Shown: piece by piece, positions 1 to 37,207 of the stretch
Position numbering within the stretch: the first letter of the stretch is position 1
Layout: the number at the start of each line of letters is the position of its first letter
From: Candidatus Poseidoniales archaeon
Lineage (GTDB): Archaea; Thermoplasmatota; Poseidoniia; Poseidoniales; Poseidoniaceae
DNA length: 37,207 bases
Reading direction: 5' to 3'
Assembly (NCBI GenBank): GCA_003602485.1
Contig: QQSD01000008.1
Location: 1 to 37,207, forward strand
The notes under the pieces: model-generated
The model's input: only the letters and a program-made list of their open reading frames with translations
Told to the model about the DNA's origin: nothing
The model's database searches: none
Translations under genes and position numbers: made by a program

Positions 1-33
1 TAGGTCCGCTTGACCCCATGGCAGACCAGTCAT

Positions 34-516
34 CTATGATGTGATGATGCGAAGCATCATGGTAACGGCTTTATCTTCGTGCTCTAGAATACCGACTTGG
101 TCAAACTGAAAGCGTCCATGAAAGCGCATGGAACCGGGGTTTGGAGGGTCTAGGCTTACTTCAGCAGCGATTGGGCACATGTGTCGCTGCGAATACTCGA
201 CGACTTCGCGATAGAGTGCAGAGCCGATACCCTTGCTTCGATGTGAAGGGGCAACTGCAATTCTGTCGACATAGATGAAGTTCTCATAGCGTTCATTGAA
301 CCACGCATAATTCAAACTTCCATATCGTGTGCCTGGATTCAAGCATAGCACAAAGCCAAGGAGGTTGCCTGCATCTTCTACTCCTAGAGCAAGTTCAGCA
401 AGCGTGAGTAAATCAGCCATCTCTTCCCTGGAGACTGCCCCTGTTCCAGGAAGTCCCTGTTGATTGATGGACCACATGGCCCCAATGTCCGAGAGTGAAA
501 GTTCCCGGACCTTCAT
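34..516 (-). CDS. GNAT family N-acetyltransferase
   Basis: A 160-residue protein of normal length for a stand-alone GNAT enzyme, which moves an acetyl group from acetyl-CoA to an amine. The acetyl-CoA pyrophosphate-binding motif A is visible as VAPSHRSKGIGSAL near residues 90-103, preceded by the hydrophobic strand YVDRIAV. A later NPGSMRFHGRFQF segment matches the C-terminal motif B region. The ATG at 516 is chosen because it overlaps the stop of the upstream gene in an ATGA arrangement (513-516), which implies translational coupling; an in-frame TTG at 522 is less likely. The substrate cannot be told from sequence: it could be a small molecule, antibiotic, or protein N-terminus. Confidence 0.85.
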   Translation of the reverse strand: MKVRELSLSDIGAMWSINQQGLPGTGAVSREEMADLLTLAELALGVEDAGNLLGFVLCLNPGTRYGSLNYAWFNERYENFIYVDRIAVAPSHRSKGIGSALYREVVEYSQRHMCPIAAEVSLDPPNPGSMRFHGRFQFDQVGILEHEDKAVTMMLRIITS

Positions 517-800
517 ACCCAACCCATCAATTGGCGGAAGGTTGGAGATGCCACAAGCAGGTCAACATCGCCTTGGTTGAATGAATACTTGTTCACCAAT
601 TCGCTTTTGAGCGCAGATTCGCTCATGCCCGTACTGCCTACCATGGCGATGATGCGGTTGTAGGATGCCGTTCGACTTGGGGAGGATGGGCTGCTTGGGC
701 CTCTTCTGTAGGAAGCGGAACTACCGCTGTACTGCGAGCTTTGTATTGGTTGGTTGGCACCGTTGTTGATGAGGTTGAAGAGAAATCGTAGAAAGCCCAT
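513..800 (-). CDS. small unknown protein, Ser-rich linker
   Basis: I do not recognise this 95-residue protein. It opens with a short hydrophobic/basic segment (MGFLRFLFNLINNG), has a low-complexity Ser/Pro/Arg linker around residues 20-45, and ends in a compact segment of about 45 residues (from YNRIIAMVG to LMGWV) that looks like a small helical domain. The open frame continues upstream to 929, but that part would encode across a perfect GC-rich hairpin (815-842) and looks non-coding, so the ATG at 800 is preferred. It is coupled by ATGA overlap to the GNAT gene, so the two proteins are probably made together. Function unknown. Confidence 0.55.
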   Translation of the reverse strand: MGFLRFLFNLINNGANQPIQSSQYSGSSASYRRGPSSPSSPSRTASYNRIIAMVGSTGMSESALKSELVNKYSFNQGDVDLLVASPTFRQLMGWV

Positions 801-814
801 GTGGATCAACTCGT

Positions 815-842
815 GACTGCGGGGCTGCCCGACCCCGCAGTC
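815..842. promoter_or_regulatory. perfect GC-rich hairpin upstream of 513-800
   Basis: GACTGCGGGG (815-824) and CCCCGCAGTC (833-842) form a perfect 10-bp stem with an 8-base loop. On the minus strand it follows the primase-like gene by about 90 bases and ends 14 bases before the ATG of the small unknown gene. There is no T-run after it, so it could be an RNA structure in the leader of the next gene or a processing/termination site for the upstream transcript. Confidence 0.5.
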
Positions 843-853
843 GGTTGGATTCA

Positions 854-866
854 CCGATAATATCGG
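854..866. promoter_or_regulatory. 13-base palindrome, possible TATA/operator
   Basis: CCGATA-A-TATCGG is a perfect palindrome around one base. Its AT core (GATATTATC on the minus strand) lies about 55 bases before the ATG at 800, and could be a TATA box giving a short leader that includes the 815-842 hairpin, or a site for a dimeric regulator. No other copy was noticed in the window. Confidence 0.3.
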
Positions 867-929
867 AAAGGTCATCGCCGTTAGGCTCTCTTGGGCAAAA
901 TGAAAGTTATTGAGGCGGTAATTAAACAT

Positions 930-2243
930 TCACTCTTTGACGACCATCCTCAGAGCAGGTTCTGCACGGCCCGAGACTTCCTGTTTGGTCGTTTCAATTT
1001 CTAAACCCAATCGTTTCAACATCTCAAGATGTGTTGCAGACCATGGGACTTTACTCTCTATCTCACGTACTTCTCTCCAAAGACCTTGGTATGTGAGTTC
1101 AGGTTGAAGTGGTCCGTCGCTTGGTTTAACCGGGGAGACATCAATCCAGTAGTGGCCCAAACGTTTGATTTCACTTGACAGGTGAGGGAATCCAAGGGTT
1201 CGAAGGACCTTACGAAGTTGGTGAATTGGTATCGCTCGCGGAATGACTACCAGGGTTTCATCCTCAATTGAGAAGTCGTATGCTGGTGTCCATTGTTTCT
1301 CAACGAAGACTTCGGCTATCCGTTCGAGATGTTCCTCAGTCCAACGTTTTGGAATCCACAGTATGGCGGCACTTCGCTCTTTTGTTCCGACGACTTGGCT
1401 ACTGAGTTGCAAGGACATGATCGTCGGCTTTTCGGTAGCGAGGTCAACCTGTGGAGAACTGCTCTTGTTTCGTAAACGCCTTCTTTTCTTCCATTCTCCC
1501 AACATTATTGGAAGCGATAAGGGCCAGTATGGCATTCGCATGGCTGACGCATGGCGTGGCAACTTCTTCTTCCAGCGTTTCAGCGGTTGCTGAAGTTCTT
1601 CTCTTGTGATGCGGTGGCAGCACCATCCTGTGGTTCCATGGAGGCTTCCCGGAAGACGAATAATACGCCGTGTATCAGCAGTGACGGTTGGGTCAACGGG
1701 GAAACCAGCCTCCAAAACTCGCTCAAGTAAGGCCTGACGGGAAGCGCGAACGGCCTCCTCTCGTTCTTTTGGGTCGGGGATGGAAAAAAGAGCCCTATCT
1801 CGCTCACTGAGAATAAGATGGAATCCTTTCCCTCCACTAAAACTGATGCTACACAGGTTGAGCTCTTCATGCATGTCAAGCCACTGCAAGAGGTTGGATG
1901 TGGCGGTTCTTGCTTGCTCGAGGCGTCGGTAACAAAAGGGTCGGAAATCAATGTCAAACACAATCAAATGGTCTAGAAGAATAGGATGTGCTTGTTCCTC
2001 ATCACTCAATTTCGGTAGGTTGATTGGATTCAACCAAGAAGAAGTTCCAATGTAAACATCCCTTGGCCCATGTTTGGCGAGTACCTTTCCCAGTGAGTGT
2101 TGATTGGTCATCTGCCTTGATGCAGTGACCCAGCGATCGTTCGGCAATCTCCAACGGAATTGGTGCCAAGAGGGCTTCTCAAGCCATTCCATGTCTGTTG
2201 GATTTGAAGCATACCACGCTTTCAAAGCCTCCGAATCAAACAT
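930..2243 (-). CDS. archaeo-eukaryotic primase (PriS-like)
   Basis: A 437-residue protein with the hallmarks of the archaeo-eukaryotic primase catalytic core: the metal-binding FDID motif in LIVFDIDFRPF, the nucleotide-binding SGGKGFHL motif (usual form SGxxGxH), and RIIRLPGSLHGTTG, which matches the RLPxSLHGKTG block of PriS. PriS makes RNA/DNA primers for replication with PriL. In typical archaeal PriS a zinc knuckle follows the DID motif; here only one Cys is close by (RPFCYRRL) and the spacing to SGGKGFHL is short, so the knuckle seems to be missing. The C-terminal half is basic in its linker and otherwise unrecognised. The protein may be the true PriS in diverged form or a PriS-like paralogue. 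Start is the ATG at 2243; TTG at 2246 is adjacent. Confidence 0.75.
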   Translation of the reverse strand: MFDSEALKAWYASNPTDMEWLEKPSWHQFRWRLPNDRWVTASRQMTNQHSLGKVLAKHGPRDVYIGTSSWLNPINLPKLSDEEQAHPILLDHLIVFDIDFRPFCYRRLEQARTATSNLLQWLDMHEELNLCSISFSGGKGFHLILSERDRALFSIPDPKEREEAVRASRQALLERVLEAGFPVDPTVTADTRRIIRLPGSLHGTTGWCCHRITREELQQPLKRWKKKLPRHASAMRMPYWPLSLPIMLGEWKKRRRLRNKSSSPQVDLATEKPTIMSLQLSSQVVGTKERSAAILWIPKRWTEEHLERIAEVFVEKQWTPAYDFSIEDETLVVIPRAIPIHQLRKVLRTLGFPHLSSEIKRLGHYWIDVSPVKPSDGPLQPELTYQGLWREVREIESKVPWSATHLEMLKRLGLEIETTKQEVSGRAEPALRMVVKE

Positions 2244-2331
2244 CAAAACGAAGGGTGTTCGTCATCGTCCTCAAGGTTTCCCTCTTGGCCGATGCTTGGA
2301 ATCTCATGGGGCAAATGTCGCGATGAATCCA

Positions 2332-3777
2332 TCATCGGTTGCCGCGATGGTTTCGACGTCCTCCGGACGAACCACCTTGCTGACCACCTGAGCGTTGACC
2401 TGAAGAGCCTCTTCCTCCACCACTTTGGTTTCGGTTTCCTCGACCGCCCTGGTTCCTGTTTCCTCCACCGCTTTGGTTTCGGTTTCCTCCACTGCCCTGG
2501 CGAGGGCGTCTCGATTGACCGGAAGCTCCTCCTCCCTTTCCTTTGGAGCGGCCATTGTTTGAACGACGTCGTGAATTGGACGATTTCTTTGCATTTGGGT
2601 CCTTGATTTTACCAGGTTTTTGTCCCGGTTTGGGTCGTGCGTTCTCGAAATGGTATTCGTGGTCTTCGATGACTGGTATCTCGTTGCCAATCAATCGCTG
2701 AATACCTACAAGATAGCCTGATTCGGATTCATCACAGAAGCCGTAGGCGACTCCAGAACGTCCAGCTCGTGCAGTACGTCCGATTCTGTGGACATAGCTT
2801 TCTGGTTCGTTGGGCAGGTCGTAGTTGAATACGTGCGTGATACCGTCAACGTCGATGCCTCTACTGGCGATATCCGTGGCGACCAAAATTGGAATGTTCC
2901 CACGCTTAAATCCGTCAAGTGCCTTGGTTCTCGCACCTTGTGATTTATTGCCGTGAATTGCTGCTGCATCAATGCCAGCCTGACCAAGTTGCTTCACCAA
3001 TCGGTTGGCGCCGTGCTTGGTACGTGTGAAGACAATGCCGCAGGTGACCTCTTCATCAAGGATGATGTTGGCAAGAATTCGGCGCTTGTCCGCTTTGCGT
3101 GTGAACATAATGTGTTGGTCAATACGGTCAACTGTAATCTCCTCGGGGCTCACGTCAACGGTGATTGCGTCTCGAAGAAAGGAGTTGGCAAGGCTTGCGA
3201 TGCTACTGGGCATGGTGGCGCTAAAGAGCAGGTTCTGACGTTTCTTTGGCAAGAGTTTGAGCACCTTCTCAATGTCACGGATAAAGCCCATGTCCAACAT
3301 TCGGTCGGCTTCATCAAGAACAAAGAATTCAACATGTGAGATGTTGATGTGGCCTTGACCGATTAAATCCAATAACCGTCCTGGTGTTGCGATGAGAACG
3401 TCAAGGCCTTTCTGCAATGCACGTACTTGAGGACCCTGCTTGACACCACCAAAAATGACACGGTGGCGTACGTCAAGATGTGTACTGTAGGCGCCAAAGC
3501 GTTCGTCAATTTGTGCTGCTAGTTCCCGTGTTGGTGACAGGACAAGTGCACGAATACGTCGTTTTTGTTGAGGGCGTTCTGCGGTCATGGCTTGTAGAAC
3601 TGGGAGCGCAAAAGCCGCAGTTTTTCCAGTTCCTGTTTGAGCAATTCCCAGAACGTCTTTTCCTGCCAACAGTGGAGGTATGGATTGAAGTTGAACCGGT
3701 GTTGGTGTCTCATAGCCTTCTCTCTCGACGGCTTTGAGCAATTGACTTGAGAGTCCGAGGTCTTTGAAAAGGGTCAT
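2332..3777 (-). CDS. DEAD-box RNA helicase, RhlE-like
   Basis: An ATP-dependent RNA helicase of 481 residues. All core motifs are present in order: Q motif (phenylalanine and TPTPVQLQSIP, residues 4-35), Walker A AQTGTGKT (46-53), PTRELAAQI, TPGRLLD, the DEAD Walker B in VLDEADRMLDMGF, SAT, then the second RecA domain with FTRTKHG, ATDIASRGIDVDG and HRIGRTARAG. The last 80 or so residues are a low-complexity tail rich in Gly, Arg, Asn, Gln and Ser (RGG/GNRNQ repeats), typical of a flexible RNA-binding tail. Such proteins unwind rRNA or mRNA structure, for example during ribosome assembly or cold growth. The ATG at 3777 follows a GGTGA ribosome site by a few bases. The gene diverges from the pseudouridine synthase at 3974. 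Confidence 0.95.
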   Translation of the reverse strand: MTLFKDLGLSSQLLKAVEREGYETPTPVQLQSIPPLLAGKDVLGIAQTGTGKTAAFALPVLQAMTAERPQQKRRIRALVLSPTRELAAQIDERFGAYSTHLDVRHRVIFGGVKQGPQVRALQKGLDVLIATPGRLLDLIGQGHINISHVEFFVLDEADRMLDMGFIRDIEKVLKLLPKKRQNLLFSATMPSSIASLANSFLRDAITVDVSPEEITVDRIDQHIMFTRKADKRRILANIILDEEVTCGIVFTRTKHGANRLVKQLGQAGIDAAAIHGNKSQGARTKALDGFKRGNIPILVATDIASRGIDVDGITHVFNYDLPNEPESYVHRIGRTARAGRSGVAYGFCDESESGYLVGIQRLIGNEIPVIEDHEYHFENARPKPGQKPGKIKDPNAKKSSNSRRRSNNGRSKGKGGGASGQSRRPRQGSGGNRNQSGGGNRNQGGRGNRNQSGGGRGSSGQRSGGQQGGSSGGRRNHRGNR

Positions 3778-3973
3778 TCAGTCACCCACCGGTTGTGATT
3801 TGGCATGAATTTGTACCTGTTGTAAGATTGGGCCATAAGCGACCCTCAGCCATCTCCCCTAAAACCCGATGGGGTTCATTGACGTACATTGTTCACCTTT
3901 TGGCATGCTTGGGTGCTGGCTGGGGCGAAAGGCTAAGGCGAGGTCCCTTGAGGTTCATTCAGAGGTCACGAAG

Positions 3974-4738
3974 TTGAAAGTTCGCCTGCACCAATTTTTA
4001 TCCAAAACAGGTCACTTTTCATCCAAGCGAGAAGCTAAGGATGCAGTTTGGAGAGGTGAAATTACGGTCAACGGCTCCATTGTCAAGGACATTGCCTACC
4101 AGTTCAACCCTCGAACCCGTCCTGTTGAGTACAACGGGCGTCGCTTGTTTTTACCCGACAGTGACATCACCTTCGTGATGAACAAACCTTCTGGCTATCT
4201 TTGCGCTCGAATTAATGAGAACGAGCGAGCCATCGGAAAGCGTTCGGTATTCGACCTCTTTGAGGAGCATGTTGACTCTACAGTTCATGCACGCTTGCTG
4301 ACCGTTGGCCGTTTGGACGAAGCAACCACTGGGCTACTGATCGTTACCACCAGTGGAGACCTTGTCCATCGTGTGACGGCTCCCGAGCATCACGTTGCCA
4401 AGAGGTATTGGGTTTCATCAAAACGACCCTTGACAGAGGAAGCAGGCCAACAATTGGCTGAAGGCGTTTCTATTGAACTTGAATCCGAGGGAGCAATTTC
4501 CTACTATCTGACGCAACCAGCAACACTCGTGCGGGTCAATGACCGTGATTTCATCTTAGAAGTTGTTGAGGGCAAAAAACGGCAAGTTCGGCGGATGGTT
4601 GCTGCAGTTGGAAATGCGGTAGAACATCTGCATCGTCTCTCGATTGGGAATGCCGACCTCGAAGATTTTGATCTCGATGAAGGTGCGATGCGTGAGGTCA
4701 AACCCGCCGAAATTGAGGCGTGGTTTGAGCAGGCGTGA
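3974..4738 (+). CDS. RsuA/RluB-type rRNA pseudouridine synthase
   Basis: Converts a uridine in rRNA to pseudouridine. The N-terminus (residues 3-50) is an S4 RNA-binding domain with VRLHQFLSKTG and the ITVNG turn; the catalytic domain follows with the KPSGYLC strand, and the motif GRLDEATTGLL holds the catalytic Asp (about residue 115). A KKRQVRRM helix matches the family's C-terminal block. The open frame reaches an ATG at 3869, but the S4 domain begins right at a TTG at 3974 preceded by GAGGT at 3962-3966, so TTG is the better start, giving 254 residues, about the family length. RsuA/RluB/RluE/RluF enzymes are mainly bacterial; which rRNA site is modified is not predictable. Confidence 0.88.
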   Translation: MKVRLHQFLSKTGHFSSKREAKDAVWRGEITVNGSIVKDIAYQFNPRTRPVEYNGRRLFLPDSDITFVMNKPSGYLCARINENERAIGKRSVFDLFEEHVDSTVHARLLTVGRLDEATTGLLIVTTSGDLVHRVTAPEHHVAKRYWVSSKRPLTEEAGQQLAEGVSIELESEGAISYYLTQPATLVRVNDRDFILEVVEGKKRQVRRMVAAVGNAVEHLHRLSIGNADLEDFDLDEGAMREVKPAEIEAWFEQA

Positions 4739-4789
4739 AGAGACAAAAGACCTTGAAGAAGGACGGTTTGTGCCATTTGAGGAATGACC

Positions 4790-5971
4790 ATGCCCGGCGA
4801 CATGTCTTGGATGAAAGCCCGTTTTGATGAATTGAGTGAACAATCACTCTTGTGGGAGCCGCCCACCCTAGAAGGTCCGAATCAACCACGCTGTCAAATG
4901 GATGGCAAACCGACCATCATGCTTTCAGCAAATAATTACCTCAACTTGACCACTCACCCCAAAGTAACGGCTGCCATGCAGGATGCTACGGCAAAATACG
5001 GTGCAGGCAGTGGTTCTGTTCGAGCGATTGCAGGTACGATGGACATCCACTTGGAAGCAGAGCGCAAGGTAGCTGAATTCAAGGGTGTTGAAGCCTCGCT
5101 CATCTACTCCGCTGGATATACTGTCAATGTTGGATTAATTCCAACTCTGGTCACTGGGCCTAAGGACGTCATCATCTCTGATGCTCTCAATCACGGCTCC
5201 ATCATCGATGGTGTACGATTGACCAAGGCTTCACGAGCGGTCTACGGGCACAACGACATGGGTGAACTTGAAGCCGTTCTCAAGGCCCACGAATCATCTC
5301 AGAGGAAACTCATCATTACCGATGGTGTCTTTTCAATGGACGGTGATATCGCACCCTTGGATGAGGTCACCGCTCTTGCTGAAGAGTATGGGGCCATGGT
5401 CTACGTTGACGATTGTCACGGAGAGGGTGTCTTAGGTGAGGGAGGAGCAGGTATTGTTGACCACTTCAAACTCCAAGGGAAAGTCGACTTTGAGACAGGT
5501 TCATTCTCGAAAGCCTTGGGCGTTCAAGGAGGCATATTGGCGGGCACTGAGATGACTCGTACCCATGCCCTTAACCATTCACGCTCATGGCTCTTATCGG
5601 GTTCTCAGCCACCAGGTGTTGCTGCTGCTCAAAAGGCTGCGATTGAAGTTCTCATGGAAGAGCCAGAGCACCATGCACGTCTCTGGGAGAATACGAATTA
5701 TTTCCGTAAGGAATTGCAATCAATGGGCTTTGATACAGGCGATTCAATCACTCCAATCATTCCCGTTATGTGCGGCGAATCAAGCACTGCCAAAGCAATG
5801 ACACAGGCCCTTGGTGAAGAAGGTGTCATGGCTGGAGCCATTGTCTTCCCTATGGTCGCAAGGGACAAAGCCCGAATCCGAACTCAGATGTCTGCTGGTC
5901 TCTCACGACAAGACCTTGATGATGTGCTCGCATGTTTTGAGCGAGTTGGGCCTCGACTCGGATTGATTTGA
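4790..5971 (+). CDS. kbl: glycine C-acetyltransferase / AONS-like PLP enzyme
   Basis: A fold-type I, alpha-oxoamine synthase family enzyme of 393 residues that condenses an acyl-CoA with an amino acid. Visible PLP site residues: NHGSIIDG (His about 135 stacks on PLP), ITDGVFSMDGDIAPL, DDCHGEGVLG (Asp about 207, His 210) and SFSKALG with the Schiff-base Lys at about 241. The DGVFSMDGD block and overall sequence are closest in my judgement to Kbl, 2-amino-3-ketobutyrate CoA ligase, which links threonine and glycine. No threonine dehydrogenase is nearby, so 8-amino-7-oxononanoate synthase (biotin) remains an alternative. Start: ATG at 4790 lies 7 bases after GAGG (4779-4782); the in-frame ATG at 4784 is too close to it. 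It is probably co-transcribed with the pseudouridine synthase 51 bases upstream. Confidence 0.85.
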   Translation: MPGDMSWMKARFDELSEQSLLWEPPTLEGPNQPRCQMDGKPTIMLSANNYLNLTTHPKVTAAMQDATAKYGAGSGSVRAIAGTMDIHLEAERKVAEFKGVEASLIYSAGYTVNVGLIPTLVTGPKDVIISDALNHGSIIDGVRLTKASRAVYGHNDMGELEAVLKAHESSQRKLIITDGVFSMDGDIAPLDEVTALAEEYGAMVYVDDCHGEGVLGEGGAGIVDHFKLQGKVDFETGSFSKALGVQGGILAGTEMTRTHALNHSRSWLLSGSQPPGVAAAQKAAIEVLMEEPEHHARLWENTNYFRKELQSMGFDTGDSITPIIPVMCGESSTAKAMTQALGEEGVMAGAIVFPMVARDKARIRTQMSAGLSRQDLDDVLACFERVGPRLGLI

Positions 5972-5973
5972 AA

Positions 5974-6564
5974 TCACTCTGATTCAAAGGCATCAACGAC
6001 TTCGAGCAGTTCTGTATCGGAGCCTGCCATAACCTCGGCCTCTGGCGTTGAATCTTCTTTTGTTTCAAGACCCTCAAACGGATCGTTCCCGTCTTCGACC
6101 ATGCACAGCAGTCGCCATCTTGGCGCCCATGAGAGGTGCACGTAAACGGGTCCAGGAAGGAGCAATAAGAGCCAAATCACCACGGATGGAATGGCCATTA
6201 ATTCAGTCCTGTCGATGGAAAGGAGAGCAAGGCCGAGGAACGGCATGGGGTAAAGCAGGTAGCGTGGGGGAGCCATCGGGTGGCGTTTAGAGAAACTGAT
6301 GAGCATGAGGGAGAGAAATCCAGTAACGGCACAGGCTACCACCAGCAAGGAAGTGTGGTAAATCCATTCGACCCCCCAAACTTCGTTGTTTTTGTTGCCA
6401 TATGCATAGGGTAAAAGCAGGGCAAGAGCGATGAGAAGCCCGTAGAATCCACCGATGTTGGCAGGATGGCTGAGCCACAGGGGGAGGCGGGAAAAGCGCC
6501 GAGAGAGCGAGGTTCCAAGCAATGTATCTTGCTCGTGAGGGGCCAAATTAGCGACCCTGCTCAT
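5974..6564 (-). CDS. unknown four-helix membrane protein
   Basis: Not recognised. A 196-residue protein with about four predicted membrane helices (segments containing YGLLIALALLLPYAYG, TSLLVVACAVTGFLSLML, MPFLGLALLSI and VVIWLLLLLPGPVYVHL), followed by an acidic cytoplasmic-type tail of about 45 residues rich in Glu, Asp, Ser. The ATG at 6564 is used; an in-frame GTG at 6585 would add seven residues. It converges with kbl, ending 2 bases from it. The next gene upstream on the same strand (6644-7300) also encodes a membrane protein, so the two may be one unit. Confidence 0.65.
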   Translation of the reverse strand: MSRVANLAPHEQDTLLGTSLSRRFSRLPLWLSHPANIGGFYGLLIALALLLPYAYGNKNNEVWGVEWIYHTSLLVVACAVTGFLSLMLISFSKRHPMAPPRYLLYPMPFLGLALLSIDRTELMAIPSVVIWLLLLLPGPVYVHLSWAPRWRLLCMVEDGNDPFEGLETKEDSTPEAEVMAGSDTELLEVVDAFESE

Positions 6565-6643
6565 CCAAGATTCAGTGGTTGGCACAGGCTGGTGGTCATG
6601 TGGACGGGTTTTGAAGGTAGAGGGTTGATTTCGTCAAAAAACT

Positions 6644-7300
6644 TCATTCTTTGCCCCGGAAAAAGGAAACCAACGGGCTTTCTACATCCAATTCCCCATC
6701 TTCCTCGAGCCATGAACGTTCAAGTAAGCCCGTTTCAATTAACTCTCTACCTCGTGCCTCTTCAATGGGGTCGGGGACTTCATTCACAGCATCCCTCAAT
6801 GCGATGGCTTGGTTGATGAGCGCCATGTGACGGACCAGCTCGGTGGTGCGTTCTTTGGCGGAAGAGAAATGGCCGAGTATCGGGAAATCAATGGTATCTT
6901 GAGCGAGATTGAAGCCTCCGATGAGGTCATCCGGTATGATTCTCAACCGATGCACTCCAGGGTCAATCCATGTGCCATTTGACAATTGGACCAACAGGAT
7001 TGCCTCACCCATCGGCTCTCCGTCCATGAAGGGATGGTGCATATTGACGGCGAGTGGGGTTGAAGCGTGACTGCGAAAGCGCAACCACACAACCGTTCCG
7101 TTGAGCAAGATCATGCCCAACATTACGGTGATTGCGACCATGGTATTGACTGCAACAACGTTCAGGAGAGTACCGATGACGACCGCAACGACGACGCTAC
7201 CTATCCAAGCGATGTTTCGTCCCTTGTGAAATGGCTGTGCAACTGGGGTATTGATGAAGCGAACCATTTCCACCGGGAGTCGGTCCAAGGCATCTCCCAT
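6644..7300 (-). CDS. unknown two-helix membrane protein
   Basis: Not recognised. About 218 residues: a short N-terminal segment, two closely spaced membrane helices (from IAWIGSVVVAVVIGTLL to AITVMLGMILLNGTVVW), then a soluble region of about 130 residues with a beta-rich part (GEAILLVQLSNGTWI, HRLRIIPDDL) and a charged C-terminus. The start is uncertain: the frame is open to a TTG at 7402, and GTG codons at 7357 and 7324 are possible, but these would overlap the DUF309 gene upstream; the ATG at 7300 avoids the overlap. It probably forms a minus-strand unit with the DUF309 gene and the four-helix protein. Confidence 0.6.
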   Translation of the reverse strand: MGDALDRLPVEMVRFINTPVAQPFHKGRNIAWIGSVVVAVVIGTLLNVVAVNTMVAITVMLGMILLNGTVVWLRFRSHASTPLAVNMHHPFMDGEPMGEAILLVQLSNGTWIDPGVHRLRIIPDDLIGGFNLAQDTIDFPILGHFSSAKERTTELVRHMALINQAIALRDAVNEVPDPIEEARGRELIETGLLERSWLEEDGELDVESPLVSFFRGKE

Positions 7301-7331
7301 GTACCGAATACACTGCGGCTCCACTTGAACT

Positions 7332-7718
7332 TCACGCCTGAGGTAGTTGATGGTCACTGGCGACCAGCGACCAGTTGTCCACGTCCTCGACGTATGTTTC
7401 AACGGTGTTCAAATGTAACTCAATATTCAGTCCCCATGCGAGTCTCCAGCCTTCTAATTTAGGATACAATTTCGCCCACTGCTTTACGATGCCAATGCTG
7501 TTTTTACGTTCGTGGTGCAAAAGTAAAGCTGCGGTTTGAATAAGTCCCTGAATCAACAAGATATCTTGACTCGGAGCATCCCTTCCCTTGAGCATGTTCC
7601 ATAGGTCCTCCCAAGATTCGTGAGCGTGCCAAAACGCTCCGCGGTCAAACCGATTGCAGCCTTCATTGAAGAATTCTACTTCGTCGGGAGACAATGAACA
7701 CGCAGGTTGCCTTGCCAT
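7332..7718 (-). CDS. DUF309 family protein
   Basis: A 128-residue protein matching DUF309: the family core is visible as FNEGCNRFDRGAFWHAHESW, with the HxxxE pair (HAHESWEDLW), followed by the helix QDILLIQGLIQTAALLLHHER and the LYPKLEGWR segment. DUF309 proteins are small all-helical proteins of unknown function, found in bacteria and archaea; the conserved His/Glu suggest a possible metal or catalytic site, but no reaction is established to my knowledge. The frame is open to a GTG at 7841, but that overlaps the divergent gene at 7824; the ATG at 7718 puts the family's first helix near the N-terminus and is preferred. Confidence 0.85.
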   Translation of the reverse strand: MARQPACSLSPDEVEFFNEGCNRFDRGAFWHAHESWEDLWNMLKGRDAPSQDILLIQGLIQTAALLLHHERKNSIGIVKQWAKLYPKLEGWRLAWGLNIELHLNTVETYVEDVDNWSLVASDHQLPQA

Positions 7719-7823
7719 GTTCGGGGGGATACGGCGATGCTTGAAACAGTTCGTGTTGGGTGCTATTTCTCCGCACTCTTCAAGAGGGGGTTCGGTGGAT
7801 GTCTTGCTTAACGGTGGTTTATC

Positions 7824-9776
7824 ATGGTCAACATTCCTCACGGTGACCTTATCGAACAGCGACGGGGTGGTGTCGATGTTTTACGGGTTCTCGCAGGGAC
7901 GTTAGCTGCTCATGAGCAATCAGGAGCCGTTGCTCTCCGCCCCCCCGGGAGCACTCTTGATGAGGCAGCGTGGTTGCTGTTTCGCCTTGGCCAACCTGTG
8001 ATGGCATTTTACGAGGGTGAATCTCCTCTTGAGGGTCTTGAAGCCCTCGTAGCTATCGAACATGATGCCATGGAAATCATGACCGATGTGTTGCTTCATG
8101 AAATGTCAATGAGTGACTTGCGAGCAACAATGGAGGCATTCCCGGGGAGTGTTCTCCACCTTGAACATACAAAAGCTGGTTCCTCAGGGGATGAATGGTG
8201 GTCATCTGTTCGCCTTCCGTCCTCATCTTGGCGAAGGGCACTCCGTCCCGAAGATGTTGAGGCGATGGCCCTTGAAAGTGAATTTGCTCAGCGCCCCTCA
8301 CGTCAAACATCACCGAAAATGGGCGCTCAACTGCGGCCTGGCTCTGTGTATCTGCTCGACTCTCCTGACCCTCATCCAATGATTCACCTCGCTACGGAAA
8401 CAGCACAACGTGGACTGCCAATCATGGGTCTGTTCGCGCTCCCGCACGCCGTCACTGAAATCACCAAGCAACTACCCGAACCACATTGTTTTGATTTGCT
8501 CTCCTCGAATAACGGATACACATTGCTCAACGACGAGGATGAGATGAAAAAAGCAGTTCACAACTTTCTCTGGAGTAGTGAGCGCTCGCTTGTCCTCCTG
8601 GATGGATTAGACCGCCTCGGTAATGCTATGGGCGACAAAGCGATGCTGAATTTCTTTCGCAGCCTTGTCGATTTGATTCGTATGGAGGACCATATGATGC
8701 TATGCACGACGGACTTGAACCTCTTTGATACAAGCGTTCAACACGGGCTTCTGGGAGAATGTACCGTTCTTGAGCAATCGGAACTTGACGCCTGGCTTGA
8801 ACAACCCGACGACCTTTGGGAGCACCCAGCTCTGCTCCCTGCCGATGAGGATGAAGAGCGCTGGATTGAAGCCCAACTTCAACACCAACAGCATGATTCT
8901 GTCTCAGGCCAAACACCGCTTGCGTCCTATGAGGGTGGCAGTGTGGAAGTCAACGAACACGATCGCATCGAAGCGACTCAAGCTCTTGGCGCTCTGGTTG
9001 AGGAATGGCCCGAACAATTGACTCAAGAACAAACAGAGGTTCGGAATGCTGTACGCTCTCCCTCCTCTGAACCAAGCACGTGGAGGCCTAACATTCCAGC
9101 CGCATTCAATGAAGGGCGTTTCATTAGCGATGTATTGGCCGATGAGCCAGAAGCAGACACAAAGCCTCAGCCTACGCTTCGAAAGAAGAAGGTGAAACCA
9201 CGGGCAGAACCTCAATCTGCTCCGAAATTACGAACACCTCAGCGTATGTCTCGTCGGGGTGCTGCCCCAACCCTCCCTGTGATTGACCGAGGACTTGACG
9301 CACAGCGAAGCAAAGCAGTAGCCCAGTCGGGAGCCGCTTTACCGGACTGGCCTGCATCTCCTCGGTCTTCACCTGAATTCCGTCAAGAAAACATGGATGG
9401 TTTCACGCAGCGCCAAGATCGGGCCATCACCAATCAAAACCGTACATCCTCTCCGCTCCAACGAAAGGCACTCGATGCCAATGCGGTGGCATCTAGCAAG
9501 GTCGATACAGGGCAGTTGCCACCAGTCTTGAATCCAAAGACGGTGGCCCTTCCCGCAGGCGATGATAGCGTTGAACCTCTCTCAAATTCAGCAGTTCCGA
9601 TTCCTGAATTGCCCAACGAAAAAGCACGGGAAGCAGCACAGTGTTCACAATCCAAACCAACCATGGAGGAAATCTACCAGCGTTGGACGACCTTTGATGA
9701 GGAAGGAAGTATGGATTCAACAGCTCTCTACAACGAAAAGGGCGAGGCACTTGAACGGTACAAAGGTGGTTCTTGA
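7824..9776 (+). CDS. DUF835-like domain protein with long disordered tail
   Basis: A 650-residue protein, first of a coupled trio. Residues about 15-115 form an N-terminal domain I cannot name, with alternating strands and helices (VALRPPGSTLDEAAWLL). Residues about 172-316 resemble the archaeal DUF835 domain: GSVYLLDSPDPHPM, a strand-helix unit (GLPIMGLFALP), then SLVLLDGLDRLG (255-266) followed by a helix and MLCTTDLNLF. This layout recalls a RecA/KaiC-like fold with a Walker B-like strand but no Walker A Lys, so ATP binding is doubtful. From about residue 370 the chain is Pro/Ser/Gln-rich and probably disordered, ending in a short folded segment (MEEIYQRWTTFDEEG). ATG at 7824 follows GGTGG by 6 bases. 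The stop overlaps the next start (TGATG). Function unknown; DUF835 proteins often occur in signalling or regulatory contexts. Confidence 0.7.
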   Translation: MVNIPHGDLIEQRRGGVDVLRVLAGTLAAHEQSGAVALRPPGSTLDEAAWLLFRLGQPVMAFYEGESPLEGLEALVAIEHDAMEIMTDVLLHEMSMSDLRATMEAFPGSVLHLEHTKAGSSGDEWWSSVRLPSSSWRRALRPEDVEAMALESEFAQRPSRQTSPKMGAQLRPGSVYLLDSPDPHPMIHLATETAQRGLPIMGLFALPHAVTEITKQLPEPHCFDLLSSNNGYTLLNDEDEMKKAVHNFLWSSERSLVLLDGLDRLGNAMGDKAMLNFFRSLVDLIRMEDHMMLCTTDLNLFDTSVQHGLLGECTVLEQSELDAWLEQPDDLWEHPALLPADEDEERWIEAQLQHQQHDSVSGQTPLASYEGGSVEVNEHDRIEATQALGALVEEWPEQLTQEQTEVRNAVRSPSSEPSTWRPNIPAAFNEGRFISDVLADEPEADTKPQPTLRKKKVKPRAEPQSAPKLRTPQRMSRRGAAPTLPVIDRGLDAQRSKAVAQSGAALPDWPASPRSSPEFRQENMDGFTQRQDRAITNQNRTSSPLQRKALDANAVASSKVDTGQLPPVLNPKTVALPAGDDSVEPLSNSAVPIPELPNEKAREAAQCSQSKPTMEEIYQRWTTFDEEGSMDSTALYNEKGEALERYKGGS

Positions 9777-11827
9777 TGAACGGGCGAGAGACAAAGTTGC
9801 GCTCCGCCCTCGAGCAAGCCAAAGAAAAGTTACGGGATTCAATCCATGCCAACCAAGGCGCTAAGCCCCCCGTAACCGAAGCCACCCCTCAGGTCACCGA
9901 GGTGAAAGCACAATCAAAATTGAACACCCTTTTGGGAAGAACAACGGTTCCCAATAAGCAGGTGTCGTTGTTTCAACGGGTCGGTGTGGCTCAACGCCCA
10001 ACCTACGACCTCATTGCTGAGCGGGTGCTTGGTCCAGATGTAGGTAAACCTGCAAGTATCTTCGATGACGATACGGGATATGCAAGTCATGTTGCTCATC
10101 GACTGAAACTCCTACAGGAGCGTCTTCAAGCATCTGAAGAACTCGACGACCTTGAGATGGATGATGATGCCTTCGTGGGCGTAGAGCGGGATGGCGAGCC
10201 AATATGGAGCCACATCCTTAACGAACATCGGGGACGTGTGTCCAACGAACTCGACGACATGCTATCCCCTCCCTCCGTCGAAAGCCCCTTCCACTCCACC
10301 AAGGTTTTGGGCTTAACGGCCGGTTGGCCCTCTGCTCTTTCGTGGTCAGAACGTTCGACCTTCAAGCAATGGTTCGTGGCAGAGGAGAATTTCAAGGCAA
10401 CCCAATTGTGTGAGCGGGCCATTGACCATCCTGCTCGCGTCCTCAACCCAGTATTTATCCAGTCCTCTGAAGGTTCGGGTTGTTCCCACCTCCTTCATGC
10501 AACAGGCCAAGCCCTTCTTCGCCGCCAAGAAGGCCAAGTTCTCATGATCAGCGCAGCGGACCTTCTTTCAGTTGACGCTTTGGAACCAGAGTGGCAAGAA
10601 AGCCTCGCATCAGCAATCGCTATGATCGTTGATGACGTACATGAATTTGCACGTGATGAGGCGTGGAGTCATCAATTGGGCATCCTCCTCGACCAGGCCA
10701 TTAACATGGGACTCCAGGTTGTTGCTGGAGGCCGAACCTCGCCCGCCACCATGCCACCCTCAAGACTGAAAGAAGTTCTTAGAAAAGCAGCCATCGCTAC
10801 ACTCGTTTCTCCAAGTCCTTCGACACTCATGGCCTTCGGTCGTTGGCGATGTTCACAACGAAATCTGCTCTTAGGTGACGTTCATCTCGCACGTCTGGCA
10901 CAAATGCAGCCAGAAGGATACCGCACCCTTGACGCTCGTTTGGAACAAATTTCCATTGCCTTTGATGGCGGTGAAGTCCTTCTTGAAGGAGATGATATTG
11001 CTCGTCTTCTCGCACATCATGAGGGTGTGATTCCGCGCGTAGGGCCTCAAGTTGGGGTGCAGCAACCTGTGGAGGATTTGGCCAATCGATTGATTGGCGA
11101 TGCGATGGACCACGTTTATTCCACGCTCGATACGGGCGGTATCGAATTACACAGTTCCATTGAACCCATGAAAGAGGATTCCTACCAGCCTCCCCAGTGG
11201 GATGAGAACACGTTCACAGCCGACAATGAAACTCAATTTGACCGTAGCATACGCGAATCAATACAACGCGTTACGCCAGCCAAACCCTCTGTACTCGACG
11301 TTCATGAGCGAGAAGAATTCCTCCTCAATCGCCATGAACGACTTGGAGGTGCTGATGTCAATCGTGCTGTCGATGTACTGGTGGACTTGGATGAACTCAT
11401 TGATGCGAGAATGGATGATTCAAGTCGTTCGGCAGTTTCCAATTCGCTTGAACTTAACCAGCTTGAGGAACGGATGGTCGTACTCGCCCAGCGCGCAGTG
11501 AATGCGGATATTGAGGAATTGATCGTCATCGCCGATGAACTCCGAACGCTTGAGGAACGCTTGGTTGAACTCGACCCTGAACGAGAGGCTTTGCCGGCAT
11601 TCGAAGAGGATGCTGTGATTGAAGGACAGCGCCGCAAGGCAAGACGGAGAACTTCAGTCAAGCCTACAGAAGAAGCACTTGACTCATACGAACCCGAAGG
11701 TGAGTGGGACGTTGATGCCGATGACGTCAGTCCAACTGAGTTGCTTCAAAGTGAGGCTCCAGCATACAATGTTGTTCATCTCGCCCGCCTGCGCAAACGG
11801 CAGGTTCTGCAGGGTGAAGAGGAATGA
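9776..11827 (+). CDS. DnaA-like AAA+ protein, Walker A degenerate
   Basis: A 683-residue protein whose middle (about 194-360) looks like the AAA+ core of bacterial DnaA: the TFKQWFVAEENFKA entry motif, NPVFIQ, then SSEGSGCSHLLHATG (230-244), the strand VLMISAADLL, Walker B IVDDVHEF (284-291), and a sensor-like segment VVAGGRTSPATMPPSRLKE. In DnaA the P-loop reads GxxGxGKTHLLHA; here the Lys is Cys236 and the Thr is Ser237, so nucleotide binding is probably lost or altered. The DnaA C-terminal DNA-binding domain (domain IV) is not visible; instead there is an acidic linker, a predicted coiled coil near residues 550-625 (LEERMVVLAQRA and ELRTLEERLVELDPER) and a charged tail. The start ATG is 6 bases after GGTGG and the stop overlaps the next gene by 4. 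Alternative: another clade of inactive AAA+ regulators. Confidence 0.7.
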   Translation: MNGRETKLRSALEQAKEKLRDSIHANQGAKPPVTEATPQVTEVKAQSKLNTLLGRTTVPNKQVSLFQRVGVAQRPTYDLIAERVLGPDVGKPASIFDDDTGYASHVAHRLKLLQERLQASEELDDLEMDDDAFVGVERDGEPIWSHILNEHRGRVSNELDDMLSPPSVESPFHSTKVLGLTAGWPSALSWSERSTFKQWFVAEENFKATQLCERAIDHPARVLNPVFIQSSEGSGCSHLLHATGQALLRRQEGQVLMISAADLLSVDALEPEWQESLASAIAMIVDDVHEFARDEAWSHQLGILLDQAINMGLQVVAGGRTSPATMPPSRLKEVLRKAAIATLVSPSPSTLMAFGRWRCSQRNLLLGDVHLARLAQMQPEGYRTLDARLEQISIAFDGGEVLLEGDDIARLLAHHEGVIPRVGPQVGVQQPVEDLANRLIGDAMDHVYSTLDTGGIELHSSIEPMKEDSYQPPQWDENTFTADNETQFDRSIRESIQRVTPAKPSVLDVHEREEFLLNRHERLGGADVNRAVDVLVDLDELIDARMDDSSRSAVSNSLELNQLEERMVVLAQRAVNADIEELIVIADELRTLEERLVELDPEREALPAFEEDAVIEGQRRKARRRTSVKPTEEALDSYEPEGEWDVDADDVSPTELLQSEAPAYNVVHLARLRKRQVLQGEEE

Positions 11828-12300
11828 GGGCGCCCTGGTGGATGAAGGGTGTCAACTTTTCTTGCCAACCAGCATGCGGTCGTTGCTGCAATCAACCGGG
11901 TGGCATTGTCTATCTCTCTCCAGACGATGCACAACGACTGGCAGGACATGCATCACTCGGGGTCGAAGATTGGCTTGAACGTGATGCGCGTCAAACCTAT
12001 GACGGTCGTTTTGTTTTGAAAAGCCGAGAAGAAGATGGCGTGTGCATTCACCTCAACGAACAACAACAATGCAACGTGTATGAGGTGCGACCTCAACAAT
12101 GCAAAGCCTTCCCGTGGTGGGGTGAAAATTTGGCCACTCAAACGGCGTGGGACAAGGTCAAGCAATCATGTCCAGGCATTGACGCTGAAGACGCTCTCTT
12201 AATTGACGGCCACACCATTCGACTCCACATCTTTTCGGACCGTACTTCGACAAAGGGCTTTCGAACGTGGCCACCCGAGCCACGCAAGAGAAAACGATAG
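11824..12300 (+). CDS. YkgJ-family cysteine cluster protein
   Basis: A 158-residue protein with the CxxxCxxCC pattern of the YkgJ/UPF0153 zinc- or iron-chelating family: Cys14, Cys18, Cys21 and Cys22 (CQPACGRCC), then CIHLNEQQQCNVYEVRPQQC, which matches the family's second half (C...C..Y..RP..C..FP) and continues KAFPWW. A further Cys is in KQSCPGID. Members bind a metal or Fe-S centre; some are linked to flagellar lysine methylation (FliB) or are of unknown function. The ATG overlaps the stop of the DnaA-like gene (ATGA, 11824-11827), so the protein is made with the DUF835 and DnaA-like proteins and may be their metal-bearing partner or modifier; that link is inference. Confidence 0.85.
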   Translation: MRAPWWMKGVNFSCQPACGRCCNQPGGIVYLSPDDAQRLAGHASLGVEDWLERDARQTYDGRFVLKSREEDGVCIHLNEQQQCNVYEVRPQQCKAFPWWGENLATQTAWDKVKQSCPGIDAEDALLIDGHTIRLHIFSDRTSTKGFRTWPPEPRKRKR

Positions 12301-12307
12301 ATAGCGG

Positions 12308-12327
12308 CGGTGTAGTTTGCAACACCG
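12308..12327 (+). terminator. weak hairpin after the DUF835/DnaA-like/YkgJ operon
   Basis: CGGTGT (12308-12313) and ACACCG (12322-12327) make a 6-bp stem with an 8-base loop, starting 8 bases after the stop codon at 12300. No T-run follows, so its role as a terminator is uncertain. Confidence 0.25.
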
Positions 12328-12359
12328 ATAGAATTCAAGATTTCCAACAAAGAGCCGAC

Positions 12360-12365
12360 TTTATA
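12360..12365 (+). promoter_or_regulatory. possible TATA box of citrate synthase gene
   Basis: TTTATAC sits about 35 bases before the citrate synthase ATG (12398). A start of transcription about 25 bases downstream would leave a short leader containing GGAGG (12389-12393), a strong ribosome site four bases before the ATG. Confidence 0.35.
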
Positions 12366-12397
12366 CGAAGAGCGGATGTCGGCCCATTGGAGGGAAG

Positions 12398-13567
12398 ATG
12401 TTGAGCGATGAAGATGACTTGTTTACGGTGACTTCCTCTCACCTCAACACAGGTCTACGTGGTGTTCCCGTAGGAACCTGCCGAACCTCCTTCGTGACGC
12501 CTACAGAGGGCGTGCACTATTGCGGCTACCCCATCGCTGAACTCGCTCATTTCCCTCCAGAAGACATCGTGTATCTGTTGTTCAACAAAGAACTGCCAAC
12601 CGAAGCACAATCTGAAGCCTTCAAGGCAGACCTTGCATCACGAGGTCAGGTTCCTCCCAGTATTGCTGCTGTGTTCCACACCCTTCCAAAAGACGGACAT
12701 CCCATGGACTGGCTGAGCATCGGAGTGCACACACTCGGCATGATGGAAACAACGGGCGATTGGAAAGAAGACACCATGAATTTGATCGCTCGTATGCCCC
12801 GAATGATGGGTCTATTATTCCGTATTCGTGAAGGTCGTGGTGATGATATTCCAGAAGACGATTTGTCAGCGAGTATGGTCAAGAGATTTGTACAAACGCT
12901 TGCTATCGACGACGTTGACCACGATTTGATGGAGCGCATCCTCGCAACCTACCTCGTGCTCCACATGGACCACGGTGGCGGAAACCTCTCCACCTTCACC
13001 GGCAAAGCAATCGCATCAGGACACGCTACAGTCTATGCTTCCATTGCAGGGGCTATGAATGCCCTTTCAGGACCACTTCACGGACGAGCAAACCAGTCCT
13101 GCTTGGAATTTGTCCTTCGTATTGGCACCAGCGACCCTGAGGAAGTCGAAGCCTTTGTCCGTGGCGAATTGGAAGCAAAGCGTCCGGTGTTTGGTTTTGG
13201 CCACGCAGTATTGCGAGCTGAAGACCCTCGTGCTACGGTTCAGTTTGCACTCGGAGAGGAACTCTGTCCCGAAGATGAGAACTTCAAAATCATCCGAACG
13301 CTGCGTGAGGTGGCTCCTCGAGTACTGTCAGAGAACCCTAAGATTTCCAATCCCAATGCCAATGTTGACATCGCAAGCGGCGCCTTGCTTCACCACGTTG
13401 GTTTCAAGGACCCGACCTATTACACGACCTTCTTTGGATGGGCGCGTGTTGCTGGTATCGGTGCTCAAATTGTTGATGAGCGCACGGTGATGCGCTCGGG
13501 CAAGGGTACGCCGATTTACCGGCCCAAGTATTTCGCGGAACAACAAAGCCTTCGTCATATCGAATGA
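12398..13567 (+). CDS. gltA: citrate synthase, eukaryote-like type
   Basis: Condenses acetyl-CoA and oxaloacetate to citrate, the entry step of the citric acid cycle. 389 residues. Catalytic residues are visible: His228 in SGPLHGRANQ, His269 in GFGHAVLRAEDPRA, Asp324 in NVDIASGALL; the upstream HMDHGGGNLSTF block (His192) is also conserved. The GHAVLR-DPR and HGGGN forms, and the C-terminal YYTTFFGWAR segment, look closer to mitochondrial-type citrate synthase (also found in some bacteria such as Geobacter) than to the short archaeal/Gram-positive type with GFGHRVYK. Arg residues that bind citrate are probably conserved but I did not check each. It is preceded by a TATA-like box and GGAGG, and probably transcribed alone. 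It converges with the phosphodiesterase gene, overlapping its last 13 bases. Confidence 0.93.
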   Translation: MLSDEDDLFTVTSSHLNTGLRGVPVGTCRTSFVTPTEGVHYCGYPIAELAHFPPEDIVYLLFNKELPTEAQSEAFKADLASRGQVPPSIAAVFHTLPKDGHPMDWLSIGVHTLGMMETTGDWKEDTMNLIARMPRMMGLLFRIREGRGDDIPEDDLSASMVKRFVQTLAIDDVDHDLMERILATYLVLHMDHGGGNLSTFTGKAIASGHATVYASIAGAMNALSGPLHGRANQSCLEFVLRIGTSDPEEVEAFVRGELEAKRPVFGFGHAVLRAEDPRATVQFALGEELCPEDENFKIIRTLREVAPRVLSENPKISNPNANVDIASGALLHHVGFKDPTYYTTFFGWARVAGIGAQIVDERTVMRSGKGTPIYRPKYFAEQQSLRHIE

Positions 13568-14733
13568 GTCTGTCCGAGCACTGGTCTCGAAGTCTTTCCT
13601 GAACCCCGATGTCCAATCATTCGTGGTGCTGGCCAAGGTGGTGTCGCATCACTGTAGGTTTCCAACAGGTGTTCCGTACTTTCAGTCCACTTCCATCGCT
13701 TTCGCCAACCTTCTATCAATTCCCGGCGTCTTGAGGAATCTGCTTCACTCCAGGTAGGCGTCGAATGTTTGAACTCCTTGACGACACTGATGTGATTTTC
13801 TTGTTCACATTTCTCGAGGGCTCGCCACTGTTCCTCATCAAGAGGTTGTGTCGCTGGTTGATGCCAGCGTGCTTGATTGGATGGCAGCCACGTGAGTGCA
13901 GGGTCAGCGTAATCGGTCAAGGCGGTCAATCCTGCTCGCAACAATGCATGTTCAATTCCTGGCCGTGTGGGCCAAACGTAGGTTGGCATGCCATGACGGG
14001 ACGCTGTCAATCGTTGCAGCCCTTTTCCTTCAAGGCTAACTTTTCGGCCTATTGGCAACCAACTTGTTGGTGATTGGAAGTACTCAATTGCACAAGGTAG
14101 CATGGAACTTCCTTCCTTCTGATGTCGTCTGACCAAGCGCTTGAATGGCATCGAAATATATTGCGGAAGGGCCTGAATACGCTGTGTTGTCCGGTTCCCG
14201 AATGGAGGAATGTAAGGGATGAGGGCAGCCCATGGTCGGCGACCAGCAGCTTGAGCTGCTGAAGCAGGCATGTGCTTGTGGAAAGCATAGAACACAGTAT
14301 TTTTGAGTGGAATGTCTCGTTCATCCAGGATGACTTCAGCCATTTGCATGGCACGTGCCACATGAGCGATGTGGTGTTTCTTACCTCGGTATCCACCACC
14401 ACTCGATGCAGTTGGATGGGGTCGTTTAATCTCAATGCACCCCATTTTTCCTCGCGTTGCCCAATGTTCACTGATGATTGGGTCGTCAAGCATCTCTTCA
14501 AATCCTAGAAAGCCCGCTTCTTTCAATTCATCAAGGGTCCATTCTTCCGCCCATGTTGGTTTCCCCTCAAGCCGTGATGGTGGAAGCGAGACGTCCCTGT
14601 CATGGTGAATAACGAGTTGATTATCAGCCGTGATGCGAATATCAAATTCAATACCATCAAATTGTTGAATGGCGTGTCTGAGACTTTCAAGGGTATTTTC
14701 AGGTGCTTGGGTCCATGTCCCGTCACCACTCAT
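13555..14733 (-). CDS. glycerophosphodiester phosphodiesterase, apparently circularly permuted
   Basis: A 392-residue GDPD-family TIM-barrel enzyme, expected to split glycerophosphodiesters into glycerol phosphate and an alcohol. Family motifs in order: APENTLESL (residues 10-18), GIEFDIRITADNQLVIHHD (metal-binding Glu, Asp and the HD pair), CIEIK, then VWPTRPG and TDYADPAL, which fit strands 7 and 8. The first-strand HRG motif, normally just before PENT, is absent at the N-terminus: an in-frame TGA lies nine codons upstream of the ATG and nothing between encodes it. Instead MIGHRGSGKT with His375 and Arg376 is found 18 residues from the C-terminus, after a helical linker of about 75 residues. 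This is the order expected of a circular permutation. The GHRGSGKT string also fits a Walker A pattern by chance. Substrate unknown. Confidence 0.85.
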   Translation of the reverse strand: MSGDGTWTQAPENTLESLRHAIQQFDGIEFDIRITADNQLVIHHDRDVSLPPSRLEGKPTWAEEWTLDELKEAGFLGFEEMLDDPIISEHWATRGKMGCIEIKRPHPTASSGGGYRGKKHHIAHVARAMQMAEVILDERDIPLKNTVFYAFHKHMPASAAQAAGRRPWAALIPYIPPFGNRTTQRIQALPQYISMPFKRLVRRHQKEGSSMLPCAIEYFQSPTSWLPIGRKVSLEGKGLQRLTASRHGMPTYVWPTRPGIEHALLRAGLTALTDYADPALTWLPSNQARWHQPATQPLDEEQWRALEKCEQENHISVVKEFKHSTPTWSEADSSRRRELIEGWRKRWKWTESTEHLLETYSDATPPWPAPRMIGHRGSGKTSRPVLGQTHSI

Positions 14734-14851
14734 AGATGAGGCTGGGCTGCTCTCCTCTCAAAGGTTTACCATCATCGTGCGAAAGAGTGAACTCTCATAT
14801 TTTGTATTGATTACTACCTAAGGCATAAAGCCACTACGCCCTCGCAAGTTC

Positions 14852-16306
14852 ATGGAGCCATACGATATCATGATGGGCATGATATTGGTTCTCACCCCGA
14901 TTATCTGTTGGTACTTCACTCGCCAGCAGACTGAATATCGTATTCCTTGGAGGAAATGGGCCGAAGAATTCCACAACAAAAGGTACTACCTCCACGCAAT
15001 GGGTTACGTGGTCATCATTCGTTGGAAATCAATTACTGACAAGCTCAACGAACCCATGAAATTACGAACAGGCCACTGGACGTCATGGATTCACGGTATT
15101 GAAGGAAACTTCACCAAATGGTTTCAAGACGTCTTTCGCAACGATGTTCTCACCGAGTTTTTGAATTTCCACTATCTTTTCGTGTACCTCTTTTTGATCT
15201 ATGTTACAACGGTTTACTTTGCCTATTCTGGCGACCGTGACATGACCGATAAGGTCACGCTCAACTACCTGCTCATCTATGCTATTGCAGTTCCATACTA
15301 CCTTTTCTTCAATGTTGAAGTCACTTCTTCGTGGATTCCTGGCATGGATGCTTTGCTCTACCAAGACGGTTGGTATACCGTTTTTTACGCCCTTCATGAC
15401 CCCTTAGACAACGCAGTTCCAAGCCTCCACGTCGCAATTCCTTTCGGAATTCTCATGTTGAATTATCTTCATGTTCGTGAGCAAGGAGGGACGTTACGAG
15501 AATGGCGTCATTGGCGCTACCACCGTTTCATTTTACTGAATACAATGTTGTTTATGTTCACCATTCTCTACCTCGGCATTCACTGGTTTGTTGATATTCC
15601 ACTGGGAATGCTGGTAGGTAGTATCGGTGCCCTTTTTATCCATCATTTCCAACCCCGACTTCGAAATGATTACGGTCCTGTCTTCAAGGGAATTACCAAG
15701 GAAAAAATGCGCCGTCATATCGTTGTAGAAGGCATCGTTATGCTGATGCTACTTACTGTGATGATGATGGGTGTAAACTATCAGGAAGAAACGATTGATG
15801 ACCGAGTATCCTATCGCTTGGGAGAAGATGATTCAACCTTTGAAATCATACAAAAATTTTCACCCGATGACTATGTTTTGAGTAATATTTCGAACCTCAA
15901 CGAGGTAGCATCACTTGAGATCGTAGTTGTCATGGTTGAATCAAGTATTCCCGCCATGGACCAGGGTTCTATTGATTGGGAAATCATGAAAACTTTAGGT
16001 CAACATTACACCGTTGCTCCTCAGACTACGCTCGCGTTGAACATCACGTCCCCTCACATTTACCATTTCATTGTGATGCACTACCCTACAATTGAAGGGG
16101 GTGAGGCCACGATGGACGTGCGCGTCATCAATGACTACGGACAAGATAAGATGGGGCAAGCAATGTTTCTGAGTCTCCCTTCTCTTTGGATGACTGGTTT
16201 CGTTGTTTATCGGCTGTATCGGTTGAAGAAGGAAGGACGCAGTTGGATTGATTCTACACCCTCTTATGTGTGGGCATCCTCCCGAGGAGCAACCGAAGAG
16301 GCGTAA
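14852..16306 (+). CDS. PAP2-superfamily membrane phosphatase/transferase
   Basis: A 484-residue polytopic membrane protein. The PAP2 phosphatase motifs are DNAVPSLHVAIPFG (catalytic-site His193) and YLGIHWFVDIPLG (His244, Asp248), the pattern seen in PAP2_3/Aur1-like enzymes that hydrolyse or transfer lipid phosphate head groups. About six membrane helices cover residues 1-260. A second part, from a helix near residue 285 (VMLMLLTVMMMGVNY), leads into a beta-rich soluble domain of about 130 residues that probably faces outside, closed by a last helix (MFLSLPSLWMTGFVVY). This outside domain is not recognised. The gene is followed 4 bases later by tatC. It probably acts in lipid synthesis or turnover; exact substrate unknown. 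Confidence 0.8.
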   Translation: MEPYDIMMGMILVLTPIICWYFTRQQTEYRIPWRKWAEEFHNKRYYLHAMGYVVIIRWKSITDKLNEPMKLRTGHWTSWIHGIEGNFTKWFQDVFRNDVLTEFLNFHYLFVYLFLIYVTTVYFAYSGDRDMTDKVTLNYLLIYAIAVPYYLFFNVEVTSSWIPGMDALLYQDGWYTVFYALHDPLDNAVPSLHVAIPFGILMLNYLHVREQGGTLREWRHWRYHRFILLNTMLFMFTILYLGIHWFVDIPLGMLVGSIGALFIHHFQPRLRNDYGPVFKGITKEKMRRHIVVEGIVMLMLLTVMMMGVNYQEETIDDRVSYRLGEDDSTFEIIQKFSPDDYVLSNISNLNEVASLEIVVVMVESSIPAMDQGSIDWEIMKTLGQHYTVAPQTTLALNITSPHIYHFIVMHYPTIEGGEATMDVRVINDYGQDKMGQAMFLSLPSLWMTGFVVYRLYRLKKEGRSWIDSTPSYVWASSRGATEEA

Positions 16307-16310
16307 ACGC

Positions 16311-17096
16311 ATGAGCGGAGATTCCATTGAAGCCACAGTTCATCGCTTGGCTCAAACTCCGGGAGGGCAATTATTAGCCTCATTTAGAGATGTCATTCAG
16401 CGTTCGATGAAGTACTATGTTGCGCTCTTTGTAGCAGGATTTCTTGTCGCTTTTCCCTTTTCCAGTGAATTCATAACGTGGCTTATCGATGCAGACCGGC
16501 TTCCTGATGGAGTCGACATCATCGTAATTTCTCCAGTCGAGTTCCTCTTCTTGCAGTTACGCATTGCTGGAACACTGGGTGTGGTGTTGGTCGGTATCGT
16601 GGCAGTGAGTCATGTCGCCATTGCTGGAAGCCGACATCAAGCAGTAAAAGAGCGGATTGAGGAATTAGAATTGACCTTGCCCAAGCCGGGTAAAACCGTG
16701 GTCCTGAGTGTTATCAGTAGCCTGGTTTTAGCCTTGCTTGGCCTTCTGTACGCGTGGGAAGGATTACTCCCGATTCTGCTTGAATACTTGACAAACGATG
16801 CCCAACGTGCGGGCCTTTCAACGGAATGGAGACTTTCGAGCTACGCTGGTTTCATTGTCAATTTAGTTCTGGCCGCTGCCTTGGGTTTCCAGGCTCCAGT
16901 GCTTACAACCATCGTGTTGCGAACTGAACTCGTTGCTCGTGAGCAACTCATTTCTTCTCGACGTATCATCTGGTTCAGTTCCTTCGTGCTTGGAGCTTTT
17001 CTCTCTCCTCCGGACCCACTCTCGCTGTTCCTGGTTGCCTTACCAGTGATTCTTCTGTTCGAACTTGCGTTACTCTACGACCGCATCACTCGGTGA
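16311..17096 (+). CDS. tatC: TatC, Sec-independent protein translocase
   Basis: Membrane core of the twin-arginine system, which moves folded proteins across the membrane. 261 residues, about six membrane helices. Family signs: PVEFLFLQLRIAGTLG after the first outside loop, and FLSPPDPLSLFLVALP followed by LLFELALLYDR, which matches the TatC block with Pro-Asp before helix 5/6. The usual N-terminal HLxELRxR motif is replaced by a sequence like LLASFRDVIQRS, with Ser where the signal-binding Glu is normally found. The frame is open to 16248, inside the previous gene, but the ATG at 16311 begins 4 bases after the PAP2 stop. TatA is not in this window. The end overlaps the convergent PHP gene by 11 bases. 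Confidence 0.85.
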   Translation: MSGDSIEATVHRLAQTPGGQLLASFRDVIQRSMKYYVALFVAGFLVAFPFSSEFITWLIDADRLPDGVDIIVISPVEFLFLQLRIAGTLGVVLVGIVAVSHVAIAGSRHQAVKERIEELELTLPKPGKTVVLSVISSLVLALLGLLYAWEGLLPILLEYLTNDAQRAGLSTEWRLSSYAGFIVNLVLAAALGFQAPVLTTIVLRTELVAREQLISSRRIIWFSSFVLGAFLSPPDPLSLFLVALPVILLFELALLYDRITR

Positions 17097-17973
17097 GCAT
17101 GGGGTGGAGTGCGCCGATCATCACTGGCATGGAGCCAGGGTGCTGCTGATAATCTAAGCCGTGGAAATCAGAACCAACCGTGATGCCCATGTTTCGTTCT
17201 CCAGCCGCCTCCATGAGGGCATGGCGGTACATGTCATCATGGCCGCGATGAACTGCTTCTACCGCATCAACACCAAGTTCCTGAAGCGTATTCATGAGCA
17301 AGGAGACTTCCACGCCATAATACACTGGATGAGCAAGTGATGTAAATCCACCAGCCGACTTCACCGCCTCAACGGCTTCTGCAACCGTCGGTTTTTCATG
17401 CGCCACGAAGGCTGGTAAGCCATCACCCAGCCATTGTTCAAAGGCATCCTGTTTGCTTCGAACATAGCCGAGTTTGACCATCTCCTCTGCGAGGTGTGGA
17501 CGACCTACAGACCCGTCTGCACGTGCGAGTACATCTTCAATATTCACGGGCATGCCCAATGCTTCAAGTCGCTCGCACATGAGCCTCATTCTCGGTTCTC
17601 GTCCAAGTTGTCGTGGCATAAGCCATTGTTTGAATGATTCAATGGATTCCTCGTTGCTGGCAGGGTCGTGTTTTGGAAAGTACGCTAACAAGTGCCATGA
17701 TGACGACGCTCTTTCACGACCTTGGGCTTTGAGGACTTCAGGGTGAGGGGGTGAGGCTGGAGTGCATGTTATTTCCACCCCTGGGACAAATTGGATGCCT
17801 CGAGAACTCGCTTCTTTGGCCGCTTGCTTCCACCCCTTGGTGGTGTCGTGGTCGGTGAGTGCCCAAACCTTGACGCCATGCTGACGCATTAATTCAGCGA
17901 CGTAGGGTACCTCGTGTTGACCGTCACTATTGGTCGAATGTGAATGCAAATCAAAACGCTGTGTCCACATCAT
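17086..17973 (-). CDS. PHP-domain phosphoesterase
   Basis: A metal-dependent phosphoesterase of the PHP family (COG0613, TrpH/RNase AM-like). The metal ligands are seen in DLHSHSTNSDG at the N-terminus, ALTDHDT, PGVEITCT, FTSLAHP and GSDFHG, which is the full series. Known relatives are 3',5'-nucleoside bisphosphate phosphatases and 5'-3' RNA-end exonucleases. The open frame begins at 17988, but the sequence GGAGGTG at 17977-17983 lies inside it and is well spaced from the ATG at 17973 (or 17970), so the start is placed there, giving 295 residues. It is the last gene of a likely minus-strand run that includes 18010-18975. Confidence 0.9.
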   Translation of the reverse strand: MMWTQRFDLHSHSTNSDGQHEVPYVAELMRQHGVKVWALTDHDTTKGWKQAAKEASSRGIQFVPGVEITCTPASPPHPEVLKAQGRERASSSWHLLAYFPKHDPASNEESIESFKQWLMPRQLGREPRMRLMCERLEALGMPVNIEDVLARADGSVGRPHLAEEMVKLGYVRSKQDAFEQWLGDGLPAFVAHEKPTVAEAVEAVKSAGGFTSLAHPVYYGVEVSLLMNTLQELGVDAVEAVHRGHDDMYRHALMEAAGERNMGITVGSDFHGLDYQQHPGSMPVMIGALHPMLTE

Positions 17974-18009
17974 TTCCACCTCCCTCATGGACCTCTTTCA
18001 ATCATTCCA

Positions 18010-18975
18010 TCAAAACAAGTCATCGAGATTGGGAAGATCTGGCGTTACCGTTGTGGGTGCTTGAGTTGGTTTGACCTCTTCAAAAAACAGGTCGTCCAAA
18101 TCAGGGAGTTCAAGTTTTGGAACGACAGGTGAATGTTGCTGTGGGGCGACCTCGGGCTCAGGGGCCTCTTGAGAGACCTCCGGAAGGTCAGGGAGGTCGA
18201 AGTCTGGAACCGTTGGACTTGGTAGGGATGCAGGTTCTGAGACAGGAGGTGGGTTTGACGAAATGTCAGGGAGGTCGAAGTCTGGAACCGTTGGACTTGG
18301 TAGAGATGCAGGTTCTGAGACAGGGTGAGTCGAGGGAAGGTCAGGGAGAGGTACGCTATCAACACCTTCCGTGAGGAAGACTCTGTCGGGTTCGAGACCG
18401 GGAATGGTTCTTGGGTCGATCGGTTCGTTGTCTTCTTGACCCGGCAGGGGGACGGGTTCAACATGAACTCGTTGAAGTGTTTGGCCCGTGATTTCATCGG
18501 CTTGAACAGCTTGTCGTTTGTTCATGGTCGATTCGCTCTGTTCCCAACTTTCTTTCATAGTTTGGTTCACTGCTTCTCCAAATGCACCACTTGAGAGCGT
18601 GCTCATGGCTGAACTTACATCCGTTGTGCCTGCTTGGTCGTTTTGACCAAGAATTGAACTGAGGATGTTGGCGGTTGTAGGGTTCACCTCTTCGTATTGG
18701 CGAGAAGTAGTTGCCACGGTTGTTAACTGGTCTAAATCTTCAGGCCCTCGGTAGTCGGTTGAGCGGCCAAGTTCAGGAATATCTCGTTCGACATTAGCAA
18801 AGCGAGCAACGACCAGAAGAAGGAGTGCAGAGACAATCGCTACAAGTTCTTCCGCTGTTACGCCTGGTTGCCCGAAGCGTTCGAAATACAGGTTTCCACC
18901 CGTGGCCAATAGCAAACTGGCAGCCACCAAGGTTGTGGCGGCTGCGAGACGGGGTGCTCGGGGGTCGGTGGCCAC
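18010..18975 (-). CDS. unknown membrane-anchored protein with repeats
   Basis: Not recognised. 321 residues starting at a GTG. Two membrane helices occupy residues 10-26 (ATTLVAASLLLATGG) and about 41-58 (LVAIVSALLLLVVARF); the rest is soluble, Gln/Ser/Thr-rich at first and then Pro-rich. A 26-residue unit (VSEPASLPSPTVPDFDLPD plus linker) occurs twice in tandem, encoded by a near-perfect DNA repeat. Shorter relatives of the PDLDDLF element occur twice at the C-terminus (LPDLDDLFFEE and LPNLDDLF, the last residues). The repeated acidic-aromatic motifs on a flexible tail look like docking motifs for a partner, which is inference. A TATA-like element lies 25 bases before the GTG. Confidence 0.65.
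   Translation of the reverse strand: MATDPRAPRLAAATTLVAASLLLATGGNLYFERFGQPGVTAEELVAIVSALLLLVVARFANVERDIPELGRSTDYRGPEDLDQLTTVATTSRQYEEVNPTTANILSSILGQNDQAGTTDVSSAMSTLSSGAFGEAVNQTMKESWEQSESTMNKRQAVQADEITGQTLQRVHVEPVPLPGQEDNEPIDPRTIPGLEPDRVFLTEGVDSVPLPDLPSTHPVSEPASLPSPTVPDFDLPDISSNPPPVSEPASLPSPTVPDFDLPDLPEVSQEAPEPEVAPQQHSPVVPKLELPDLDDLFFEEVKPTQAPTTVTPDLPNLDDLF
18187..18324 (-). repeat. tandem repeat, two 60-base copies 78 bases apart
   Basis: Copies at 18187-18246 and 18265-18324 differ at a single base (tagggatg against tagagatg). The 78-base period is a multiple of three, so they encode two in-frame copies of a Pro-rich unit in the membrane-anchored protein. Such close identity suggests a recent duplication. 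Confidence 0.9.
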
Positions 18976-18998
18976 GCTGTGAGGTGGTCGTTCGATGC

Positions 18999-19002
18999 TA
19001 TA
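18999..19002 (-). promoter_or_regulatory. possible TATA box for 18010-18975
   Basis: On the minus strand AATCAATATAGCATCG places a TATA core about 25 bases before the GTG at 18975. That spacing is what a leaderless archaeal transcript would have. There is no Shine-Dalgarno-like sequence before the GTG. Confidence 0.35.
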
Positions 19003-19013
19003 TTGATTCGCCT

Positions 19014-19892
19014 CTATGCTTGAATGGCTAATTCAGCCGCTCGAACGGTGTTTTCCATGAGCATGGCAATGGTCATTGGGCCGACGCCACCGGGGACTGG
19101 GGAAAGCCAACTTGCAACCTCTGCAACCTCTGGGTGAACGTCACCTGCGAGGCGCCAGCCGCGTTCACGGGAATCATCATCAACGCGATTGATGCCAACA
19201 TCAACAACGACTGCTCCTGGTTTGACCCAATCTGGCTGTACCATGTCGGCTTTTCCTACTGCAGCGATGATGACATCTGCTTGCGCACATAATTCCTTGA
19301 TCGATTCGGTTTTCGAGTGAGCGACGGTGACCGTTGCATCAGCACCTCGTGCGGCCATCAGGAGTGCGGCTGGCATGCCCACAATACGTGACCGGCCTAG
19401 TACGACCGCTCGCTTTCCCTTGAGCGGGATATTGGCCCAACTGAGCATCCTCATGACGCCTCTCGGGGTGCAAGGTAACATGCCATCCAGGCGACCTTGA
19501 ACGAGGCGGCCGAGGTTTTCAGGGTGAAATCCATCGACATCCTTTGACGGATGAATGAGGTCTGTGAGTGCATCTTCATCCATGTGGCTTGGGAGTGGGG
19601 ATTGGACGAGGATGCCATGCAAGCCCTCTTGCTGATTCATTGACAAAATATGATTGCGCAAGGTTTCTTCATCGGTTGACTCCTCCAATTCAAGATGTGT
19701 GGATTTGATGCCAAGGCGTTCGCAGGTCTTCACTTTTGAGTTAACATACACGTGCGAAGCAGGATCATTGCCTACGATGATGACGGCGAGATGTGGTGTA
19801 ATACCGACTTCCTTGAGTGCTGCAATGCGTTGTGTAAGTTCAGCTTCCACTTCTTTGGCGCACGCTCGCCCATCAAGCCGTTGCGCAGTCAC
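19014..19892 (-). CDS. folD: FolD, methylene-THF dehydrogenase/cyclohydrolase
   Basis: Bifunctional enzyme interconverting 5,10-methylene-, methenyl- and 10-formyl-tetrahydrofolate with NADP. Family motifs: SHVYVNSKVKTCERLGI (catalytic Tyr and Lys), GILVQSPLPSH, DVDGFHPENLGRL, the dinucleotide-binding VVLGRSRIVGMPAA, and SPVPGGVGPMTIAML near the C-terminus. The frame is open to 20054 but the extra N-terminal part has no family match and would overlap the DUF2892-like gene; a GTG at 19892 begins exactly where FolD proteins begin (TAQRLDG) and gives 292 residues, the usual length. It supplies one-carbon units for purine or formyl transfer. Confidence 0.95.
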   Translation of the reverse strand: MTAQRLDGRACAKEVEAELTQRIAALKEVGITPHLAVIIVGNDPASHVYVNSKVKTCERLGIKSTHLELEESTDEETLRNHILSMNQQEGLHGILVQSPLPSHMDEDALTDLIHPSKDVDGFHPENLGRLVQGRLDGMLPCTPRGVMRMLSWANIPLKGKRAVVLGRSRIVGMPAALLMAARGADATVTVAHSKTESIKELCAQADVIIAAVGKADMVQPDWVKPGAVVVDVGINRVDDDSRERGWRLAGDVHPEVAEVASWLSPVPGGVGPMTIAMLMENTVRAAELAIQA

Positions 19893-19944
19893 ATTGCGTC
19901 CAGTAGCGACGGCTTCTTGAGCATTCGCTTTGATTCTGGGGGGT

Positions 19945-20175
19945 TCACAAAGGGGTTTTGATTCCCATGGCGCGGACGATACACCATCCCGCTCGGGCTT
20001 CGTATATCGCGAAAGCGCCTCCGAGGTATGCGCCTGCAATGGCGTACCATCCAAAACCGATGGAGACCGTGTTGGTCACGAGTAGGAGGGCGAAAATACT
20101 TCCAGCGAGGATTGAGGCGATACCACCAAGGAGTCGGGCTGCTTTCCCACGAGCGTCAATGTTGCATTCTGGCAT
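19945..20175 (-). CDS. small DUF2892/YgaP-like membrane protein
   Basis: 76 residues with two membrane helices (LLGGIASILAGSIFALLLV and YAIAGAYLGGAFAIYEA) and the ending GWCIVRAMGIKTPL, which resembles the C-terminal Cys-x-x-x-R-x-x-G motif of the DUF2892 family (the membrane part of YgaP-like rhodanese proteins). Function not known. The frame is open to 20220, close to the tRNA gene; the ATG at 20175 starts the domain (MPECNIDARGKAAR) as in relatives. It lies 52 bases before folD on the same strand. Confidence 0.7.
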   Translation of the reverse strand: MPECNIDARGKAARLLGGIASILAGSIFALLLVTNTVSIGFGWYAIAGAYLGGAFAIYEARAGWCIVRAMGIKTPL

Positions 20176-20233
20176 GTACTGAAGAATGAACCCTGAGTAT
20201 ATCAAGGGGTGTTTCTCCAATCAAACGGTAAAT

Positions 20234-20310
20234 TGGAGCCAACGGAGGGACTCGAACCCCCGACCGTCTGATTACAAATCAGACGCACTACCAGACTGTG
20301 CTACGTTGGC
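20234..20310 (-). tRNA. tRNA-Thr (anticodon TGT), CCA encoded
   Basis: Folds as a complete cloverleaf on the minus strand: acceptor GCCAACG (20304-20310) with CGTTGGC (20238-20244), D stem GCAC/GTGC, anticodon stem TCTGA/TCAGA with loop TTTGTAA (anticodon TGT at 20274-20276), and T stem GGGGG/CCCTC with one G-T pair and loop TTCGAGT. The discriminator is T (20237), as in many archaeal tRNA-Thr, and CCA is encoded at 20234-20236. No intron. Confidence 0.95.
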
Positions 20311-20317
20311 CTCGGTT

Positions 20318-20332
20318 GTGGCGTAGCGCCAC
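20318..20332. promoter_or_regulatory. hairpin in tRNA-Thr leader
   Basis: GTGGCG-TAG-CGCCAC forms a 6-bp stem with a 3-base loop, 7 bases upstream of the tRNA 5' end on the minus strand. It could be part of the pre-tRNA leader or mark the promoter region between the tRNA and the divergent aminotransferase gene. Confidence 0.3.
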
Positions 20333-20410
20333 CCCTTGATGAATGAAGCGGATGATAGAGGGAAAAATTGACATGGGCAAAACAAAGAACACTGAGCCGT
20401 TGGAGTGTTC

Positions 20411-21694
20411 ATGCGCACCGAGGAGGCAATGCACTACCTCGCCTCGCACGGACAGCAAAAAACAGGTAATGACACCATCTTCAGTTGGTTGGCACGCTAT
20501 CAATCGGCAGCAGCGGCTGGAGCAAGTGCAGTGAATGGGACCATCGGGGCTCTGCTTGAAGATTCAGGCGACCTGGCCATTAACCAAGTCGTTGACCAAG
20601 CATTGCGCCAAGCGCCGGCTGCTGAATTTTCAGCCTATGCTCCGCTCAAGGGCCTTCCAAATTTTTTGGATTTGGCCATATCCCTTGCTTTGGGAGATTC
20701 TCGTGGTCGCCTCGAAGGAATGGGTTTGGGTACGATTGCTACTGCAACACCCGGAGGTTCTGGAGCACTTTACCTCGCAGCATCAAATTTCACGGAGCGT
20801 GGAGAGGCAGTTCTTCTTCGCGACCGACATTGGGGTCCGTACTCTGGATTTCTCGGTGGTTGTGGCCTCAACATCGCCACCTACCCCTTGTTGCCGGACG
20901 GAGATACCGAGACTCCTCACTTTGACCGCGGTTCTTTTGAACATGAAATCGAACGCCTTGCGAGGACACAGACCACCGTTACTACTTGGCTGAACGACCC
21001 TGCTCACAATCCTACTGGGCTTAGCATGCCTGCTGAAAGTCGTCACGCTCTGCTCACCAGTTTCGTAGAATCTGCTGTGCGCAATGAGCACGTTGGACAC
21101 ACCCTTCTCCTTGATGCAGCATACCACCTCTATGCTGAAGAACCACATGGATGGGCAGAGACCATCGCTGATGCTTTAGACGATGGTTTGCCCTGGCCCG
21201 AAAATCTCCTCATTTGCTTTGCGATTTCCCTTTCGAAATCCCACACCATCTACGGCATGAGGACAGGAGCATTGGTTTGCCTCCATCCTGATGAAAGCAG
21301 TCTCTCGCGCCTCAAGGATGTGATGGGTGTTACCGGGCGTCAAACATGGTCTGCCGCACCCCGTGTGGCACAATATGTGCTCAGTGAAATGCACAGTCAC
21401 GAAGAAGGAGGCGCTGCTTGGGCGGTTGAACGAGACAGACTTGCCGATTTACTCAATGTTCGTCGCACCCGTTTTTTACAGGCATGTGAAGACCTTCAAG
21501 TTCAGGTGAATCCGAGCCATGACGGTTTTTTTGCTTGGTATGAATGTGAAGATCCCGAAAGAATCGCAAATGCATGCGCAGACCAACATGTCTACCTTGT
21601 TCCGCTCTCAGGTGGAGTCCGTATCGGTTTGTGTGCTATCCCGACCGAATCAATTGAACGCGTTGCAGAGGCACTTGCAAAAGCCCAAGGGTGA
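20411..21694 (+). CDS. aspartate/aromatic aminotransferase, AspC/TyrB-like
   Basis: A PLP enzyme of fold type I, class I, 427 residues. The pattern fits the AspC/TyrB subgroup: GTIGALLEDSG near the N-terminus, the TPGGSGALYLA cofactor loop, NDPAHNPTG, LLLDAAYHLYA and the Schiff-base Lys in SLSKSHTIYGMRTG, followed by GGVRIGLCAIP with the carboxylate-binding Arg. It moves an amino group between an amino acid (Asp, Tyr, Phe) and 2-oxoglutarate; which amino acid is not settled by sequence. GGAG at 20402-20405 precedes the ATG at 20411 by 5 bases. It is coupled with the next gene by a GTGA overlap. Confidence 0.88.
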   Translation: MRTEEAMHYLASHGQQKTGNDTIFSWLARYQSAAAAGASAVNGTIGALLEDSGDLAINQVVDQALRQAPAAEFSAYAPLKGLPNFLDLAISLALGDSRGRLEGMGLGTIATATPGGSGALYLAASNFTERGEAVLLRDRHWGPYSGFLGGCGLNIATYPLLPDGDTETPHFDRGSFEHEIERLARTQTTVTTWLNDPAHNPTGLSMPAESRHALLTSFVESAVRNEHVGHTLLLDAAYHLYAEEPHGWAETIADALDDGLPWPENLLICFAISLSKSHTIYGMRTGALVCLHPDESSLSRLKDVMGVTGRQTWSAAPRVAQYVLSEMHSHEEGGAAWAVERDRLADLLNVRRTRFLQACEDLQVQVNPSHDGFFAWYECEDPERIANACADQHVYLVPLSGGVRIGLCAIPTESIERVAEALAKAQG

Positions 21695-22074
21695 ATATGA
21701 TGTCTCGGGTGAACAGAGAGAATTTTTTGATTACCGGTTTCGTATGCATCGTTTTTGGGGCTTTTCTTTCTGTAGCCAACCTCGGTTCATTTGCAATTAC
21801 CATCGGCATGTTTGGCATCGTTTTCTTTCTGACAGGAATGACGATGAGTCGACAAGTAGGTCTCTCTCCAGAAGCCGTTGCTGCATGGCAGCCTGATGGA
21901 GAACCTCTACCCGATGCCGGACGCATCATGTTCAGAGTGGACGTGACCTTGGATGAACCCATCTCATCATCAATCCTTTGCGGTCCGTGCGGCCACGTCG
22001 AAGTTCGGGAAGGAACAAAACCCTCACAATATACCTGCACAGCGTGTAATTGCGTGTTGTGGGAAGAGGAATGA
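21691..22074 (+). CDS. unknown membrane protein with zinc ribbon
   Basis: About 127 residues with two membrane helices at residues 10-50 (LITGFVCIVFGAFLSV and ITIGMFGIVFFLTGM), a 50-residue soluble stretch, and a C-terminal zinc-ribbon-like element: CGPCGHVEVREG then CTACNCVLWEEE. The GTG at 21691 overlaps the aminotransferase stop by 4 bases; ATG codons at 21697 and 21700 are also possible. I do not recognise the family. The C-terminal ribbon suggests a small membrane adaptor. Confidence 0.65.
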   Translation: MNMMSRVNRENFLITGFVCIVFGAFLSVANLGSFAITIGMFGIVFFLTGMTMSRQVGLSPEAVAAWQPDGEPLPDAGRIMFRVDVTLDEPISSSILCGPCGHVEVREGTKPSQYTCTACNCVLWEEE

Positions 22075-22135
22075 ATCCCCTTCTTGGGTCATTGAGCAAC
22101 GGTGATTTCAAAGCGGGTGTTCGGCTCGCAGGTGC

Positions 22136-23671
22136 ATGGATGACCTCAACCTGTTGAATCCAGAGCGGGTTTTACTGAGCGTAATGCTCGATGACGACGG
22201 TTGGAGAGGCATCAGTCCGGAAGAGGCTCTCAGCCTATGTGAGTGGGAGGACCAAGCTATTGTAGCAGGGGCAGCTCATGGGTTGCAAAACCATGGTTTA
22301 ATTCAAATTGAAGAACGTGAAAATGAATACTACTATCTTGAGGCCGAGGGGGAGAAAGCAATTGTAGAAGGCTTGCTTGAACTTCGGTTGTGGAATTGGA
22401 TGAATGAACAATCACCACCTACTATGGCGAATCTCCAATTGTATCACGAAAAATATGAAGTCGGACCCGGTCTCGGTTTGCTTAAAAAATTGGGTGTGAC
22501 CATTGAGGGTGGTGTTCTCAAATGGGAGGGCACCGAAAAAATACGCGAAGAAATAAAACTCAGAGAATGGTTTTTGCAGACGCTGCAATCTGTTGCCAAC
22601 TCAGAATATGACAACAATCAATCCAACCCTGAGGAAGCATTCGACCCAGATAGGTGGTCTGATATGGTTGAGCATTTTTCAACAAGAAAGAATTTCATTC
22701 GTAAAGTCGTTCGTACTGAACGAACATACACGTTGGACGAAAAGGCCATTGATCTTGACAGAAGCAGCCTTCATGTTGTTAATCTTGTAACTGACATCAC
22801 ACCTGAATTGCTGCAGAGTGATGCTTGGAAGGAAGCAGAGTTTAGGGCATTTGATGTCACGCTCGACGCCAGCACACCTCGAACTGGCCGAAGCCATCCC
22901 ATGCAGGCTCTCATTGAGCGAATACGTTCAGTCTTCCTCGAGATGGGTTTTTCAGAACTCGTGGACGATTACGTCCAGTCAGCTGGATGGAACATGGACG
23001 CTCTGTTCATTCCCCAAGACCATCCCGCTCGGGAAATGCAGGATACGTTTTATCTCGATGAACCAGCAACTCTTCCACTCCCAAATGACCTGATGGATAC
23101 ATGGAAAGCAATCCATGAACACGGTGGCGAAACAGGGTCAAGCGGATGGGGAGGGTCGTTTTCAAATGAAACAGCTCAGCGCCCACTGCTGCGGACACAC
23201 ACCACCGTCAACACGATTCAGTACCTCGCTCAACATCCTCATGACGCCTGCAGAGTGTTCTCAGTTGACCGTGTATTCCGCAAGGAAGCAATTGATCGAA
23301 CTCATCTTCCAGAATTTCACCAGATTGAGGGTATCATCATGGAGGACGGAGCGAACTTGCAAATGCTTGTGACCACTCTCAAAACTTTCTATGCGAAAAT
23401 GGGCCTCCCTGAAGTAAGGGTTCGCCCCGCCTATTTCCCCTATACCGAACCGAGTTTGGAAATTGAAGTCAAGTGGCGAGGGAAGTGGCTTGAGTTAGGA
23501 GGCGCAGGAATCTTCCGACCCGAAGTCACAGAACCGCTTGGTATCTCATCGCCCGTTCTCGCGTGGGGGATGGGGCTTGAACGATTGGCCATGCTCGTCC
23601 TCGGCCTTGATGACATTCGCCAACTCTACATTTCAGACCTCGAATGGCTAAGACAGCAGCCAATCCTGTGA
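22136..23671 (+). CDS. pheS: phenylalanyl-tRNA synthetase alpha subunit
   Basis: Charges tRNA-Phe with phenylalanine together with PheT. 511 residues, the length of archaeal/eukaryotic alpha subunits, with an N-terminal winged-helix-like region of about 220 residues. The class II core is visible: motif 1 GRSHPMQALIERIRSVFLEM, TTVNTIQYLA, motif 2 in RVFRKEAIDRTHLPEFHQIEG, and motif 3 in GAGIFRPEVTEPLGI to WGMGLERLAML. The partner pheT is not in this window, so the two genes are unlinked or at least not directly adjacent downstream. Start ATG at 22136. Confidence 0.96.
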   Translation: MDDLNLLNPERVLLSVMLDDDGWRGISPEEALSLCEWEDQAIVAGAAHGLQNHGLIQIEERENEYYYLEAEGEKAIVEGLLELRLWNWMNEQSPPTMANLQLYHEKYEVGPGLGLLKKLGVTIEGGVLKWEGTEKIREEIKLREWFLQTLQSVANSEYDNNQSNPEEAFDPDRWSDMVEHFSTRKNFIRKVVRTERTYTLDEKAIDLDRSSLHVVNLVTDITPELLQSDAWKEAEFRAFDVTLDASTPRTGRSHPMQALIERIRSVFLEMGFSELVDDYVQSAGWNMDALFIPQDHPAREMQDTFYLDEPATLPLPNDLMDTWKAIHEHGGETGSSGWGGSFSNETAQRPLLRTHTTVNTIQYLAQHPHDACRVFSVDRVFRKEAIDRTHLPEFHQIEGIIMEDGANLQMLVTTLKTFYAKMGLPEVRVRPAYFPYTEPSLEIEVKWRGKWLELGGAGIFRPEVTEPLGISSPVLAWGMGLERLAMLVLGLDDIRQLYISDLEWLRQQPIL

Positions 23672-23728
23672 TGGATTCGCTGTTTGTGCTACGGTAGAGT
23701 TAATTAGAACAATGACGGAGTAGAAAGC

Positions 23729-24064
23729 ATGCAAGGACAAACTATCTCTCTAATGATGTCAAACGTAGAATCTATTCCCGGTAAGAATATCGTCAATTCC
23801 CTCGGCCTTGTCACCGGTTCTACCGTTCGGGCCAAGAACATTGGAAAGGATATTTTTGCTGGATTCAAAAACCTCGTTGGTGGTGAATTAAAAGTATACA
23901 CGGAGTTGCTGAATGAATCACGTAATGAAGCCATCCAGCGCATGATGATCGATGCTCATGCACGCGGTGCAAACGGTATTGTCAACGTACGTTTCGCCAC
24001 ATCAAACGTTGCAGCGGGTGCCTCAGAATTGTTTTGTTATGGAACTGCTGTTATTGTTGAGTGA
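23729..24064 (+). CDS. UPF0145/YbjQ family protein
   Basis: A 111-residue protein of the YbjQ (DUF74, UPF0145) family, which forms pentameric or decameric rings of unknown function. Family signs: GLVTGSTVRAKNIGKD, the AIQRMMIDAHARGANGIVNV helix-strand, and a C-terminal FCYGTAVIV strand. The length fits the family exactly. A GGAG lies about 10 bases before the ATG. The next gene is a diverged, membrane-anchored relative. Confidence 0.9.
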   Translation: MQGQTISLMMSNVESIPGKNIVNSLGLVTGSTVRAKNIGKDIFAGFKNLVGGELKVYTELLNESRNEAIQRMMIDAHARGANGIVNVRFATSNVAAGASELFCYGTAVIVE

Positions 24065-24073
24065 GGCATCTTC

Positions 24074-24559
24074 ATGTCAAATGCCATCTTGATTGTGATA
24101 TATGCTGTTTCAGCCATACTCACACTTCTTCCCTTATGGTCTTGGGCTCTTGGCCGCTGGTATCAGGCCGGCCTTGTGTCAAAACTCAATGAGAATGAAA
24201 AACTCATAGGAAGCATACTTGACGATAAAATGTCAATATCTACCTCAAACAAGATATCTCTCCTAGGAGCAGAATACTCCACGTTGCTTCATGTGAGTTT
24301 GTGCGTCGGCCCATCAGTGGGACAAATCTTCTTCATGTGGTTAAAGAGTCTTTTCGGGGGGCGTCTTCATTCTTACGACGTCGTTTTGGATTTCGGACGA
24401 AGAGAAGCCTTGTTGCGACTTAAGCAACAAGCAGCGGAGCGCGGATGCACGTCGATTGTCAACATTCGGATTGAAACCTCCGTCGTCTCTTTTGCTAAAA
24501 CACAGAATAGCAAGCAGGCCTCAGTAGAGTTTCTTGCATTCGCCACGGGTATTCGTTGA
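24074..24559 (+). CDS. membrane-anchored YbjQ-like paralogue
   Basis: 161 residues with an N-terminal membrane helix (residues about 4-28, ILIVIYAVSAILTLLPLW) and a soluble part whose end resembles the preceding YbjQ protein: LLRLKQQAAERGCTSIVNIR against AIQRMMIDAHARGANGIVNV, and a terminal strand VEFLAFATGI. I read it as a diverged paralogue that anchors to the membrane; this rests on those matches by eye. It starts 9 bases after the first YbjQ gene and is probably in the same operon, so the two may form one mixed complex. Confidence 0.65.
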   Translation: MSNAILIVIYAVSAILTLLPLWSWALGRWYQAGLVSKLNENEKLIGSILDDKMSISTSNKISLLGAEYSTLLHVSLCVGPSVGQIFFMWLKSLFGGRLHSYDVVLDFGRREALLRLKQQAAERGCTSIVNIRIETSVVSFAKTQNSKQASVEFLAFATGIR

Positions 24560-24561
24560 GA

Positions 24562-25044
24562 TCATTCCCACTTCTCGCGGAACTCACTATCTCGTTGCTG
24601 AGCAGCATCGTCGGTTGGTGCTTCATCAGGTTGATGTTCACCAGGGTCAATGAAGAGCGGTTCATCCTCAACCTCGTCTTCGGACTCGATGTGGAATCTG
24701 TAACGGGAGCGGAAAAAACGCTTGAAATCCTCTCTATTTGTTGGAGCATTCGCTGACCCATCCTTGGGTCCACTTGTTTCGTATTGTTCTGCCTGTTTCC
24801 GCTGACGGAGTCGTTGTCTCCAATACATCTTGAAGGCTCGGAACGTGATGTCCATGTCCTCGTCAAGCGGCATACTTTCTGGCCATTCCAACTGGTCGGC
24901 AAGATGGCTAAATTGATTCAATGCAACAAGGAATGCTTCAAGGTCGCTTCCATAAAGTTCCTCATCTGTTGGAGTAGGCACGGTTTCATTCTCGCTTTCT
25001 CGTTCTCTTCTTGGTTCGTTGTCTTCAGGTTCGTCTCCAGTCAT
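24562..25044 (-). CDS. unknown acidic protein
   Basis: Not recognised. 160 residues, strongly charged: acidic at both ends (EPEDNEPRRERESENE; SEDEVEDEPLF) around a basic helix-rich centre (KMYWRQRLRQRKQAEQYE and REDFKRFFRSRYRF). No membrane segment or Cys cluster. The frame is open to 25359, but that part runs against the riboflavin kinase gene; ATG at 25044 is used, 84 bases from the divergent ribK. Confidence 0.55.
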   Translation of the reverse strand: MTGDEPEDNEPRRERESENETVPTPTDEELYGSDLEAFLVALNQFSHLADQLEWPESMPLDEDMDITFRAFKMYWRQRLRQRKQAEQYETSGPKDGSANAPTNREDFKRFFRSRYRFHIESEDEVEDEPLFIDPGEHQPDEAPTDDAAQQRDSEFREKWE

Positions 25045-25128
25045 GGGAACGTAATCTCTTGAGTCCTTATGAACGATTGAACTGGTTGAGAACGCACCCT
25101 CAATAAGGAAGATTGTCACGCAGCAAAT

Positions 25129-25593
25129 ATGGACCTCTCTGGAGCAGTAAGCAGTGGCCTTGGACGCGCCCATGTATTCATGGCACAACCACACTACCAA
25201 GACCAATTCCAAGCAATTCTCGGACAGAAAGCATGGCCAGGGACACTTAACATTACTATCGAACCCGAAATGTTGAGTCAATACATCGCCCTGCGTCAAA
25301 AAGCGGGAATTGATACCTTGGACGCTCCTGAAACAGCGAGAAATACCGCCAAAGAGCATGATGTGAGTGATTACCCTCTTGTTCGGATTCGAGGTTTTCT
25401 TCGTGACGGAGTTTCTTTTGGCGGAGCATCAGCCTTCAAAGGACGAATCACTTCAAAGGGAGAATCAATTGATTGCGCTCTCTTAATTCCGGATTTGACC
25501 CGACACGTGGACGTCATTGAAGTCATCTCTCCCGCATTTTTGAGAGAACACTTTGACCTCACAGACGGTGACATTGTGACACTTTCACTTTGA
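25129..25593 (+). CDS. ribK: archaeal riboflavin kinase (CTP-dependent, DUF120)
   Basis: Phosphorylates riboflavin to FMN using CTP, as in the archaeal DUF120/RibK family. 154 residues. Family signs: SGAVSSGLGRAHVFMAQPHY at the N-terminus, the PGTLNITIEPE turn, IRGFLRDGVSFGG, and DVIEVISPAFLRE followed by LTDGDIVTLSL. Some RibK proteins carry an N-terminal helix-turn-helix; this one lacks it. The gene stands alone, converging with truA (9-base overlap). Confidence 0.9.
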   Translation: MDLSGAVSSGLGRAHVFMAQPHYQDQFQAILGQKAWPGTLNITIEPEMLSQYIALRQKAGIDTLDAPETARNTAKEHDVSDYPLVRIRGFLRDGVSFGGASAFKGRITSKGESIDCALLIPDLTRHVDVIEVISPAFLREHFDLTDGDIVTLSL

Positions 25594-26502
25594 ATTGGTG
25601 TGGTAGACGTCATCCAACGTACCAATCTCTGCCCATTCATTGTAGAGCATGGTCTTCATCTCATTCTGGGCTGCCCGTTGCCATCGTCCCATTTTGGTCC
25701 GTTCAGCAGACCGCCCTTGTGGTGGTGCAGAAAACATCGTTGAATGGGTGCTTCTAGGGAGCGGGAATTCAGTCCATTCAACGCCCCAAAGTATGAGCCA
25801 TTGGGAAGGTGCAACACCAAAATCTACGGGTGTAAGGGGTTTATCAATCGCAGATTGAATCTGGTCAGCTGTAAGCTCACCTGTTGCCAATTGGAACAAC
25901 GCATTGGCGACTCTTCGAACTTGATTCCAAAGGAAGGCTTCGCCAATGATTTCAAACCCTACGAGTCGTCCATTTTCCAGCCATGGAGTGGTGCTAATGA
26001 TGGTCCGCATCGGGTTTTTGCCCTCTTCAAGTCGGGCGAAATTACGTGCATCATAGGTCCCCACGAAGAGGTTCAACCATGATGCAAATTGGGCGTGGTC
26101 AGGTTCCTTCCAAAACTCCATGCCCTCAAGGCGGTATCTGTATACTCGGTGAAGTGCCATTCGAGGATTGTAGTCCTTATCGACTTCCTCTACGGTGAGG
26201 AAAGCAATGTTTGGATCCAAGCGGTCGTCAACCGCTCTGATGATTTTACGAGGTGTGAGGACGGCCCACAAATCGGCGTCCATGTCAACAATTCCTCCGT
26301 TGATGCGAACATGAACACCAGCATCAGTACGGCTTGAGAGCACCAGATAGTGTTCTCCATCTTCTTTTGACAACCACTTCAACGAACGAAACACACGAAT
26401 GAGTTCTCCCTGAACTGTTTTCACATCGGGCTGAATTTGACTCCCGTGAAACTCATCACCAAGGTAGCCGATTCGGAAAAAGAGGCGAACGGTGTTGGCC
26501 AC
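25585..26502 (-). CDS. truA: tRNA pseudouridine synthase TruA
   Basis: Forms pseudouridine at positions 38-40 in tRNA. 305 residues, including LSSRTDAGVHVRING with the catalytic Asp60. N-terminal FRIGYLGDEFHGSQIQPD and the later ALHRVYRYRLEGMEFW and FLWNQVRRVANAL blocks match the TruA family. The start is a GTG preceded by AGGAGAGGAG, a strong ribosome site. It begins 12 bases after the end of the gene 26515-27033 and probably shares its transcript. Confidence 0.93.
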   Translation of the reverse strand: MANTVRLFFRIGYLGDEFHGSQIQPDVKTVQGELIRVFRSLKWLSKEDGEHYLVLSSRTDAGVHVRINGGIVDMDADLWAVLTPRKIIRAVDDRLDPNIAFLTVEEVDKDYNPRMALHRVYRYRLEGMEFWKEPDHAQFASWLNLFVGTYDARNFARLEEGKNPMRTIISTTPWLENGRLVGFEIIGEAFLWNQVRRVANALFQLATGELTADQIQSAIDKPLTPVDFGVAPSQWLILWGVEWTEFPLPRSTHSTMFSAPPQGRSAERTKMGRWQRAAQNEMKTMLYNEWAEIGTLDDVYHTNSK

Positions 26503-26514
26503 CTACTCCTCTCC

Positions 26515-27033
26515 TTATTCATCAGAGTTCAAGGTGGCAATAGCCTCTTCTGAGGTGTATCCAAGAGCACCAACGGCCCACTCGAGTGCCTGCTTTAACC
26601 AAGGCTGAATCATTGGATTTTTCCGGCTCGGGTCCATGACTTCGATGGCATCAACTAGATTTCGACTTGCGGTGAAGAGGACTTCATCAACAGGGATGTC
26701 CTCCAATTCCAAACGAGTAGCATAGCGTTGAAATTCTTTGACTGCAACTGGAATTCGGCGGCACTCCAATGCAAAGGATGCAAAGTCAGCGATGTATTCC
26801 ATGTTCTCTTCATCAAGTTCCATGGCTTTTTTGTAAGCGTTCATGATTTTCCGGCCTGGTATCACGTCGTCTTGTGCTTCCATGTTTTTCATGTTTCCAA
26901 ATTCTGCCCACATGTGGTGAAGTTGAGCAACATCACCGTTGCTGGCAATCTTCGAATCAAGGTCGGCCATGGCTCCATCAAGGTCGCCGTTTCTAAACAA
27001 TTCAATAGGTGTTGCAAGCAATTCTTCACTCAT
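26515..27033 (-). CDS. TPR-like helical protein
   Basis: Not assigned to a family. 172 residues, all-helical in appearance: helix pairs such as PIELFRNGDLDGAMADLDSK and NAYKKAMELDEENMEYIADF resemble TPR units (Ala/Leu spacing, NxxYxxAMELD). The rest is an uninterrupted run of acidic helices. Such proteins usually act as protein-protein scaffolds. The open frame goes up to 27105, but the ATG at 27033 follows GGAG and starts the first helix. It lies between truA and the PH-domain membrane protein. Confidence 0.6.
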   Translation of the reverse strand: MSEELLATPIELFRNGDLDGAMADLDSKIASNGDVAQLHHMWAEFGNMKNMEAQDDVIPGRKIMNAYKKAMELDEENMEYIADFASFALECRRIPVAVKEFQRYATRLELEDIPVDEVLFTASRNLVDAIEVMDPSRKNPMIQPWLKQALEWAVGALGYTSEEAIATLNSDE

Positions 27034-27105
27034 GATATGCATCTCCAAGTCGGCGTGGTGGATGGTGCTTTTCAAGCCTCCCACAGGCATTCTTCCTCTG
27101 CCCAA

Positions 27106-28137
27106 TCAACTCTCATCGGCTGAGATAGCATCTTTGAGGTCTTCGAGAAGGTTGGATGAAGAGTGTTTTTTGTGCATTTCATTCAACAAAAGCTTGGTGC
27201 TTTCCCACTTTCGAATCTTGTAAAAGCAGTGCTTTGGGTCAGGGTCAACACGGCGAGATGTTCGCTGGTAGGTGAGGAATGCAAAGAAAGAACGAAGGAA
27301 ACCCTTGCTGACTTTTGTTCCGGTGGCGTCGTCTGCCCCATCGCTGGTCCCGGGTACTTTCCCACCCGCATTAACGCCAACGGTTTCATCAACCAGGCCT
27401 ACGCCTGAATCCGTCATGATGGTCACGGTAGCGTAGCCGAGCATGGTTCCCATAGGAGTTCGCTCAACCATCACTTCAGAGATACGGTCGAAGAGGATTC
27501 TTCGGTGCGACCTCGAGAGCAAGAAACTATGCTGGAAAATGACAGCATTGGTGGTCACAGCGTAGGAGAAACTGCGCTGGTATTTCCAAGTAGCACCCCA
27601 AAAGAGAATGGCGAAGATGGCTCCGAAGATGATGTAATTATAATCAAAGGGAATGAAATCATAGGCTCCGGCTTCTGCACCAAAGACTGCAGCAATAGCG
27701 CTCACGACGTTGTCAATTGAGATGATGACGGGCATGAATGTAATTACCAAAAGGGCGATTGTGACCCAGCGCCCTGAGGTAGAGACATTCAGCATTCTGT
27801 TGACCCATGTAATGAATCCCATGACCAGCACGAAGCCAATCGGTACGGATTCACTTCCAGTCAGTGCAATGAGGCTGCTGACGATTCGTAGTGCCAACGA
27901 AGCATCATCCGATGCATTGACTCCGTTTCCGAAGAGGAAATGGACTGCGAACATAATCCCTCCAAGGATGTACATGCCCAGGAAAGCCAGGGTGCTCGGC
28001 CTTGCTTCACCGTCCGGCAACACGCTCTCACCTGTGATCAGGCGATATTTTTTCTTTAGCGACTCGGTTTGAGTGGCTTGAACAGATTCTTCTGTCAAGG
28101 TTTCTTTGACTTCGGCTTCTTGGTTTTCTTCTGACAT
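27106..28137 (-). CDS. membrane protein with bacterial PH (bPH2/DUF304-like) domain
   Basis: 343 residues. An acidic N-terminal segment and then four or so membrane helices (STLAFLGMYILGGIMFAVHF, VLVMGFITWVNR, VTIALLVITFMPVI, NYIIFGAIFAILFW), followed by a soluble domain of beta-rich character: VTTNAVIFQHSFLLSRSHRR and ILFDRISEVMVERTP then YATVTIMTDSG, which resembles the bPH2/DUF304 family motif around an IxxxxI..V.. core. The C-terminal region is charged. Role unknown; such proteins are membrane-linked regulators or scaffolds. The ATG at 28137 follows AAGAGG by 7 bases; the longer frame to 28461 would overlap the lipocalin-like gene. Confidence 0.7.
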   Translation of the reverse strand: MSEENQEAEVKETLTEESVQATQTESLKKKYRLITGESVLPDGEARPSTLAFLGMYILGGIMFAVHFLFGNGVNASDDASLALRIVSSLIALTGSESVPIGFVLVMGFITWVNRMLNVSTSGRWVTIALLVITFMPVIISIDNVVSAIAAVFGAEAGAYDFIPFDYNYIIFGAIFAILFWGATWKYQRSFSYAVTTNAVIFQHSFLLSRSHRRILFDRISEVMVERTPMGTMLGYATVTIMTDSGVGLVDETVGVNAGGKVPGTSDGADDATGTKVSKGFLRSFFAFLTYQRTSRRVDPDPKHCFYKIRKWESTKLLLNEMHKKHSSSNLLEDLKDAISADES

Positions 28138-28204
28138 TACAAGGCCTCTTGGTAGGTGGTGGGTGATGTGAATCAAATACCTTGCCCCGTTTTTGGGTAT
28201 AATT

Positions 28205-29410
28205 TCAATGGAGTATGCCCCAAGCGTGTTCGGCATTCCCTCGTGCCCAACCATAATCTGAACGTGTCCGTAGGCCGTGTTCATCCTTGATTTCGAGACG
28301 TACGACCTCCAAGGGGTATTCGTTGTAGGTGAGGTGTGACCAGAGGCCACCACGCGTTGGTTGGTCAAAGTGCCAGTGAGCCCGCTCAACTGCTTCAACG
28401 ACAAATTTGATGCTCGTTCTTCCGTTCCACATGTGTACGTTAAACTTCGGAAGCGGAGCACCGGGAGTCTGTCCGTGTGGCCCCTCTCTACGGGATGAGA
28501 CCTCTTTTGAGACGGTTACACGGGCGAACTTTTCGGTTCGTTGATGTTTAGCATCGTGGAACAACCCTCCTTGCGAGAGTGCAATATGTTGAATGTCTCG
28601 TCGCTTCCACGGACGAGGATTTCGTGAAGTCATGGTAGGTGAGAGGTGAGGCAGGAACCAATCCATGTACGACCCATCTTCAAAATGGAGCACTCCCCAA
28701 TACCAAGGTGGTGAGGGTGCTTGGACACATACCTTCTGGAAATAGGCAGTTCCCGTGACCTCTTTTTCGTCAATGACTCCCTTCACTTTGGTTCCGTGAA
28801 CGCGAAGTATGTCATAGCCCATGTTTGCAGCATAGGTTGCATTGGACGGGCGAGCAATTGACATGGCAGGGTTCCACGGAGTTAATTCAAGTTGCATCGT
28901 TTTGGGTGCACCACCCTTGATTGCCGCATCGTCGCCTTTGAGATTGAGCCAAAAATGTGACAGGTCACTGGCCAATCCCATGGAGAGGTCTTCATCAAGC
29001 AGAGGAGATACAGCCCCTCCTCCTTCGCCTTTGCCTTTGCCTGGCCACTGCGGATGGAGGTCGTCCATGACGATCATGTTGCTCTTTCTCTTGATGTACG
29101 GCTCGTGCATGTTCGTTCCATCAAACCACCAAGCACAGACCATACCGTCGAGAATCAAAGCCTTGTCTTCATCAACACCCGGCCGTCCACGTGGCAGCCA
29201 TGGTGTACCGCTCACTTCTACACGGTCGTTGTCTTTGGTTGACCACAATACCATGAGTTGTTGACCCCACGGACGTCCTTCGTCATCGTCAAGCATGACA
29301 AGCCACCACCACCAATCCCAGGTTAGGTGCCACAACGGTGGGCGAATTGCAAGTTTCCACATCGTTGAGAAATCACCGGCGAAGGCTGGAGGTGTCGTAG
29401 GTTGTGGCAT
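28205..29410 (-). CDS. CrtC/AttH-like lipocalin-fold protein (tentative)
   Basis: 401 residues, soluble, Trp-rich. The pattern VTGTAYFQKV with PPWYWGVLHFEDGSYMDWF resembles the GxxWxDxxW plus GWxWfxxxxxDG signature of the CrtC/AttH (hydroxyneurosporene synthase-like) family, which has two lipocalin-type barrels; TWDWWWWLVMLDDDEG near the N-terminus may be the first-barrel equivalent. CrtC hydrates carotenoids; AttH occurs next to ABC transporter genes (attEFG). Here the gene follows two ABC ATPase/permease pairs on the same strand, which fits an AttH-like role in lipid or hydrophobic-substrate handling better than carotenoid synthesis. Match is by eye, so moderate confidence. Start ATG with GAGGTGAT just before. 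Confidence 0.5.
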   Translation of the reverse strand: MPQPTTPPAFAGDFSTMWKLAIRPPLWHLTWDWWWWLVMLDDDEGRPWGQQLMVLWSTKDNDRVEVSGTPWLPRGRPGVDEDKALILDGMVCAWWFDGTNMHEPYIKRKSNMIVMDDLHPQWPGKGKGEGGGAVSPLLDEDLSMGLASDLSHFWLNLKGDDAAIKGGAPKTMQLELTPWNPAMSIARPSNATYAANMGYDILRVHGTKVKGVIDEKEVTGTAYFQKVCVQAPSPPWYWGVLHFEDGSYMDWFLPHLSPTMTSRNPRPWKRRDIQHIALSQGGLFHDAKHQRTEKFARVTVSKEVSSRREGPHGQTPGAPLPKFNVHMWNGRTSIKFVVEAVERAHWHFDQPTRGGLWSHLTYNEYPLEVVRLEIKDEHGLRTRSDYGWARGNAEHAWGILH

Positions 29411-29419
29411 GGAATCACC

Positions 29420-30724
29420 TCACTCGATTTCTTTGGATTTGAACAAGACTCCGCCGAGGAACCAACACGAGGCTGCTTGGAACAGTAGAACAACGACGGA
29501 CACAACGATGGTAGCCAGTGCACCCAAGCCAAGGCCTGGCGTCGAAGCAAAGATTTGCAAGGCCTCTGCCCCTTCAAGCGATTCACTACCACCGCTGTCA
29601 AACCACATTCCTATTTCGATCATCAGTGGTGTGTCCGTCCAGGTCAGTGCTGCTCCAGCATCAACGATGTTCATCGCCCAACCGATGACGGAAAATCTGA
29701 GAATGGATGCATCAGGTGCACCGAGTGTGGTGAGGATCATGCCCAATTCCCATGCGGCAAAGGGAAGTGCAAGTATGATGCCGTGTTTCCACATGACTCC
29801 AAGCATACAAAATAGCATGCCGTAGACGAGAATCGCCAATAAGGCGGCCAACCAAATGGATAACCAAACACCAAGGTCTTGCAGTCTGAAGAACCCTTCA
29901 CTTGGCCCTGCCAGTCCGAATACGATGACCTCGAGGAGAATGAGAATGGTGACATAAGGCCAGGCAAGAGCGAGGAACCCAAGCATTCGGTAGAGGAAGA
30001 CTTCGGTACGAGCAATTGGCTTTGCGAGCATGAAATGCATGGTTCCCGAGGTCATTTCGTTACGGATTAACCCCGTAGCCATGAAGAGGGGGACAAAAAT
30101 CCCAATCAAGAAGACGAATCCAAATTTGCCCAAGGCCAACACCGAGGCACGGTGAATGGCTTCTCGAGCATATGCAGCATCATCTGGGTCTTCGTCGACA
30201 TTGGTGTCTCCTTCGATGGCGATTCCGTCGCCATAAAGCGCATTGACCATGCGAACATCGCAGGGAATACCGTTGTTATTGCTGTCTTTTTGAGATGCCG
30301 TCCGTGCATCAGTACGGCAGTCTCCGTCATCATCATAGCCATGACTTCCAGCTACCAATGCATCCCAATCAATGTCGTCTTCGTTGACCCATACACTGGG
30401 GTCATCGGGCTCAACTGGAGGGGTGAGTAAACCAGGATGGGAATTCTCGTTGTAGATGTCGGTTCCGTAAACGACCTCTTGACCGTTAGGGTAGCCGTCA
30501 CCGTCGGTGTCGATTGAATCCCCATCGTTATCAATCGCATCATAATCACGCACCATCCCGTCGATGTAAAACATGGTCAATATAGCCATGGCTGCAAAGC
30601 CAACGCCAAATACGACCCAGGTCGACAGACGCTTTCGTTGCTGTTTGAGCGTGAACTCAGCGACAGCCATCGCCTTTCTATCCACGCCCTTCCAAAGGCT
30701 GCGAGACGAACTGTCACTGCTCAT
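29420..30724 (-). CDS. ABC-2 type permease with Asp-rich outside loop
   Basis: Membrane subunit of an ABC transporter, 434 residues. One N-terminal helix (about 36-55), then a hydrophilic stretch of about 120 residues that faces outside and contains calcium-binding-like elements: DNDGDSIDTDGDGYPNGQE, of the thrombospondin type-3/EF-hand-like DxDxDG form, and DDDGDCRTDARTASQKDSNN with a later GIPCD giving two Cys. After this come about five more helices, including IFVPLFMATGLIRNEMTSGT and LAKPIARTEVFLYR, which match the ABC-2 permease signature. The start overlaps the end of the ATPase gene 30721-31710 by 4 bases, so this pair works together. Substrate unknown. Confidence 0.88.
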   Translation of the reverse strand: MSSDSSSRSLWKGVDRKAMAVAEFTLKQQRKRLSTWVVFGVGFAAMAILTMFYIDGMVRDYDAIDNDGDSIDTDGDGYPNGQEVVYGTDIYNENSHPGLLTPPVEPDDPSVWVNEDDIDWDALVAGSHGYDDDGDCRTDARTASQKDSNNNGIPCDVRMVNALYGDGIAIEGDTNVDEDPDDAAYAREAIHRASVLALGKFGFVFLIGIFVPLFMATGLIRNEMTSGTMHFMLAKPIARTEVFLYRMLGFLALAWPYVTILILLEVIVFGLAGPSEGFFRLQDLGVWLSIWLAALLAILVYGMLFCMLGVMWKHGIILALPFAAWELGMILTTLGAPDASILRFSVIGWAMNIVDAGAALTWTDTPLMIEIGMWFDSGGSESLEGAEALQIFASTPGLGLGALATIVVSVVVLLFQAASCWFLGGVLFKSKEIE

Positions 30725-31710
30725 GAACTCCCTCCGGTAAGATAATTCAACAGGGATTCCAAATCATCATCTGGATTATCAATTTCTGATACATCATGAC
30801 CGTTGTTTACAATGAGGCCTGGTAATTCTGCATGCAGTTCTCCGAAGTGATACGTTTGAATGAGTAATTCGTGGTCGTTTGGAAAACTCAAGCCGTAAAC
30901 TGCTGGGTGCCCAAGAATGTCCTTTGCAAGTGCTCGAGCGTCCGTACCCACCAAACGGATGGTGTGCGGAATTTGGTCGAGTCGTTCTCGAATGGCATGA
31001 AGATTGCCCAGCGCCACCAACTTACCGTGGTGGAGGATGATGATTTGCTCTGTGATGCGCTCAATCTCACTCAAAATGTGACTGCTCACAAGGACTGTTC
31101 TACCCATTTTGCCTAACTCCCGTATTACGTTCATGATGGTAGTCCTCGCCAACGGGTCGCAGCCCTGGAGGGGCTCATCGAGAATAATCAAGTCAGGATC
31201 GTTGACCAAGGCGTGTGCGATTTTGGTTCGTTGCCGCATGCCCTTTGAAAATCTCCCTATTTCTTTGTTAGCAACTTCGCCCAGTCCAACGAACTCCAAG
31301 ACTCGCGTCGCTTCGGCTGTGGCTTCATCTCTGGTCATGCCGTGAAGTCGTGCAAAGGTACTCACGAAGTCCAATGCCGTCATCCAATCATGCATTTTTT
31401 CATGTTCGGGTACGAAGCCAACTCGTGCGTAGGGGGCTGGATTTTTCCACGGATTAACGCCGAAGAGTTTGACCTCGCCCGAAGAGGGCCGCAATTTCCC
31501 CATGAGGAGTTTGAAGAGCGTGGATTTACCAGCTCCATTCATGCCCAATATACCGGTGACACCTCCTGAAAGGCCCAGAGTGATATTACTCAAGGCATGA
31601 ATTCGCCCGTATGTTTTCGACACTCCTTGGAAGTACACGACCGGTGCCTGTGGATTGGCAGGTGGTGTAACCTGATTGGATGCACCTTGCTGCGAAAGGT
31701 CGGGTATCAT
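30721..31710 (-). CDS. ABC transporter ATPase
   Basis: 329 residues. Walker A GMNGAGKS, Q-loop region FVPEHEKMHDWM, signature FSKGMRQR, Walker B DLIILDEPL, and a His switch in VSSHIL. The C-terminal extension (HTIRLVGTDARALAKD onward) is the type seen with ABC-2 permeases. It powers the permease encoded by 29420-30724, with which it overlaps by 4 bases, and itself overlaps the upstream permease 31707-32723 by 4 bases. Acts at the cytoplasmic face of the membrane. Confidence 0.95.
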   Translation of the reverse strand: MIPDLSQQGASNQVTPPANPQAPVVYFQGVSKTYGRIHALSNITLGLSGGVTGILGMNGAGKSTLFKLLMGKLRPSSGEVKLFGVNPWKNPAPYARVGFVPEHEKMHDWMTALDFVSTFARLHGMTRDEATAEATRVLEFVGLGEVANKEIGRFSKGMRQRTKIAHALVNDPDLIILDEPLQGCDPLARTTIMNVIRELGKMGRTVLVSSHILSEIERITEQIIILHHGKLVALGNLHAIRERLDQIPHTIRLVGTDARALAKDILGHPAVYGLSFPNDHELLIQTYHFGELHAELPGLIVNNGHDVSEIDNPDDDLESLLNYLTGGSS

Positions 31711-32723
31711 TCACGAGTCACCTCCATTGAAGAGACACGGGTTGCTAAAATGTACAACGCTGCAGCGTTCATGGCAAGAAGCGAGACCAGCGAATAGGTC
31801 CACGGATATTGGTCGTAAGTGGGTTGGGTGCCGATGATGGCTTGGCCCACGTGGGCAACACAGTCGTAGGGTGAGAGGAGATAGAGAATTTCTCTCTCAA
31901 ATAAATTCTTGACGATACTTGCAAGTGTCTTGGTGCCAAATACGATGGCGAGGAGTCCAATTCCTGGGAAAAAACGTCCTCGTGAAACGCTCGACAGGCT
32001 CAGTCCTAGACTGGTATAGGTCACGATGAGAATGGTTCCCGCTATGAGTCCTGCTAGGAACATCGGAAACACATCAATCATCCATGACCAACCGCGTCCA
32101 AAGGCCAAAATCTCTGCGAGGAAATAGATGAAGTAGGTCAACAATACGACGAAGGATTGAATCAAAACGACAGAGAGGTACTTCATCCCGATGTAGTCAA
32201 ATCTTGAAACAGGCCTTGAGAAATAAAGCGCAGATGTGCCGTGATGGCGGTCTTCTGAGATGACACCACCGACCAAGAGTGCGGCTACGATTGGATACCA
32301 GAGCACGTTGCGAGGGAAAAACCCGAGAACGTGTCCGTAGAGATTATCACGGTTGACGCCAAACCACGAATGGACTTCTGCGCTGCCAATCAAACTCGCA
32401 AGCAGCGTCATAGCAGCATCGCCAAGCGAAGCCAAGAATGCAATCAGAATGAAAATTCGCGTTGGCATCGACCACGGCCGATGGCCCTTCTTGAAAATAC
32501 CCAAGAGATGATGGCGTAGGATGGACCAATTCCGCATCCAACGAGGGTTGAGTATGCCGTTCCACTGCGTGTATTCTTGTTCAAAAATTTCTCCGCTTTT
32601 GGCAGTTGACGCTGCGCTCGTTGAGACATCGGACTCGTCTCCCGTATTCGCACCCCATGCAACGTCCATCCTACCCTGCCCGGTAACTGGAGCGTCTGGT
32701 GTGAGTTCTTCAGGGTCGCTCAT
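31707..32723 (-). CDS. ABC-2 type permease
   Basis: 338 residues with about six membrane helices in the typical ABC-2 order, including GVISEDRHHGTSALYFSRP, the conserved short cytoplasmic element (E-D/E-x-x-x-G-T) before a helix, and QSFVVLLTYFIYFLAEIL. An acidic N-terminal segment of about 60 residues precedes the first helix. It overlaps both neighbouring ATPase genes by 4 bases and probably pairs with the upstream one (32720-33766). Not further assigned. Confidence 0.88.
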   Translation of the reverse strand: MSDPEELTPDAPVTGQGRMDVAWGANTGDESDVSTSAASTAKSGEIFEQEYTQWNGILNPRWMRNWSILRHHLLGIFKKGHRPWSMPTRIFILIAFLASLGDAAMTLLASLIGSAEVHSWFGVNRDNLYGHVLGFFPRNVLWYPIVAALLVGGVISEDRHHGTSALYFSRPVSRFDYIGMKYLSVVLIQSFVVLLTYFIYFLAEILAFGRGWSWMIDVFPMFLAGLIAGTILIVTYTSLGLSLSSVSRGRFFPGIGLLAIVFGTKTLASIVKNLFEREILYLLSPYDCVAHVGQAIIGTQPTYDQYPWTYSLVSLLAMNAAALYILATRVSSMEVTRE

Positions 32724-33766
32724 GCTCCACTCCCTCCCAATGACTCTGGGGCGTCCACTCGGCGAGCCTCAGTTTTGCCTCGAAGGAGGTCCTCGCTTGA
32801 TTTGACGGAGTAACCGAGATTGTCCATTATGGCAAGAAAAAGGTCCTCGAGTGATGCTTCGTACTCATGCATTTGTCGAATCTGCGCTCCTACCTCGCTT
32901 GCCGCTTGTAGGATGAGGCGCGTTGTATCTTCCTGAGTGTGTGCGACTCGCATCACTCGCCCCTCACGACGTACTTTGAGGCCACGATCTCTCATCCGTT
33001 GTTCAAGAGGTGTAGCGCCGCCCCAAACATGGATCTCGATTTCCCTGTCAATCGCCTTGAGATCCTCAATTTTCCCTTGGGCAGCAAGTTTTCCTTTGTG
33101 AAGCAAAACAATGTTTTCACACACTCGCTCAACATCATCCATGAGGTGGCTCGCCATCAATACGGAACGCTGCCCGTCGTTGACCATGGTATTGAGGGTC
33201 GAAATCATGAATTCCCTTGTTTTCATGTCCAATCCGTTTGAGGGCTCATCGGCAATTACCAAGGCAGGGTCGTGGATAATCGCGCAAGCCAACTTCGTGG
33301 CCTGTTTCATTCCGGTAGAAAAGCTACCAATGTCTCGGTATCGTTGTTCACCGATGCCCACGAACTGCAACGCCTCATGAGCTCGACTCATGGCTACGAC
33401 TGGATTCATTCCGAGCAATTCACCCGAATATCTCACTTGATGGATTGCATCCATGCCAGGATTGAGGGCGTCGTATTCTGGCATGTAGCCAATACGCTGT
33501 CGAATCTCAACTCCTTGGGTTTTGATATCGTAACCCAGAACCGTCCCTTCTCCGGATGTAGCCTGAATAAGGCCAAGGATGGTTTTCAGGAAGGTGGACT
33601 TCCCTGCTCCGTTTTGACCCAGTAAACCGGTCGCTCCACGAGGCACGCTGAGGTTCAAATCTTCAAGAGCCATATGCGGCCCGTAGGATTTTGTCAGGGC
33701 CTTGGTTTGAATGATGAGGTCATTCTCCATAGGCACCACGGACACTGGTGATGTCCGACGACCCAT
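32720..33766 (-). CDS. ABC transporter ATPase
   Basis: About 348 residues. Walker A GQNGAGKS, signature FSTGMKQA, Walker B LVIADEP and switch His in MASHLMDD, followed by a C-terminal domain (IEIHVWGGATPLEQRM). Partner of permease 31707-32723. Start uncertain: the first ATG is at 33766; another ATG at 33730 lies just before the ABC fold (MENDLIIQTKALTKSYG) and may be the true start. A TTG at 33820 would overlap the upstream tgtA. The ATPase/permease/ATPase/permease order suggests either two separate transporters or one heteromeric complex. Confidence 0.93.
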   Translation of the reverse strand: MGRRTSPVSVVPMENDLIIQTKALTKSYGPHMALEDLNLSVPRGATGLLGQNGAGKSTFLKTILGLIQATSGEGTVLGYDIKTQGVEIRQRIGYMPEYDALNPGMDAIHQVRYSGELLGMNPVVAMSRAHEALQFVGIGEQRYRDIGSFSTGMKQATKLACAIIHDPALVIADEPSNGLDMKTREFMISTLNTMVNDGQRSVLMASHLMDDVERVCENIVLLHKGKLAAQGKIEDLKAIDREIEIHVWGGATPLEQRMRDRGLKVRREGRVMRVAHTQEDTTRLILQAASEVGAQIRQMHEYEASLEDLFLAIMDNLGYSVKSSEDLLRGKTEARRVDAPESLGGSGA

Positions 33767-33797
33767 GAAGGCTTTTGTTGCTTGAGTGGCAGAGAAG

Positions 33798-36041
33798 TTA
33801 TTCCTCAGTTGCCGCTCCAACCCCGCCTCGGGTTTTTACAGCGATACCTTTGGTGAACACAGCCATCTCCGTGGCCGTGCATTGTGCGAGTCCATGGCCA
33901 AGAAGTGTGCCCTTTTCATCGGTGATGAGACAGGCCTCTCCAGGAGCGAGCCATCCGTCACAAGCAGCGACAAATCCATGGAATACATTACGACCTTTTC
34001 GAACAAAGGGTTCTGCGTCTTCAGTGACGACCACGACAGCGGGGCCTTTGCTGGCGCTACCCCACCATACGGTGTCAGGGAGCGATGTCGGCAAGGCTTC
34101 GGTTCGCAGGTCAAGAATTCGCTGTGCCCCGTGATTTGTAAGCGAGACTCCCCCGTCCCTCAAACGGGGGCTTAGTAGATGCAGGCCTCCAGCACCGTTG
34201 ACATTTTTGACACGCCCCTCGCGGTTCACCACAAAAGTGCAACCCTCAATCACTCGCTCTGCTTGTGAACGGCTTAGGTTCAACAGCACCATTTGCTTGT
34301 CAACCGCTTGGTCGATGCGCAATTGGTGTCGCGCTGCTTCAACATCCTCTCGTGCAACGGTCCCGTGAACGTCGAGGTTGCTGACCTCAAGTTGTTTGAG
34401 GACCTCTTCCAATCGTAATTTCATTCCATCGCTAGCAACATTAACCGTTCCGAAGGTGCAATCAAGCAAGCCCAAACGCTCCAGTTCTCGTTGAATCCAA
34501 AGCCCTTCAGGACGATGTTGGAGCACCCATGGTGGAGCGTCGATGTGAGCGAATGGATTCAAATCCTCGAGAGATATTGGTACGAGGCCAACCGGTGTGA
34601 GAATTAATATTTGGACTTCGTTTAAATGATGCTTGAGCCAAACGAGAACTTCGGAGAGTCGTTCTCGGAATGGGCCACGAATACCGTGGAAAATAATGGC
34701 CTTACGACGGGATTCAAGGGGCTGCCAACGGTTGTGCAACAATCGTCTTGCTTTCTGGATATGAGGCCGCACAAAGGTGTCGTCTCCACCCCAAAGGACT
34801 CCACCGCTTCGTGGCGTCTGTTGACTCCAAACAACCCAGTCCCAAGCATCTTCCCACATGCCTTGGTCTCCGTTCGTGTCTCGCGCTGCATCACGATCTG
34901 TGTAGAATAGATCGGGTCGTAACCCTCGTTGCATAGCAGGAGGAGTCGTGAGCCAGAGGAATGCTTCCCGCAGGGCAGGGTGTTGGTGGCTTCGTTGCTC
35001 TGCGAGTTGCCAAATTTTGCCATCCCGGACAGCTTGTTTGCAACGTGCTAATTCAGCCAGTGTCATCTCTAAGTTGTAATGCGCAAGTAATTTTTCTTGC
35101 TCAAGGGCGGGCAGGGCGCGAACATCTGATGGCGTGAGTTGAGCCACGCACGGCATCAACATCGGCCAGTCCACGAGTTCAGCAATACGAACAGTGCCCC
35201 ATGGAGTGAGAAGGCGACCGTCGCGAGCAAACAGGGCATAGGCTGCGGAATCAAAGAGGTCAGCGCCCAAGGCGATTGACATTGGGAAGAGCATGGGATG
35301 GCCGCAGCCAAACATATGGACGGGACGGTTCGGGGGAAGTAACGGGAGCGTTGCCATCATGATTTTCGCGTAATCCTTGTAGCGATGTTGCTCCATCACA
35401 GGGACGATTCCTCCGATGGGATGAACTGCAAATTCATGCTGACCCATAAGTTGGGCAGATATCTGTCGCAATGAACGATGGATGCCTCCTTGGATGGGCC
35501 CGTTGAGCATGGTATCCTTTGCAGCTAACAGGCTGGCAGGGGCGCGTGCATCAGTTTCTCGAACAGCGTGCTCAACTTCAGCAAATTTCATGTCAGGGCG
35601 TGAAAAAACATCCAGCATGGTGGCGACATCAACTCCAATCTTACGCTGGAATTCTACGATTTCATCCACGCCGACTTCGACATCCCCGTAGATGTAGGAC
35701 TGGAAGGTCCCAGAATCCGTCATGATCATGCCGGGGTAGTTCAGGAGCGAGTGTACGCCGTCCTTCGTGGCTTTTTCTTTCAACTCGTCATGCTTCCAGA
35801 TGATGTATGAATTCGTGATGAGAGCGCCGATGCCATACTTATCCCACATCACCCGAGGCTCGATGGTGCGGATGTTTGGGTTGACAACTGGCAAAAGAGC
35901 GGGTGTTTCGAGAATCCCGTGTTTGGTATGCAGTCGACCGAGCCGAGCACGCCCGTCACGGTTGGTGATTTCGAACCTGCCCTGGTCTTGTTCTCGACAC
36001 GCAGCAGGGTCAGTGCGATGCCCGTCTTGCCATGCGACCAT
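33798..36041 (-). CDS. tgtA: archaeosine tRNA-guanine transglycosylase, zinc site reduced
   Basis: Exchanges guanine-15 in archaeal tRNA for preQ0, the first step to archaeosine. 747 residues, the full-length form: transglycosylase TIM-barrel at about 20-360, a long middle region, and a PUA RNA-binding domain near 670-740 (FVRKGRNVFHGFVAACDGW, MAVFTKGIAVKTRGG). Catalytic Asp109 in TDSGTFQ and nucleophile Asp264 in GADLFDSAAYALFA are present, as is the substrate loop GGIVPVME. The zinc motif that normally reads CSCPVC before TP is reduced to CVAQLTP (one Cys298), with His321 near the usual His, so zinc binding is likely lost or much changed. ATG at 36041 follows GAGGG; no earlier start fits. 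Followed on the same strand by the ABC genes. Confidence 0.95.
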   Translation of the reverse strand: MVAWQDGHRTDPAACREQDQGRFEITNRDGRARLGRLHTKHGILETPALLPVVNPNIRTIEPRVMWDKYGIGALITNSYIIWKHDELKEKATKDGVHSLLNYPGMIMTDSGTFQSYIYGDVEVGVDEIVEFQRKIGVDVATMLDVFSRPDMKFAEVEHAVRETDARAPASLLAAKDTMLNGPIQGGIHRSLRQISAQLMGQHEFAVHPIGGIVPVMEQHRYKDYAKIMMATLPLLPPNRPVHMFGCGHPMLFPMSIALGADLFDSAAYALFARDGRLLTPWGTVRIAELVDWPMLMPCVAQLTPSDVRALPALEQEKLLAHYNLEMTLAELARCKQAVRDGKIWQLAEQRSHQHPALREAFLWLTTPPAMQRGLRPDLFYTDRDAARDTNGDQGMWEDAWDWVVWSQQTPRSGGVLWGGDDTFVRPHIQKARRLLHNRWQPLESRRKAIIFHGIRGPFRERLSEVLVWLKHHLNEVQILILTPVGLVPISLEDLNPFAHIDAPPWVLQHRPEGLWIQRELERLGLLDCTFGTVNVASDGMKLRLEEVLKQLEVSNLDVHGTVAREDVEAARHQLRIDQAVDKQMVLLNLSRSQAERVIEGCTFVVNREGRVKNVNGAGGLHLLSPRLRDGGVSLTNHGAQRILDLRTEALPTSLPDTVWWGSASKGPAVVVVTEDAEPFVRKGRNVFHGFVAACDGWLAPGEACLITDEKGTLLGHGLAQCTATEMAVFTKGIAVKTRGGVGAATEE

Positions 36042-36078
36042 GCTGAACCCTCGCCATTTGGCCTTTCAAAGGCTCGGC

Positions 36079-36549
36079 TCATTCCCCGGCTGAATCCGAT
36101 GGAATATCAACAAATTCAACTGCGCCATGAGCAAGAATAAATTCTCGCCCAAGTTCATCAAAGGTGTCCAAAAGAGCGGATGAGAAGCGTATGCGGTCAA
36201 TCTCGTCATCGTTCTCAAGGTCTGTTTTAACGCCCTCAAGCGTCCCGGGTGCAGCACCACAGGACAGACACGCTCCCGTCAAATCAAGAACGATGTCCAA
36301 ACCGTTGCTTAGGTCACAACGGCTCACGGCTATACCGCCGCCGTGTCCGTCAAGTGCAGCACGAACGGCTCCGAGGCGAGAGAGGAGGGCCGGAACGAAA
36401 TGCTCAGAATCAATGAGTTCAATGAGGGACATGTTGCGAAGACGTTGTTCTTCTTCAGGATTGGTTGTCTCGGCAATTCGCCGATTTGCTTCTGCTTCCA
36501 TGGCTGCTTTTGCCTCTGCAGCATAGGCCGCAACCAAGTCATCGTCCAT
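36079..36549 (-). CDS. NifU-like iron-sulfur scaffold protein
   Basis: 156 residues. An N-terminal charged helix of about 40 residues, then a NifU C-terminal-type domain: LDGHGGGIAVSRCDL and DLTGACLSCGAAPGTLEGVK with the CxxC Cys94 and Cys97 and the following GTLE helix, the pattern that holds a transient Fe-S cluster for delivery to target proteins. The C-terminal ~50 residues (ILAHGAVEFVDIP) are extra. It diverges from sufC, which makes an iron-sulfur role plausible. ATG at 36549. Confidence 0.88.
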   Translation of the reverse strand: MDDDLVAAYAAEAKAAMEAEANRRIAETTNPEEEQRLRNMSLIELIDSEHFVPALLSRLGAVRAALDGHGGGIAVSRCDLSNGLDIVLDLTGACLSCGAAPGTLEGVKTDLENDDEIDRIRFSSALLDTFDELGREFILAHGAVEFVDIPSDSAGE

Positions 36550-36563
36550 GGTATTGCCTCGGG

Positions 36564-36628
36564 TTGACCAACTTGAATCCTCGTATGGTTTTCCTCCGGT
36601 TCTGGTTGCAACTGCGTGACTTGGTCAA
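36564..36628. promoter_or_regulatory. inverted repeat in nifU-like/sufC divergent promoter region
   Basis: TTGACCAA (36564-36571) and its exact reverse complement TTGGTCAA (36621-36628) lie 49 bases apart in the 131-base gap between the two divergent Fe-S genes, about 57 bases centre to centre. They could be two operator half-sites for a shared regulator. TTGATAAA at 36648-36655 may be the TATA box of sufC. Confidence 0.35.
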
Positions 36629-36680
36629 ACACTGAGAACTACATCTATTGATAAAGGAGGGACGGGACGCAAGAGCAGGG

Positions 36681-37207
36681 ATGGCAATGGCTGAAGAAAT
36701 CCTAAGGATTGAAGACCTTCACGTAAGCGTGGAGGGTACGCCAATTCTCAACGGTATGGATTTAGTCATCAATCGCGGGGAAGTCCACGTCATCATGGGA
36801 CGCAACGGAGCGGGAAAATCAACGCTTGCAAGCGTCATCATGGGCCACCCTGCCTACGAGATCACCCAAGGGTCCATTTACTTCAAGGGTCAGGCACTTG
36901 AAGAATTGAGTGTCTTTGAACGTGCTCGAGCAGGTATCTTTCTGTCCTTCCAGTACCCCGCAGTAATCCCGGGTGTTCAAGTCGGGACATTCCTCAAAAA
37001 ATCCGTTCAATCTGTCCGTGAAGAACCCCTCAAAGGACGAGCTTTCAGAAAAGAGTTGAACACAGCAATGGATGCCCTTGAAATGCAAAAAGGCGTCCTT
37101 TCTCGCTACGTCAATGACGGCTTTAGCGGTGGTGAAAAGAAGCGTTTGGAGATTCTTCAAATGCTGTTGCTCAAACCTCAACTCGCCCTGCTCGATGAAA
37201 CCGATTC
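36681..37207 (+). CDS. sufC: SufC, Fe-S assembly ATPase (partial)
   Basis: Runs off the right end of the window; about 175 codons seen. ATPase of the SufBCD iron-sulfur scaffold. Starts ATG GCA ATG GCT at 36681 (a second ATG at 36687 is possible). Walker A GRNGAGKST, Q-loop FLSFQYPAVIPGVQV typical of SufC, signature FSGGEKKRLEI, and the beginning of Walker B LLDETDS, the form seen in SufC rather than general transporters. The gene probably continues into sufB/sufD. A GGAGG (36656-36660) lies 20 bases before the ATG, too far for normal spacing, so the mRNA may be leaderless or use a different start. Confidence 0.93.
   Translation, partial: MAMAEEILRIEDLHVSVEGTPILNGMDLVINRGEVHVIMGRNGAGKSTLASVIMGHPAYEITQGSIYFKGQALEELSVFERARAGIFLSFQYPAVIPGVQVGTFLKKSVQSVREEPLKGRAFRKELNTAMDALEMQKGVLSRYVNDGFSGGEKKRLEILQMLLLKPQLALLDETD

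Follow-up and report, generated by a model that had tools for sequence, protein, structure and literature searches.

The window, the whole 37,207-nt stretch of DNA analysed here, has relatives by sequence in the genus Poseidonia (family Poseidoniaceae, order Poseidoniales). At the locus under study, three genes, termed X1, X2 and X3, are arranged head to tail, with NTGA overlaps at both junctions (Table 1). The open reading frames of 650, 684 and 158 residues are confirmed at the positions given in the initial annotation. The first overlap comprises 4 bp if the TTG at 9773 serves as the start codon of X2 and shrinks to 1 bp if translation begins at the ATG at 9776 instead; the second comprises 4 bp (ATGA). 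Across 35 related loci, most of them from Poseidoniaceae, all but one at each junction have an overlap of exactly 4 bp, which is far beyond chance. The dN/dS values relative to the related locus L070 are 0.078 for X1, 0.079 for X2 and 0.029 for X3, indicating purifying selection, whereas in values from a more distant pair the synonymous sites are near saturation. This conservation, together with the dN/dS values, rules out pseudogenes or sequencing errors, and the three genes are real, under selection and almost certainly co-transcribed. The initial annotation held that they must be translated together; the conserved overlaps do imply co-transcription and make translational coupling probable, but 'must' is too strong. 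On the upstream side, the longest open reading frame of the divergent DUF309 gene overlaps the start of X1 by 18 bp (window region 5974–7841), and this gene is followed by two open reading frames (6644–7402 and 5974–6585) that have no Pfam match and are conserved across the order.

Table 1. Features of the X1–X3 locus and its flanks (window coordinates)
Feature	Position	Strand	Basis
DUF309 gene, divergent, flanking the trio	7332..7841	-	Pfam; kept in some genomes without X1–X3
X1: DUF2226-like N-domain, DUF835 and long tail, 650 aa	7824..9776	+	ORF, Pfam, orthologues, dN/dS 0.08
X1 N-terminal domain, residues 1–115, with conserved E-x-RRGG motif	7824..8168	+	Profile matches; confident fold in model
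X1 DUF835 (inactive-KaiC, RecA-like) domain, residues 172–316, no Walker A	8337..8771	+	Pfam match at residues 240–304, orthologues, fold matches
X1 tail, residues 317–650, mostly low confidence or helical	8772..9773	+	Model pLDDT mostly <60
Overlap of X1 stop and X2 start, TTGA	9773..9776	+	1 bp if ATG at 9776 is used
X2: DnaA/Hda-type AAA+ protein, 684 aa	9773..11827	+	ORF, Bac_DnaA 6.6e-11, 20/20 orthologues, dN/dS 0.08
X2 AAA+ domain, residues 190–395	10340..10957	+	pLDDT ~90; Foldseek to DnaA domain III
X2 degenerate P-loop SSEGSGCS, residues 231–238, Lys replaced by Cys237	10463..10486	+	Sequence, orthologue comparison
X2 Walker B Asp-Asp, residues 287–288, retained	10631..10636	+	D288 without exception, D287 in at least 90%
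X2 C-terminal long helices, residues 526–600	11348..11572	+	Model, pLDDT ~88–90
Overlap of X2 stop and X3 start, ATGA	11824..11827	+	Junction reading
X3: PF03692 cysteine-cluster protein, 158 aa	11824..12300	+	Pfam, conserved Cys, dN/dS 0.03
Citrate synthase, downstream flank	12398..13567	+	Pfam; kept where X1–X3 are absent

The N-terminal domain of X1 is homologous to the N-terminus of fused proteins from other Thermoplasmatota: positions 3–113 of the X1 profile match the protein of locus L163 at 1.7e-13 and positions 4–65 match that of L171 at 6e-7. In the homologous protein of L173, DUF2226 (PF09987) is matched below the cut-off (E = 6e-4, 19.8 versus 22 bits), and the same profile finds no match in X1 itself, hence the domain is called only DUF2226-like. 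For the second domain, the Pfam match to DUF835 (PF05763) in the X1 of the window lies below the cut-off (E = 5.9e-5, 23.3 versus 33.1 bits), and X1 orthologues reach E = 7.6e-18, above the cut-off (68.5 bits in genome G031 and 54.4 bits in G040). This domain also matches RecA and KaiC folds weakly (best E = 1e-4); a search of PDB sequences with X1 found nothing. DUF835 has been listed as 'iKaiC', a KaiC domain that has become inactive and is found in signal transduction proteins of archaea; it has no Walker A motif (PMC5847659). The initial description of X1, with an apparently inactive RecA/KaiC-like DUF835 domain, is accurate as to composition and the missing motif, but the absence is the norm for the family and not an unusual feature of X1. 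A second DUF835 protein is encoded in the genome of the window (L259:7618–8478, on contig C14 of G000); in Poseidoniales it is conserved next to the genes for urocanase, histidine ammonia-lyase and an EF-hand protein, and genomes G023 and G024 contain no DUF835 at all.

X2 carries a Bac_DnaA domain (PF00308) above the Pfam cut-off (E = 6.6e-11, 43.1 versus 23 bits), which is matched in all 20 orthologues scanned. Its modelled AAA+ domain superimposes on DnaA domain III of Bacillus subtilis and Thermotoga maritima with TM scores of 0.81–0.82 by target length in Foldseek, and also matches the Hda fold. In the P-loop of the window protein, the lysine is replaced by cysteine and the first glycine by serine. 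The lysine is missing from all 17 Poseidonia X2 sequences, with cysteine in 14 and glycine, threonine and isoleucine in one each, and is thus not the product of a sequencing error. Arginine occupies the position in genera g10, g12 and g13, and lysine itself is found in g5, g7, g9, g11, g14, g16, g17, g18, g19 and g22, while the orthologues keep the preceding glycine, the following serine or threonine and the Walker B aspartate. Judged by these sequences, the X2 of Poseidonia is a lineage-specific pseudo-ATPase, which has very probably lost ATP hydrolysis. The broken P-loop noted in the initial annotation is thus characteristic of this genus, but most other genera retain the lysine, so that an inability to bind ATP does not characterize the system as a whole.

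The evidence that carries the interpretation of X1 and X2 lies outside the order. When 243 genomes of the phylum were scanned with Bac_DnaA, strong matches (E < 1e-20) were obtained in about 20 genomes outside Poseidoniales, and the open reading frames around these were searched with the X1 and X2 profiles. Single proteins consisting of the X1 N-domain, then DnaA and then DUF835 were found by profile search at L171, L172, L173, L175 and L176, and the same layout was read from the translation at L174, so that a DUF2226-like domain, a DnaA-type AAA+ domain with an intact P-loop and DUF835 share one polypeptide in six genomes, all from Thermoplasmatota families outside the order. The corresponding Pfam matches to Bac_DnaA and DUF835 are 3e-60 and 8e-22 (L171), 5e-59 and 3e-21 (L172) and 4e-46 and 2e-23 (L175). 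Partial versions also occur: DnaA followed by DUF835 in one protein at L181 (2e-22 and 9e-25), a single protein at L163 that joins the N-domain to DnaA and has long coils, DnaA and DUF835 as neighbouring genes at L164, and a run on one strand at L167 (6452–9954) in which a DnaA protein bearing fn3 is followed by a KaiC-like ATPase, the P-loop of which is intact, and then by a DUF835 protein with a 7TM sensor. DnaA-domain proteins of 1213–1407 residues with long coils are encoded at L163 (6976–11199), L165, L166, L177 and L178; that of L163 exceeds the NCBI 'DnaA' cut-off (367.7 versus 343.9 bits), yet no domain IV is detected in it by Pfam. The neighbours of the fused genes are not uniform, with radB directly downstream at L172 (3575–4267) and L173 (6347–7030), and a zinc-ribbon helical protein at L171, L175 and L176.

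We define the DnaA-DUF835 module as a DUF2226-like domain, a DnaA-type AAA+ domain and DUF835 in one gene or in adjacent genes, a composition that is found in X1–X2. The fused proteins resemble X1 and X2 in having the three modules, including the homologous N-terminus, but combine them in the order N-domain–DnaA–DUF835 with an intact P-loop, whereas in Poseidoniales they are divided between an N-domain–DUF835 protein and a separate DnaA protein, the P-loop of which has been lost in Poseidonia. X1 and X2 are the separately encoded parts of a widespread, apparently undescribed module. Since their parts are fused elsewhere, this Rosetta-stone evidence argues for X1 and X2 functioning as a single unit, and the two proteins very probably form one physical complex. 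In a tree of DnaA domains, X2 is set apart from the rest and no fused group is placed specifically closest to it, so that the tree does not establish direct descent of X2 by splitting; the change may have been a split or a fusion.

X1–X2 is best read as a hub of the iKaiC kind, serving in signalling or as a scaffold. Like the iKaiC signalling proteins, X1 contains an inactive KaiC-like module without Walker A, but those proteins have been described with REC and PAS partners (PMC5847659), whereas X1 is paired with a DnaA-type AAA+ protein. The statement that no system of this composition has been described agrees with our search, in that no paper pairing DUF835 with DnaA was found in the literature covered, which did not extend to the main review of KaiC hubs. 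A regulatory or scaffold role is, on balance, favoured for X1–X2, and the explanation as a whole, in which the two proteins form a hetero-complex that acts as such a hub rather than in initiating replication, is the best available, with about even chances of being correct. The proposal of a non-catalytic regulatory or scaffold complex made in the initial annotation thus survives as the best reading, but not in its premise, because loss of the ATP site is not system-wide and DUF835 usually has no Walker A.

The main rival is that X1–X2 is a DNA-transaction complex for recombination, repair or chromosome organization, with the AAA+ protein serving as a loader or as the partner of a RecA-family filament. 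The DnaA fold of X2 would suit such a role, as would the radB genes (TIGR02237, above the cut-off) that follow the fused gene in two families, at L172, with a 4-bp overlap, and at L173, and the SMC/Rad50-like coils of some other Thermoplasmatota DnaA proteins such as that of L163. However, radB is not adjacent at L171, L175 or L176 or in Poseidoniales, no DNA-binding domain IV is detected, and the P-loop has been lost in Poseidonia despite strong purifying selection, so that we consider this reading unlikely.

X3 was correctly identified as a cysteine-cluster protein: it matches PF03692 (CxxCxxCC) above the cut-off (E = 1.4e-11, 45.3 versus 23 bits) and has conserved cysteines at positions 14, 18, 21, 22, 74, 83, 93 and 116. 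Like the PF03692/YkgJ family, and the similar cysteine motif of FliB, it contains CX3CX2CC and four further conserved cysteines, but it differs from the family in gene context. X3 always adjoins X2; it lies on the opposite strand at L043, L044, L129, L130, L131, L132 and L182, all from f2, the second family of the order, and on the same strand at L042. We infer from the two-family taxonomy (PMC6461757) that f2 is Thalassarchaeaceae. Because X3 is inverted in most loci of this family, it is a looser partner than X1 and X2 are to each other, and its inclusion as a core member is not sustained. That it provides an input to the complex is possible but doubtful. The genome of the window contains a second PF03692 gene (contig C60 of G000, 3603–3902), whereas nine tested genomes without X1–X3 have no gene of this family whatsoever.

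A second alternative assigns the trio to the archaellum or adhesion apparatus, with X1–X2 as regulator or scaffold and X3 as a FliB-like [4Fe–4S] protein that modifies archaellin. FliB, a flagellin methyltransferase marked by [4Fe–4S]-dependent methylation of lysine, is much larger than the 158-residue X3, which counts against this reading. In its favour, the cysteine motif of FliB was likened by its authors to PF03692 (PMC8598068), archaella have been reported in all Poseidoniaceae and in half of the genera of Thalassarchaeaceae (PMC6461757), and archaellin (PF01917) is matched in 26 of the 30 genomes with X1–X3 versus four of the 20 without. Among these 20, the assembly of G038 also has no citrate synthase, and a gap in the assembly may be all that accounts for the absent X locus there. 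The correlation is broken by genera g7 and g22, which have the trio and no archaellin, and by g4, which has an archaellin-like match and no trio, and some 130 kb separate the trio from the archaellin locus in G040, a closed genome. It is also confounded: the tested genomes without X1–X3 do not contain the second DUF835 gene or the second PF03692 gene either, so that general gene loss in the clade explains the archaellin pattern, and the published distribution of archaella by family means that shared ancestry suffices for archaellin to track the trio. The link is accordingly rejected as improbable.

It may also be asked whether X1, X2 and X3 are functionally unrelated and remain together only through synteny in a slowly rearranging order. 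The linkage of the genes, checked by gene-order search, is conserved across the order, and wherever X1 and X2 both occur in the Poseidoniales loci examined, they are adjacent. The trio nevertheless lies within a stretch of more than ten equally syntenic genes, from a KBL-like enzyme (4784–5971, an aminotransferase of class I/II by Pfam) to the citrate synthase and GDPD genes, so that adjacency alone is weak evidence and the fusions carry the weight. In a set of 26 genomes, X1 and X3 are both present in three and both absent from 23; X2 is distributed likewise except for a weak match of its profile (1.9e-16) in G135, where X1 and X3 are absent. Three of these 23 (G006, G011 and G074) come from the family that bears the trio and are probably incomplete, while 13 genomes of six f2 genera have both flanks on a single contig without the trio. 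Such co-loss is not accepted as proof of shared function, as it could reflect a single block deletion, and the clade has lost other genes too. Against a synteny-only explanation stand the conserved 4-bp overlaps and the fusion of the X1 and X2 parts in other families, which make it quite improbable for the trio, although it may hold for X3.

DnaA is the textbook initiator of bacterial replication, whereas archaea use Orc1/Cdc6. That X2 is a diverged initiator or a regulator of initiation, in the role of DnaA or Hda, is suggested by its fold and profile similarity: as in bacterial DnaA domain III and Hda, the AAA+ fold (TM 0.81 to domain III of B. subtilis DnaA) and Walker B are retained. X2 differs from these proteins, however, in its long extra termini, in the absence of the P-loop lysine in this genus, in a host that uses Orc1/Cdc6 and in having no detectable DNA-binding domain IV, the Pfam profile of the DnaA C-terminal domain giving no match in 20 orthologues. 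It also falls below the equivalog cut-offs for DnaA (TIGR00362, 54.0 versus 343.9 bits) and Hda (TIGR03420, 45.3 versus 194.8 bits) and is absent from whole genera. Orc1/Cdc6 is kept in all 50 Poseidoniales genomes tested, 48 of which carry two copies, irrespective of the presence of X1–X3; this disfavours a part in replication initiation. The tie to replication raised initially is dropped on the basis of the Orc1/Cdc6 copies and the missing domain IV, and an initiator role is highly improbable. An anti-phage defence system is rejected, as PADLOC gave no match for X1, X2 or X3.

In conclusion, we propose for the signalling or scaffold hub that X1 and X2 are made from one mRNA and assemble as one hetero-complex, in which the module would comprise a DUF2226-like domain as adaptor, an AAA+ domain of the DnaA/Hda type and DUF835 for docking. 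ATP would drive assembly or switching of the AAA+ part in most relatives, with partners docking on DUF835 and the N-domain; the Poseidonia form, without the P-loop lysine, would keep only an ATP-independent assembly or scaffold role. In Poseidoniaceae, X3 would be co-expressed with the complex as a metal or Fe–S protein and might act as a modifier or as a redox or metal input. A bolder version, which we regard as speculative and rather unlikely in full, is that Thermoplasmatota exapted the AAA+ domain of a bacterial-type DnaA, stripped of the DNA-binding domain, to serve together with DUF835 as the motor in a KaiC-like signalling hub, and that in Poseidonia this motor became a pseudo-ATPase scaffold, the state of which is set by the co-translated Fe–S protein X3. 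The fusion in relatives provides a concrete prediction of an interaction between X1 and X2. Sister genera show a graded loss, from lysine to arginine and then to cysteine, and so provide a natural set of variants in which to study the conditions under which an AAA+ protein can dispense with ATP. A DnaA-type AAA+ domain that is linked to an inactive KaiC-like domain, has no domain IV and recurs across an archaeal phylum implies that this domain serves a purpose other than replication.
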